From Venturia oleaginea (Eukaryota > Ascomycota > Dothideomycetes > Venturiales > Venturiaceae), in NCBI GenBank assembly GCA_013176395.1, contig JABMLP010000010.1, positions 1,426,001 to 1,490,000 of the forward strand: 64,000 nucleotides of DNA, written 5' to 3'. The position numbers and the translations under genes are program-made. The notes beneath the pieces were generated by a model. The model searched no databases. It was not told the DNA's origin and saw nothing but the letters and a program-made list of their open reading frames with translations. Below are positions 1 to 64,000 of this stretch, piece after piece. How positions within the stretch are numbered: the stretch's first letter is position 1; each line of letters opens with the position of its first letter.

Positions 1-42
1 TAGATGGCCTGACAGGTATGGAGTTTCTGTTGGGGAAGAGCA

Positions 43-443
43 TCAAGGGTGATGGTCGGGATGTTGAGAATTCTGGTTCACAAAGGTGATTTCTATCATG
101 TTTGGATTCTTGGCTGGAAGGGCGATTGGTTGGGGAGAGATTCCGCCAAAGTTGAACACTCCGTTCGCATTCGTGGTTGCTGGAGTAGAAGGGGCTTGAG
201 GTACACCGTTCGTGATGCAGGGTAGGGAGGATTGCCACCAGAGGCCGGAGCTTGGGTTGCTTGCGGAGGAGTAAGTCCCTAAACGAGTTCAGGGGCTGCA
301 GAGCCATCAGCATGGAATATGTCTAGGCCGTTATCTTGACAGAAAATTTCCACAAAGGCAATAGCAGCTTTTGGGTCGTCCTTTGGTGTGAGGTGGTGTC
401 GAGCAAGAATCTGCTGAATCTGCTTCCGTCGCTGCGTCGTTGA
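43..443 (-). pseudogene. Frameshifted relic of an unrecognised protein-coding gene
   Basis: Two adjacent reading frames on the minus strand both look protein-coding, but neither has a start codon and they are out of frame with each other. The first runs from about 443 to a TAG at 279-281 and includes the peptides RRKQIQQILARHH and AIAFVEIFCQDNGLD. The second, entered at about 290 and ending with TGA at 43-45, includes SNPSSGLWWQSSLPCITNG and NGVFNFGGISPQPIALP. No GT...AG pair joins them, so an indel is the simplest explanation. The 5' part is missing, because the first frame meets TGA at 444-446. I do not recognise the family. It could also be two exons of a gene whose middle is misassembled. 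It lies in a repeat-rich, gene-poor stretch, which fits decay. Confidence 0.45.
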
Positions 444-918
444 TCATTTGATGAGTCTTGGCGGTGAACTATGCGCGAATTGTTGAGGTCAGGTGGAAAA
501 GGGAAAGACAAGAGGATATAATGGAATGGGATTGTAACAACTCTTGAGTGTGATTATGTACAAGATAAAGTTGATTCTCGAGCATTTTCAACAGACTTTT
601 TCTCAAGGCTGAGGATTTACCAGGTGTCAATTCTGAGAGAGTCTATACCCTTTGCTTCGCCAAACGTTCCAAGTGGTTCTTCTCCAGTGGAAACTTGGAT
701 TAACAATCATGGTTATAGAAAAGTGAGATAGTAGGAGTAGAAGTCGTATTGTCGAACAAAGGCGCATGGCTGCATTATATCAAGCACGCTAGCACTGGCG
801 CCCGATTGGCCTTCGTATTGCGCTTTCCAGGTGCTTGAGGTCGTGCTCAGTTTTGTTCCAATTGAAAAATAGGGACCAAGAAGAACAGTACTAGGAGTAT
901 GCAGAGGCCTATTTTATT
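444..918. other. Intergenic, no supported gene
   Basis: Only short, compositionally unremarkable reading frames are present. No RNA gene or clear promoter seen. Confidence 0.5.
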
Positions 919-1057
919 CGACTTACTCTGGTTTTAGCCAATTAACACCCTTCAATTACTATGGTAAGATAGGATGTTTTCAAAGCTTACCATGTACTCC
1001 TCGTGACATTTGATCGTCCGATCGCCCTCTTGGCTTCTCATAACTTGAACTGGATTC
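919..1057 (+). repeat. Dispersed repeat, copy 1 (partner at 63221-63359)
   Basis: Two blocks match the far end of the window in the same orientation. The first begins CGACTTACTCTGGTTTTAGC and matches 25 bases with one mismatch. The second begins TTTGATCGTCCGATCGCCCT and matches about 49 bases with about five mismatches. The sequence between the blocks is not conserved but is of similar length. No coding capacity is shared. It is probably an old repeat-family member; its class is unknown. Confidence 0.65.
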
Positions 1058-1404
1058 AACGAAAAGTGATGTCAATTATTTACTTGTACTCTTCCTCGCT
1101 TCTCGCTGCCGTAGTGCACACGAAACCAGGTCGATTTTTCGCGTTCCAGCCTGGTTGCGAATCTGTTTTTTTCAACACCACAACGACTAAACTAAATTCT
1201 AGAAAGCTGTGGGGCTATCGAGATAGCAATCGTTGGGGCTAAGAATAACTTTGGAGAATAAAGATGTTAGAAATTGGGGTTACTTGGAATGTGTCAAGAA
1301 GCGGCCGTCTTTGGTGCAAGTACTATAGTATATCACGGTCAAAGTCGTACACCGGGTTTCCCGACTCTACCCTTGGTTCCCGCGAGAGCGAGCGAGGGTA
1401 AGTC

Positions 1405-1454
1405 TCGAAGAAGTAGTGGCTAAGCTTTCTATAGCTTAGCGATTACTTCTTCGA
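1405..1454. repeat. 50-bp near-perfect inverted repeat
   Basis: The two 25-nt halves are reverse complements apart from a few bases near the centre (outer arm TCGAAGAAGTA, inner arm GCTAAGCT). This would form a long hairpin. It may be a degenerate MITE or transposon end. No flanking duplication is obvious. Confidence 0.6.
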
Positions 1455-1614
1455 GCAATGCATTGCCATATACAGGGAGGCCTGATCTACTAGCGCGCGT
1501 CCATCTTGTTTCCACTTTTTGATTGGTATTTCCAATTTCCAATTCTTTGTCCTTAAATGTTTATAATTCAGGGACTCGGTAATCGTCTCTATCGGGCTGG
1601 CGTGTACTTTGTAT

Positions 1615-1902
1615 TCGGATAGATGGGTTTCCGGACACCCCAGCCGAAAATCGCGGTTTTTGGTGAAGAATCACAAGCTTAATACGACTTCTCTCAGCCA
1701 CCTTTGCTTATAAAGCTCTGAAATATATTTAGTACAACTTGAGAAGCTCTATCCGACTTTCCCATCGATGTAGTTTCTGAATCACCATCGTCGTGAGGAG
1801 GAAGTGGGGAAGAAATATTGAAAAAAGAGGGAAAGTCCCGAAAGTTTCAGGGGAGGGCCGTGGTTTCTGGGAGAGCTGCTGGCCGGAAACCCATCTATCC
1901 GA
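1615..1902. mobile_element. MITE-like element with 20-bp terminal inverted repeats
   Basis: TCGGATAGATGGGTTTCCGG at 1615-1634 is repeated as its exact reverse complement at 1883-1902, enclosing 248 bp without coding capacity. Perfect 20-bp inverted repeats at this spacing fit a small non-autonomous DNA transposon. A clean target-site duplication was not found, so the true ends may lie slightly outside. Confidence 0.5.
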
Positions 1903-2386
1903 CTCGTATCTTTCAACAGCCGTGCGCCAATCATTTCTTGGGTTCCTGCCGAATATCCAATCACGAGCGAATATAGGCCTCAAGGGGGCTGTTTCACCAA
2001 ATAGTAATGTCGGATCTAGAGACTTACCGCATATTCCTTGCAAAGTCGTACACTAACGGGGGTTAAGATAAAGCGTGCGAGAGTCGAGCGCAACTATAAT
2101 TTGTATGGAGAAAATGATAGAGTGGGGATACTTACATTTAATCGTTTACAGCCCCGTACAACTTGGTTAAGCCTGGCACGGAATCTAGCGTATCCGGGTT
2201 ACAAAACGTTAGGACAAACATAATTCGATCGGTTGGGGCAAGGGAGCCTTTCCGAAGTTCGCTTCCTCGGGTAATCCCTTGAGTTTAGATCCGACCTCGT
2301 TTGCGCCTATAAGTAATGTTGGAGCCTATCTGCTTCAAGGTATTACCATTAATTCTACCGCCCTCCCAGCAGGCTCCTCTGATAAG
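1903..2386. other. Upstream region of the P450 gene
   Basis: No supported gene. It presumably contains the promoter of the downstream P450. A reading frame runs into the P450 start from 2279, but ATG 2387 gives the expected short N-terminal membrane anchor. Confidence 0.45.
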
Positions 2387-4202
2387 ATGGCTATATCATC
2401 CATGTTGCAGAGCGCCATTTCTTGGCGAAATTTGCTCGTTACCACACTGTTCATACCTTCTATTGTTCGTGGTTTAGCTATTGCTCTAGATTTTGGATAC
2501 AAAGACTAACAGTTCCTTTAGGTGATATCCTACATCATAGTTAAGGCTATTTACAACCTCTATTTCCATCCCCTTAGCAAGTTCCCTGGACCAAAGCTTG
2601 CTGCTGCCAATGAGTTCTACACGTCATGGTGGACGATAACGGGTCGACGACATCATCTTGATGCTAAAGTACATGCGGAATATGGCGAAGTCGTTCGAAT
2701 AAGACCAAACCATTTATCCTTCACCCACCCTGATGCTTGGAGGGACATTTTTATGCATAAACAGGTACGCCGCGCATGGAACACATTTTATAATTAAAAG
2801 ATCGCTAATATATCTTCGATAACAGGGTCAACCTCAATTCCCTAAAGCCAAACCGCCTATTGAAATGCCAGAGCCTGCAGCACACGACATTATCGATGCG
2901 CCAAATGACGTTCATGCGAGACAGAGAAAGGCACTCAGCCATGGTTTCTCAGAGCGAGCAGTAAGCTAGCTAGCTTTGAACTGTTGATATGGATTCTTTA
3001 CTGACAATTTGTGCAGCTTCGGGAGCAAGAACCCCTGATATCATCCCATATCGACCTCTTGATCTCCAACATGAGAGAAGACGCGAGAGCCAACCGTCCC
3101 GTCGACATGGTCCAGACCCTGACCTGGGCTGCCTTCGATATAGTCGGCGAACTATCTTTCGCTCACACATTTGACGCACTGAAGAACCGGACCACCCACC
3201 CCTGGATCGCTCGATTTCTCAACAGTCTCAAAGCGGGTACAATTATATCGGAATTAGGCCGCATCCCTGGCTTTCAAAAGGTATTCTTCAATATCAGAAA
3301 TCCGGCTCAGCAGAGAGGTGATGATGAGGTACTGAACAAATATGGTCACAAAAGAATAGAGGAGAGAATTGCGATGGGCAACTTTGATCGTCCTGATTTT
3401 CTTGCAAAAGTTTTGACGCAGAACGAGAAGAGAGAGGACGGCTCCAATTTGTCGATGGCGGAGATTCAAGCCACCTTCAACATCTTGATACTTGCAGGCT
3501 CGGACACGGTAGTGACTATCTTGTCAGGAACCTTTTACCTGTTGCAGAAATATCCAAGAGTTTTCAACAAATTGAAAGAGGAGGTGAGAGGTGCGTTTGC
3601 GAGTGAAAAGGACATTACTGTTATTGGGGTGAACAAGTTGACGTACTTGCTTGCTGTACTCGACGAGGGATTCAGGTTTTATCCCCCTGTTCCGATAGCA
3701 TTGTTGAGGGTAGCACCGAAGGGAGGAGCGACTATTTGTGGCCACTTTGTTCCGGAAGGAGTAAGTCTTGATACGCGCAGTTCCGTTGTCAGGAGTACTG
3801 CTAATGTGTTCACAGACCGTCGTGGGCATCCCTCAATTAGCAGCTTCCCAATCACCGCGAAATTTCGTCGAACCCAATTCCTTCATCCCAGAACGTTACA
3901 TGCCAGACCATGACCCTAAATTTGATGCGGACAGAAAGGCGGTCTCGCAGCCATTCTCCACTGGTCCGCGCAACTGTTTAGGAAGAAAGTGAGCTATACC
4001 CTCGAACATCATATTTCCCCTGATCTCCTACTGACGCCTCTTTCACAGTCTTGCGTATGCAGAGTTGAAATTGATTCTCGCTCGGATAGTATACAACTTT
4101 GACTTCACACTAGCGGACGCAACATCAGAATGGGAAGATCCGAAGGTGTATGGTCTATACCATAAGACACCGATGAGGGTCTTGTTGAAAGAACGGGTTT
4201 GA
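2387..4202 (+). CDS. Cytochrome P450 monooxygenase
   Basis: Six exons give about 509 residues, normal for a fungal microsomal P450: 2387-2464, 2522-2764, 2826-2960, 3017-3760, 3816-3988 and 4049-4202. The N-terminus is a single membrane anchor running into YNLYFHPLSKFPGPKLA, the proline hinge. Further on are the I-helix motif LAGSDT, the K-helix E-x-x-R (DEGFRFYP), the PERY motif and the haem-binding loop FSTGPRNCLGR, where Cys ligates the iron. A splice junction falls just after the haem Cys loop, restoring NLAYAELKLILAR. The enzyme should hydroxylate a small lipophilic substrate with electrons from NADPH-P450 reductase at the ER. The sequence resembles the CYP65-type clade (isotrichodermin hydroxylase-like), but I cannot assign a family or substrate. 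No backbone synthase lies nearby, so this is an orphan P450. All key residues are present. Confidence 0.93.
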
Positions 4203-6275
4203 GCTGGAGGAAGGGTAGAGTAACACCCTCCCCGTAGGATATTGGATCAAAATGATGTTGTCTTTCTTGTCTCTTATCTGTCGAGAATCGAGGCATGAAC
4301 TGGTCTGTGGAAATTGTCTACGCACGGGCTCCTGCATGCATCATGTTGTGCCTCTGCGGAATCCGATCCATCCATCATCCCAATCGCATACGAGTGTCCA
4401 AGATGTGACATTGAGCAGAATGTCTCTCGTGTGAGTCTGCGAGAGAGCGGAAGATGAATGACGCGCGCGAGAGCCGTGGACTACGCAGATCTCCTCGCCA
4501 GGTTGCACGTTAGGGTAGCGGTAGCACAACCCAGGACAGGGATCGGAAGCTAGAAAAATGAACACCCGATGACAAGAGTTGTGGAGGGAGCGATTCGACG
4601 CTGGAGTTTGCAAAAATCGTATCGAACATCAAATCCTTCTGCGACCACCTAATCCTGGGTGCATTGTTTGGCAGCAAGTTTCGGCTAGAAAGGTATCCGA
4701 TGCAAATTCAGCTTAGGAAAGGCGTGCCCTTGATGCTAACATCCGCGCCCAGCCCTACAGTATCGTTCAGGGTCTTCAGGCCCTGCAATCATCTGGTTCA
4801 TCCTCGGACTCTCACACGCCTTGTAATCGTAAATTATCTTCGTACCAGCAACAAGTCGCAACCATACCTAGATGGTAGATCACGGTACCTAACGTTCAAT
4901 GGAAGGCTCTAGAACTAAGCTTGTTGCTAAAAAGATAAGGAGATTCCTATTCTTAGGTAAAATTCTATCAAAAAGACGTTACTCAGGGGAGAATTTTTGG
5001 ATGGAAGCTGGATAATACGATTACGGAGCTTATACGAGTCCGAGGCACTAGTGAGTTTGGGCAATTACTGTGGGTAGCAGCAAGCTCTCCCAGTCCGATA
5101 TGCCAGGAGTCAATCCGAAAAGGCTGAAATTAGCCGTGATACTGCTGCCGTGACCTCCAAATAAGGGCTGCCTCTTCCTTAGGCCCGGAACAGGACCCTA
5201 TTTATTAAAATAGATATATACAAAGCATCCTCATTGCGAGGGTAGCCAGTACAACGGATGGACGATTGCGAAACCTAGTATCGTCCAACTCGTATCTGGA
5301 TTACGTAGATCGTCGGCTGAGTGAGGAGTATCAACGGAATCAACAGCATGGTGCTTACAACTTTGAACCGATCTCGTTCCAGAATCTCAATATAAGGCTC
5401 GGTTTCTCAAGAACAATCATGTAATTGCAGAAGCCTGATAGCGATATCGAGAGAGCGTCCAGACTTTTCCAGTCTCCCCCCAATGCGCGTCGTCACGAGC
5501 CCTCAAGGACAGATGCAAACCCTGCATCCATCCATCATTGAATATGAAGAAGATACTGCGGCGAAGGTACTGCGCCACGAGAAACACAGCTTCATCTGGA
5601 TCAGTTAGGTCGAGAAATAGTATCGTCTGGTGATTGAGCCTCGGATGACACCGAAATTCTCATTCAGCGACTGTTTTTGGATGGATTGGGTGGAATGAAT
5701 GCAGGGCCTCGACAGTTTGATTTCTCTAGGCCCATATCCTGGGAGTATACAATCTCGAAATGTCCTCCCTAGCTTATGTTGAAAGCTAAAAGATAGAGGC
5801 GCCACATTTGTAGTCGAGATGTTAGGAGAGAGGAGGGGAGAGGAGAGGATAGGAGAACTTTGAGTAAATTGTGATGGCGTTAGTATTAATAGTCCATCGC
5901 GTTTCATCATTAGTCAGTTTCACTGACCGGCTCCGCTGTTCAGAGCGAAAATTGAACCCCTAGTCGGTCAGTTAGGCAGTTCATGAGTGTTAAGGGATGG
6001 AATTCTTCTCCCTAGCTTATCCATGACTGGATTCTCAATTGTTCTCTTGTTATTCTGCAAGCTGTCATGTTCTATTTAAAGATACATTCTAGAAGGATCT
6101 ATTTGCAAGAGGAGGATTATATATACAAGCTATCCTTCCTGCACTTACACTCTCTTCTTTGTACTTAGATACTTAAAATACAAGCTGTCTTCCCTCACTT
6201 GCGAAACACCTTTGAGGGTTGAACTCTTACATAACCACACCGAGAGAAAGGAAAGTCTGTCCAACGTCCTCCATA
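4203..6275. other. About 2 kb intergenic, no supported gene
   Basis: Contains only short ORFs on both strands. A locally A/T-rich patch (about 5200-5225) and an AG-rich run (about 5821-5850) are visible. No RNA gene recognised. The last about 100 bp lead into the transposon at 6276. Confidence 0.5.
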
Positions 6276-8128
6276 TAACGTATTCCACCATCGAGCTGGT
6301 CAACCCATCGAGCGGGTCAGTTTATGCCAAGACCAGCTGCTCCCTTATCAACACAATATGTCTCAACAACAAAACGCGCAATCATCTAACAGAGAAGGCA
6401 GAATCCAGCTTGCCCTTTCTGCCTACAATACCCACCAATTCCGAAGCCTCCGGCGCGCTGCTGAGGCGTTTGATATACCTCCTTCAACATTAACTAGGCG
6501 ATATAACGGAATTACGTATCGCCTAGATACTCGCAACGCCCGACACAAGCTCACTACGACTGAAGAGCAGACAATTGTCCAATACATCCTCGACCTCGAT
6601 TCGCGAGGATTCGCGCCCCGGCTGTGTGAGGTAGCAGATATGGCGGATCAACTACTGGGTGTACGCGGTGGAGAGCCAGTAGGGAAAAACTGGGCTGAGA
6701 GGTTCATAACGCGCTCAGATGAGCTTAAGATGACCTTCAATCGAGCTAAGGATAGGCAGAGGATACTACAGGAAGATCCAGAGATTGTTGGCGCGTGGTT
6801 CAAGCTCGTTACAGACACCAAGGCAAAGTACGGTATCCACGACGAGGATACGCACAACTTTGACGAGATTGCCTTCCGGATGGGCGTTATTGGGTCAATG
6901 AAGGTCGTCACAGCTTCTGAAAGACGTACAAGGCCTAATTTAATCCAGCCAGGCGATCGCGAGTGGGTTACAGTTATCCAGAGCATCTGCGCCGCTGGGT
7001 ATGCGACCCCGCCCTTCATTATCTACAAAGGACGCGTTCATATCTCTGCGTGGTATGAGGAGGCAGATATACTACGGAATTGGAAGCTCTCGGTCTCTGA
7101 GAACGGCTGGACAAATAACGCGCTTGGTCTTGAGTGGTTGAAGCACTTTAACGCGTATACAAAGGCGCGGCAGGTGGGGGTTTACAGACTGCTTATTTTG
7201 GACGGCCATGAGAGCCATCTCAGCCAGGATTTCAAGGACTACTGCCTCGAAAACAAGATTATAACCCTCTGCATGCCATCGCACTCGTCGCATATACTCC
7301 AGCCCCTTGACGTGGTCTGCTTCTCGCCGTTGAAGCGCAAGTACTCCCAACGCGTCCGGGACTTGGCACGCCGACGCGTCTACCATATCAACAAGGAAGG
7401 CTTTTTCCCTGCCTTCAAAGACGCGTTTTTCGACGTGTTTACGAAAGAGAACTGTCAAAAGGCTTTTGAGGCAGTAGGGCTAGTCCCTATCGACGCGCAG
7501 GTGGTGTTGGATCGCCTTGAAGTACGGCTACGAACCCCGCCAGAAACCCATCTCCCAGAAACGCCGTGGCAGTCCAAGACTCCAAGTAATACTTATGAAT
7601 TTGGATCCCAATCCAAGCTCGTAAGCGAGTCTTTTACTCGGCCACCAGTTACTGCGCAGGCAGGCTTTTCCCAGCTTGTTAAGGGCGCTGAATTGATGCT
7701 GCACCAAAACGCTCTGCTTGTTGTGCGTAACCGCGAGCTTGAAGAGCAATTAGCAGTAACAACGAACCGAAAATGGCGCAAAAGGAAGTGGATCCAGCAA
7801 GGTGGTACTATTGAGTATGGGACTGCAGCAGCGCAGGTAGCTGCAGAGGCGTCTATAGCGCCTCAGGGATCAAAGAAGGCTCGTGGTAGTGGTGGTCAAG
7901 AAACAGCCCGACCAATTCAACGGCGCTGTAGGAACTGCGGCGCAGCTGGGCATAATGCGCGAACTTGTAAAAAAGATATCAAGATATCTTCTGAATCAGA
8001 TAGCAGCACGACGGACTTAGAATCTATTGTTGATAGCGATTAAATTGAAGAGTCGTAACATAAGTTGGTCGTGCCAAGCCTTTTTGACCCGCTCGATGGG
8101 TTGACCCGCTCGATGGTGGAATACGTTA
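6276..8128 (+). mobile_element. Complete pogo/Fot-type DNA transposon (Tc1/mariner superfamily)
   Basis: The element runs from ACGTATTCC after TA at 6276-6277 to GGAATACGT before TA at 8127-8128, and a further TA on each side leaves the exact end ambiguous by two bases. The terminal inverted repeats are about 42 bp with essentially one mismatch. Each contains a doubled sub-repeat of the form CATCGAGCGGGTCAACC. TA target duplication is the hallmark of the Tc1/mariner/pogo superfamily. One intact transposase occupies the interior. Intact ends plus an intact frame mean it could still be mobile, or was until recently. A shortened derivative of the same family lies at 22441-23190. Confidence 0.9.
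6358..8043 (+). CDS. Pogo-type DDE transposase with C-terminal zinc knuckle
   Basis: A 561-residue intact frame without introns. The N-terminus has a psq/CENP-B-type helix-turn-helix (about residues 15-55, AAEAFDIPPSTLTRRYNG), then a second CENP-B-like DNA-binding helix-turn-helix (about 65-140). The DDE_1 catalytic core follows, with aspartates visible at about 169 (HNFDE), 282 (LDGHESH) and 318 (QPLDV), the DDD arrangement of the pogo branch. After a predicted helical segment rich in Leu/Glu/Lys comes a CCHC zinc knuckle, CRNCGAAGHNARTC (about 527-540), and an acidic Ser-rich tail. It would bind its own terminal repeats and cut and paste the element into TA. The first catalytic block reads DEIAF where relatives usually read DETGF, a possible mild defect. 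Confidence 0.92.
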   Translation: MSQQQNAQSSNREGRIQLALSAYNTHQFRSLRRAAEAFDIPPSTLTRRYNGITYRLDTRNARHKLTTTEEQTIVQYILDLDSRGFAPRLCEVADMADQLLGVRGGEPVGKNWAERFITRSDELKMTFNRAKDRQRILQEDPEIVGAWFKLVTDTKAKYGIHDEDTHNFDEIAFRMGVIGSMKVVTASERRTRPNLIQPGDREWVTVIQSICAAGYATPPFIIYKGRVHISAWYEEADILRNWKLSVSENGWTNNALGLEWLKHFNAYTKARQVGVYRLLILDGHESHLSQDFKDYCLENKIITLCMPSHSSHILQPLDVVCFSPLKRKYSQRVRDLARRRVYHINKEGFFPAFKDAFFDVFTKENCQKAFEAVGLVPIDAQVVLDRLEVRLRTPPETHLPETPWQSKTPSNTYEFGSQSKLVSESFTRPPVTAQAGFSQLVKGAELMLHQNALLVVRNRELEEQLAVTTNRKWRKRKWIQQGGTIEYGTAAAQVAAEASIAPQGSKKARGSGGQETARPIQRRCRNCGAAGHNARTCKKDIKISSESDSSTTDLESIVDSD

Positions 8129-8458
8129 TACCGTTCTGGTTCTGGGTGCCAAGGTGCATTCCCACACCTCTTGGCTCTTCCCACACTTCCCACACTGTGG
8201 GCAATGCCAAGTGCAGTGGGAACTGTGGGAATATCACGTGACTCCTGCACGTACTTGTCACGGTACGACCGCGGACAAGTCCTTTCCGCCGTTGGGGTGG
8301 CCTCATGGCACGTGATCAAGGCAGAACCGGAGTTCTGCCGAGGAAAGGTTTTAAAGCCTACGTGGCTTCAACCAATTCGTAGCCCTTTGAGCTACGTCCT
8401 GTCGTTAAATCAGCCTGTTGGTTTGCCTGCCAGTTCGTATATAGCCTGTTGAATGATA
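8129..8458. other. Spacer between pogo element and solo LTR
   Basis: No gene. Contains purine/pyrimidine-skewed repeats of CCCACAC/TGTGGG and several CACGTG hexamers. No function inferred. Confidence 0.4.
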
Positions 8459-8860
8459 CCTGTTGTTACGGATACTGTCACGTGGAACGTTTAGTGACAT
8501 GTATGGCGCGTTTCCTTTGTGATTAGTAAGTTGTTACACGGGATCGGAAGGATCATGTGAACGCTCGAGCCTTGGCAAAGCGAGCGCTCGATTGCGAGCG
8601 CCACGAGCGCAGGATTTCTTAGGAGATGGATCTCTATATAACGGACGAGACTCTGCTCCCTCAGTGTCTCGTATCTTCACTCTCTAGTTACTTCGCTATT
8701 GCTTTTAGTTACTTAGCACAATTCACGACTCTTATATCTTGCAAGCTTCGCTTCACTTGTTTGATACGATATTGTCGCCCCGGACCACTTGAACTCTACT
8801 GTACGGATTAGCCAAATCCAGCTAGATTACTTTGAGTCATAGCCTCTGCGTAACACCTGT
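8459..8860. mobile_element. Solo LTR A of an LTR retrotransposon
   Basis: The LTR proper is 8464-8855 (392 bp). It begins TGTTACGG and ends GCGTAACA, the TG...CA ends being part of an 8-bp inverted match. It is flanked by an identical 5-bp duplication CCTGT at 8459-8463 and 8856-8860. Inside is a TATA-like CTATATAAC followed by a CT-rich stretch, as in an LTR promoter. No internal retroelement genes remain, so it arose by LTR-LTR recombination. Confidence 0.85.
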
Positions 8861-9251
8861 TCCTGCTGCTGCTCCTTCCTCCTGATACCCGAACCCGCCC
8901 CGTGACACCTCCACATCAGTCCTAACAACAACTTCTTGTTATCCAACTATCCTCTGCAAGTCCCGCTGTCCCTGCTCTTCGATCTTGAGGTGATCTGTAA
9001 CAGTAAGTTTTTAACAACGAATAAAAACCACCCTCTAGTAGGGTTTATCTACTAATTATCGGCTTTAGATCTTGTCGATTAGCTTACTAACTAATTAATA
9101 CTAATTAGAAAGTTGAAACTAGCCTAGGGCGTATAAGATTTAGTAGTATCTTAGTATGCGGTAATTATACGTAGAGTTCGTGGAGAGAGATGCACGAAAG
9201 TTTCCAAGTATTCGAGGATTCAAGGCGTAGATCGCGTGTCGAGAGGCTTTA

Positions 9252-9289
9252 CGTAGAGTTCGTAGCTAAATTCGGCTACAAACTCTACG
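9252..9289. repeat. Short hairpin, 15-bp arms
   Basis: CGTAGAGTTCGTAGC and GCTACAAACTCTACG are reverse complements with one mismatch around an 8-nt loop. It sits in AT-rich sequence between the two solo LTRs. Function unknown. Confidence 0.5.
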
Positions 9290-9311
9290 ACGAGAGATTT
9301 GTAGTTATACA

Positions 9312-9554
9312 ATTAGTGTCACGGGAGCAATAGAAGCAGTCGTAGATCACGTTGACAAATGATTAGCCGTGCTAGCTATAAGCGGGCGTGATAGAAGTCA
9401 ATGGTAGTATCGTTCTAAGGATCAAAACATTGCGTGAAGAATCTAAGTACAGGGAGGAATCGCAAGGTATATATGGGATTCCTTGGTTCGTGCGCTGAAG
9501 TCACGTGTATACCAGTTCATGGTAACATTCTCAGTGTCACTCCGTGACAATTAG
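9312..9554. mobile_element. Solo LTR B of a second LTR retrotransposon family
   Basis: The LTR proper is 9317-9549 (233 bp), beginning TGTCACGG and ending TCCGTGACA, with the 5-bp duplication ATTAG at 9312-9316 and 9550-9554. Its sequence and length differ from LTR A, so two families are represented. No internal domain remains. Confidence 0.85.
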
Positions 9555-10696
9555 CTGGTATTGAGTAGCCGCGCTGATTTTCTCGTAGACCTCGTAAAAT
9601 GGAATTTTCAGTATATTCTCGTATGAGCCCTTTAAGGACGCTCGCGAAAAAAGAGAGAAGACTTCTCTCGCGTTAAGAAAAGACTCTGTCTCATAGAAAA
9701 ATAGAAAGAGAAGACTCTACCTTCCTCTCGCGTATAACAATAGAAAAAAGATACTTTCCTTCTCTTTTATCAAACTCTTTTACTATAATGGAAAAATTAG
9801 CGGCTATTCCCCTAAGGTCGGAAATAGTTGGCGTAGGCGCTCGTTGGTGTAATTTTGGTTGGAATCTATAGGTACTCCGCGGGCGTTGGGTACTCCATAG
9901 TATTCGCCCTTTAAACGACTATAGGAATCCCGCACCAATTGCTAAACATGGTGAAATAAATCGATCGACTACCTTCATCTCACAAATACACCCTATCTCA
10001 AGGCCTTTATTCTTGGATGCTACTGTTCATTTGCCATTATTATAACTTCAATATCTCTTATCTGAAGACCGATATCCATAAATTTCTAGCAAAAAGGTTC
10101 CTTCGACATGTCAGAAATCTATCAACATCGATTTCGAGTGGGACATTATCATCTACCCAGATATCCTTCCGACTTTTGAGCGGGAGCACATAATCGCAAC
10201 AATGGAATGATATCTCACTGAGAAAAGTTTAGAAGATAAGTAAAAAGTGTCGAATTCCTCGTAGTCGAGCAGAAGGGCGCGAGGAATGTAACTACAAGCA
10301 TATTTGGTTCGTTGAAGAAACCTATGTGAAATCCCCCTGTCTCCAATCACCGAACGCGGCAAGTCAAATCTGAAGAATTGATATTGAGGGAATGTCCTTC
10401 TTGTACACCATCTTGTCAAATCCGTCCCTGTGCTGGCTGTGGAATAAATACCGATGCGCCATTTGAAAAAAAAATCCGACGCCTTTGCTCAAGTCCCGAA
10501 GATTCAAGGCCGCCAGATGTGCATGTATCTTTTCTTTTGTACAGAAATGAAAGGATAGAGAATAAAAGCTTAGATGTGAAATGATAGGGACGCGAAGATG
10601 TAATTAAATATTTGTGGGAGGTTGTGAAAGCAAAAGGGGAATAAGTAATACTCTACCAGTTGGAGCGTATTGTGCCGCTAGCGATGTTCCCCCAGA
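9555..10696. other. AT-rich, polypurine/polypyrimidine spacer
   Basis: 9640-9780 consists of alternating GA-rich and CT-rich tracts with a repeated CTCTCGCGT core. The rest carries no supported gene. It is probably degenerate transposon DNA. Confidence 0.4.
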
Positions 10697-11887
10697 TCAC
10701 GCTTGGCTGGCTAGCATCAAATCAAGCTCTCCGGCAGCACGAGCTTGAATTACTGCGGTGGAAAATGGTGTGCCAGGTCTACTGGAGGTTTCATATTCTC
10801 TTCCATCAGCTGCGGGATTATTGATGCCAGAAATCCGCATGCTACAGGGCAATTATGTGGTAAACCGTTGAGGCAACACTGGTATGTTCTCTGCCTTATA
10901 TTTGCTCTTGGAAAGCCTGAGATCGTCCATCATCTGGAATGCTCTGGGGCTGTGCTGTTTGTCGGTGTCGAGGTGGCTGAATTGCTATCATCTCATACTA
11001 GGATGGACGAATGTATTGGGGATCTACAGAGCAGGGACGGAAATCGTTGGAAAGACCCTGAAATTGGGCCTGCTCATATCCTGGGCTCTGCTGAGTTTGA
11101 GCCAGATAGTCATATGGTTGGGTTTGTGGTGGTCCATAGCGACCATTGGTAGGAGGGACGTGATGCTGTTCACGACCTTGGCCAAAGGAAGCTTGTCTTT
11201 GTTCTTGATTCAGAAGAAGCGACGGGGTTTGGTTACCGCTCCCGTTTTCACCCACAGCAAGGCCAGCAGTTCCATCAGTTTGAAGCTGTGAGTACCCATG
11301 TAGAGATTCCAGACTGCACTTGCACTGTATTCCGGGCCTACAGGGCAAATACTCTGGAAGTTATCTGAGAGGTGTTGGGTCTGAAGAATGTTCTGCTCAG
11401 ATATCAGCGTACTTCAATTCAACAAGTCCAAGTCAAGATCGATATCGCTAAGCTTCTGGCAAGAACAGTTTCCAAATTTGCCAGAAAATTATCGATGTCG
11501 ACCGTAGATTTGGGGATAGATGTAAGGATGATATAGCTTCGAAGTCCCCGAAGGTAATAACTTACCCTCAATTTTATTGCCATCGCCATCACCGATGGAG
11601 TGTTCCGAAAGATTCTTTGGCGGATCATTGGGACAATTCTTCAAAATAGTCCATTGCTTTGGCAAAATGGATATCGGCAGCGTGACCCGTTGTCGAAAGC
11701 TTTGCTTGCCTAAATTCATATACACCCTGCACCCACGCTCGTCAGCAATGGGGTGTTTGTTCTGTCGCTGGGAAGAAACATACCTGTACATACTTTTCCT
11801 AAGACCTCGATTTTGCTTGGCGGATGCTGCCCGTCGCGTCCCATGATCGTCAGAACTGCTCAGTGGTAACTGGCTTAACAACTGCAC
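10697..11887 (-). pseudogene. Decayed Gln-rich gene of unknown family
   Basis: Several minus-strand segments are clearly protein-like. Upstream (about 11830-11540) a stretch includes KHPIADERG and LPKQWTILKNCPNDPPK and ends at a good donor GTAAGT. The middle segment (about 11320-10900) is Gln/Pro-rich, with EQRQASFGQGREQHH and YDYLAQTQQSPGYEQAQ. The last segment reads INNPAADGREYETSSRPGTP and ends at TGA 10697-10699. In the middle segment the frame is broken by TAG just after QYIRPS and by TAA after FQEQI. Both stops sit where Gln would fit, consistent with C-to-T change of CAG and CAA. Joining introns are plausible but not all splice sites can be placed. The family is not recognised; a transcription-related protein is only a guess from composition. 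Confidence 0.5.
11437..11503 (+). repeat. Palindromic dispersed repeat, copy A
   Basis: Left arm CGATATCGCTAAGCTTCTGG and right arm CCAGAAAATTATCGATGTCG form an imperfect 23-bp stem around a short spacer. Three more copies in the same orientation are at 29881-29955, 45075-45150 and 52799-52880. This copy lies in a probable intron of the decayed gene. Confidence 0.65.
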
Positions 11888-13666
11888 TCAGGTTGGCCGA
11901 TGTGTGTGTATCTAGGGTAGGTCTGCACCCTGTTCTCAAAATAGGCGCGACCTGATCAAAAACCGGTGTGCGGTCCCTCTCCAGCTTTGGGAACCTGAAA
12001 GTTTACTTTATCGCCACCACCGCCTCGCTGTGGAGTCATGTTTCTATCAGTTAACGCTGTGGAGCCGATTCGCAATTGCGTGGTTTTATGATTGATATCA
12101 TCATGTCAAAGAAGTCCATTGTGTCTGCAAGTGCTCTGGAAGCCGGTGTGAGTTCAGAGTCGACTGCAGGCATACATGGCCTCATGTTACGACCAGCGAC
12201 TGAATGTAAAGGAAACGGTATCAATTTAGCTACTCTGATACGCCCTCGATGGCCAGCATCTGATCAGAAAGCTACGCCCATGGCGAACATGTCAGTTGTC
12301 AATCCCCTCCATAATGAACCAGGGGGACTTCGTGTTGAGGACTTCGGCAAGCAATGGGTCTATAAGAGCTTTCGAGGTCCGTCAAGCGAATCGGAAGGTT
12401 CCTTGACTGAGTAACAGGCTGACGCGCTCGTCTATCGGCGGTTGACAGAGCTCGAATACACTGAATTGCTGTTAGTCGCGTTGGTATTCAAGGCACTGAA
12501 TTCGGGAAGCATCAGGTAGCTGAGATACCTTCACCCTCCCTCGACTGCATTCGTCCTTCGCCTCGACCTCATCGCCTGTATCTACCTGCCAACAACTGAT
12601 GCCTTGCTATATGTTTCAACCTATTCGAGCCGAACAAGTCCTGGAGTAAAGCTGAATCTGAGGTGCCAGCTCGCGACTTAGGAAGCATTTCTGTACCACG
12701 GAACGCCGCACACTCGACTCCATCGTGCTAAGACAACGTATACCACGACCATTCTCAGCCTGTGGCCCTTGCTCAATGTCTCCAAGGACTTCTCGCCGAG
12801 TCCAAGTGTCGACTATTTGTCATCGGGCAATCAGGAATGTATGGCTGTACGAAGAGATGGCCTGCTACAAGAGGGGGTAGGTTCGTAGCAGGAGAGCTCA
12901 AACGTGGAGGGTGGACATTGGCTTGGTAGTCATGCATCCGAAGCTCTCTGCTGGATAGGGCCTACTATCCCTACAAGTAGTGGTTGCAAGCCGAAGACGC
13001 TGAGATGAGCGAGCGAGGAGGCGGGGGCTGGCTCTGGCAAAGATGGGCTTGTTAGGGCACTCCTATTCGACGATGAATAGCATGCCCCCCTCGTGCCCCC
13101 TCCACGGCGGAGGCCCGCAAAAGCATTTTACGAGCAAGCATTGCCAGTGGAGGAGGGCGCAAATTGCGACGGCCCCAGCCCCAGCCCCTCCCAAAGCTCC
13201 AAGAGAGGATAGAAGTCGCGTTGATTGAAGGTGGGAGCGATTATTATACGATGAAGATAGCAAGCTATAGGCCATATATGTGCTCCAGAAACTAGTTTAC
13301 GCAATCACCATCTCACATGAGGCCTTCAAGTTCTGTTCTACGGAGATTGCTGCTCGTCGAAGTCTCTGGCCAGGGCATCGCACGCAAAATGCTAGGCGTT
13401 AATTTGCCAGTTCACGCAGCGCAGCGCAGGCGCAGTGCCGACATGTCAACGACAGTCTTCTACTATGGTCAACGTACGACGAGCAGGGAATCGGACAACA
13501 TCGAGGACGAGGACAGTCGAAAAAGCCTGCCAGGTCGAAAAGGCCTGGTGGTCCGTGCCGCCGGTTGTTGATAAAACGCGCGATGCCCACTACCTTCCAA
13601 ACTTCTAGGCGACCTCACTTCCACTCCCTCACTAACTTTTTGCACCACCCCCTGAAAGCTACCAAC
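11888..13666. other. About 1.8 kb intergenic, no supported gene
   Basis: A plus-strand frame at 12076-12414 (112 codons) has no recognisable motif and no splice or promoter support, and I do not call it. The last 500 bp contain C-rich tracts near 13170 and presumably hold the promoter of the HMG-box gene. Confidence 0.4.
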
Positions 13667-15164
13667 ATGGCTCGCGAACCCAAAACTGCTCCGCACGGAT
13701 TTATTTCTGTCGAGGAGTTCATCCGCACTAGGGATTCAGGTAAGCTCAGTCAATTCAGCTTGCCAGCTCGCCTTTCACTTCATCGTCGCAATGTTTCGCA
13801 TCAATTGCTCCAGCTTCAAATGTTTTATTCCAAGACGCGTTCCCGACCATGTACAGTCGCATCAACACATGCCTTATATGCACACCAACTGTGAACCTCT
13901 CTGATGCCATCACAACGCCTGTTGCGTCTTCGTCGTCGCCATCAACGCGTCGTCGCAAGACAGCAAGCCAAAATTATTTCACAACTCTAGCTCAAACACC
14001 TCTTCGACTAACAATACCACAACAGTCGTAACTGGACTTACCTCCCTCACTGGCGGCATCAACACCCTCATCACCGCTTACATCAACCACAGCAACCAGT
14101 TGCTTAGTGGCCAAGGTGCAGAGGCCGAGTTTGACACCGCCGCCCTTAACCAGTTTTTGAGCACTGGTGGGATGGCGCCTATGGGGTCGGTCGGCGCCGC
14201 GCTTGCTCCCTTGAAGAAAGAAAAGAAGAAGCGCGTCAAGAAGGAAAAGGACCCGGACGCGCCAAAGAGACCTCTCACTGCCTTTTTCCTGTTCTCTACC
14301 AATGCTCGCGATCTTGTCAAGCGTGAGAACCCGGACAGCACACCTGTCGAAGTCAACAATGAGATCTTGAGACGATGGACCCAAATGGATGAACCCGAAA
14401 AGCAGGTAAGTTATCGCCCTTATATTCAAGCTGTTCAGCAATGTTTCGTCTTTCCCGCGCCCTGTATCGATTCCTCACGTTTCAGGATCGGGTTAGCATA
14501 GCAGTCGCAATAAGCAGTCGACGCGCATTCGGTCGACCCCAATCCTCGCCTACCTTCACAAGCTGACTGTGCCTAGCGATGGAAGGACCTTTACGCCAAG
14601 AACAACGAACAATACAAGAAGGATGTTGAAGCATACAAGGCCGAGAAAGGCGAGGATGCCATAATTGAACCCATCGCTGATGAGGAAGACGTGGAAGAAG
14701 AACTCGTCGCTCCAGTGGAGGAAGACGAAGAAGAGGAGGAGGAGGAGGAGGAGGAGGAGGAGGAGGAAGTTGCACCTCCGGCAGTGGCTGAATCCACCGA
14801 CTCTGCATCTGACGATTCAGAGGCCGAGCCTGTCAGAGAGCCAACTCCACCAGTTGCTAAGAAGGCCAAGACCGCAGCCAAGCGCAAGGGTGCCAAAGAA
14901 AACGGCCAAGCAGCGCTCGCTGCTCTTGCTACCAACAGCCCAAGCCCATCCACCCAGCTCCACAAGGAGGTTCCAATCCCTCTTCCAGAAGAAGCACCAA
15001 CAAGCTCGAAGCGTAAGAAGGCTGTCGCTGTCAAGGAGGCAAGCCCAGAAGAACCAAAGAAGAAGAAGCTGAGAAAGGGCACAAAGCAGGAAGAAACAGT
15101 TGAGGTTGCTCCACCCACAGTCGAAAAGACCAAGAAGAAGAAGCGCAAGAGCGAAGGCTTCTAA
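13667..15164 (+). CDS. HMG-box chromatin protein with acidic and basic tail
   Basis: Three exons (13667-13739, 14026-14405, 14577-15164) give about 346 residues. After a short N-terminal helical segment (TGLTSLTGGINTLITAYI) comes a Lys-rich run and one HMG box, from DPDAPKRPLTAFFLFSTNAR to RWKDLYAKNNEQYKKDVEAY, with the box split by the second intron. An uninterrupted Glu run and then Lys/Ala/Pro-rich sequence ending KKKKRKSEGF (a nuclear localisation-type signal) follow. HMG-box proteins of this Nhp6-like type bind and bend DNA without sequence specificity and loosen nucleosomes. The exact orthologue is unclear. Intron 1 is long for this genome (286 nt), so an extra small exon cannot be excluded. 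The exon 3 start at 14577 was chosen because it restores WKDLY of the box; an earlier AG at 14485 leads to a stop. Confidence 0.85.
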
Positions 15165-15665
15165 GCTGACTCTCATTCTGACCTCTTCCATTCAGGCTAC
15201 TCCTCAACCTTCTGGGCGCGCATCTCGTTTCCGCCACTAGTCGACTTGTCTCAATGCCTCCATTCTTCACGTCGCGTATGACGTTTGCAAACATTGTTTG
15301 CATCGGTAACGCAGGAAATTTTGGACGCGCGCTTTTTTTATACTTTATTTGGGCCGTGGACGGATAGGTTTTTCTGCGGAATGTTATTTGTGAAAGGACG
15401 GAGGGCCATGTTCAGTTACTGGAACTTAGATCTAGGCAGTGATAAAAGGAACCAGTTCCGTAGAGTGGTGACCACCTGAGGATGTGAATGTTCAAATGAA
15501 GATGAAATTCGGACGTAGAGCCTTGTCCGCTTTTTAATTTGCCCTTACTAATCGACCCCGCGCCACGTCTAACCTATTCTAGTGGGGACTTGGAGCTTCA
15601 ACCTAAAGGGCGTGCCGCACGATTCTGAACATCAACAACAACAAATAGATTTTTTGGACGCTAGC
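15165..15665. other. Intergenic between HMG-box gene and urease
   Basis: 3' region of the HMG gene and the urease promoter and leader. The last bases before the urease ATG are CAACAACAACAAATAG, an A/C-rich leader typical of fungi. No gene seen. Confidence 0.5.
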
Positions 15666-18482
15666 ATGTTGCTCGAACCCAAAGAGGTACTGGATTTCTA
15701 GTCTTGGACATGTGAAGAGAAGCTGACGTGGTCATTTCTAGCTCGATAAGCTCGTTATCACACAGCTTGGTCTGCTGGCTCAACGAAGGCTTGCAAGGGG
15801 AGTCAAATTGAATCACGCTGAAGCTGCAGTGGGTAGTACCGCCACTCATCGCGGAACAAATGGCTGATACAAACATAGGCTTTGGTCGCAAACAATCTTC
15901 AGGAGGTAGCCTTCCGCGAATGCTGTGAGCAAATATCACATTCCGGCCCTAACCTACCGATAGCTCGTTCGCGATGGTAATCACACCGTGGCTGACCTGA
16001 TGCAAATCGGGAAGACTATGCTAGGCAGACGACATGTTCTTCCCTCAGTCGTCAATTCTCTGTCTGAGATCATGATCGAAGGAACTTTCCCCACTGGGAC
16101 TTATTTGGTTACCGTACACTATCCAGTCAGTTCCGACGATGGAGACCTGGAAAAGGCTCTCTATGGAAGTTTCTTGCCCATTCCCTCCCAGGATCTTTTC
16201 CCACTGCCGGATGCCGCCGTGTATGAAGCTAAGAAACAACCTGGTGCTATCATCGCTGTCAAGCATGGAAGAATCGAATTGAATAAAGGCCGGAAAAGGA
16301 TTTCGTTGAAGGTAGTCAGTAAAGGAGATCGTCCTATTCAGATCGGGTCTCATTATCACTTCATCGAAACGAATCCCGAACTCGAATTCGATCGTGTGCG
16401 AGCTCATGGATTTCGGTTAGATATCCCGGCTGGGACATCTGTTCGTTTTGAGCCTGGTGATACGAAGACTGTCAATCTTGTTCAGATTGCAGGACGCCAG
16501 GTCATTCGTGGTGGTAACAAAATTGCTACCGGTCATATCTTTGATACTGCCATAATTGATGGGATTGTGGAGAAGTTGCAGCAAGGCGGCTTTTCGCATG
16601 TCCCTGAACCGGCTGGAGATGCTATGCATATTGATACAGCGTCCATGGATAGACAGTCTTACATCAGCATGTTTGGTCCCACGACTGGGGATTTGGTCAG
16701 ACTTGGCGCCACAGATTTGTGGATCAAGGTTGAGAAAGACTTCACGCATTATGGTGATGAGTGTTCTTTTGGTGGCGGTAAAACGCTTCGAGAGGGTATG
16801 GGACAGGCTGGTGGACGGCCTGACGCACATAGTCTGGACACGGTCATCACTAACGCACTCATTGTCGATTGGTCTGGCATCTACAAAGCTGACATTGGCA
16901 TCAAGGATGGCCTCATTGTGGGTATCGGCAAGGCTGGAAATCCTGATGTGATGGAAGGGGTAGATCCGAAGTTGGTGGTTGGATCTTGCACCGATGTCAT
17001 TGCTGGCGAAAACAAGGTCATCACCGCTGGTGGCTTTGATTCTCACATTCATTTCATTTGCCCTCAGCAGACCCACGAGGCTATCGCATCAGGTATTACG
17101 ACCATGCTCGGAGGAGGAACAGGGCCAAGGTATGCTCACACCCATCGCTTGCTGACCGATCCTGACAGAGAATTAGCACCGGCACATGCGCAACGACCTG
17201 CACACCTGGCCTCACTCATATCCGTCAAATGCTCCAAGCTTGTGATGCTCTTCCCCTAAATATCGGTATCACCGGTAAGGGCAACGATAGCGGTCTAAAG
17301 CCTCTCCAAGAGCAATGCGAAGCCGGCGTCGTTGGTCTGAAACTCCACGAAGACTGGGGCACTACACCAGCCGCTATCGATGCCTGCCTCGCCGTCTGTG
17401 ACGAATACGACGTACAAACCCTAATCCACACTGACACGCTGAACGAATCTGGCTTTGTTGAACAGACCATCAAGGCTATCAAGGGTCGCACGATTCATAC
17501 GTATCACACTGAGGGCGCTGGGGGTGGACACGCGCCTGATATTATTAGTGTCGTTGAGCATCCCAATGTGTTGCCTAGTAGTACGAATCCCACCCGACCT
17601 TACACGAGGAATACACTTGACGAGCATTTGGATATGCTGATGGTCTGTCATCACCTCTCCAAAAACATCCCGGAAGATGTCGCGTTTGCTGAGTCACGTA
17701 TTCGCGCCGAGACCATCGCTGCCGAAGATGTTCTGCATGATCTGGGTGCTATCAGTATGATGTCTTCGGATTCGCAGGCTATGGGTAGATGTGGAGAGGT
17801 TATTCTTAGGACCTGGAATACGGCGCATAAGAATAAGGTACAGAGAGGCACCTTAAAGGAGGATGAGGGAACTGGAGCCGATAATTTCAGGGTCAAGAGG
17901 TATATTAGCAAGTACACGATCAATCCTGCCGTTACGCAGGGGATGGGACATCTTATTGGCAGTGTTGAGGTGGGAAAATTGGCGGATCTTGTACTTTGGA
18001 CGCCGGCAAATTTTGGGGTGAAGCCGGCGATGGTCGTGAAGAGTGGCATGGTTTCTTATGCGCAGATGGTAAGTCGATTGTTCTTTCTCTTGAAGAGTTC
18101 TAATCTTGTGTCAGGGTGACCCAAATGCCTCAATTCCAACCGTCGAACCCGTGATCATGCGACCCATGTTCGCACCCCTCGTTCCCTACACAAGCGTCGT
18201 CTGGGTCTCGCAAGCCTCAATCGACAACGGCATGATCCGATCGTACGGTCTTCGGAAGCGTGTCGAGGCCGTCAAGAACTGCAGGAACATCACGAAGAGC
18301 GATATGAAATACAACGACTCGATGCCGAAGATGAAGGTGGATCCGGAAAGCTATGTAAGTGGGCACAGTGAGAGTGTTGTGACATGCTAATGCGTTCAAA
18401 GATTGTGGAAGCAGACGGGGTCATTTGCAAGGCTGAACCTGCTGAGACGCTGCCTCTAACACAGGGATATTTTGTATATTGA
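15666..18482 (+). CDS. Urease (fused gamma-beta-alpha chain)
   Basis: Seven exons (15666-15686, 15742-15828, 15879-15905, 15964-17129, 17177-18068, 18115-18354, 18402-18482) encode about 837 residues, the usual length of fungal urease. The order is gamma-like N-terminus ([20 protein letters not shown]...[19 protein letters not shown]), beta-like region, then the alpha amidohydrolase barrel. The nickel site is complete: HIHFICPQQ (two His), the carbamylated Lys in [34 protein letters not shown] and the Asp in SSDSQAMGR. The catalytic flap has CHHL. The enzyme hydrolyses urea to ammonia and carbamate in the cytosol and needs accessory proteins for nickel loading; none are encoded here. The first three exons are tiny (21, 87 and 27 nt) and are easily missed; without them the gamma part lacks its start. 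The model is supported by unbroken family similarity across every junction. Confidence 0.95.
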
Positions 18483-19210
18483 CCCGCTGGCATAGAAATT
18501 GAACCGGCTGAGTCGGCCAAGAAGCATTGCTGGATAAAGTACAAGATGATTAACAAGTCTAGAGTTGAGTGTTGTTGGTTGCCATTTGTTGACCTTCCTC
18601 CAGTTGGTCAGAGGCAGCTCGGCTTGAGCTCCAGACGTTGCGAGCTTCTTTACAAGCGAGATTAGGCCGGCAACGGAGACGATAGTTTCCGCGTTAGCGA
18701 TGCTATGATCAGCCATTTTTACCCCAGAATCTGGCCGGAGGATGTCATCCAGAAGCACATACTCTAGCACTAGCACTCGCAGCCTTCTCCGCCACCCCGC
18801 TACCCCGCTCCCCCGCTTGCTCTCCGCCAACTAGCTAAACTTCAATAGGAATGCCGCGAACACGACGCGCAACGTCCGAGCATCTCGCCTCGAGCATCTC
18901 GCCTCCAAATTACCGCCAAGCACCCTACTTGTTCTCGGCTCCACTGTCTGCGAGCAGTCTTTCAACCTAGCCTCCATCTTGATAACTTCTGACAGTCATT
19001 CGGTCGTCACTGTCCCGAACACATCCTTGGCTTACCCCAGATTGACTCAACTGGCCCTGTCCATCTGTCATGAACATCGTGAGCTTTATTTTCTTTGTGT
19101 CATGAGCTTGTCTTCCGCGTCGTCTTCTCCACACCCCGTGCCGAGCTCTACACATGATAAAAACCCAATATGTCGTCTCTTCTTGATGTATTCAGTGCCG
19201 GGTCTCAATC
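18483..19210. other. Intergenic, no supported gene
   Basis: Short overlapping ORFs only. CT-rich tracts just upstream of 19211 fit the leader of the next gene. Confidence 0.45.
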
Positions 19211-21401
19211 ATGTTCTCCTCGACGTTCGCGCTGGTGCATGCAGTGTTCTTTACCCTTGCTCAAGCTATTCCCTACGATCAATATATCCTAGCTCCTGCC
19301 TCACGAACCCTCAAACCCATCTCTGTTTACAATGTCAATGGTACTGTAACTGGCGCAGACTCTATTACCGAAGGGAAAACCGGAACTCTCGGTTTCCAAG
19401 GTGAATCCGCAGTCACATTCGATTACGCGAAGAATATCGCCGGTGTCGTCACTCTCAACGTCTCCAGTGTTTCCGACGCCAATCAAGTCATTGGCCTCAC
19501 TTTCTCTGAGAGTTCACTTTGGATTTCTGGTTTGTACAGCGACGCCACTGCTGATGCTGGACGAGACGAGATTTACTTGTTCCACATCACTGCGCCTGGT
19601 GTTTATACTGTTGATCGTGACCATGAACGTGGTGCCTTCAAGTATTTGAGCTTGGTTCATAATTCGACCGGGAGTGTGGAGCTTACTGGCGTGTCGACTT
19701 ATTTCACTCCTGAGCCTCACAAGGCGGAAGATGAGTTGAGGAAATATACTGGCTATTTCCATTCGAATGGTACGTTCTTTCTCCTGTACGTTCTTTCTCC
19801 TGCTACGATTCATGGGAGTCTAATCCTACCTGTAGATGAGCTCCTCAATCGAATTTGGTATGCAGGCGCGTATACGAATCAACTTTGCACGATTGGTAAG
19901 TCTGCGAATGGTCTTTTATTATCAATTCATCTTCTTACCGACTGAACAATAGATCCGAAACATGGCAATGCTCTAGTCAATTTCGGTAGGGTAAACAATA
20001 ATTCATCCTTTTCCACCACCGTTTGGTACAACAACCTCACCATCTCAAATGGCTCTTCGGTATCCACAGATGGAGCCAAACGAGATCGTCTGGCATGGCC
20101 TGGCGATTTGGCTGTGGCCTTGCCCTCCGTCCTTGTGTCCACGAATGATTTGATATCGGTTCAGAACTCGATAGACTCGTTTTACGGACTTCAGAATAGG
20201 ACGACGGGAAAGCTGCCGTATGTTGCTTTACCATCTGGCTTGGGCGATGTACTTAGCTTTACGTATCACTGTTACTCACTGATCGGGTTGTACGACTTCT
20301 ACCTTTACAACGTGAGCAGGATTCCCGTGCAGCCGAGAAAACCGCCTCACTAACGCGAAATTATAGGGTGATTTGTCCTATCTTCAAGGGAAATGGGAGC
20401 AATATAAGTTCGGTCTCTCCTTTGCCTTGTCCTTCATCGACTCGACTGGTTTAGCGAACATAACCTCAGGAGCCGACTGGCTCCGCTTCGGAATGGGCGG
20501 CCACAACATCGAAGCAAACTCAATTCTCTACTACACCATAAACCAAGCCATCACCCTCGCCCAACTCCTAAACGACACCTCCGAAGTCACGACATGGACA
20601 ACCCGAGCCTCAACGATCAAAACCGCAGCAAACGCCCTCCTCTGGAACGAAACAGCAGGCCTCTACCGCGACAACGAAACAACAACTCTAAACCCCCAAG
20701 ACGGAAACACCTGGGCCATAATCTCAAACCTAACCGACTCCCCCGAGAAAACATCCCTCATATCCACAACGCTACAGGAAAGATGGGGACCCTACGGTGC
20801 TCCTGCCCCAGAAGCCGGCGTCGCCGTGTCCCCCTTCATAAGCAGTTTCGAACTCCAAGCCCACCTCGCCGCGGGGAATACGACCCGTGCCCTCGCGCTG
20901 ATGAGGCTACAATGGGGCTTCATGCTCAACGACCCACGCATGACCAATTCGAGTTTTATAGAGGGGTACAGTCGGACTGGGGAACTGCATTATCCCGCGT
21001 ACAGGAACGATCCTAGGATAAGTCATGCGCATGGGTGGGCTACGGGACCGACTTCCAGCCTTACGTTTGGGATCGCGGGGATTAACCTTGTTAGCGCCGC
21101 GGGGATGGAGTGGAGGGTTGAACCGAGTTTGGGGGATTTGAAGAGTGTGGAGGCCGGGTTTGAGACGACTGTTGGGTGGTTTGAAGTTAGTGTTGGGGTT
21201 GGGGGGAGTGGAAGGAGTGTTGTTTTGGATTTTGAGACGCCGGCGGGGACGAGGGGGAGTGTTGGGGGGAGTTGGGTTGGGTGTGATGGGGAGGCTGTGT
21301 TGAGTGGTGGGGAGGAGAGGAGTGTTGATGTCAAGGCGGGGAAGGTGGAGATGGGGGGGTTGAAGGGGGGGAAGTATCATCTTGTTTTTACTTGTTCTTG
21401 A
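19211..21401 (+). CDS. Secreted GH78-like alpha-L-rhamnosidase family protein
   Basis: Four exons (19211-19769, 19836-19895, 19953-20311, 20367-21401) give about 670 residues. A signal peptide (MFSSTFALVHAVFFTLAQA) leads into a beta-sandwich-type N-terminal half and then a six-hairpin (alpha/alpha)6 catalytic half. Characteristic of the GH78 group are LNRIWYAGAYTNQLC, the acidic substrate motif DGAKRDRLAWPGDLA and the late HAHGWATGPT. These enzymes remove terminal alpha-L-rhamnose from plant glycosides and pectin side chains; the actual substrate here is not predictable. Many N-glycosylation sequons fit secretion. The two phase-1 introns each rebuild a GAT codon. Base composition is odd: 20500-20900 is strongly C-rich on the coding strand and 21050-21400 strongly G-rich, mostly at third positions. 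Confidence 0.88.
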
Positions 21402-22440
21402 TGAGGGTGGTTGGTTATTATTTCGGTAATAGTTTTGTAAATGGTAATGTGGAATGTGTTTATGGAGGAGTTTGATACATGAAAAAATTCCGGCGTACCC
21501 TTCCTTCTGCACTTGATGGATTCATACCCAACTGTATCTTAATCATAAACAACTTGTGAATGGGCGGGAAATCGAGTACTTCAGGCGGTAAAATGTAATG
21601 TTACAAACTTACTCAATCCGTCCTGAGTTCAAGGCCTTGGAAATGACTATGGCAAAGTTACGAAAGGAGACTTCTGAACTGTTACCCGGAACAACTGTAA
21701 GTACTACTAGTTCCCGCTCTTAACTCTAAAACCAATTCCGCTCGTTTGACTTTCCATCAACTTCTCAACCAAGACCTTCATGTGGAGATAGTTGAAACCT
21801 ATATCTCATTCCTCTACTATAAACCACCCACATACTCTCCCACACGAACCCCCACCAATCCACTCCACTCCCCTCCCCTCACCAACTCCCCTCGTCAAAA
21901 TCCCTCCGATTCCCAAAGGTAATATTCCTCTCCGTGTTAGACGACACCTTACCAACCCCATCTCCCACCTCTACCCTAACACCATCCCTCTCGTCTCCCA
22001 AAGCACGCTCCGCACCACCACCACACAGCCTTCCAATCTCCAACGGCACCCTCGTCAATCTCACATCGTCCCTCGGGATAGAGGCGCCCTCGTCGAGATC
22101 TGTGTTCCCAATTTATGCGCTCTCGCCCGGAACCAAGGGAGGCGGTTTCTTGGTGCGATGGAAAAGGATGGCGCGGTGGAGGGGTTGCGTGGGCGGGTTG
22201 TGACGGGGCGGGATGATGGGGTGGGGGGTTTTGATTGTTTTTGCGGTTTCGTGGAGCAGACCATGTCGTCCTTTAGGTTTACAGCTTTTCGACGGAGTTT
22301 GTTGAGCATCCTTCCTTGTGAAGGGAAGGTTGTGAAGAGCAGGCTTGGAAGTGAAGGGATTGTTCGGTTTGACGCTTGTGTTGTCGTAATGATTGTGAGT
22401 TTCTGACGATGAAGACACGCGCTGACTTGAAGTGTGAGGT
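21402..22440. other. About 1 kb with biased composition, no confident gene
   Basis: A C-rich stretch (about 21800-22130) followed by a G-rich stretch (about 22130-22260) leaves overlapping open frames on both strands (for example 21934-22203 plus). None shows a family motif and codon use does not favour one strand, so I make no call. Confidence 0.4.
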
Positions 22441-23190
22441 TAACGTATTCCACCACCGAGCCGGCCACTTTTCCTTGGCACAACCCTTATCCTCTTTAAC
22501 ACGTAATGTCTCAACAACGCAACGCGATGGCCGTTCAAGAAGAAGGTAGAATTGATCTCGCTCTTCAGGCTTATACCTCTGGCCAATTTCAAAGCCTACG
22601 GCCCGCTGCTACAGCCTTTAACGTTAAACACCAAAGGATACTACAGGAAGATCCAGAGATTATTGGCGCGTGGTTCAAGCTCGTAAGCGAGTCTTTTACT
22701 CGGTCACCAGTTATTGCGCAGGCAGGCTTTTCACAGATTGTTAAAGGCGCTGAATTGATGCTGCACCAGAACGCCCTACTTGTTGCACGAAACCACGAGC
22801 TTGAAGAGCAATTGGCAGCAATGACGAAGCGAAGATGGCGTAAAAGAAAGCGGATCCAGCAAGGTGGTACTATGGAGTATGGGACTGCAGCAGCGCAGGT
22901 AGCTGCTGAGGCGTCTGTTGCGCCTCAGGGATCAAAGAATGCTCGTAGTAGTAGTGGTCAAGAAACAGCCCGACCAACTCAAAGGCGCTGTGGGAACTGC
23001 GGCGCGACTGGGCACAATGCGCGAAGGTGTAAAAAGGATATTGAGATATCTTCTGAATCAGATAGCAGCACGACAGACTTGGAATCTATTGTTGATAGCG
23101 ATAAAATTGAAGAGACGTAACATGAGTTGGTCGTGCCAAGGAAAAGTGGCCGGCTCAGTGGTTTGGCCGGCTCGGTGGTGGAATACGTTA
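22441..23190 (+). mobile_element. Internally deleted pogo-type element (non-autonomous)
   Basis: Bounded by TA at 22441-22442 and 23189-23190, with terminal repeats beginning ACGTATTCCACCACCGAGCC and ending in the reverse complement. The outer 14 bases match the complete element at 6276-8128 and the rest has diverged, including the doubled sub-repeat (here GGCCGGCTC...). About 1.1 kb of transposase coding sequence is missing, leaving a 0.75-kb element. This copy resolves the ambiguity of the first: the base before TA is G, so the element proper starts at ACGTATTCC. It could be moved in trans by the intact transposase if that enzyme recognises the diverged ends. Confidence 0.88.
22506..23120 (+). 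pseudogene. Transposase remnant lacking the catalytic core (open, 204 aa)
   Basis: The frame is open from ATG to stop although two large segments are gone. It keeps the N-terminal helix-turn-helix start (RIDLALQAYTSGQFQSLRPA). It then jumps to the RILQEDPEIIGAWFKL block and again to VSESFTRSPVIAQAGF, retaining the helical segment and the zinc knuckle CGNCGATGHNARRC. All three catalytic aspartates are absent. The second junction lies in the shared sequence CAAGCTCGT, present at both deletion ends in the intact copy. If translated it might still bind DNA and could act as a competitor of transposition, but that is inference. It may equally be inert. Confidence 0.8.
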
Positions 23191-23865
23191 TATATTATGT
23201 AGAGGTGTGAGCTGAGACAATGGAAGAGGGTGTTGGTGAAGGAGATTTGAACAAGTGAGTTGTTTGGAGCCTATTCCACAACATTAGCCTGCGGGACTTG
23301 CCGCACGCCATCTGCTTCAACACGCGATGTGACTCCACCACACGTGGGAAGTGACCACGTGATGTGAATGATTCGCTCGCTTGGAGCAGCAATGTTCTTC
23401 ACTGTATCGCATTGCAATGGGCATGAGCCAGGCTTCTGAGAAGTGGATTGACAATGCCTTTATACTCTCGTCCTCGGTAACTTGCTGTTTTTGTCAATTT
23501 CCTGCTTATCATTTGCTCTTTGTCCTTTGCCGTGGTCAATGCAGGAAGCAATCTGATCTTCTATATGGGGGAGACTTCTGGCTGTTGATCTTTTACACCG
23601 CAAATACCTTCCGCAAGTGCCCAAGAAGTGCCACCGACATCGTCTGCTCGGATTTTCAGTCGAACAAGATGAGGGCTGTGGACTTCAGAGTGTCTACACA
23701 TTCCATCAGCACTGACATTGAGAAGACAGCAGCGTGGCATGTGTTTGCCATGTTCACACAACAATTAGTATGACGGACTGTAGATCGGCATTTTGTATAC
23801 CAAATCCTCACTGCAGTCATTATGTGGCCTCCTTTCCATTCATTTGATTCGAGTGATATGGGGTA
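23191..23865. other. Intergenic, no supported gene
   Basis: A 130-codon plus-strand frame (23381-23773) lacks any recognisable motif and is not called. 3' end of the minus-strand SET gene follows. Confidence 0.4.
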
Positions 23866-25881
23866 TCAAAAGTCCACAAGCTCTCCAACGAGCTTTCGAT
23901 AGAACGGAACATTACTCTCATAAACACTCTCCAACGCTCTCCTCCTCCTCTCATCCTTCATCCCCATATCCGTAATGACCTCTTCCCATTTCTCATTGAC
24001 CATTTTCGTAAACGAATTTTTCTCTCCGTGACTCTTAATGACATTGTCTTTCGCATCCTTGACCAGCTTGTAAACCAAAGGGGCAAAATCGTAGCCTTGT
24101 TGACGAGCAAATCTTATTGTGCCGGCTGGGTCGATTTCGGGATGCTCGGTAGCATCCATAACGAAGACGATTGCTAGCCTGGCGAGTGAGAAGGTATGCA
24201 CCACGCGTAATGGATGGTATGGAGCTGGATAAAGTATAGGATCTATGTCGAAGTAGTTCTTGAGACCGTGATAGAACGCATCGGAGTACTTCTGCATGCT
24301 CAGGCAGCCCAGGAAGTATTCGTGCCTCAAAGCAGGGTACGGTTGTCGTATTTCCGGCCACACTGATGTATCTCTAAGGATACACATTAGGTCTTGGTTC
24401 TTCATCAATGCAGCCTCTCCTTTTGTTGATGTTGACAATTGGATTGGCTCGTCCTTGTCTGGATGCCCACGAAGATACAGCTGAAAGTTCTTCTCAATGG
24501 CGAATATCAGCTCTTCCATCAGGCTGTCTACATCGGGTTGTGTTTGTTTGGCTTGTTGAAGGATATCATGAAAGTTGAGTCTCTCATACATGGCGTATAT
24601 TGCTTTGCTGACCTCAGACATTGGCAGAGAAAATTTGTCTTCTTGTCCAGGAGCCCGTCTGCATTTTGTGCAATTACATTTGAAGTAATACCTCATTGCT
24701 AGTTCATCCAAGCGGCTTTTAGTAGAGTCTGTGGATTCAATGTATGAGATAAAGATTTCGGAGTCCTTTGAAATGGGTTTGAGGGTCCGGAATGATAATG
24801 ATGGTCCGTCCATTACAGCGTAGGCGTTGGGGAGACATGAATGGTTCGCTCTCGCGGCGAAAGGATCGAGTACTATTCCGATGGGGTCGTAAGAGGGAGA
24901 AATAAGTGTTAGGGAATTGGTTTGGAGCTGTTCACATTAGCGCTCCAAACATCGATACAGATTGTCAGAATACTGAAAGGACATTTAGCTCACCAAAGCA
25001 ATCAACCTCACAACCTGCTCCCTCGTAAACGGGCTTTTCTTCATCCGATCAAAAGTAGTATGTCTCCACGTCAGCTCTCCAATCTTATCAACCTGATCCT
25101 TGCGATCAAACTCTGTCTGTTTCCCAAGACCAATGCTGATTTCCTTCGCAAACAAGTCATAATTTGACTTCAAATCTTGGAAGTCATCCCATTCGGGCTG
25201 GCTGATCGAGCCTTTGTGCCATCTCCAGAGTAGTTCCGTGACGGCACGAATAATGTGATCTCGATGTTTGGGTTGTGTAGGGTCTTCCGAGTCTTCCCAT
25301 TTCCGGCACTCGAATTTGTGTGAGCGTTTCCAGGCTTCTGCTTGGCATTTCTGGAGAGTTTTTGTCAGTTACTGGGGGATGGAAGGATCATCAGTCCTGT
25401 GGCCCCCCGTTCCTATGTGAAAAGTCTACTTTAGAACGAGAGTGCTCAAAAACTCATTGGTCTTAACAAACTCCAAGCAGATTCGTCTCCAAAACCGCCA
25501 GAAATTCGCCTTCATCAATCTCTCTCCCCGAGCACCCTCAATCAAAACCAGAACGCAGGAACCAAACCAACGCTCCCAACTCACCTTCCCACAATATCTG
25601 ACCTGCTTACACCCAGTACAAGCCTTCATATCCCCAGCAACCTCTCCCTCATTCCTGAAACAATTCCCACAACAATCCGCCAACCTCTCCTTACTCAACG
25701 CCGCAACCAAACACCTCTCCACTGTGAAAATCTCCGTTCCCACAGCTAAATCTTTCGTCGTAAACAATCCCTTCGGAGATTTCGTAGCCCATTTCCCCGT
25801 CGCAGTCGTCGTGGTTGGACGAATGGCTGCGAACCCTCGTTCTGTGAAGGATTTACTTGCGGGACCGATGGAAGATGTCAT
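23866..25881 (-). CDS. SET and MYND-finger protein (SMYD-like)
   Basis: Three exons (25881-25585, 25350-24994, 24927-23866) encode about 571 residues. The protein opens with the start of a split SET domain (KGLFTTKDLAVGTEIF), interrupted by a MYND zinc finger (CCGNCF...CTGCKQVRYCGKKCQAEAWKRSHKFEC) whose last cysteines come from exon 2. The SET core resumes with ARANHSCLPNAY and FISYIES and ends with a post-SET-like cluster CNCTKC. The C-terminal third is helical, TPR-like as in SMYD proteins. SMYD-type enzymes transfer methyl groups from S-adenosylmethionine to lysines of histones or other proteins; the target here is unknown. The start is the first ATG of the frame. Splice sites are canonical and rebuild the MYND motif without gaps. 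Confidence 0.88.
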
Positions 25882-26447
25882 TCTGTGCGAAGGCACGAGG
25901 GAGAGCTGAGAGATGTTAGGGAGAGGCGACAAAAATCATAGCCCACTCCGAAGGACGATTAGTCATCGAGTTCTTGATGTGTGGACTTGAGGAAAGGGAG
26001 TGATAAGAGAACGCGTTGCATGTCGGAGTTAAACATTTAGCGGAGTCACGCTTCTGGTCCAAGCTCATGGTGCCCTAGCTTATTAGGATGGGATGGTCAT
26101 TGACCGAGTTTCTAATCACGGAGGATTATTTTGGAACTTTCGGTAAGATTACGAGGGGCTTCTTCAAATGAAAGTCAACCTGTGTCAGGGCTCAATTTCG
26201 TGGTTATACGTGGACATGATGATACGCAAAGTAAGAATTTCATTGATCATGCTAACAAAAGCATTCGTAGTAACCGTAACCTAGTAATTCCTATCCGGAT
26301 CAGCCATTCTAATCCTGTCCTGCATGCTCCCGTCCAGCCCAGTTGCAGGAATACCCATGTCCAGACTCCCAGTAAAGCCACTCCATGCTGGAAACGCCGA
26401 GAAACTCAAACTAGCACAGACTACACAAATGAAAAGCTTTTTGTCGT
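25882..26447. other. Intergenic between SET gene and cullin 3' end
   Basis: No gene seen. Holds the SET gene promoter and leader and the cullin 3' region. Confidence 0.45.
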
Positions 26448-28929
26448 TTATGCCAAGTATCCAAGCTCGTCGTTGTCCAAACGCTCAAGATACTCCTTCT
26501 CCAGCAGGATGTCGATGCACTTCTTGATGTCCGACACTTTGGGCGAGAAGCGGCTCTTGATCTGCTGGATCGTCTCAGTGACTAGAAGAGTGTGCTTCAA
26601 CTTCTTGCGAGACTTCATGATTCGCACAATGGCTGCTTGCATCGCCAGCTTGCGGTCTTCCTCGATGGTCTTGTGCGTATCCTCCGTCTCCTGCTTCTGT
26701 TCGGCCTTGATTGCGATGTTCAAGTTGACCTTGACCTTCTTATTTCTGAAGCTCATGTTCAATGTGTAGTTGGTACCAGGCTCGGGCTTGCTATCGGCTG
26801 GCGTCGTGGTCAAGACTTTGGCCTTCATTAGGATACCAAGACACGGATCGAGAGTCTCCTTGCTCAGCTTGGTGAACTCGCCGAGATCCTCGTACGAGAT
26901 AGTATCCGTGTCGTTGAAGGGAAGCAAGATTGCCATCTGGTATGTGGAAACTTGGAACGTGTATGGGACCTTCTGCGCCGATTTCGTGTAGTTGGCACGC
27001 ATCTCGCCCTTGGACAACTGCCACAGCCACGTAAGTTTGCGGCCCTGGTGCTTCGAATTGTAGTATGTCTGGAAGCGCTCGTAAGTCGTGACAAGCACTT
27101 GCGGAGGAGTGAATGCTGTATGGGCCGCACTGAGTGGCCAGAAGTTGGTGCCCAAGACGTTGTAGGTTGCATCCACTGATGCCTTGTTCTCAGCAGCATC
27201 GAAAGTCTTATTGCACCAATCCTGGTAGTTGCTGTTCAAATCTTTCGAGGTTTGAATGTCCTGGAACATACGTTGGAGTTTGTTCGTGTACTCGAAACCA
27301 CAGGCCTCCTTGAGCCTGCTAATCATGCTCAGCTCAGCATCGTCAGAGGCCGAACTGGTGTTGACCAAGCGCTTTGCGAGCAACTGAGAATAAAACTTCT
27401 GGAAGACATCCTTGTCCTCGATGTACTTGAAAACTACCATGATCTCCGCCTGGCACTTCTCCATGTCATCTTCTTCGGACATTTTTGCGTTCGACTTCTT
27501 GAGCAGATTGTCGGCGTATTTACCCAACAATTCGGGTGATCGAGATGAGCCGGCTTTGCAAATCTTGTTGCGGTTGACGAACTCTTTGCATGCGTTGTCC
27601 AAGGACCGAACAAACTCGGACTCGCCGCCAAACGCCTTGGTCACAAGCGCCGCATACTTGGTGTGAACCTCGAGCAGAGCCTCAACGTAGATCTTGGGCT
27701 CGAGCTTCTCGGTGTCGTTGGCAATGCGCTCGACAGCAGCATGACCGCACTTTCGAACGTGGGTTTCGAAGCGCTGGCGTAACGGCTCGAGGCCTTCAGG
27801 AATGCGCGACAAAAGGCTGTACATACGACCCAAGTCATCCTCACGATCGTTGTCAAGTAAGGTCTGGAACTCCTCACGCAAGATAGGAGTGTGGTCAGTG
27901 ATGAGAGCCTTTTCGCATGTGCGCATAAGCGGGTTCTTGATCTCGCTCAACAGGTATAGCTCCACGCGCTCTACCTCCTCGTTGAGACGAGCCTCGGCCT
28001 TCTTCATGTATTCCACCACGCTGTTATCGGCAAGGAATTGCTTGGACTCACGGGAGTAGTAGGCATCAGTGGCTTCGAGGTAGGGCTTTTCGAAGTATTC
28101 CTTGTAGACATCGAGAGTGGGCTTGGTGCTGTCCGACTCATCTAGACCAAGCAAAACGAACGAATCGACAACGGCCTTGATCTGGGATTGCTCGATTGTC
28201 TCCCCATTCCGCTGCTTTTCCACCAAGCGTAGGACAGCCTTCATGACGTTGGCGTTTGTGTCCGTGAACATGAATTCCTTCCATGAAACCAGATGCAGAG
28301 TGTAGATATCGTAGATATTCTTCTTGCCCTCATCCATCTCGCGCTTCACCCAATGGCGATTCAGGTATCGAAATAAGTGGTTGTTGTAGGTAGCGGCTGT
28401 GGTGTACCGCTTCCATTCCCGAATGTAGTATTTGAGGAGGGCCTCGTCGGCATGGGGTAGAGAGTCGGTCTTGACAACTGTGAGATGTTCTTTGAGGTAG
28501 TTGATCAGATGCTTGTAGAGCTCTTCACCGAGAAGATGAGCACCGCCACGGTTATGATTCTGGAATCCACCGGTGCTGACGGCCTTTTGAGCTGTGCAGA
28601 AGTTGTGGATGGCCGTGTAGAGGCCCATGTAGGTCTTCATGTCCATGCCCTCTTGCAGCTCCAACATGATCTTGTCCACGCCGATATGTAGGTAGTTCCA
28701 TCTGCGATAAAAGTTAGCATGCAAGACAGAAGAGTGGAACTGCGTGATAATATGGAGTTGCTGCTGGTACATTTCTTCTATATTGTCTCCAGAGGGAATC
28801 TCGGCATCGCAGTAATACTGTGCAGACATGTCGCCAGACAGAATGGTATTGGGGCAACTATGGGATGAGGTATACTTACGTTGCAACGGAGTCGTCCTTG
28901 TTAGGGACGGGAGGCATTATAGAAGGCAT
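26448..28929 (-). CDS. Cullin-1-type SCF ubiquitin ligase scaffold
   Basis: Two exons (28929-28880 and 28701-26448) give about 767 residues, normal for cullin-1. The N-terminal cullin repeats begin with [20 protein letters not shown] and bind Skp1 and F-box proteins. The cullin homology domain follows ([28 protein letters not shown]). The C-terminal winged helix carries the neddylation site [13 protein letters not shown], where Lys receives Nedd8, and ends DNDELGYLA. It organises SCF complexes that ubiquitinate cell-cycle and signalling proteins. The first exon ([17 protein letters not shown]) is joined by a 178-nt intron that rebuilds an ACA codon. The intron is long for this genome and contains open sequence, so an alternative 5' exon is possible. 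Confidence 0.95.
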
Positions 28930-30079
28930 CTTGGTTTCGGAGGCGCGACCAAGCCCGCTGCTGTGTCGGAAGGTGGGTGAGGAGGGTGGTAGTGTTGTTG
29001 CGCGGGTGGAGGATGGATGGATGGATAGAGGCGCGAGGTTTACTGGAGTTGGTAGTTAGGGCGCCAAAGCGAGGCCTTTTATGTGGAAGCGACCGTGCCT
29101 GGTTCCGCTTCCGAGTCTTTGTTATTCTGAACACCGCAACTCCTTTGTCTGCGCGAAATGTTTGGAGTTGTGTGAGGAGTGTGGTGAGAGCGAAGGAAGT
29201 GGTTAGTTCTATGCCCGAGTGGAAGCCTTGGAAGCCTTGCAAGCTAGTATTCAGAAAAGCAACCGGTAGATTTCTAGCAGAGGAGACTCGATAACACTCA
29301 CCACCTCAACACATATAGGGTTCAGGCTACGACAATACTCAGTGATCATATCTGGGCTAAGAAATCAGGCAGAGAAGGAGTAGAGCACTTTCCTGCTCCT
29401 CCAAACATCCAAACCATGGATTGCTAGGAAACCATTCGCCACCAGCCAAAGCCGCAATGGAAGACTGTCTTTTGTTCGCAGTTACCCATCCAAAATCTGT
29501 GTCTAGGTTGTTACCAGAAACTCCTTACTGGAGTTCCATCAACGGAAACACTCACCCAGGATGTCTTGCTTGATTCCTCCGAAGCACCCACTACTCCTCT
29601 CGAGCAGATCGACCTAGCGTTAAGAATTCATTCACACTGATGAAGAGGCCACTTCGCTGGAGGAACCAAAGGAAACATCTGTGGTGTCTAACTTTAGGGC
29701 CCGATTCCATACTCCCAGGGGCAAATTTGAGGACCAGAATTATCTACCGATAGTGATTGGAATCTGTATTATCACTGCACGGTTTCTCGCTCGATACTTC
29801 TCCAGATTGTAGCTTCATGCTTTCATATTTTTGACAGTTCAGAGCTCTACCAAGAGTTACTCTCTTAAACGCTATTAACTCAAGATCGATGTCGTTGGAT
29901 TTCTGGCGACCCCAAGGGATGATTTTGCTAGAAAATGATCGCTATCGATCTCAAGTCGCAAATGATAACCAGCAATTATATCTCCATGGATAATGATTCG
30001 ACAAAGCCAATCTGCCATCAGTAGACACCGCAACGGATCACCGATAACTCCAGTTCGCCAGTAGGAAATGATACGGCCT
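28930..30079. other. About 1.15 kb intergenic
   Basis: Cullin upstream region with ATGG/GGAT-type short repeats near 29000-29030, then unremarkable sequence. The palindromic repeat copy B lies at the right end. No gene or RNA gene recognised. Confidence 0.45.
29881..29955 (+). repeat. Palindromic dispersed repeat, copy B
   Basis: Left arm AAGATCGATGTCGTTGGATT, then TCTGGCGA; right arm TTTTGCTAGAAAATGATCGC then TATCGATCT. Same family as 11437, 45075 and 52799. It lies about 125 bp beyond the 3' end of the cupin gene. Confidence 0.6.
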
Positions 30080-30658
30080 TCAAACATCAAGAACGGGTCC
30101 CTGATCGCCATACACAGGATCTTTCTTGAACCACGCCACCTGCTTTATCCCATCAATCTTCTTCTTCTCTCCAGGCCTCCCAAAGCACATATCCCACTCT
30201 TTTCCTACCGGATAACTTCCCACCATCTCAAAGCCATCCCCATAGATCATGTCCTCCATCAATCGATGGCTAACTCCAGCTGGCACAATGATCACGTCGC
30301 CTTTCTTAGCCTCCAAGTCCACTCTCCCTTCATTCTCTTCGCCTCCAAAGCATAGTTTTGCTTTCCCTGAAGATACGGCAAGGACTTCGTGGGTGTTGCT
30401 GTGGAAATGGTTTTTAGAATACATGGTGTAACGCCATTGCGATCTCACCACGCCTAGGGAGTCGAGATGGTTTTCGATTTGTGAGGGTCCATGAGCAGAA
30501 GGGAAGGCGTCGTGGTATATCATCAAAGGCTTCATTTGGATAGAGGTATTCGGTATCAGGTTGTGAGCTGGGATGAAGTATGTGGAGACTTTGAGTTTTG
30601 ACAGTGGTGTAACTTCTGGCATCTCGGAGGTGGAGATATGGCGGTTCAAGGTAGCCAT
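30080..30658 (-). CDS. Cupin-domain protein
   Basis: One exon, 192 residues. A single conserved beta-barrel cupin is visible: HFHSNTHEVLAVSSGKAKLC is the first metal-binding motif (two His and a Glu), and GDVIIVPAGVSHRL is the second (His). The length and layout match the small YjlB-like cupins found in fungi and bacteria. Such proteins bind a divalent metal, but the reaction of this group is not established, so no enzyme activity is assigned. No signal peptide is seen, so cytosolic location is likely. Confidence 0.85.
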   Translation of the reverse strand: MATLNRHISTSEMPEVTPLSKLKVSTYFIPAHNLIPNTSIQMKPLMIYHDAFPSAHGPSQIENHLDSLGVVRSQWRYTMYSKNHFHSNTHEVLAVSSGKAKLCFGGEENEGRVDLEAKKGDVIIVPAGVSHRLMEDMIYGDGFEMVGSYPVGKEWDMCFGRPGEKKKIDGIKQVAWFKKDPVYGDQGPVLDV

Positions 30659-31244
30659 GATTGTTGGTTCTGATGGTTATGGCGAAGAGGAGAATCTGGG
30701 TTGTAGCCAGAGAGTAAGTAAGCACCAGTTCGACGTCGCATTAATGTAGTGCGTGTACGACGTCATGTGATAGCCGGTGAGGCAGGCAGTCTATAATTAC
30801 GTGCATGATCCGGAAACTGGTGTGGATATTGTTTGAGGCTGTGAATGCCGCACAGCCGTTCAGAGTCGGACTGAGAATATGAACGTCGTTCCGAGTCCTG
30901 TTGCTTAATATCGAATCGAGAAGACGTTATTGGATCATCTCGTTGCTGTTGCTAAGTCGGAGAGTATGCGGCCTTCGCCATGTATTCAGCCTTTCTTTCT
31001 ATATCGTGTCCAGACTGTTGATCGATTATATATTGACCATTATGATGTCTCTTTGAAACTCCGAGATTCTCTACATGAAATCGACGGAAGCAAGTGATAC
31101 GTAGTACTGGTCCAGAGACAGATTTACCTACCTTATTCCAATCGTGAATACTCACGCATAGGCCATGCCCAGATGGAGATTGACCGAACATTCCAGCTCG
31201 AACAACGACCCAGCTCCCCAAACTAAGAACCTAAATGGGCAGAA
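30659..31244. other. Divergent promoter region, cupin and Sec5
   Basis: About 590 bp between two divergently transcribed genes. Contains paired ACGTCGTACA/TGTACGACGT-like motifs near 30730-30765. No gene seen. Confidence 0.45.
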
Positions 31245-34200
31245 ATGGAAGACAAGATCAACAATCACTATGGAATCAAGAATCCAAATCCCGATCGCTG
31301 GCCCGATGACTTGGATAGCGACGAGAGCGAGCCAGAAGTCCTCCTCGGCCTCAACAAGCGGAAGTCCAGGAGTCGCTACTCAGCCCTGAATAAGAGTTCC
31401 ACCTCACGCGCCAGCTTTGTTCCAGGAGCGGAGAGGAGCAAGACCGGCGTTCAAAATTTGGTGCAGTTGGACGAGCCAGATCCTCTTGGGGGTCCGAAGA
31501 CTGTAATACAGGTGTTGCGCCAGAGGGGACTGCCCGTTGAAGACGACTTTAGATTGCGTGTGTTTACTGACTCTACGTTATGATATTGAAAATCTCTGAT
31601 ATTTGTTTCAGGGAATCGGTTCCTACTATCATCCACGACTTTCTCCCCTCCTCAATTCCTATCGCAGGTCCACAACAATGCTTCTACCGAATCCCTTCTC
31701 CATGGCCTCGACTTCCTCTCGCGCTCTATCGAACAAAAATCTGCCTCCCTCAAAGTCCTGGTCGAGTCCAACTTCGAGCGCTTCGTTCGCGCCAAAGCTA
31801 CCATCGACAATGTCTATAAAGAGATGCGGAATCAAGGGTTAGAACCCGAGCGTCCAACTTCAGCCGCCAATCGGCGTATGTCTCACAATCGGAACTTGAG
31901 CATGGGAAGTTTGAATGGGCGAAAGACCAGTATTGGGCTTGTGAGCCCGCAGCTAGGCGTGGATTCACAAACGACAGGGAAACGGAAGAATGCTTTGATC
32001 AAAGAGTCGGAGTATGGAGTACAACCTATCAAGGCCCCTCTTCAGGAACTTGCTGCGAAGGCTGAGGAGGTTTGGGGACCAGCTTTGGGCGGAAGAGAAA
32101 AGGAAGATAGTCTCAAGGCAGTTCTCGCGTGTATGGACAAGAACAGACCGCTGTTTGAGATTGGGTCGTCGATCAGGGATGCGATCAAGAGAAAGGACAA
32201 TGACGCTCTTGTTGATGACTATGTCAAGGCGCGCAAATACGCAGATGATGCAAAGAGTGTGGTCGATACGGCGGTACAACGAGGGGTCCCGTTGAACGAT
32301 ATGCAAGTTCATCAGGTCATTGTCACAGCGCGAATGTGGGCGGATGTTGATGAGCAGATTGAGATGTTCAAGAAGGATGTTTGGCGGAAGCTTGCAGGAA
32401 CGCACTTTTCGAAAACTGCAGCTGTTGAAGAGAGCAAACCAGAGGAGCACATTGAGCTCATCAGTATCTTGCTCGAGCTAGGCGTGGAAACGAACCCTAT
32501 CGATGTTTGGTTGATCAGTCGATATGACTTCCTGAAACAAAAGATCGAGGCAACCTTCGAAAGAAGCAAGGTCAAAATCGAAATCCTGCGACGGCATCTT
32601 TCATATGGCGAGAAGCAGACGGTGCGGCAGCTGGCTGCCAGTTTACGCTCTGCTTCTATTGATGGAAAAGTGAGCAACACCAATTCTATCGATGGGCCCA
32701 AGATCATCGAAGTCTGGGAACATATTTATGCATTGATGGTCGCATTACTGTCGAACCAGGGGGGCATTCTTGGTGAGGTTATTGAATTCTGGGAAACATC
32801 TCAAGCCTTCATTGATGGACGAGCTCAAAGAACACTGCCCACTGGTATCAATGGTGCGAGCCGGAAACATCATCGACTCTCCGCGGACGGTGTCAAGCAT
32901 CTGACAAGCGGTGCTATGGAACTTGTCACGGGAATGCAGGAAGAGCTTAATGACTTTTTCTTAGGCGATCCGCCGCTAGATGTGTCCTTACTATTCTCGC
33001 CCATTCCTGATACTCCGGATACGCCGAAGACTCTTACGCCTGCGGGCTTGACGCCTTTGAGCGCTTCGCGGTTCAGGTTCGATTCTAATGACATTCCTCC
33101 GCCATCACCACGAGAGGGACAGTCGTGGGAGAAGTACGCATTCTGGCCTCCTCAGGCAAATTCATTGAGCGGTGCTCATTATTTGAGCAAGATCCTTGTG
33201 CTTGTGGGCACTGCAGCGTGCGAAATGGCTTCGTTGAGTGTTGTCAAAGATGGCGATCGCTCTCTAAATCAGATCAAGACTTTGGTTAACAACGTTCGTG
33301 AGAGATGCCTACAAGCCATTCTTGCAGCGTGGGCGTCAGATTCTGGCAATTGTCGACTTCTGGAAGACTGGACACGATCACCCGAGAGGCCGGATCTTAC
33401 CAATATGCCCGCTCGTTTCATGAACTTTGAGGGTTTCTTGCTTTCAAATTTGCAGAAGGTCCTGTACATATCGGAAGCGACAAGACGATCTGACTCACCT
33501 GAGGTCATCGTTCCGCCTTCGCAGAAATTGTTGCAGATGGTCAGAAGTCAATTTAGTGGCAGTATCTACAAGGCTCTGACTTGTATGGTGGAAAATGCTG
33601 AGAAGCCAGGCATTGACGAATTGGGGGACGGTGATTTGGACACTCTTGTCATTTCAGATACTGTTCAGTCCACCGAAGGCACTTCAAGAAGTCTTGACGC
33701 GGGCAATAAGGTAAGAGAGGCATACGGTTGTTCCCATTTCCAGAGTACTAATCTTCCATAGAAAATCCGCGTCCTAGTGACCCTCAGCAACATCCAAAAC
33801 CTCCGCAACGAAATAATTCAACTCCTAATCTCACAATTTGAAAACTCGTTCGGCGTAAAACTAACAGACGAAACGACGCAAATCCGAGACCTGCTAGTTG
33901 AGATCGACACAAAGCAATTCTCTTCCTACTGTTCCCCCATAATCAAATACCTCACCAAAACAATCAGAGAAGGCATCGCTTCTGCAGAGTGGGAGCCGAG
34001 CACACCCCGTCCCCAAGACGCAAGACCATACATCTACAAAACCCTCCTCACCCTAGTAATGGTACACACCGAAGTCTCCACCACGGCCAGCCCTCTCACC
34101 TCGCCAATATTGAAACACCTCATCGAAGCCATCTCAGCCGTAGAAATCGAGGCCTTCAAACAACGACCTTCCTACTCCCTGCCCGCATTGATGCAAGCGA

Positions 34201-34472
34201 CGCTCGATGTTGAATTCCTGGCTCAGACGATGAATAGTTTCATCTCTGAAAAGGCCAGTGAGATGCAGGCGCAGGTTTATGTTGCGCTTGATGAGAGGAC
34301 AGATAATGATGCGCGGTTGAGGTTGCAGAGTGAATTGCAGGAAATGAGGACTACGCTTAAGAGGTTGAGGGAGAGGACGAGGGTAGAGTATGGGTGTTTT
34401 AAGAGGGAGAGGACGGGGAAGAATGGGACACAGAAGGGGAGGCCGAGAAGTGGGCACGGTGGTGGGGGATAG
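31245..34472 (+). CDS. SEC5: Exocyst complex component Sec5
   Basis: Three exons (31245-31557, 31612-33710, 33762-34472) give about 1040 residues, typical for fungal Sec5. The diagnostic region is near the N-terminus after a charged segment: FLSQVHNNASTESLLHGLDF, then LSRSIEQKSASLKVLVESNF and ERFVRAKATIDNVYKEM, the conserved coiled-coil core. A long helical-rod region follows, with a Ser/Pro-rich loop (about TPDTPKTLTPAGLTP) and a C-terminal helical bundle. Sec5 is one of eight exocyst subunits that tether secretory vesicles to the plasma membrane at growing hyphal tips. The last about 40 residues are Arg/Gly-rich (KGRPRSGHGGGG). Both introns are short with canonical ends. Confidence 0.92.
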
Positions 34473-35581
34473 GAGTAGGGGCCGTATGGATAATTTGGTG
34501 GTTTGAGGGTGTTTGTGTTGGAGGCAGCGGTATTTATCCGGAGTACATGTATTTCCGGCTAATGCGGTTTATATACAGAGAGAGGATCATAATAAAACAG
34601 TAGAGCACAGTATGATATGTAGGAGGTATTTAGCTCCCGAAAGGCCAGGCCCGACCGTCCGTTAAGCTCGATATCCATCCCTTTCTCTTCCGTCCCAAAT
34701 TTCGTTCCAAAATCTCAAGATGTATTTCCCAAATTAAGAAGTCAACTCACAAAATGTACACAACTACGTTACACACTCCAAAGAAATCAAAGTAATTATC
34801 GAAATAACCATTACCCTCCTCAATAATTAATATGGCCAACAAACCTCCCAATAGCTTACAATTCAGTTTCCAATTTCAAGTCAAATGGTCGCGTTCTCCA
34901 TTACCCACCAAATTGCAAAATAAACAGCCCACTTAACCACCAGCTCTGAATCGTTCACCGTTACTACGAAAATCCATGTAAAAGGGTCTAGTCCTACCAT
35001 TCCACCCCTACTAGTTGTTTAATATAGCCTCCATCCTCTTCCCCTTTGAAAACATGGTCGCAGTTGCTATTTGTCTACAGATAAGGTAGCCAACAATGTA
35101 GCCCAGAACAGTTCATTTCCAACATTACCGTGAGCCCCCGGATGACGGTCAACCACCTCGTTAGGTAGCCAACCAGAGAAGATAACAAGAAGCAATAACC
35201 ATCCAACCAAAATATCTACCTACTAACCACATCGTAGCCATCCGGGAACAGCTCACCGTAATCTTGTGAAAAGTTTGAGGTATCAATCATCTCTACCAAT
35301 GTAATGAATTCCCTTAGTTCTAAGCTGAAGACTGATTATTATCTCAAAGGACATAAAACCATTATTTTCGTGGGCAGGGCATGTATACATAATGACCCCA
35401 GTTCATAACCCACAAGAAACCGCAGACCCGCCACCGACTCCATGTTATATCATCTACCAATTCCCATTAGAAAACGCTAATGCCCAAAAATTTCAGATAT
35501 TCCGCCGTTCCATCCGCTGTGCATAACCCATATAAATAACAAAGTGTGAAGGAGCGTAAAGAGATGCAGACTTAGACTTAA
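34473..35581. other. 1.1-kb convergent intergenic region
   Basis: AT-rich sequence between the 3' ends of Sec5 (plus) and the RING gene (minus), presumably both 3' UTRs and terminators. No ORF or RNA gene recognised. Confidence 0.5.
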
Positions 35582-37441
35582 TCAGGCTAGACCCGGCCAT
35601 ATTTTCCCAACAACTTTTCTCCACCTCGGTCTCCTCGTACTTTCGAGTTCAGGGTCCAGTGTCGCTCTACGTGGCCCCAACATAGCTAGTGCCCTCTGCC
35701 TGGCCCATTCCGTCCGGTTATCGGGAGTCGCGTGCAGTTCCACGCCTAATTCAGGTTCAGGGCCTACCAGGGCGACAGAAGGAGAGGATCGAGCCGGTGC
35801 AGAAAAGACTCGTCGTCCTCCAGTGGCAATCCGAAGAGCATCGCGAACACGGGGCACCGACATGACACGATGTTGGTGCGGTGGTATCGAGGACTCGGCA
35901 TCTTCTGCAGGGATACGTTCTCGTATCCGTCGGATCATTCGTTCTCGGCGGACCATAGCGTTCGTGATGAGGGCGGGGCAGTATCCTTTCGGCAGTGTCG
36001 TCTTCTTACAGAGCGGACAGAGGGATGAGTTCTCGCGGAGGAAAGAGTCGATACATTCTGGGTGGAAAATATGGCGGCAAGGAAGTTCGCGGACTGTTGT
36101 CTGGCATGGGATATAATCATCGAGGCAGATTGCGCAGGTCGGTTGAGAGTAGAGTTGTCCTCCGTGTGTTTGTGTCGTACTCGTTGTGACGGTATACGTA
36201 TCTGAGGTTGGTGACAGAGTTGATGCATAAGAGGGAACTCTCGCCTCCATGACCCCAGCTTCTGTCTGTTTCTCGTCTCGGCCCATGGTATATACATAAG
36301 CGGGCATTCTGTCAAGGACTTCTTGCGGCACGGTCAACCTTTTGATTCCGAGTGCTTCAAGATCAACTTCACCGTCAGCAACTCTTCTTCGTAACTGTTC
36401 TCTCCGTCTCCGCTGAATCCAGTGCATTGCGAATGAGGTCGAGCCGATGATGAATATTAGTATGGCGAGAACGATGAGCAGGAAAACCCATAAACTCGGA
36501 AGATTGGCGGCTGCAGTGAGGTTGACTTCGGCAGCCAATCTGATGTAATCGCTGGGGTCGTACTCGTTTGCAAGCTCATGTCCGTTAGGCACTGTTGTTA
36601 CATTGCCCGAGTACTGAGATAGTTGCTGCATGAGCGCTGCCCCTGTCGCGCCAGGTATTGCATATACCGAGAACTTGTTCGTCGTTTTCCATCTTCCACC
36701 ATCGTTGAGTGCCCATTGTGGATCATTGGGTACTGGTGGTTGGTCTGTGCCGCCGTCGGGTATGAAGAAGAGGAAGGATCGTATGGCATCTCGTTGGACC
36801 GCGGCGAGGTAGGCCAAGGTGCATTCGGCAGATGTCCATGGAGCTATAGCTATCAAGCTGATGCCTGAATGGCCTGGGAGATTGGCCGTCTTTGTGACAT
36901 TTTGCGGCACCAACGTGGTGGAGACATTGCAGTTTGTGTTCTCGATGATAGGGACGTAGAGGAGGCCATCGATGTCGCTTCCGGCAGTCGAGGATGTGGC
37001 AGAGAGGGTTCTTATCTTGTTCTTCTCCTCGTGTGTATATGAAAGAGTGGCCTGAAAGTGTCAGTAGGTGTCGCAAAGGAGCAGATTGTGGTGTGGTGCG
37101 ATAAGGATGGCCTGTGGCACATGTATCCTTGGCCCAAAAGCTTGAGCCTTGGATTGATCGACCCAGATATGAAGGTGTGGAGACAGTCGCATCTTCCAAG
37201 ACCTTGGAAATGATAATCACCAGCCTTTAGGTTCAAGGCTGAGTCGGATTTCTCGCGTGCTTTGGCAGCGTCGTATTCAACATACATTGACTTGCTTGAA
37301 GGTGTTTTGGTACAAAGGAGTGGATTCTGGATCCGGAAAGTCAAGGGTGATGACCTGCAGGCCTACAGCGGCTGTGGGAAAGTGTTAGAGACCCCGAGGG
37401 CGCGAAGCGTGGTAGAGGGCGATGAGACTTTGCATACTCAT
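35582..37441 (-). CDS. Membrane RING-H2 ubiquitin ligase (PA-TM-RING type), 5' end uncertain
   Basis: The 3' exon (about 37050-35582) is secure. It encodes a luminal protease-associated-like segment (SDIDGLLYVPIIENTNC...SLIAIAPWTSAECTLAYLAA), one transmembrane helix (LWVFLLIVLAILIFIIGSTS) with a basic stop, and a RING-H2 finger (CAICLDDY...CRHIFHPECIDSFL...CPLCKK). An Arg-rich cytosolic tail follows. Such proteins ubiquitinate membrane cargo in the endosome/vacuole system. Upstream coding is visible (VGLQVITLDFPDPESTPLY, then VLEDATVSTPSYLGRSIQGS), but no canonical donor connects it in frame to the acceptor at 37050. A rival frame through 37060-37210 ends in TGA just before ATLSYTHEEKNK. The ATG at 37441 is tentative. 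Either an unusual splice site or a frameshift lies near 37060-37130. Confidence 0.75.
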
Positions 37442-37490
37442 GGCTCAATTGAGGTTATTCGCTACCATCAGCAAGTGCCGGGGAAGGCGG

Positions 37491-37577
37491 GCTCGGAGGG
37501 GGGGGCTCGGAGGGGGGGCTCGGAGGGAAGCAGGTTCAGCGGATGGCAGGCTCAGCGGATGGCGGTTCAGCGGGATG
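37491..37577. repeat. G-rich minisatellite, two tandem arrays
   Basis: 37491-37527 contains about three units of GCTCGGAGGGGGGG (13-14 bp). 37531-37577 contains three units of about 16 bp (CAGGTTCAGCGGATGG and variants). The first array has four or more runs of three or more G and could form a G-quadruplex. It lies just upstream of the RING gene, between it and divergent Ada3. Confidence 0.75.
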
Positions 37578-38111
37578 AGCAGGATGTAGGGTGGAAAGGA
37601 GAACAATGGCGCGACAGTTGGAAATATACAGCATGTACGAAGGAGAGAATGGAAGATCGAGGGAGTGCAGAGTTGCTACGTGTGTCTGGCCGATAGCCAC
37701 ATCAATCGGTTTCCCCAGGCTCCCAGCCCTTCCAGCTCATGCTGCGGACTGTGGAACAACGGACAAGCGCCAGCAAAGCTTAGCCAAAGCTTGATTGCCG
37801 ACCAGCGCTTGGCCGGACTCAATGCCCACTGTGGAGATGGGGGGGCACCGGGGCGTCTGGGGCGGAAAAGACGCGGGCCCCCTTTCCAATTCGGCTGGTG
37901 TTTTTGATCGAGTGCCTGCTATGTTCCAATTCAAGCTTGACTGTCGCGTCGTGTCCCAGCAAGGTGTTTGAATCCAGCCAGGCCTGGCAAAGCGTGAAAC
38001 CCTAAGGCTCGAAGTCGGCAGTTGATCCCCGAAAGTGCAAGCAGCGACTCTCCAGATTCCACCACTCATACCCCGTAACCATAACATTGACATCACACAA
38101 TAACAAACACG
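37578..38111. other. Promoter region of Ada3
   Basis: No gene seen. A CAA-rich leader (ACATCACACAATAACAAACACG) directly precedes the Ada3 ATG. Confidence 0.45.
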
Positions 38112-40103
38112 ATGCCCACTCCCGGCCCCCCGAAGAACAAGGTCTCAAAGGCCCAGCACACAAAGGACGCTGCCCGCCCTTCACACAGCCGCAACACTAC
38201 CCCGATGTCGAGGAGTTCAACGTCCAGAGATGTGGATCCCATACAAACGCCGTACCTGCAAACCTCGCTCAGCCAACATGCAACGCTTTCCAACACGCCT
38301 GTCGACAACATATTCGACGGGAGCAGCAGCTCGAGCAACCCCCCATCCGCCGCTACTCTGAGAAGCATAACGGAAAGCGTTAAAACCCAGCTTCTGAGCA
38401 CCATAAAACCACGCTCCGAAATTTGCGACCGCCTCATGAGAGAACTGAGCGGCAAGAGAAAAGAACGAACAGAAAGGACACGCCAGCGAGAGATCGAGAT
38501 GGCCGAACAGGACGCCGCCAACGCGCGGAGGAAGGATGTCATAGTCGCCGTCACACCCAAGAAGAGGTCCCATGATGGTGAGTCACGACCACTCGCCGTC
38601 GGAGCGCATGGTCTGGCGAGACAGGACGGGGGAGATTTCCAAACAGGTACGTATCTTCCTTTGTGGGGGTGGTTATCTATGGCAATCTAATGCCAAGGCA
38701 TCAACGGACACTGACTTCTCATTTCTCCAGCAGCCACTTCATCTTCCATATCATCTCCAGTTTCACAACCTGCAAGATCTCCTACTGTAGGCGCTCAAGA
38801 GCAACCGGCTAAAAACAATGCAGCAAGTCCAGATTCCGACGCAGAAGACCCCCATCAACCCGCTCCCGCCCCTGCCGTGCCACAATATCAAATCTTTGGA
38901 GAAGACCCCTCGGAATACCCAGATCCCATCGTGTACGAAATACTGGATATCACACCGGACATGGATGAAGAGCAAAAGAAGGAGATTTTATGTGTAGCAG
39001 GCTATCCAGAATCGGATTTGCATGACCTCACAGCAGGCACACCACCGGACAAGGACTTCAGCAATGCCAAGCCGACCAACCAGGTCAACTTTGCGACTTT
39101 CCAGAACTACGTGGAGCCGTTCATACGTCCACTCACAGAAGAAGAACGAGCATTTTTGCAAGAGCGCGGCGACCGAGAGAGGCCGTTCGTGATACCGAAG
39201 TTGGGTCCAAAACCATACAAGGAAATATGGGCAGAAGAGGATGGTGCTACAGCTCCCAACATCAATTTGAACAGACTCGCCACGAATGAGCCCCGTGGTG
39301 ATGTGAGCGAGCTGGACGACCAGATGGCTGAGACAGATGAGGTCTCGACAGGACCGCTCACGTCACGCTTGCTTACTATCTTACGCCCCGAGTTATGGCG
39401 CACGAACGGGAAAGACACCGGAGCAACATTGGGAGATATCGATGATATGGAGATCGATGGCGAGCCCAATGGCCATGCGGCACCAGAACCGCCAGCAACA
39501 GCTTTCCCCGAACAAAACTGGAAGAACCTCCCTCAACCTGCGCGCATGGACTATGCGACTCTGGATGATAGAGTACTGGCCGAACTAAAATGGCTGGGAT
39601 TGCTTCCGCAGAACGAACAGCCTGATCATGCTTCGAGCATTGATGATGAAGTGACCGCTCGTTTGCGCTATCTGCAAACCGAGCTTAAGCGGCAGTCAAT
39701 AATCAATGGCGCGCGTAAGGAACGGCTAATCGAGCTGACGGAAGACTGGCAAGCAAAGCAGGAGTATTCTACCATCGCAGATGACACAGACAACCAGATC
39801 AACGCCGCCTATCTCAAGCGCAATCGCAACATCACCAAGAAGGGCAAGCAGGTCAAGAGACCTGGCGGAGCAGGAGGCGGATCTCATGCCGTTGGTGTTG
39901 CCAGACCTGGGAGCGCGGTGCCGAGCGTTGGAGAGCCGATACGGAGTCTTATAGAGAGAAGGAAGAAATGGAGGGAATGGCTTGGGCCCATTGTGAACAA
40001 CGGAAAATCGAAGATTCCTACTGAGACGGTGTTTCCTGAGGCGCTTATGAGACAGTATATGGTTCAGGAGCAGGACAGCTTCAACGAAGAGAGGGAGTTT
40101 TGA
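38112..40103 (+). CDS. SAGA/ADA complex subunit Ada3 (Ngg1)
   Basis: Two exons (38112-38646 and 38731-40103) give about 635 residues. The N-terminal third is Ser/Pro-rich and low complexity (with a Lys/Arg/Glu coiled segment, RKERTERTRQREIEMAEQ). The middle is acidic. The C-terminal Ada3 domain carries WLGLLPQNEQ, DEVTARLRYLQTELKRQS and the signature IERRKKWREWLGPIV. Ada3 links the Gcn5 acetyltransferase and Ada2 to SAGA and ADA, stimulating histone H3 acetylation at promoters. The acceptor is a tandem CAGCAG (38728-38733), so isoforms with one Ala more or less are expected. A second possible C-terminus is visible: removing 40097-40152 would replace the final F-stop with 88 codons running to TGA 40418-40420, an acidic segment starting SYAGSDFDSADSAKQG. 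Confidence 0.9.
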
Positions 40104-40420
40104 TTTCTCCCTTGAACGGTCTCTGATTTTACGAAATCTAACTGTTTAACAGATCCTATGCAGGCTCCGACTTTGATTCCGCAGATTCAGCAAAGCAGGG
40201 CAGTGTAGGACTTGAGATTGATGTCGAAAGTCGAGGCGAGGTCGAAGAGCAAGATGTGACAGAAGCCCGAAATGATGCAGGCGATGGGCCAAGCATCGGA
40301 CCTGCGGTCGGAAATCAAGGCGAGGTCGAAGAGCAGTTGACTATGGGCCCACGGACGACGAGATACTCGCTTGAGCCCGTGTGTGTTGGATGTGTTGCGA
40401 TTGTGGGAATGGGCCTATGA

Positions 40421-41407
40421 CCGTTGCTAATCATGCTGCTTGTCCTGAGTGTCAGCATGCGAGATGCGATTCTTGCGTTGTCGATGTTAGTCAGTCTTAG
40501 CACACTGTTTGGTTATCAGCATAGGAATATGCTTTGTATGAGTTATCGACGTATGGATCGGTAGAAGACCATGCAATTGGCTATGAGGCATTAAAAATGT
40601 GGTTTATGCTCAGCCTCCTCCCTTTTTAGCAACTAGTATCCTTTGGAATACATACAAAACCCGACGATCTCTCGCCCCTTTTCATCAAGTCTTCTAAAAT
40701 CAGATATTCAAACCCTTACTATCTACCTCAATTCTCACTCCTCATTCCCAAATCCCCAATTCTCTTCCCCCCATCTAAAGCCACTACTCCTACCGCTAAT
40801 CCTACTCCCTCCTCCCTCGCTTCCCCAACTCATGCCACTCCTCCCGTTCACCGTTGTCGCCTCTATTGCAGAGCCAAAGCACGGGATTATGTCCTGGGCA
40901 GTTATAGTTTGCTGATACGTAGGGGATTAGGACGAAGACGACGACTAGAAGGGGGAGGAGAGATATGTTGTTCGAGAACAGAATCAGCACGCCGCTGTTT
41001 TAATCTCTAAACTGCCAGAATACTACAAGCCAAGTTTCCTAGAGCCTGAACTTTATAACGCATCTTGTAGGGAAGAATGTTTCAGGAATGGAAATAGAGT
41101 GACCACAGAAGAGAGCTGTAGGGAGGACTAGGAAGAAAGTGACTAGGAAATCGCGTTGCAGCAGCGAGCTAGCTTCTTCAACAGTACACTTCATCTGCAA
41201 TAGATTTAGTCGTACTGTGGTGTCAGAGATGTGCTCCAACGTTGATCGTAATGATAGTATTGTAAAGTGTAGAGCAAGGAGAAGGGAAGGGGGAAGGTTG
41301 CAATTGAAGTCCAAACTCGGCCGGCCCAATCAGCTGCCTTCAGGGTCCAGACATCGAGCCGGCAAAAAAAGTTGTAAAGTTTGGTTCTTGTCCCAAACCC
41401 AACAATC
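40421..41407. other. Intergenic, no confident gene
   Basis: A minus-strand frame at 40802-40990 resembles a signal peptide followed by a short Cys-containing tail, but it lacks an ATG. Another at 41039-41329 is hydrophobic but motif-free. Neither is called. The Bms1 promoter lies at the right. Confidence 0.4.
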
Positions 41408-44400
41408 ATGGACGACCAAGGCAATCGCCCTCACAGGAAGACCAAGGAGAAGAAGGGCCATGATAAGAGTCAGCCTAATCCCAAGGCTTTCGCTTTTGCG
41501 AAGCCGGGGAAGCTCACAAAGAACGCGCATCGCAGCGGTGATGTACGGGCTTAACCAAGATCTTAAACTACAATTGAGGATACTGACTATCTGTAGGTAA
41601 AAGAGAAGCGATTACATGTTCCATTGGTAGACAGAATACCAGAAGAGCCCCCGCCGATCATTGTAGGCGTTGTTGGACCTCCAGGTGTAAGAAGTCGCAT
41701 GCGCAAATGCCATGGAGAATGTTAACGCCTCCAGGTCGGCAAAACCACCCTCATAAAGTCCTTGATACGTCGATATACCAAACAAACCCTTTCTCAACCT
41801 GTCGGACCCCTCACAGTCGTAACCTCGAAACGAAGACGCCTCACATTTGTAGAATGTCCCGCCGACTCCCTCGCAAGCATGATCGACATCGCAAAGGTCG
41901 TAGACGTCCTCCTTCTCATGATTGATGGCAACTACGGATTTGAAATGGAGACCATGGAATTCCTGAATATCCTCAACTCCACTGGTATGCCAGGAAACGT
42001 ATTCGGCATCCTCTCACACCTCGATCTTTTCAAGAAACAAGATGCGCTCAAGACTCAAAAGAAGAGGCTGAAGCACAGATTCTGGAGCGAACTATACCAG
42101 GGCGCGAAGTTGTTCTATCTGAGTGGTGTGGTGAATGGCAGATACCCTGATCGTGAGGTGGTCAACATAAGCAGATTCTTGAGTGTCATGAAGAAACCCA
42201 GGCCGGTCATTTGGAGGCAAGCACATCCTTACTGTGTCGCTGATCGAATCCTCGACCTCACTCCTCCCACGTCAATAGAAGCAGATGCCAAATGCGATCG
42301 CACGGTGGCGTTGTATGGATACTTAAGAGGTGGCGTAAATTTTGCATCAGAAGGCGCAAGAGTCCATGTGCCTGGAGTGGGAGATTTGAGTGTTTCAAAA
42401 ATTGAAGGGCTTCCGGATCCTTGTCCGACTCCGCATATGGACCAGGCAGTGGCAAAGGCAACGGGTGTGAGCAAGAGAAGGCGGCTGGGAGAAAAGCAAA
42501 AGGTGCTGTATGCGCCAATGTCTGATGTAGGAGGTGTCTTGGTCGACAAGGATGCCGTATACATCGATGTGAAATCCACAGCATTCGACGCCGATGAGGA
42601 AAGGGAAGAGCGCGGCCTGGGTGAGCAGCTTGTGGTCAACCTGCAAGGTGAACGAAGATTACTTGGAGATAGAGATTCATCAGGTTTACAGCTCTTTTCT
42701 GGTGGCGAGAAACTCCAACCCAGGGCAGAGGAAGATGATGTTCACGATACAGGGCGCAAAACACAACGGAAAGCTAGGATTGCTGCAAGGGACGATAATG
42801 CCGATGACGATTTGCTTGCTGAAGATGAAGCCTACGAAAGTGGAAGCGACGAAAATGACGAACTTCCGGGGTCCGATGCAGATGGAGAGGATGATAATGG
42901 CCATCTCGAGGTACCGGGCAACAAACGCGGCAAGGCTTTCCAGAAATTAGGCGATAAATCGAAAGATTTGGACGTCGCTGGCGATGTTGAGTTTGCCGAC
43001 AGCGATTCTGACCTCGGATCTGTATCGGATGTTTCTGATCAGGAATTGGAAGACGTCTATGACGATGAGCAACAGTCGGGCTCAGACGACGATGATGACG
43101 ATGATGGTGGCTTACGATGGAAGGCTAATCTTGCAGCCAATGCGCAGAAATTGCATGGGCACAAGAGACCATATCGTGTTGCCGATCTCGTGAGGATGCT
43201 GTACGACCTTAGTCTCACCCCTGAAGAGGTGTGTAAAAGGTGGGAAGGAAAGGATGACATCGAAGACGAAGAGGCTGAAGCCGATAGTGAGGGTGACGAC
43301 GAGGGATTCTTCAAGAAGACGAAGACCGTGGCCAAGGATGAAGAGGAGGACCGCATGCTGCCTATTTATAATTACAAAGACTTGGAGGCCAAGTGGACCA
43401 ACCCAGAAATCTTTCAGGCTTTGCGAAAGCGTGTGACAGCGGGAGGCATCCACGGTCGCAAAATTGGTGGCGACGAAGATGAAGACGAGTTTGACGGTGT
43501 CAGCGGCGAAGAGGACGTGGGAGATGGAGCCTTCGAGGATCTGGAGGCTGGCGACGAACCAGAACAGGATGACGAAGGAAAGACCATCGAGGACGAACGA
43601 GCCAAGAACGCGAGACGGAAAGAAGAGCTCAAACTACGTTTTGAGGAAGAAGATAGAGAAGGCTTCTTGAACGACAAAGGCAATGAGCGAAAACAAGGCG
43701 AAGAGGAGGAAGAATTCGGTGAAGATGATTGGTATGATGCTCAGAAGGCAGCCCTCGAGAAGAAGCAAATGATCAACCGAGCCGAGTTTGATGCACTGGA
43801 CAATGCATCAAGAGTTCGAGTGGAGGGTTACAAAGCGGGCACTTACGCACGAATCGTTCTCGAGAACGTCCCATACGAATTTGTGGCAAGCTTCAACCCA
43901 CGGTTTCCGCTCATTGTTGGTGGTCTCACGCCTACAGAGGATAGATTTGGGTTTGTGCAAGTCCGGATAAAGCGTCATAGATGGCACAAGAAGATTCTCA
44001 AAACTAATGACCCTCTGATCTTCTCGCTAGGTTGGAGGCGATTCCAGACTATGCCTGTCTACAGTATATCGGATTCTCGAACAAGAAATCGCATGCTCAA
44101 GTACACTCCTGAGCATATGCATTGCTTCGGGACGTTCTACGGGCCGTTGATCGCACCCGCCACACCATTCTTGTGCGTTCAGAGCTTCTCCAGTTCCAAC
44201 CCCAGCTTCCGGATAGCTGCCACTGGAGTCGTGCTCAATGTCGATGAATCTGTCGAGATTGTCAAGAAGCTCAAGCTCACGGGACACCCCTACAAAATCT
44301 TCAAGAACACGGCTTTCATCAAAGACATGTTCAGCACTTCCCTTGAGATTGCCAAATTCGAAGGTGCCAGTATCCGCACGGTGTCTGGTATTCGGGGACA

Positions 44401-45052
44401 GATCAAACGTGCTTTGAGTCGTCCCGAAGGACACTACCGTGCCACTTTTGAGGACAAACTTCTCATGAGCGACATCGTTTTCCTCCGAGCCTGGTATGCC
44501 ATCAAACCTCACCGCTTCTACAACCCAGTAACGAATCTCCTCACACTTGCTGGTGAGGAAGGCTGGAACCGTATGCGTTTGACCGGTGAGGTTCGTCACG
44601 CCGAGGATATCGCAACTCCAAAGGACAAGAATTCGGCATATCGAAAGATTGAAAGACAAGAACGTCGCTTCAATCCCTTGAGGGTGCCCAAGAAGGTGAA
44701 CCAAGAATTGCCTTTCAAGAGTCAAGTCACCAGGATTCTGCCACAAAAAGAACAGACGTATATGCAGAAACGAGCCGTCGTCGCTGACAAAGAAGAAACG
44801 AGAGCCAGGCGACTTATGCAGCAAGTGCAGACACTTAAGAAGGACAAAGATGAGAAACGAGCAAAGAAGCAAGAGGAGAGGAAGGAAGTATATCGCGCCA
44901 AGATTAAGGACGGCGAAGAAAAGCGAGCGGACAGAGAAAAGAGGGAGAAGCAGGATTTCTGGCGCAAAGAAGGCAAGAAACGCAAGGGCTGGGATACCGA
45001 AGGTGGCGAGGGCGGTGGTGGTCGCGGTCGTGGGAAGAGAACCAAGAGGTGA
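41408..45052 (+). CDS. BMS1: Ribosome biogenesis GTPase Bms1
   Basis: Three exons (41408-41542, 41597-41686, 41735-45052) give about 1180 residues. The basic N-terminus ([17 protein letters not shown]) leads to a G domain with P-loop [14 protein letters not shown], split between exons 2 and 3 after GPPG. Later come the G3 segment (FVECPADSL) and a G4-like SHLDLFK. An EF-Tu-like domain, a very acidic central region, and the conserved Bms1/Tsr1 C-terminal domain follow ([33 protein letters not shown] block, and RAWY). The end is a Lys/Arg/Glu coiled coil. Bms1 binds Rcl1 and acts in the nucleolar small-subunit processome during early cleavages of pre-18S rRNA. The length and motif order match the family and no lesion is seen. 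Confidence 0.95.
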
Positions 45053-45674
45053 TCGCTGTTGATGTACTAATGTTAAGATCGATATCGCTTCATTTCTGGA
45101 GATTCTGAGCACCACTTTGTCAGAAATATTAGGACCTCTATGTATGATGTACAGCCTGATTCTGATTAACACAAGTCTACATTTTCAGGGGCTCGACGAT
45201 TGCTGAACCCGACTACCAAACTCTCGCCCTGTCTTATTCACGACCTCGACTTTGGCCTCGAAAGTCCTTGTTGGCGAGCTTTTTCCCAATATCGCGATCC
45301 GCTGGTGGGGAAAGTTTGGTACTCTTACCAGGACTTTGTCATACACTTTGTCTTGGAGTCTCTATCTTGAGCTTCACAAATAAAGGCAGACCGAGTCACT
45401 CATCAAGTAAGTTGTTTTGGATGGAAGTGATCTGCAGTTTTCATCGCCCGATCTGGTAGCTACTTCAAGGCCAGATGATTGTGACCCTACCATCACCAGT
45501 TCACATTCCAACCTCATTCGAAGTAACCCGATACCGGCCATACGATTTCTACAAAGTTTTTAAACCTCCATCTCTTCTTCTTCTTGAAGCAACAATAACA
45601 ACAATAGCAACAACATTCCTTCATTCACATTCATTGACTTTCTTCCCTTAACCTCTGTCAATGAACGTTCCGCA
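45053..45674. other. Intergenic, Bms1 3' region and PAH-gene leader
   Basis: Begins with palindromic repeat copy C in what should be the Bms1 3' UTR. A CT-rich then CAA-rich leader at 45565-45640 precedes the PAH-domain gene. No further gene seen. Confidence 0.5.
45075..45150 (+). repeat. Palindromic dispersed repeat, copy C
   Basis: Left arm AAGATCGATATCGCTTCATT then TCTGGAGA matches the family well. The right arm (TTTGTCAGAAATATTAGG) is more diverged. It starts about 23 bp after the Bms1 stop codon, so it is probably transcribed. Confidence 0.5.
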
Positions 45675-45678
45675 ATGA
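45661..45678 (+). promoter_or_regulatory. Short upstream ORF overlapping the PAH-gene start
   Basis: ATG AAC GTT CCG CAA TGA encodes Met-Asn-Val-Pro-Gln. Its stop codon overlaps the doubled ATGATG start of the main frame. This termination-reinitiation arrangement could lower or regulate translation. Confidence 0.5.
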
Positions 45679-46861
45679 TGACTACCCAAGAGAAGTACAC
45701 CATCGCATCTTCCCAGCTTCGCCGCTCAGGAAGCGATGAGTGGTCCGTTATTGACGGCCAGTATGTATCTGGCATGCTCAACTATAACATGGCCGAGAAA
45801 GAGGTAGATATATCACTTCTTTCTAGAAAAATCTCTTCATGAGCTAATATTTCAACAGGATAACTTCCATAATGGCCTTGCTATCCGCACCAAAGTCGAC
45901 TCGGTTGTCGGTCATCGTAGCCCCGAAGTACCCATGACTGGGTCTGAGTCTGGAGAGCCAGAAGTCAGTGTTGAGAACGTCGATAGCTCTACCAACAAAG
46001 CCATGGCTCATCACTTTCCAACTTGTGAGGACGAATACATCAGCCAAATGACCAACCATGCTGAAGAGCTTCGCAAGGCTCTCAACGCCACGGCTATGGC
46101 TGAAGACGAAGATCAGAACGCGAATGTCAAGCAGGAAGATCTTATTGATCTTGCCGACTCCTGCGAGGCACGTGAGCCAATCCCAGGCTTCAAGGCGCCA
46201 GCTCCAGAGTCTTGCTGCAACATGAAGCGGTACGCTCCAAAGAACGTCAATGACGCTACTAGCTATCTCGATAAAGTCAAGGTCCGTATCATCTCAAGAA
46301 TATACAAATATCTTGTTGACTGATACATGTACTTATAGGCCCGCTTCGCCTCCCAGCCAGGTGTCTACCAAGCCTTCCTGGAAATCCTAAAAGCTTTCCA
46401 AGCCGCCCCATCTCCAGGCCCAATGCACCAAACCCAGAATGCTGTCCTCCAACTATTCTGGCCCCATCAAGATCTGATCCGAGACTTCGAGGAATGGCTT
46501 CCCCAGCCCATCAAGCACAACATCATTCCCAAGTCCGCAGCCTTCGAGTCTCGCATCTATGCCTTGGAGCAGAAGGTCCGGAAGCTCGAGAAGCCGAAGA
46601 AAAGCTTGAGAATTGGAGGTGGTGAAGCTCGTAATCGGGTTATCGATGATAGATTTGGTTTGCTGGAGCGAGAGATGAGGGATTTGAGGGCGAGTGTTGG
46701 GGTTTGGGGGATGAGAATTTGGCTTGAGGGAGAGGGTTGGGCAGATGGATAGTTATTTGGCTGGTCCGAGGTGGGTTGTCAAGCAGTTGGAGAGGGAAGT
46801 TGAGGTGTTGAAAGGGGAGAATGAGGTGATGAGGATGGAGATTGATGGTCTTAAGGAGTGA
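45675..46861 (+). CDS. Small Sin3-like PAH-domain protein with C-terminal coiled coil
   Basis: Four exons (45675-45803, 45859-46281, 46339-46701, 46745-46861) encode about 343 residues. The N-terminus is acidic and unstructured. Residues about 175-240 form one paired amphipathic helix domain: ATSYLDKVKARFASQPGVYQ, then AFLEILKAFQ and LFWPHQDLIRDFEEWLP, as in Sin3. The remainder is coiled coil (YALEQKVRKLEKPKK; QLEREVEVLKGENEVM). PAH domains bind amphipathic helices of transcription factors, so a role in repression is plausible, but the protein lacks the rest of Sin3. The last intron is only 43 nt (46702-46744). If unspliced, translation would stop at 46750-46752 and the last coiled coil would be lost; splicing keeps frame and gives a much more protein-like end. 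Confidence 0.8.
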
Positions 46862-47328
46862 GTTGGTGGTGATTGGGCTGGATATTGTTGGTTATTGATG
46901 GGATTGGCCGACATATAGGCTAGATTTTTGGGATTATGGGCTAGGTCAGTACTATTTTTTGGGATCGGGTCATGGTAAAAACACTACCACATATTCTTAC
47001 ACTTAACCATTTTGTATCCAAAGCTCATGATTCTGCGAGTGTGGATAGTTTTGATGTCTGGATCAAACTCGTTCTCGGATCTTGCCACCGTTGATATTCG
47101 AGCGCATGCTCTTTCCTTCCTTAGTTCTTCGTCAATATTGGGGCTGACGTATGCCCATAGTCTTCAAATCTCAAGACCTCACACTCGAGAATCTGATAGA
47201 TCATGCTCATCCTTAACTCATCCATCATTCGACACGAACATGGTTATATGTCCACACTCTTTCCATGTATTCTTCATGTGTACCATGAGGCTCCTAGTAT
47301 ATGACCTACATTGCACATATGCTCAGCC
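46862..47328. other. Intergenic, no supported gene
   Basis: No gene or RNA gene recognised. Borders the transposon nest on its right. Confidence 0.45.
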
Positions 47329-47362
47329 ATCCACGTTTCCTTCAGCCATCCACGAGGTACCT
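47329..47362 (+). repeat. 34-bp direct repeat, left copy
   Basis: ATCCACGTTTCCTTCAGCCA and the following 14 bases recur at 48992-49025 with one mismatch. A 10-bp GCCGCGGGGT at 47364 is mirrored as ACCCCGCGGC at 48974-48983. Together they bracket the transposon nest. Confidence 0.75.
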
Positions 47363-47423
47363 GGCCGCGGGGTTGGGTGTTTCCAATCCGTTTTTCTACC
47401 CTTAGTAAATCATTAGTAGACAG

Positions 47424-48525
47424 TAACGTAGTCTATAGTCCTATGCGCCATATATGCCTGTGCGCCAACCCCACCGAGTATTCTTACAAAAAACGTATAT
47501 ATTTCAACAACACCGCCATCTATAACAGTAATATACATTTTAATTGGTTCTTTGACGCTCTGGGAAGGTCCTAGCATTGTGCTCAAGCGACTGGCATACG
47601 CTGCACTTTGGTGGTGCTCGTTGCCGTACCTGAGCAGGTACATTTTCAACCCCCTCAGTAGGCGTATTCTGCTAGCCACCAGAGACCTATCTCGTTGGTT
47701 GTCCAGCCGTTCTCGCTCACGCCAATTGCCCAATCTGGTGGTAGGATCCCGTCTGAATACCAGGCTGCCTGGTGCATTACTGCCTCGAAAATAACGAGCG
47801 GAGGGATTGGAAACCCTTTCGCACAAATAGCCTCAATAACCGTAACCCACTCACGGTTGCCTGGCTGCGTTGTCCTCGGTCTCCCAGCCTTATCTGCTCC
47901 TGTAACAACCTTTGCAGTTGAAATTACCCCCATCTGAAAACCAGTCTCGTCAAAATTGTAGATATCGTCATCGAGGATGCCATGCTCAGCTTGTGTACGT
48001 CCTACGCGTTCAAACCAGGCTCGAATTAGGTCTAGGTCTTCGCATTTTGCTCGCTGGTAGTCGTACTTGCGGTTGTACTTCGATTTTAGTACGTCGTGGC
48101 GGTTAATAAAGTTGCGTACCCAGCATTGGCCTGCAGAGACGAGTTGGCCATGTTGACTGGCTAAAAGGCTTGCCATAGTCCGTACGGCGGCAACAGTAGG
48201 TGGCATACCGCGTTCATCCATTGAAAGTATACGCTGTACAAGGTACTCTTCTTCGGTGGGTGTAAGGAGGCGGTTTTTCGCGGTAGAACCAAGTCGTGGT
48301 TGAGTACCAGCAATACGGCGTTGCAGGGTATCTCGTGGGACGTCATAGGCTTGCGCGGTAGCTCTATAGCTTTGAAAATTGCCGTTTTTATAGGCTTGAA
48401 CAGCTAGTCCAAGCCTACCTTCTCGGTGTAAGGCCTCTTGTCGTTGTGGCGGTACCATCTCGTGTGGTAATAGAGGAACGCGTCGCGTTTGGTAGGGTTG
48501 GCGCATAGGCCTATAGACTACGTTA
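47424..48525 (-). mobile_element. Compact pogo-type element with matching ends
   Basis: TA-flanked terminal inverted repeats beginning ACGTAGTCTATAG lie at 47426 and, reverse-complemented, end at 48523. They match over about 25 bp with one mismatch, giving a 1.1-kb element. It belongs to the same broad class as the other pogo elements but to a different family. The transposase is shortened by loss of its 3' half, so the element is non-autonomous. Confidence 0.8.
47655..48506 (-). pseudogene. Truncated pogo-type transposase, catalytic core incomplete
   Basis: A 283-codon frame. The helix-turn-helix (GRLGLAVQAYKNGNFQSYRA, AYDVPRDTLQRRIAG) and CENP-B-like region are complete. The first catalytic block, YNFDETGFQMG, and the following GNREWVTVIEAICAKGF are normal, then the frame stops shortly after SENGWTTNEIGLWWL. 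The second and third catalytic aspartates are absent, so it cannot transpose itself. The first ATG lies inside the terminal repeat; an internal start near MVPPQRQEALHREG is equally likely. Confidence 0.8.
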
Positions 48526-48580
48526 TATACTAGCTATTCTTCAGGACAAAAAGAATTCGGCTCAATTATTCGATAGTAGT

Positions 48581-48846
48581 TAACGTACTTCACAAGCGAG
48601 TGGGCCACCCAAGCGAGTGGGCCACCTCACAAACGTAAACCGCCTTCGTAATAACGTCGCGTAATGCCTCAACAACACGAAGAGCAGAAGATCTATAAAG
48701 AAGGAGATATATTCCTTGCTATCTCAGATATCAATTCAAAGCAAATACAAAGCGAAAGACGCGCTGCAGTAATATATAGCGTACCTCGAACACCAGTACA
48801 ACGCCGACGCGCCGGACAGCGCCCTCGACGCGAATGCGAGTACTAG
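48581..48846 (+). mobile_element. 5' fragment of another pogo-type element
   Basis: After TA at 48581 comes ACGTACTTCAC and a doubled CAAGCGAGTGGGCCACC, the same architecture as the terminal repeat of the 6276-8128 element. An open frame follows at 48664-48846 with a degenerate helix-turn-helix start (EGDIFLAISDINSKQIQSER). No matching right end was found before the next gene, so this is a truncated, dead copy. Confidence 0.7.
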
Positions 48847-48991
48847 TTTTTTATAATAATTGTTATCAGGGTAGTACAATCTTATGATAGGGAGGTATTA
48901 AAGAGGTACGGTATATTTGTCGTAGGGATATTCTACTGATTTCTACAAGAAGATTACGCCTTAAATTGTCTACACCCCGCGGCTATGTATG

Positions 48992-49025
48992 ATCCACGTT
49001 TCCTTCAGCTATCCACGAGGTACCT
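48992..49025 (+). repeat. 34-bp direct repeat, right copy
   Basis: Matches 47329-47362 with one mismatch. It lies just upstream of the TATA box of the small Cys gene, so this copy may be the original promoter sequence and the left one a duplicate. Confidence 0.75.
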
Positions 49026-49034
49026 AAGAACAAG

Positions 49035-49043
49035 TATAAAAAG
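49035..49043 (+). promoter_or_regulatory. TATA box of the small Cys-rich gene
   Basis: TATAAAAAG lies about 155 bp before the ATG and is followed by a CAA/CAAC-rich leader, a good fungal core-promoter arrangement. Confidence 0.5.
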
Positions 49044-49196
49044 CCCCATCTCCTTTACAACCTGCAAAACCATCAACAACAACAACCCTCACACTACTAT
49101 CAACACCTTCCAACTAACTTTGAAATACTTACAACTACAACAACTAGCACCCAACAACCACACGTTACTTACATCTACAATCTACAATCCATCACA

Positions 49197-49388
49197 ATGT
49201 GCCAATACCAACAAGCCACCTTCCGCTGCACCCACACAAAGCTGATCCTCTGGAAACATTGCCATTTCGCCCGCAACGCTCCAAATCATAAGTGTTCTCG
49301 CCCTTGGAGCATTGAGAGCGAGGTCGAGCTTGTTTATGAGAACTGTCCTGATTGTGTTGCACAGGGTCTTCCGAGACTCGTTTTGTGA
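49197..49388 (+). CDS. Small Cys/His-rich protein, 63 aa, unknown function
   Basis: A single-exon frame starting MCQYQQATFRCTHTK, with Cys at 2, 11, 22, 33, 50 and 53 and a closing CPDC. The M-C-x-Y/W...C-x-H start and the C-x-x-C near the end suggest a small zinc-binding fold, typical of short fungal proteins that begin MCK/MCQ. There is no signal peptide. A close relative with the same start lies at 49800. A TATA box and a long A/C-rich leader support real expression. Function is not known. Confidence 0.65.
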   Translation: MCQYQQATFRCTHTKLILWKHCHFARNAPNHKCSRPWSIESEVELVYENCPDCVAQGLPRLVL

Positions 49389-49799
49389 TGTGGATGCGGA
49401 GTGATATGCGGGAACTTGGAGTTTAGGCTTGCTTTTGGGACATGTTTGAGGAGGGGTGTGTACGTGGTGTTCATGTTTTGATTTTTGCTATTGGGAATCG
49501 AGATTTTTTTGCTTTGATGAGTGCTTGTTCCTTGCTCTTGACGTTTGTTGGGCGCCCTTCATTCAGTGATGGTGACTATCGTGAAGTCAGTTCCCGCGCG
49601 TGCAAACTGTTGTCCTATACACGTCACCTGTATTTGTTCACGAGATATCTAGGTAGACTGGAGGTGTATAAGGATGTAATCTTCCCCACAATCTTCAATA
49701 TCATTTCCATCAACGATTTCCACGCTATCGGCAGCTTTATTCCAAACCAACAATACCAACGGACCACCCTCAGCAGAACCAACAAACTAATCGATCGAA
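49389..49799. other. Spacer between the tandem small Cys genes
   Basis: Contains a leader-like stretch with CCAACAATACCAACGGACC just before 49800, resembling the leader of the first gene. An open frame at 49442-49822 has no motif and is not called. Confidence 0.45.
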
Positions 49800-50030
49800 A
49801 TGTGCAAGTGGATCTACGATAGCTATCACTGCGGCCATACTATCAAACGTCGCATGGAGAAATGCCCCCGAGGTCGGAGAGACTAGAATTGTCCCGATGA
49901 TGAATGCCAGGCCTATAATGAGCAGTATCCGGATAGGGATGTGAACTATCCGTGTCAGGATTGTGGAATTGCGAGGAGCAGGGCGCAGAGGCGGGGATAT
50001 CATTGGGAAGAGGATGATCGGTGCCTATAG
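49800..50030 (+). pseudogene. Paralogue of the small Cys gene broken by one in-frame TAG
   Basis: The frame starts MCKWIYDSYHCGHTIKRRME and would run 76 codons to TAG 50028-50030, but codon 29 is TAG (49884-49886). Beyond it, the frame stays clearly protein-like with CPDDEC, YPCQDCGIARSRAQ and a final Cys. No intron of plausible size removes the stop. CAG to TAG by a single C-to-T change is the simplest history. If the stop is real, only a 28-residue peptide is made. Confidence 0.65.
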
Positions 50031-50295
50031 TAGATATCATGGACACGATGGGTATTGATTAATGTTTGCTTTCGACGGGAGACTTGCTTTCCTTGAGGTT
50101 TCAGCAAAGATCATAGAAATGAAGTTCGTGTTGTTTACCTTTCATCATTTCGTCACTTACGCGTTGCAAAACCTTCCGCCTGACAACTTGTGTTTCGCGC
50201 TCAACTTCCGCAACAAACATTAACGCTCTTTCGCAGAGAGGTATCTTACTAGCAGTTGACACACTCAGCCTACGACTAATCCCACCGCAGAAACA

Positions 50296-51228
50296 ATGGC
50301 CGGCAAAGTAGAAGATGTTCACCAACAGGCTCTGAAAGCCTTCATCGCAAAAGACTATCGACGCGCCTGGAAGCTATGTGTTAGCTTCATGTCGAGGACC
50401 GCCGACAATCGTCCTTTATGGATCGAAGTGTACATCCTCCGCCTCCAAGCCTACCTTCTACCCGACGACGTCAACGTGTTCATGTATGACGCCCTCAGAA
50501 CATGCGACGAAATCGAGAGGAGCTTTGAAGTCCAAGTCCCCACCGATCAAGACCTCCTCCATCTCAGACAACTGCGCCAGCAATGCAAGGGTCACAAGAA
50601 GTGTTTCCAGAGCAAAAAGACGATGGTCGAGACATTGGCGAAGAAAGAGGTAGGTGCTATGGACCTTGGAGATCTTTTCGACAATGTACAATTCCAGAAA
50701 TGGGCCAAGCAAGAGATGGACGTCGCATTCAAGTGGGATTCTTCGGAAGCCACCGTCGATGTTAGCAATGGCGATAAAGAGGAGGCAAAGCAGGAAGATG
50801 AAATGGCAAAGACCGAGAAGCGTGACATGAACTCACGCGTCCTTCAACTTGAGGATGAGAATAAACAGCTTTCTGGCAAACTTGACGTGCTACAATCGTT
50901 GGTGTGCGTGGTGGAGGAGTTGGTCAAGGACAACCAGGAGTTGAAGGACCGGCTGAAGGCATTGGAGAGCTACGCGGCTGATTACCGTGAGCGAGACATG
51001 AAGCTGCTCAAACGTCGTGACGACGAGCATGCTCGCAGGACTCAATATCTCGGCGAGGATGAGGAGTGGGTTGCTAAGCATGAAGTTCGACCACTGAAGC
51101 TTACACTTCAACAATTCACGCAAACAAGATCGGAGGATTCGTTCGTCACGGCGGAAGAACAAGGAGGGCAAAAAGAGGCGCCCACTGGTAGTGTGGAAGA
51201 TCTGCTGTCTTGCTTGCAGTTGTTGTGA
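50296..51228 (+). CDS. Coiled-coil protein, 310 aa, unknown function
   Basis: A single exon. The N-terminal about 110 residues look like helical-repeat (TPR-like) sequence: HQQALKAFIAKDYRRAWKLC, WIEVYILRLQAYLLP, HLRQLRQQCKGH. The middle is charged, and residues about 180-240 form a coiled coil (RVLQLEDENKQLSGKLDVLQ, ELVKDNQELKDRLKALESY). No catalytic motif or signal peptide is seen. The family is not recognised. The coding bias and length make it a convincing gene. Confidence 0.75.
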   Translation: MAGKVEDVHQQALKAFIAKDYRRAWKLCVSFMSRTADNRPLWIEVYILRLQAYLLPDDVNVFMYDALRTCDEIERSFEVQVPTDQDLLHLRQLRQQCKGHKKCFQSKKTMVETLAKKEVGAMDLGDLFDNVQFQKWAKQEMDVAFKWDSSEATVDVSNGDKEEAKQEDEMAKTEKRDMNSRVLQLEDENKQLSGKLDVLQSLVCVVEELVKDNQELKDRLKALESYAADYRERDMKLLKRRDDEHARRTQYLGEDEEWVAKHEVRPLKLTLQQFTQTRSEDSFVTAEEQGGQKEAPTGSVEDLLSCLQLL

Positions 51229-52101
51229 TCTCTCCTCTCTTGAATCTGATGTTGAATCTCCATCTGCACGTCAATACCGGGAATCTGCTGCTGCATTGTT
51301 CGGATTTAGTTGCAGCCGCGGGTTGTTTTCGGAAACGAGTTTTGGTTCTGGCACGGGTTGCGGGGACAGAATAGCCGGATTGTATGGGTGGGTGGTGGCG
51401 AACTTGATCTGGTGAGCTGGAGGATTCATGGGTTTGGTAAGCACTGAGCCGGAAAAATTCTGCAAGTGTGCAGGACAAGATCACGCCAGGCATAACAGGC
51501 TTCAAATAGGGGCCAGGTTGCTCGGCTGTACTTCAGGACAAGCACCAATGAGAGAGCTGACGGTCTTCACAAGCTGCAGAATGTTTCCCGTGACCACGCG
51601 CAAATTTGGATGAGCGGTTCGAAACGGGCCCTCTAAATGTCTGCTTTTCGAATAGAGGCTTCATATTGCTGGGAAGCCTGTGAGACCACCTGGCGAGATC
51701 ATAGTTACCTACGTAGACACAGAGACTCGAACTCTGGATCTCTTGCTTCCAGGCCGTCGGCACCAGACTATCATGAATCTCGGCATCGCGACGTGGCTGG
51801 GAAGAAGTAAACCGTCGACTGTTGTGGATAGGCACCGGTAATACCCACAATCTACACCTTCACTTCTCCCGTCTCATCTCTTGATCCCTTCAACATCTTC
51901 ATCACGCATCGTTGGCGCGAATATCATTATCATCTCCCGTGGTGCTGGTCCGATATCCGATCCTCTTCAGGCCAGCGTGCATTGCTAGGGTTATCTATAG
52001 AACGAGTCACGCTGCCAAAGCAAATTCGTCATCGGACAACGACAGTAAACCATCACGGTCTACTCGAGAGACAAGTCTTCCGCAGTACAAAACATTGTCG
52101 C
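51229..52101. other. Intergenic, no supported gene
   Basis: A tRNA-like T arm is present at about 51718-51740 (minus) but no cloverleaf can be built. The rest is probably the promoter and leader of the Whi5-like gene. Confidence 0.45.
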
Positions 52102-53672
52102 ATGGAGTCTCTCACTACAATGTCTGGAAGCATTGCAGCCCCCAAAACGCCTGAAAAACAGAGTCCATTGTTGCAAGCGGTGAACCCCGCCCGAGAAGAA
52201 CGCGACGCGTCCATCAATGTCAACGACTCGGAGCCGGGCCCCAACTCGCAAGATACTCACGTCTCCGATTCCGACAAGTCCAGCGGCGCCTCTCAATTCT
52301 TATCCGACTCCAGCAGTCTCTCCAACGCTTCCTGCGATACCTCCTCCACGTCGCCAGTCTCGCTCAAGGCCACCCTCGTCGAGCCGGTGGCGACATGTTT
52401 GCCACCGCCAATCTCTCACATAGAACGACCTGTAACGCCTGAAGTTCGGAATGTCGTGAAAGACAGCGCCTCTGAGGGCACCTCCAGCGTCTCGACGAGT
52501 CCATTGTCGGTGGGCTCCCAGACTTTCAAACAGGGCTCCAAGAGGACTGCAAGTGGTGCGGTGAAGTCTCCGAGCGTGGACAGTACAGGTTTGGTGGACC
52601 ATAGAAGGCATACAATTGAGGGTCTCAACTCTGGCAGGGCGAGGTCATCGTCTAGAGCTGCTGAGGTAGGCACACTGTTTCATACATTGCTTGAAGAATT
52701 GAGCCCGACGTCAATACGCCGAAGTTCAATCACATAAATCCCTGCTGGGCGCGCAGTTGATGTCTTACAAATGAACCGCCGAACAGAGTGTAATATATCG
52801 AGCTCGAGATCAATGTCGCTATGTTTCTGGCGAGGCTGCATGATAAGATCGCTAGAAGCCCAACGATATCGATCTCGATTTAGCAACCGCTGTCAAATAG
52901 CTGTCAACGTGAAGCCGGGCAGAAGAAAGGACATCAATTGACGGCACACTTGGGATCCTGCGTGATGTCCACTCTCTTAGGATGAAATTGTGCGACTATC
53001 ATTGCTCTAAGCTAATGCCGTGTCTAGATCTCTGCTCAACTGAAAGCCCGCTTGCAGTATGCCATGGTGAAGGTACAACGCGGTTGGGAGACTTCCACTC
53101 TCGACCAGCTTGAGAGGGGCGACTTCTCTCAAGCATCCATTCCATTGATACCATCGACGCCTGTTGCTGTGTATCCTAATCGACGAAGGGAAAGCGTATA
53201 TTCCGACACATCAGAGCGCTTCTTCAACTCTCCAAATACGCACTCAAGTCCGCAACCCTTTCCGAGAGCATTTGAGTACTACCAACCTCCTGCAGCGCAT
53301 GGCTTTCAATATTACCCAGCTCCTGTCAGTATGGCGACAAATGGGCCTTCGCTTGCTCCTGCTGCGCCTATTGCACCTGCCCGTCCGGGGCGACGATCAA
53401 TGTCTTCACGTGCTCCGCCAAATCTGATTACAAATCGCATCCCTCCCACGACCTCAGGACAGCCTACTACTCCAACCAGTCATCCTGTCCGACAAGGTAT
53501 TCTGCGCATGCCGTCCCAACAAGCAGAAAAAGATGCGCTCGAGGCGATGATGTTCATGAGCAGTCCGAACAACTCCTCGAATTTGAAGCACGCCGCGAGC
53601 GCTGCATCAAGTCCTTTGCGTACAGAGTTTCCACCTGCTGCGAAACGCGTTGTTTTTGATGGTCACCGATGA
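52102..53672 (+). CDS. Whi5/Nrm1-like G1/S transcription repressor
   Basis: Two exons (52102-52665 and 53028-53672) give about 402 residues. Most of the protein is Ser/Thr/Pro-rich and disordered, with many SP/TP sites (for example PKTPEKQSP, RPVTPEV) that fit cyclin-dependent kinase control. The one conserved block begins at exon 2: ISAQLKARLQYAMVKVQRGW, the short Whi5/Nrm1 motif that binds the G1/S transcription factor SBF/MBF. A second conserved stretch near the C-terminus is EKDALEAMMFMSSPNN. Homologues restrain G1/S genes until phosphorylated. The start is the first ATG in frame. The intron is 362 nt, far longer than neighbours, because it contains a palindromic repeat copy. Confidence 0.8.
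52799..52880 (+). repeat. Palindromic dispersed repeat, copy D
   Basis: Left arm CTCGAGATCAATGTCGCTAT then GTTTCTGGCGA; right arm GATCGCTAGAAGCCCAACGA then TATCGATCTCGA. About 28 bp of stem with mismatches. Lies inside the intron of the Whi5-like gene. Confidence 0.65.
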
Positions 53673-54192
53673 TGTTTTCTTTTGCTTCTCGTTCATATAC
53701 TCTGCTTGATATTCTACCGCATACTCGGAGTTGGGAGATACCCCGCAAGACTTCCAGAATTGTCTTTGGGTCTGCACTGTGTTTGTTCCCACTTCTGACT
53801 TACTTTGCATACATCTAACGCGATCTATCTCAATTTTGGTGGAGTCTGGCTGGGATCGGTCACGCTTGGGACCTGCATTTGGAAGCAAGGGAGAAATTTC
53901 ACGAACGATTCACGACTGACATGCTGGTTATTGATGTGATTCTTCGCTACGCAGCTGTTTGATTTCCCGTGTCTTGCGCTTACGCCTGCTGCTTCGGATA
54001 GAATACCCACCTTAATCGCACCCTTGCCTAGCCTCTTTGCCTTGCGGCTTGCATAATCCTATCAATGGTGGACGATAAGACACGGCTGACTGCGTCTAAT
54101 AAATCCACATTGGGGTGTTTCCTTGATTCTCATTCTCATCTCTCATCATTGTCATTGTTCTGCTTTTCAATTGCTTCACTGCCACCTTCGTG
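53673..54192. other. Intergenic, no supported gene
   Basis: 3' end of the Whi5-like gene and 5' region of the amine oxidase. Nothing else recognised. Confidence 0.45.
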
Positions 54193-56611
54193 ATGGCAAA
54201 GAGGCGAGGTTCGCCATGTGTTATTGTATTGTCCGCGTTGATATTGTTCGCCTGCATCGTCTTATTTGCTTCGAAGTCTCTGACTACGACTATACAGTCG
54301 CCTAAAAACATTTGTACAGAATCGTGTGGGAAGGAGACGCCTGAGAAGTACAAGGCTCCGAAGAAGAATATCTGGTCTGATTTGGATGACGACGAGTTTG
54401 ATGGTTTGTTGCATTTCTTACACGGGCCGGAGGGAAAGGTTCTAAACTTGACCAGAGTTGACAAGGCTACTGCGTAAGTGCATGCCAGTATCACAAGAAT
54501 GATGCAAATCTAACGACGTCCAGATACGACAACCACATCGCTATAGTGGAGACTCTTGTTCCAAACAAGACTGACGTGCTTCATTACCTCGACTATTGAT
54601 CCAGAATATCAGATCGATACGCTCGTGTGACGGTCAACCAAGGAGCCCAAGAACAAGCTGGCATCTACATGTACATGGTTGGACCATTGCCAGCCAATGG
54701 AAAGACAACAATCCAGTCACTTACTTTTCCTTACAATGCTGGAAGTAATTATGTTAGAAACCCGCAACCAGATTACGAAGACATACTCGCATGGTTTGCT
54801 GATGTGGGAAAAGAAGTCGCGGATATGGTGGAGGACTTACTGGGTGAAGTTGTGAATTCAGGTCACCTCGAACCAGCACCACCACTCATGGCGGTATCTC
54901 GTCCTGCAGCTTTCGAGAACAATACTGTTTCTGCATGGGCGATTGTGCATGGTCCTGGATATCGGATGGATTCTTGGTCGCTTCTTGTTCAGGGCCTGTA
55001 TTTCCGTTTTGATATCTCAGGACGAGATTCCAAACAGTGGAAGATTCACGAGTGGTTCTATAATGGTGTTCTGTATTCCTCTACTCATGCTTTTCGGGTT
55101 GCGTGGGAGAAGGGAGAAGTCCAGAGGATGCCGCCAAATAGGGATGGAAAATGGAGCGAGGCGCAGCCAGACAAGCAGGGAATTCCTGGGAGGGAAAAGA
55201 ATACGCCTATCATGATTGGGATATCAGATTCAAGAGCGAGAGAATCATCTATGAGCTTGGACTGCAGGAAGCGATGGCCCATTACGCCGGAAACGATCCC
55301 ATGAGCATCGGCATGCTCTGGCTTGATACTCTTTTTGGTATGGGCTTTAACGCATACGAACTCGTCCCTGGTTTCGACTGTCCAACATATGCAACCTATC
55401 TTCCGGCCTCTTTCCGAACAGGCGAAACCACGATCCTTCGCAACAACAGCATCTGTATCTTCGAATACACAGCTGATCATGCCATCCAGCACCATACGAC
55501 ACCCACACATGTCTCTGTCTCGCGAAATTCTTACCTCGTCATCCGAACGGTTGCAACAGTGGGTAACTATGATTATACACTCGACTATACATTCTATCTC
55601 GACGGAGTCGTCGAAGTTAAAGTCCGTGCCTCGGGCTACATCTTCGGTGCTTACCACCAGCTCGAAACAATGCGAAAGGACTTCTCGTCCAGCGGGAAAC
55701 GCGAAGCTACATCTTACGACCATGGTTACCAGGTCCGCGATCACGTCGCATCGAGCATGCATGACCACGGCCTCAACTTCAAAGCCGATTTTGATATTGC
55801 TGGCACAGCAAATACACTCTATCGCGTTGGTATCGATCCTTTCCATCACAAGTACCCATGGGATGACTTCGAGAGATCAACAATGATCTTGAATCACAAA
55901 CCCATTGAGAAGGAAACAGCGCTCAACTGGCCAGCGAATTCTGGAGCTATGTATGTCATTCTCAATAATGACACGATCAACGAGTGGGGTGAGAAGAGAG
56001 GCTATCGCATAACTCCAGGAACGGGGATGGGAACACCGCCGCATTTGACCATGAAGAATTCATCCTCCATGGCGAACAGTGCGCATTGGGCTTGCTCTGA
56101 CCTTTTTGTTTTGCGACAGCACGACCGGGAGCGCAAATCGGCTTCTGAGTATAACGCTATGGAACCTCTTGATCCGCTTGTGGATTTCTCGAAGTACTTT
56201 GATGATGAGGTGACGGTGCAGGAGGATCTAGTTGTCTACTTCAATTTGGGGACGCATCATGTTGCGCATTCGGGAGATATTCCTAATACGCTTATGCATA
56301 CTGCTAATAGTGGTGTCATGTTTGTGCCTCACAATTGGGGGAGCAGGGATGTTTCGAGGGAGAGCGCGCAGGGTGTGCTTTTGGAGATGGGGAAACCGGA
56401 TCGGGGAAGTAAGGTCACTTATTATGGGGGCAAGTATGAAGGTGACGTGAAGGTTGAGTTGGTAAGTTTTTTTTTCTTTTTCTTGGTAGGGTGGTCGATG
56501 GATGCTTACGAGATGCAGGATAATTTGCAGCCAGATCTGACCAAGTATCAAGCGCCGGAAATGGGAATGAGGATGGATTTGAGTTGGAATGCTACGTTGG
56601 CTTCTTTGTGA
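54193..56611 (+). pseudogene. Copper amine oxidase with nonsense codon and frameshift
   Basis: Exons at 54193-54475, 54524-56461 and 56519-56611. An N-terminal membrane anchor or signal (VIVLSALILFACIVLFASK) leads to the amine oxidase N domains. The catalytic domain keeps every expected residue: NYDY, whose first Tyr becomes topaquinone; H-x-H in SMHDHGLNFKADFDIAG; and the distal copper His in THHVAHSGDIPNT. Such enzymes oxidise primary amines to aldehydes, releasing ammonia and peroxide. Two lesions break it: TGA at 54597-54599 between VLHYLDY and DRYARVTVNQG, and a one-base shift near 55185-55205 (a GGGAGGGAAAA run) between QPDKQGIPG and EYAYHDWDIRFKSERIIYEL. Sequence around the shift is also shorter than in relatives. 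The rest is well preserved, so inactivation is recent or the lesions are sequence errors. Confidence 0.8.
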
Positions 56612-57524
56612 ATGGGTGATACTGAGGCTCTCGGAGACAGGCAAGATCCCTACAATCGCTACGAGAGGAAAACGAGGTAAATAAACAATTTCACATTCGA
56701 AAAACGCGGAGCCCTTTGGGTAAGAATGCCGGGAGGGGAAAGAGGATAAAAAAGTGGGCTTTAAATCAATTGCACTGCTCTCTTTCGCTAAGAGCTTCTC
56801 TCTTGGAGATCTCATTGTGGTTTGTGCATAAACGTGGACATTCTCTGGATTTTGACTGGCTGACTGAGAGTGACGTCCGCACTTCTGATCTACGGGCTAG
56901 GGACTGATCGCTCTATATAGTAAAGACTTTTACAACCTGTTTTTAGAGATCTTGTTACTTAAGGGGTAAGAGTTAACTAATCTACGTGTTTCAGCTAGGC
57001 TCCGCTGTGGGGTAGAGCTCTCAGAATCACTCAGACAGTCATCAAACACTTGAGAATGTCCATGTTGATGCACGAACCACAATAGCCGTACTCTATTACA
57101 GGCCAAAAGAAGGTTAATTCTAACCCCTGCCCTGGCCTATGCGCTGAGATCGCTTAGGTCGTCTTTATTCAAAATCTTTGTAAGTAATACGGTTCTTCTT
57201 ATCGGCCTTAAACGAGTCTGTTCTCCTGATCTTTCTACACTCACAACCAAGGAGGTCTTTGTTATAACCCTACGTTGGGAAGGAGAAGTTAGGGTAGGAA
57301 TGATTCTGTCGATCGCCGAGAAAAAATAACCTTCTTTGGGCCAGCAACCATAGTAATTCCCTGCGATTTACGCTGTCTGGGGTTATAGACTCTGAATACG
57401 GAGGTGGCTACTTGGCATATAATAGCACCACAATCCTTTACTACGAAGTGTTTTATTTCCCGAGTGCTTACAACAAGTATCAAGCAACCCATCCACCTCT
57501 CCAACGAGCATACTATCAAACACC
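56612..57524. other. About 0.9 kb intergenic
   Basis: No supported gene. The right end is the promoter and leader of the small secreted protein. Confidence 0.45.
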
Positions 57525-57919
57525 ATGAAGCTCTCCACTCTAACCACATTCCTCTCACTCCTCGCTACTGGCCACGCCTGGTGGGTACGTTATGACCGTC
57601 CACATCCCCAGGTCTCCAGACTGATTTGACGACAAAAAACAGAACTGCTGCTATAATTGCGGTAACCACGGGGAATGTGTCCCCAGCGGAGCTGACAAGG
57701 GAAAACCCAGGTACCCCTGTGGTGCTACCGAGGTACGTTTGAAGAAGCCAGCCACCTGCAGTCAGCCAGATAACCGCGAGAATGTATGTGAATAGGACAG
57801 GTAGACTGACGACGCGTTGTGCCTAGGGAACCCTCTGTCCGTTTGAGGGGAATGGGTGTATACCCAAAATGCTAGGTGCTCCAAATTTCGCCGATTGCAA
57901 CCCTTCTGTCCCTAATTAG
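57525..57919 (+). CDS. Small secreted eight-cysteine protein (effector candidate)
   Basis: Three short exons (57525-57584, 57643-57732, 57827-57919) give 80 residues; no single frame is long enough to reveal it. Exon 1 is a clean signal peptide (MKLSTLTTFLSLLATGHA). The mature part has eight cysteines: NCCYNCGNHGECVPSG and RYPCGA in exon 2, then LCPFEGNGC and ADCNPS in exon 3. All introns are phase 0 with canonical ends, and each exon is open only in this frame. Small, Cys-rich, secreted proteins of this kind act in plant or microbe interaction or as antimicrobial peptides. The family is not recognised, and the role is inference. Confidence 0.75.
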
Positions 57920-58567
57920 ATGGGTGGTTCTTTTTTTTTTGCAGCGATGGAATGAATACGACTGCCCATTTTTTGTTTTCTCAATGCCAAGATACATTTA
58001 CACACCTGCGATATGAATAGGGATACCACGTGTGAGATTTTCTGGTTTCTGACCCCCCCTTCTTGTGCGAGTATATGTATCCGTTGAGGATGGGTCATGG
58101 ATGTCCTTCCTAAAATGGAGGGGAGGAAGAGTTGCATTGATGCAGGTGCAGTTGTTCCTGCTTCTTCGATGGGTTGGCAAGATTTAGAGCTCCCTTTCTG
58201 TTAGGGCCATCTTGAAACCTAATGTGATGCGAAGCTAGAGACAATTAGATATGGAGCTATTATCCTAGACGTCGGCTTCAATTTGTGATGTTTTCCTTGA
58301 TGTAAACCAAACAAAGTTGGAACGAGGTCGAATCGTATAGCTTCCATGTGAGACCCATACTACACCCGATAAGATCACTGATGATATAAGACTCCCATAA
58401 TTCTAGAAACAAAGTTGTGCAGAATATCAGGCTGTTCTGAGTTAGATTTTTTCCACTGTAGGTATGAATCCTTATCGATAACAACAAGCTTCACGGAAGG
58501 CCAAAAAAAAACCCATCAACAATATCGTTGTATCGCAAAAAACATATCACAAATTCCACCGAAGGAC
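57920..58567. other. Intergenic, no supported gene
   Basis: 3' region of the small secreted gene, then AT-rich sequence leading to the tRNA terminator. No gene seen. Confidence 0.45.
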
Positions 58568-58572
58568 AAAAA
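58568..58572 (-). terminator. RNA polymerase III terminator of tRNA-Lys
   Basis: Five T residues on the tRNA strand, four bases after the discriminator base. Confidence 0.7.
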
Positions 58573-58575
58573 GGA

Positions 58576-58714
58576 AGCCCCACGCGAGGGTCGAACTCGC
58601 AACCTTAAGATTTCTACTTGGCTGTAAAAGTCTTACGCTCTAGCCAATTCTGAATCAGGTTAGTAACGTATTCCATGAGACAATTGTCAAGGACAACTTA
58701 CGAGCTAGCGGGGC
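58576..58714 (-). tRNA. tRNA-Lys(TTT) with a normal intron and an extra D-arm insertion
   Basis: Removing two inserts leaves a 74-nt cloverleaf. The acceptor is GCCCCGC/GTGGGGC (one G-T pair), D stem GCTC/GAGC with loop AATTGGCTA, anticodon stem TAAGA/TCTTA with loop CTTTTAA (anticodon TTT), T stem GCGAG/CTCGC with loop TTCGACC, and discriminator T. The first insert is the ordinary 13-nt intron after position 37 (58612-58624), removed by the tRNA splicing endonuclease. The second is 52 nt (58650-58701) between the D stem and loop, reading GTAAGT... TACTAAC...CAG. These are spliceosomal intron signals, with the branch site nine bases before the end. It also splits the internal A box. The gene may be functional only if the insert is removed, or may be dead. 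The T arm (B box) and terminator are intact. Confidence 0.88.
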
Positions 58715-59377
58715 TGGACGTAAACTCGTATCTGCATGGCCGAATTCTTGAAATTCAGTAATATAAACCAATTGAAATTTTAAAGGAAAATCAGATGCAA
58801 AATAACCCCGAATCCACATTTGCAAAAACATCCCAATAATATCAATCCATGCGACCAACTGAGTAAACGACATGTTCATTGTTGAAGATCATGCGATGCT
58901 GCTTGTTGATAGACCTCCATTCTGTACTTCTCCATCGGAACCAACCATCTCTCAGTCAAGGAGGAGAAAAGACTGCACGGCTTTTGGCGTCCACAGAAGA
59001 AACGTCAGGTCCGATCGATTGACAAGCCTAGGTATCGTTACGAGGTATGAAAATGTGGAGGCTGATGCAACGAAGAAATCCCCCCGCCGTCCACATTTCT
59101 CTTCTTTCCATCACCATATCCACGTCGTTCGCGTTCCGACCAGGGAACACAATGTAGTACTCAGCCAAACGAGGAGTTAACGGACCCGACAAATTAGGAG
59201 TCAAAATGCATTGATTCAAATCTCACATTAACAGACTCCATCCAGCCCATCATCTCATTTCTCGTCGCGTCCTCATGATCCAACGCCTCGCAAATTGCGC
59301 CTAGTCGCCAAAGCATAAATTTCCTGCATACCGCCATGTATCCATATCATGCCTAATGCCCGAACCCAACACATCAA
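58715..59377. other. Intergenic, no supported gene
   Basis: Upstream of the tRNA and downstream of the phospholipase gene. Short frames only. Confidence 0.45.
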
Positions 59378-62118
59378 CTAGGTATAAATAGATTCGGTGT
59401 ACGCGTTAACCTGCAATCCCTTCTCTGCCATCTCCGCATCCTTCAAAAAGTCCAATGGCATCCACACAAGGTGCCCACGTATACGATCAAGCTGTTTCTT
59501 CACCTCCATAGCACTGAGATGTGTCGCAAAGAGATGTCCTTGTTTGTAATTGTTGTCTTCTTTCTTGGGATTGGGAATGTAGGCTGCGTAATCGTCAAAG
59601 TTCAGAACTGCCATGAACGTTAGCTAGGGTTCTGTAAATACGAAAGGGGAGAAGTTGTACTTACTGCTGTTGTCAGGATCCGCATGGAAGAGATCCCGGA
59701 AGACTTCTGTGTTAGTGTCGGCACATTTCATCCAGTATTCCCACACTTTGTCGCTCAATGGATCCGCAACGAATTCGTACTCCTCTCCTTCCATATTATC
59801 GTTCACGCCATCGCCTGGCGGTTGAGCGTTTGGATCTTTGCTGGCATCTAGCTCCTGAGGTGGAAGAAGACCCAAATGTTCTCTCCATAAGCACCTTCGC
59901 ATGGTGGCTGCATGATGCCCGGCTTTGTATGGTTGGCCGTCCATAGTTGACTCCAGCATCTTGGTGTCCTGCATCACAATACTCAATTCTGAATCGTGAA
60001 ATCCTAGCTGTGATCGATCGTTGATGTTTGAGCTTCCGCAAATGACAGTTCTGTCATCCACAATCAAAAGCTTGCCATGGATGTACAGTTCCTCCTGGAA
60101 GAAATTCTCCTTCTCCTGCTCTTCGTGTGCGGGATCCCACGGCTCTTCACTGACAAGCTTCTGGCCCAACATGGCGTTCTTTGCAATAGAATCATCGCTG
60201 TATTTCTGATCGCCGCCCTCATGCAGTCCAGCAGCTTCTCGTTGAGCCTCGAATCTGCGTTTCTTGTCCACGATTTCTTCTTCTTTAAGATGGCCAGCGT
60301 CATCGGTTCTGCCATGTTCGTCCTCAGTATCACGATGAATGTCACTACCCATGATCTCTTCGGCTTCGGCACGTTGCACGTCCTGGTACTTGACTCCGGA
60401 TTTCTCTTCCTGAGCCTTCATAGCCGGTGTTGTATTCAGACGATCGTATGATCTCAGGTTGAAAACAAAAATGTGCTCGTCTGGGTTGACTCCTTGCGCT
60501 CTGATACGCTCTTTGATAGAATGCTCTCCACGGCAAATCGATTTGTACTGGTAGTCCATGATAGCTCTCGTGCCGATGGCTGCGTCTTCTCGGAGATCAC
60601 CGGCGAATCCTGGAATAGCTGGGATCACAATTATGACACGGAACTTTCGACCTTCCTGCCCTGCGCGCACAACAGCGTCCACTATCGCGCCGCCGATAAC
60701 GTTGTGAATCGGAGCTTGCTGGTCCCCTGTTGCCGTAACTGATCATCTGTTAGCACATGCTCATTCATTGTGAAATGTCGAACCTACTAAAGAACTGGTT
60801 CTCAATGTACACAAAATGCTGAGCATTTCTAATAACCTCACAGTACGCGTTTTGAATGCTATGCTCCACGAGGATACCACTGCTCCAATCTGCGCTGCTC
60901 CTCACTATTTGAGCATGAACAGTGCCAGCATTGTTCAAGCCTTTCGAGGACATTGGTGAAAGTGGGTGGTGGACATACTCTCCGACTGGAAACTTCGGCC
61001 TCTGGACCGCGATCAAATCTTCATTCTCGCCCTCCCGGCCTTCCATGATCAGCCAGTCATATCGATCATCTCGCTTGTATTTATCACGTTTGCAAAAGTT
61101 CCAGCGGAGAACAAAATGTTCGGCAATATCGAGTACACAAGGTCCAATAACACCCATGGCGCAATCGTGCCAAGGCATACGTCCATATTCTGCTTTTGAC
61201 AGCTCATTCGATTTCCAGTCGTCCACGCCTTGGAAATCCATGATTCGATTGTTGTTGAAATCTTGACCCGGAAACACCTCGTTCTCGACACCACCTGGGT
61301 GGACATCGGAGAGAGGGTGCTGTTTTGAGTCCCAACGACCATAACAGAGATCAAGGCCGCCGATGAAAGCCATGGCATAGTCAATCACAATGAATTTCTC
61401 ATGGTGAGCCCAGTAGAAGGTCATGTCACCCATGTTCTCAAAGACATTGTGATCGGGATGCCTCATGACCTTGATGTTCTCAAATCCAGGTTGCCCCTTT
61501 ACGATCATGCCCATGAGCGACCTCTTTGTATGTTGGCTGTTGCATGTGAGAGCAGCCTCGACTTCCTTGTACACAATGATATAGATTTTGACACCTTGTT
61601 CAGCCTTGCGCTTAAGGACCTGGTCGAGTCGATATTCCTGGTTGAAGTATGGAGGTCTCCTTAGAAAGAGCTCTGGCGAGAGCCACCAATCGGCAATGTA
61701 AATGGTCTCCTTTGCCTTTTCCAATGCCACAGACACAGCCCAGAAGTAGTCTCGTCCATCCACATACCACTTGATGTCGTTGCACATACGTTCTGGAGCG
61801 AAGGAATTGAACCGATGACTCTCGGCGATCCGATTGCGCTTGTCGTCGGTAGCCTGCTCATGCTCCTCATCGTGACGGTGGTTGGGGTTGAAGAGGTTGC
61901 CGAATTTGCCAATCTTATGCTTTGCGTGCGTTGCGTGGATTTTGACGTCGTACAGCTTGGTTGGGGCATCAGCGCGTAAACAACAAGAGGAGCGCAAGCC
62001 ATCAGACCTTTGTGTCCTTCAACTTCTGGCGCAGACCTGCGAAGGGGTGCTTGATCTTGTCCTTGACGACGTTATCTGGAGTGGGGCCACCTTCAGGAGC
62101 TGGACCTGAAGAGGCCAT
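59378..62118 (-). CDS. Phospholipase D
   Basis: Four exons (62118-62008, 61955-60788, 60738-59665, 59607-59378) encode about 860 residues. Both catalytic H-x-K-x4-D motifs are present: HHEKFIVID in the first half and IHGKLLIVDDRTVICGSSNIND in the second. The segments YIADWWLSPE and YIENQFF, and RKFRVIIVIPAIPGF, are typical of PLD. The enzyme hydrolyses phosphatidylcholine to phosphatidic acid and choline and can transphosphatidylate. No PX/PH domains precede the catalytic core, so this is the short fungal type rather than Spo14-like. The exon 3 acceptor was chosen as TCAG at 60739 because it restores ENQFFITATGDQQAPIHNVI. The last exon is short and ends YTESIYT. Confidence 0.92.
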
Positions 62119-62616
62119 GGTCAAAGCAATTGAGACGGTTGAAGGCTAGGGGGAGGGGGAGGAGGAGAAGGACTGGAGGAAGAGGAGTTTGTGGATCTGG
62201 AAGGATTGAGGAGCCTGAGTGCTACATATCAGATGCGATGTCTCTGCAGGTACGCCACCAAGATGTTGAGCAAAGTCCCAATTTCCCTGATTGCTCCCCC
62301 CGGCCCACGCTACTGCTTCATGGTTCAGTCTTTGCCAGACGAGCCTGGAGGCTGGAAAAGTCAATGCAGCCAAGACTCGGTCCGACGTCATAGCACTGTA
62401 GGAGCGGAAGAAGAGCCGTGCATCTCTCACGTGCTGGCTCTATCACGATTCCTCCTGTACACCTAAAAACGACACAAATCATTCTTTTCAACGTCTCTCA
62501 AGACAAGCACCAGAAAAACTTGTATTTGCACTTCTGTATACTAACTTCCACCAAAACAACCCAACCCACTATATCAACAAGACGTACTTCTCCCTTCCTC
62601 CTCTTCTCCCATAAGC
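62119..62616. other. Intergenic between phospholipase D and small secreted gene
   Basis: Phospholipase D promoter and leader. No gene seen. Confidence 0.45.
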
Positions 62617-62874
62617 CTAACCACACGGTAGGCCACAAGTGAAACCGTTTGTACATGACCTCAAACAACTACACGGAGGGCTGCGTCGGCATTTCTCTGC
62701 ACATTCATAACATCGTGAGGCTTGCCGTGTCTTGAGTTGGTGGGAAGGATAGAGCGGGTTAGGATTCGTATCGGGGTTGTCCAGAAGGGCATTTTTCGCT
62801 CCCGCTTCTTTGATGTTGATGGAGAGTGCGGTTGTAAGGACGGCTGGCGAGAGGAGGAAGTTAAGGAACTTCAT
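62617..62874 (-). CDS. Small secreted Cys-rich protein, 85 aa
   Basis: Single exon. The ATG at 62874 begins a signal peptide (MKFLNFLLSPAVLTTALS). A spacer with a KTR site (LKTRQASRC, a possible kexin-type cleavage) leads to a C-terminal domain with eight cysteines: CYECAEKC, PPCSCLRSC and FTCGLPCG. The upstream in-frame extension has no such leader character and is better read as 5' UTR. Secretion followed by processing to a disulphide-rich peptide is likely. The function is unknown; an effector or antimicrobial role is inference. Confidence 0.7.
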   Translation of the reverse strand: MKFLNFLLSPAVLTTALSINIKEAGAKNALLDNPDTNPNPLYPSHQLKTRQASRCYECAEKCRRSPPCSCLRSCTNGFTCGLPCG

Positions 62875-63905
62875 TTTGCTTTTGTTCGTTTTCGGTTTTA
62901 TCGGGTTTGCTGGATTGAAGATGCTTATGAAGGAGAAAGAGGTTATGAAGGAGGAGGTTCTACTGAGGAGGAAGTTGTACTGAGAAGGAGGTTTGACTGA
63001 GAAGGGGATTGTACTGTGAGGGGTTGAGCTTCTAGAGAGAGGTAATGATTGAGGGATATTTAAGGACAATAGAGGATGATTCTTGATTTACGTTACTCCT
63101 CCACCTCCGTACTATTTTACACGTGTAGGTGTGGACCATGTAGTAGTACATTGTGCTTTCCATTCTCTCAGAATCCAGTTGAAGTGATGAGAAGCCAAGA
63201 GGGACAGCACGGGCCTGTGTAATACGACTTACTCTAGTTTTAGCCAATTGAATCCCTTCGACCTAGAGTTATCATATCTATTTTCATGTATTTAACGACT
63301 ACCATTACGTTTGATCGTCCGATGGCCCTCTTGGCTTCTTACGACTTCAACTGGATTCTGAGAGAATCGTGCTCAGTCAATCGAAAACCACGATAGCTTG
63401 AGGTCAGCAGGCGGTCAAATTCGCAGTTTCATCGATCGACTGAATACGAAGTCTGAGTTCGCAGAAAAGACGGAACGAATGCGGAATGAGTTTGATCCTT
63501 CAACTATCTTCCCGTACGGAAAATATGCAACATGAGACGCCGGCATCCAGCACCGGCCTCCTTTCTCCACATCCGGCACACATGCACGGTTCCTGAATTC
63601 AGATTCGGAATGCTATGAATATACTAGGGGGTCACGGGGGTCACGGGGGTGCATTCGAGAGCATGCCACTCCGCCCACCTTCGTGCAACATGCTGGTGGC
63701 CTTCGGTATTATGCACCCTCCAGCGTGACGTTGCCGAATCCGGAAACAAGCTTTACGTTCGCCGATCACTCATGTCAACCACAATCGCACATCCTGAATG
63801 CAATGGGTCCATAATCACCTCGAACCACTCCCTGACCGCTGAATTATCCTTATCCACTCTCTTTGTTCTGCTTTCCTATTGAGCGTTCCGAGCATTCCAT
63901 TAACC
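62875..63905. other. Intergenic with dispersed repeat
   Basis: Holds the repeat at 63221-63359 and a short tandem TCACGGGGG at 63632-63650. Otherwise no gene seen. Confidence 0.45.
63221..63359 (+). repeat. Dispersed repeat, copy 2 (partner at 919-1057)
   Basis: Same two-block structure and orientation as copy 1, about 62 kb away. The blocks are CGACTTACTCTAGTTTTAGC and TTTGATCGTCCGATGGCCCT with their extensions. Confidence 0.65.
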
Positions 63906-64000
63906 ATGTATGCGCCTCGCCTTTGGGGACACCTCGTCCGCCATCAGCGATCATTCTCCACATCTGTATCTCGCCAGGCAGATTTCACTCATGCTGTCGT
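63906..64000 (+). CDS. 5' end of a probable mitochondrial FAD-dependent dehydrogenase (partial)
   Basis: From ATG 63906 the frame is open to the window end. The first about 25 residues (MYAPRLWGHLVRHQRSFSTS) are rich in Arg, Ser and hydrophobics with no acids, a typical mitochondrial presequence. The next residues, ADFTHAVV, match the opening strand of the FAD-binding fold in L-2-hydroxyglutarate dehydrogenase-like proteins, which normally continue into a GxGxxG loop. That part lies outside the window, so the assignment is tentative. Confidence 0.55.
   Translation, partial: MYAPRLWGHLVRHQRSFSTSVSRQADFTHAV

What the first reader, a model, noticed from the sequence alone, without database searches (positions are those of the whole stretch)
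58576..58714. tRNA-Lys(TTT) interrupted in the D arm by a spliceosomal-type intron
Seen: after removing the canonical 13-nt intron and a 52-nt insert (58650-58701), a perfect 74-nt tRNA-Lys remains. The insert begins GTAAGT, contains TACTAAC nine bases before its end, and ends CAG, with length and spacing like the mRNA introns in this window. Known: nuclear tRNA introns of fungi normally sit after position 37 and are cut by the tRNA endonuclease; spliceosomal introns inside tRNA genes are not a standard feature. Inference: the tRNA may need the spliceosome, or the copy is dead. It also splits the A box, raising the question of how the gene is transcribed.
Basis: partly seen in the sequence, partly recalled or inferred. 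Interest (0 to 1): 0.93.

Follow-up and report, generated by a model that had tools for sequence, protein, structure and literature searches.

The report
Spliceosomal introns inside fungal tRNA genes
A fungus related to Venturia carries introns of the messenger-RNA kind inside at least thirteen of its transfer-RNA genes, which suggests that the spliceosome, thought to have no part in making tRNAs, has to cut them out before those tRNAs can work.

Summary
The window holds a tRNA-Lys(TTT) gene (58576-58714, minus strand) with an ordinary 13-nt anticodon intron and a 52-nt GTAAGT...TACTAAC...CAG insert after position 13. Searching the same genome found 12 more such tRNA genes: 13 genes, 15 inserts, seven isoacceptors, at 13/14, 29/30, 52/53, 53/54 and 57/58. 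All 15 inserts can be read as GT..AG and have a YTRAY branch-site word 9-17 nt before the end; median length is 53 nt (26 candidate mRNA introns: 53.5). None of 31 anticodon introns is GT..AG. Removal restores a fully paired cloverleaf with T33 in 10 of 13. Two Ser-GCT genes share two insert sites and identical exons, while their inserts have diverged but keep splice signals. No uninterrupted nuclear Arg-TCT gene was found, although AGA codons are used. Best reading: U2-type spliceosomal introns in RNA polymerase III tRNA genes, required at least for Arg-TCT. The window copy itself has an uninterrupted twin. No RNA data were available, so splicing is inferred; no other fungal genome could be compared. 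My paper searches listed no earlier report.

The parts
58576..58714 (-). tRNA-Lys(TTT) gene with two inserts
   Evidence: Sequence; cloverleaf scan 52.0 points; own covariance model R1 with an open D-arm gap 63.1 bits; Rfam only 19.3 bits, partial
58702..58714 (-). exon 1, positions 1-13 (acceptor 5' strand, D-stem 5' strand)
58650..58701 (-). 52-nt spliceosomal-type intron in the D arm at 13/14 (GTAAGT...CAG); only one register possible
58659..58665 (-). branch-site word TACTAAC, 9 nt before the insert's end
58625..58649 (-). exon 2, positions 14-37, anticodon TTT
58612..58624 (-). ordinary 13-nt anticodon-loop intron (CAGCCAAGTAGAA), not GT..AG
58576..58611 (-). exon 3, positions 38-73, with an unbroken B box (AGTTCGACCCT)
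58568..58572 (-). T5 run starting at the fourth base after the gene, fits an RNA polymerase III terminator

Best explanation
These are ordinary U2-type spliceosomal introns lodged in RNA polymerase III tRNA genes of a Venturia-like fungus. Proposed course: the gene is transcribed through the insert to a T-run terminator; the nuclear spliceosome recognises GTAAGT, the CTAAC-type branch site and YAG, and removes the insert; only then can the D or T arm fold, so that end processing, modification and export can follow; any anticodon intron is removed separately by the tRNA endonuclease and ligase. At 52/53 and 53/54 the intron's terminal G stands in for G52 or G53, so the B-box promoter stays readable in DNA. 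For Arg-TCT the step looks obligatory. SHOWN from sequence: inserts, sites, signals, restored cloverleaves, diverged inserts with kept signals, no uninterrupted Arg-TCT found by three searches. INFERRED: transcription, spliceosome action, order of steps, export gating.
For: 15 of 15 inserts in 13 genes can be read GT..AG; 15 of 15 have YTRAY 9-17 nt before the end; CTRAY 4-20 nt before the end in 12 of 15 against a mean of 1.2 (maximum 7) in 5000 shuffles. The chance of GT..AG in an allowed register for all 15 is about 10^-29.7 under equal base use (three genes were found with splice signals in view, see report). Median length 53 nt against 53.5 nt for 26 candidate mRNA introns; 0 of 31 anticodon introns are GT..AG. 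10 of 13 joined tRNAs have 20 of 20 pairs plus T33. Ser-GCT C15 and C23: exons 81 of 81 identical, both inserts much diverged yet with signals kept; Arg-TCT pair: exons 71 of 72, inserts no more alike than shuffled letters. Ser-AGA C20:557227 joined equals the uninterrupted C59 gene, 81 of 81. Arg-TCT: 2 of 2 loci interrupted (10 of 10 candidates scored), and a direct pattern search with follow-up found no uninterrupted one, while AGA makes up 55 of 4315 codons in seven window ORFs. B box kept within one mismatch in 10 of 11 T-arm inserts; T4+ run within 60 nt downstream in 10 of 13. Precedent: spliceosomal introns in fungal U3 and U6 (PMC5832005, passages).
Against: No RNA evidence of any kind was available. 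Five of the seven isoacceptors also have uninterrupted copies, so only Arg-TCT and Gly-CCC argue for need, and the second Arg-TCT copy has A at position 33. The two Lys inserts split the A box. Two of the 13 genes (C5, C27) have pairing defects, and a further one outside the count (C19) is decayed, so some copies are probably dead. Three of six compared insert pairs are 1.4-2.5 SD more alike than shuffles, so divergence is not complete. Avoidance of T-runs, expected under polymerase III, is not significant (1 of 15 inserts against 6 of 26 mRNA introns with TTTT, P 0.23). No other fungal genome could be compared.
Confidence: 0.86

Rival explanations
1. Dead copies: intron-like pieces landed in redundant tRNA genes, which are now silent relics.
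For: Uninterrupted copies exist for Lys-TTT, Lys-CTT, Ser-AGA, Ser-GCT and Leu-TAG. C5 and C27 have pairing defects, C20:147032 has A33 and C19 is decayed.
Against: 10 of 13 are flawless after joining. In paralogous pairs the inserts have diverged to or near chance level while splice signals and exons stay, which relics would not do. Both Arg-TCT loci are interrupted and no other was found.
Confidence: 0.07
2. The inserts are removed by the tRNA splicing endonuclease or a relative at unusual positions, as in red algae, nucleomorphs and archaea.
For: Introns in D and T arms at endonuclease-type or undefined junctions are known in those groups (PMC3978253, PMC4090602, passages).
Against: No strict bulge-helix-bulge: in 15 of 15 inserts the test failed (no full four-pair centre; intron-side helix of 0 or 1 pair). 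The 23 anticodon introns of 11 nt or more tested as control failed it too, so this excludes only the strict motif. GT..AG ends and branch words are not explained by an endonuclease.
Confidence: 0.03
3. Recent mobile introns (introners) that carry their own splice signals and are spreading, with splicing incidental to tRNA function.
For: Introners carry spliceosomal signals and several Dothideomycetes have them (recalled). Ser-AGA has interrupted and uninterrupted copies with identical exons, as after a recent gain or an exact loss.
Against: Of six compared insert pairs three are within 0.5 SD of, or below, shuffled letters and three are 1.4-2.5 SD above: no near-identical copies. The window's insert has no second copy at the sensitivity of the DNA search; the other inserts were not searched on their own. 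Same-site inserts in two genes with much-diverged sequences look old.
Confidence: 0.03

Closest known systems
Spliceosomal introns of fungal U6 snRNA and U3 snoRNA genes
   Same: Introns with splice and branch sites inside short structured non-coding RNA genes of fungi, varying insertion positions, some genes with two introns; PMC5832005 (passages) calls U3 and U6 the only small structured RNAs known to be often interrupted by an intron.
   Different: Here the host genes are tRNAs, with internal promoters that the inserts split or rebuild, many genes and isoacceptors in one genome, and a second splicing system (anticodon introns) in some of the same genes.
Ordinary nuclear tRNA introns (endonuclease type)
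   Same: Lie in nuclear tRNA genes; four of the 13 interrupted genes (Lys-TTT, Lys-CTT, Gly-CCC, Leu-TAG) carry one as well.
   Different: Those sit after position 37, the 31 counted are 6-46 nt and never GT..AG; these sit at 13/14, 29/30, 52/53, 53/54 and 57/58 and are 51-89 nt with splice signals.
Ectopic tRNA introns of Cyanidioschyzon and of the Guillardia nucleomorph
   Same: tRNA genes interrupted at other places than 37/38, in Guillardia also in the D and T arms (PMC3978253, PMC4090602, passages).
   Different: Guillardia's are 3-24 nt; Cyanidioschyzon's are tied to bulge-helix-bulge motifs. Neither is called spliceosomal in the passages seen.
Spliceosomal introns in nuclear rRNA of ascomycetes
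   Same: mRNA-type introns in structured RNA (recalled; one such title seen in the reference list of PMC11782384).
   Different: RNA polymerase I transcript, large RNA, no internal promoter of the tRNA kind (recalled).

Membership tests
U2-type spliceosomal intron | GT at 5' end and AG at 3' end | tested here: met
   15 of 15 inserts have GT..AG among the possible registers; the two D-arm inserts allow no other register
U2-type spliceosomal intron | 5' splice-site consensus (GTRNG) | tested here: met
   13 of 15; exceptions GTACTG and GTTTGT
U2-type spliceosomal intron | branch-site word near the 3' end | tested here: met
   CTRAY in 12 of 15, TTRAY in the other 3
U2-type spliceosomal intron | length like the genome's mRNA introns | tested here: met
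   Median 53 nt, range 51-89, against 53.5 nt for the 26 of 41 heuristically found mRNA introns that are 75 nt or shorter
U2-type spliceosomal intron | removed by the spliceosome through a lariat | not testable with these tools
   No RNA data
Endonuclease-type tRNA intron | position 37/38 | tested here: not met
   Sites 13/14, 29/30, 52/53, 53/54, 57/58
Endonuclease-type tRNA intron | bulge-helix-bulge at the junctions | tested here: not met
   0 of 15 form the strict motif; 0 of 23 anticodon introns tested as control form it either, so the test is weak
Introner-like mobile intron | copies alike in sequence | tested here: not met
   Six pairs compared, scores from below to 2.5 SD above shuffles; no second copy of the window insert. 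Limited sensitivity, other inserts not searched alone
Functional RNA polymerase III tRNA gene | joined exons fold as a tRNA with conserved residues | tested here: met
   10 of 13 flawless; C20:147032 has A33; C5 has one and C27 two broken pairs
Functional RNA polymerase III tRNA gene | A box, B box and T-run terminator | tested here: inconclusive
   B box within one mismatch in 10 of 11 T-arm inserts; A box split in both Lys genes; T4+ run within 60 nt in 10 of 13 (downstream sequence of C23:503681 held for only 6 nt, of C5 for 54), against 40 of 44 other parsed loci

The most novel reading that the evidence does not exclude
In this fungal lineage the spliceosome is an essential part of tRNA biogenesis: AGA codons can be read only after a U2-type intron has been cut from an RNA polymerase III pre-tRNA-Arg(TCT), and some pre-tRNAs need both the spliceosome and the tRNA endonuclease, so mRNA splicing capacity and translation of particular codons are coupled.
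Probability: 0.7. Interest if true: 0.96.

Novelty: new variant of a known kind. Interest (0 to 1): 0.93.

Why it matters
tRNA splicing and mRNA splicing are taught as separate systems. A genome where at least thirteen tRNA genes carry mRNA-type introns, one isoacceptor seemingly without any uninterrupted copy, would join them. It also makes three open questions testable: how the spliceosome finds introns in RNA polymerase III transcripts, how spliceosomal introns arise and are exactly lost in genes that tolerate no error (interrupted and uninterrupted copies with identical exons exist in one genome), and how split internal promoters work. In practice such genes are easy to overlook: ARAGORN as run here and Rfam at its cut-off both missed the window gene, though Rfam did list five of the T-arm cases. 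tRNAscan-SE was not tested.

Tried and rejected
Rejected: chance (scanner control; shuffles); ordinary anticodon intron (position and ends); strict bulge-helix-bulge (weak test); a repeated mobile insert (limited sensitivity). T-run avoidance as a sign of polymerase III was tested and is not significant.

Led nowhere: the plain B-box pattern gave 185 places against 139 for its control, of which only the first 100 were listed; not pursued. DNA search with 12 yeast tRNA sequences recalled from memory gave no candidate, so whole isotypes (Ala-AGC, Pro, Tyr, Trp, Cys, Val-AAC, Arg-ACG and others) were not surveyed. The pattern for more D-arm inserts was badly made: its fixed spacing could not match the two known genes either; its 2 hits are no tRNA by the scanner. 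So D-arm inserts are under-surveyed, and Rfam misses them too. Of the 16 places (control 9), 5 were known and 11 were fetched: two new interrupted genes. Patterns for other branch or site types (14 and 10 places against 29 and 9 for the controls) gave no new interrupted gene; 20 of those 24 places were fetched, the others being two on C38, one already known and C59:697389.

Hand corrections: the scanner printed the C15:899941 and C23:503681 genes as Asn and Tyr because it does not model a 29/30 insert, and placed the C27 insert wrongly; I set these by eye from the printed sequences and checked the joined exons.

Full report
WHAT IS THERE. The minus strand at 58714-58576 reads as a tRNA-Lys(TTT) gene with two inserts: a 13-nt anticodon-loop intron and a 52-nt insert after position 13, GTAAGT...TACTAAC(9 nt ending in CAG). 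Joined, it is a 74-nt tRNA with 20 of 20 counted pairs. ARAGORN as run here and Rfam's gathering cut-off miss it; Rfam's best partial score is 19.3 bits, whereas a covariance model that I built with an open D-arm gap gives 63.1 bits. A scanner of my own run over the whole window on both strands, allowing GT..AG inserts in D and T arms, returns this place alone at 44 points or more.

IT IS NOT ALONE. The window lies in a 46.08-Mb genome of 61 contigs. A DNA search with the gene found a tRNA-Lys(CTT) 16 kb away (C2:1500578-1500719) with an insert at the same place, 13/14, also GTAAGT...CAG, and a tRNA-Lys(TTT) on C56 without it. The Rfam tRNA search listed 58 matches, 14 of them on C38, which looks mitochondrial and was left out; of the other 44, four more were set aside (two on C58, one each on C19 and C60), and 5 of the remaining 40 have a long insert in the T arm. 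Joined-exon DNA searches (40 of 76 candidates scored, 10 of 10, 26 of 26) and a branch-plus-B-box pattern added more. In all, 13 genes and 15 inserts: Lys-TTT and Lys-CTT at 13/14; Arg-TCT C6:460996 and C20:147032 at 53/54; Ser-AGA C20:557227, C13:785655, C27:108043 at 52/53; Ser-GCT C17:59349 at 52/53, C5:1338704 at 57/58, and C15:899941 and C23:503681 each at both 29/30 and 52/53; Gly-CCC C10:933823 and Leu-TAG C23:763843 at 52/53. A fourteenth, decayed Ser-GCT copy (C19) has a 53-nt GT..AG insert at 57/58 and is left out of the counts. The parsed set holds 57 loci (one of them, C13:551999, doubtful), 13 interrupted; because searches aimed at interrupted genes, 13 of 57 is not a genome-wide share. 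Loci listed but not fetched, and several isotypes, were never examined.

SELECTION BIAS. Two of the genes first came up in a pattern search that demanded a branch word and AG (Leu-TAG and C15:899941), and the window gene was picked by eye. The other ten came from the Rfam model or from exon similarity without any demand on splice signals. Insert boundaries were then tested for every register that leaves the same joined exons.

SPLICE SIGNALS. All 15 inserts can be read GT..AG, 13 of 15 with GTRNG; 3' ends are TAG 7, CAG 6, AAG 2. A YTRAY word lies 9-17 nt before the end in 15 of 15; CTRAY at 4-20 nt in 12 of 15 against a shuffle mean of 1.2 and maximum of 7 in 5000. Lengths are 51-60 nt with one of 89. 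Candidate mRNA introns (41 by a heuristic that joins open frames and asks for signals, so their signals are partly by selection) have median length 53.5 nt for the 26 of 75 nt or less. Of 31 ordinary anticodon introns of 6-46 nt, none is GT..AG.

SIGNS OF SELECTION. After removal, 10 of 13 genes have 20 of 20 counted pairs, T33 and a normal T loop; the C20 Arg-TCT is fully paired but has A33; C5 has one and C27 two broken pairs. The Ser-GCT genes on C15 and C23 are identical in all 81 exon bases but differ in their inserts (core scores within shuffled range at 52/53; about 2.5 SD above it at 29/30), and both keep GT, a YTRAY word and AG at both sites. The two Arg-TCT genes agree in 71 of 72 exon bases while their inserts score no better than shuffled. 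The Lys pair's inserts are 1.8 SD above shuffled; two further Ser pairs 0.4 and 1.4 SD above. Ser-AGA C20:557227 equals the uninterrupted C59 gene in all 81 bases. Between the Ser-AGA genes C20 and C13 the pair 52-62, which spans the insert, changes from G-C to A-T (sequences); uninterrupted copies of both types exist, so this change may be older than the inserts.

NEED. One search scored 10 of 10 candidates and found two Arg-TCT loci, both interrupted, and one Gly-CCC locus, interrupted. A pattern for an uninterrupted Arg-TCT (anticodon loop to B box, no anticodon intron) gave 18 places against 19 for the reversed control: 2 on C38, 1 that begins inside the C20 gene's own insert, and 15 others. 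Of these 15, 12 were fetched: none has both an anticodon stem and a T stem, and the scanner finds no tRNA in those short pieces. The remaining 3 (C3:93430, C19:29948, C41:30759) end in the same GTAAGAGTTCAACCC as two that were excluded. An Arg-TCT gene with an anticodon intron and diverged exons, or one in an unassembled stretch, is not excluded. AGA makes up 55 of 4315 codons in seven window ORFs, and by standard decoding (recalled) only tRNA-Arg(TCT) reads AGA. The other five isoacceptors have uninterrupted copies.

PROMOTERS. At 52/53 and 53/54 the intron ends in AG, so intron plus exon reads (A/G)GTTCRANYC: the B box is within one mismatch of GGTTCRANYCC in 10 of 11 T-arm inserts, the exception being 57/58. 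In the two Lys genes the A box is split after TAGCTC. A T4+ run follows within 60 nt in 10 of 13 interrupted genes and 40 of 44 others; of the three misses, only 6 nt downstream were held for C23:503681 and 54 for C5, and Arg-TCT C6 has a T5 run further down. T-runs inside inserts are not significantly rarer than in mRNA introns (1 of 15 against 6 of 26, P 0.23).

OTHER CUTTING ENZYMES. A strict bulge-helix-bulge is not formed by any of the 15 inserts; none of the 23 anticodon introns tested as control forms it either, so the test only excludes the strict motif.

ORGANISM. A Sec5 ORF in the window is 89% identical to Venturia nashicola and 86% to V. effusa, which points to Venturiales; the species is not known. 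No relative's DNA could be searched.

LITERATURE. Searches gave no title or abstract opening about spliceosomal introns in tRNA genes; only listings were seen there, and the library lacks most subscription journals. [quoted passage not shown] PMC3978253 and PMC4090602 (passages) describe ectopic tRNA introns elsewhere, tied to bulge-helix-bulge or very short. PMC11782384 (passages) names no spliceosomal tRNA intron in what I saw. The U6 paper of Canzler and others (PMC4829304) is not held.

VERDICT. It is a new variant of a known kind (spliceosomal introns in small structured RNAs) with a possibly essential role. What is missing is RNA.

Noticed in passing
window 16786-17080 (-): Rfam RF02514 (5' ureB sRNA) scores 95 bits antisense to a urease ORF: likely the conserved urease coding sequence and no sRNA.
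   Followed up: partly
L141 (C23:763700-763760), minus strand: About 107 nt downstream of the interrupted Leu-TAG gene lies a lone second copy of a 3' splice site plus 3' exon (TATCAG then GTTCGAACCCCTCTCCTT): perhaps a duplicated tRNA 3' exon.
   Followed up: partly
L009 and L011 (C2:1484576 and C2:1500578): The two Lys genes with D-arm introns lie 16 kb apart on one strand and share T-arm and variable-loop letters that three other Lys-CTT genes lack, as if one arose from the other with a changed anticodon.
   Followed up: partly
L134 (C19:172535-172680): Decayed Ser-GCT copy with a GT..AG insert at 57/58, the same site as C5.
   Followed up: yes
L129 (C13:551999-552143): tRNA-like sequence with a 71-nt anticodon-loop insert and an unclear anticodon.
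   Followed up: no
L088 (C24:68947-69065): Lys-CTT gene with an unusually long 46-nt anticodon intron that is not GT..AG.
   Followed up: partly
L048 and L049 (C19 end, C60:820814): The same 74-nt tRNA-like sequence with the same 25-nt downstream flank on two contigs.
   Followed up: no
window 6358-8043 (+): ORF with DDE_1 and HTH_psq domains, a likely transposase.
   Followed up: no
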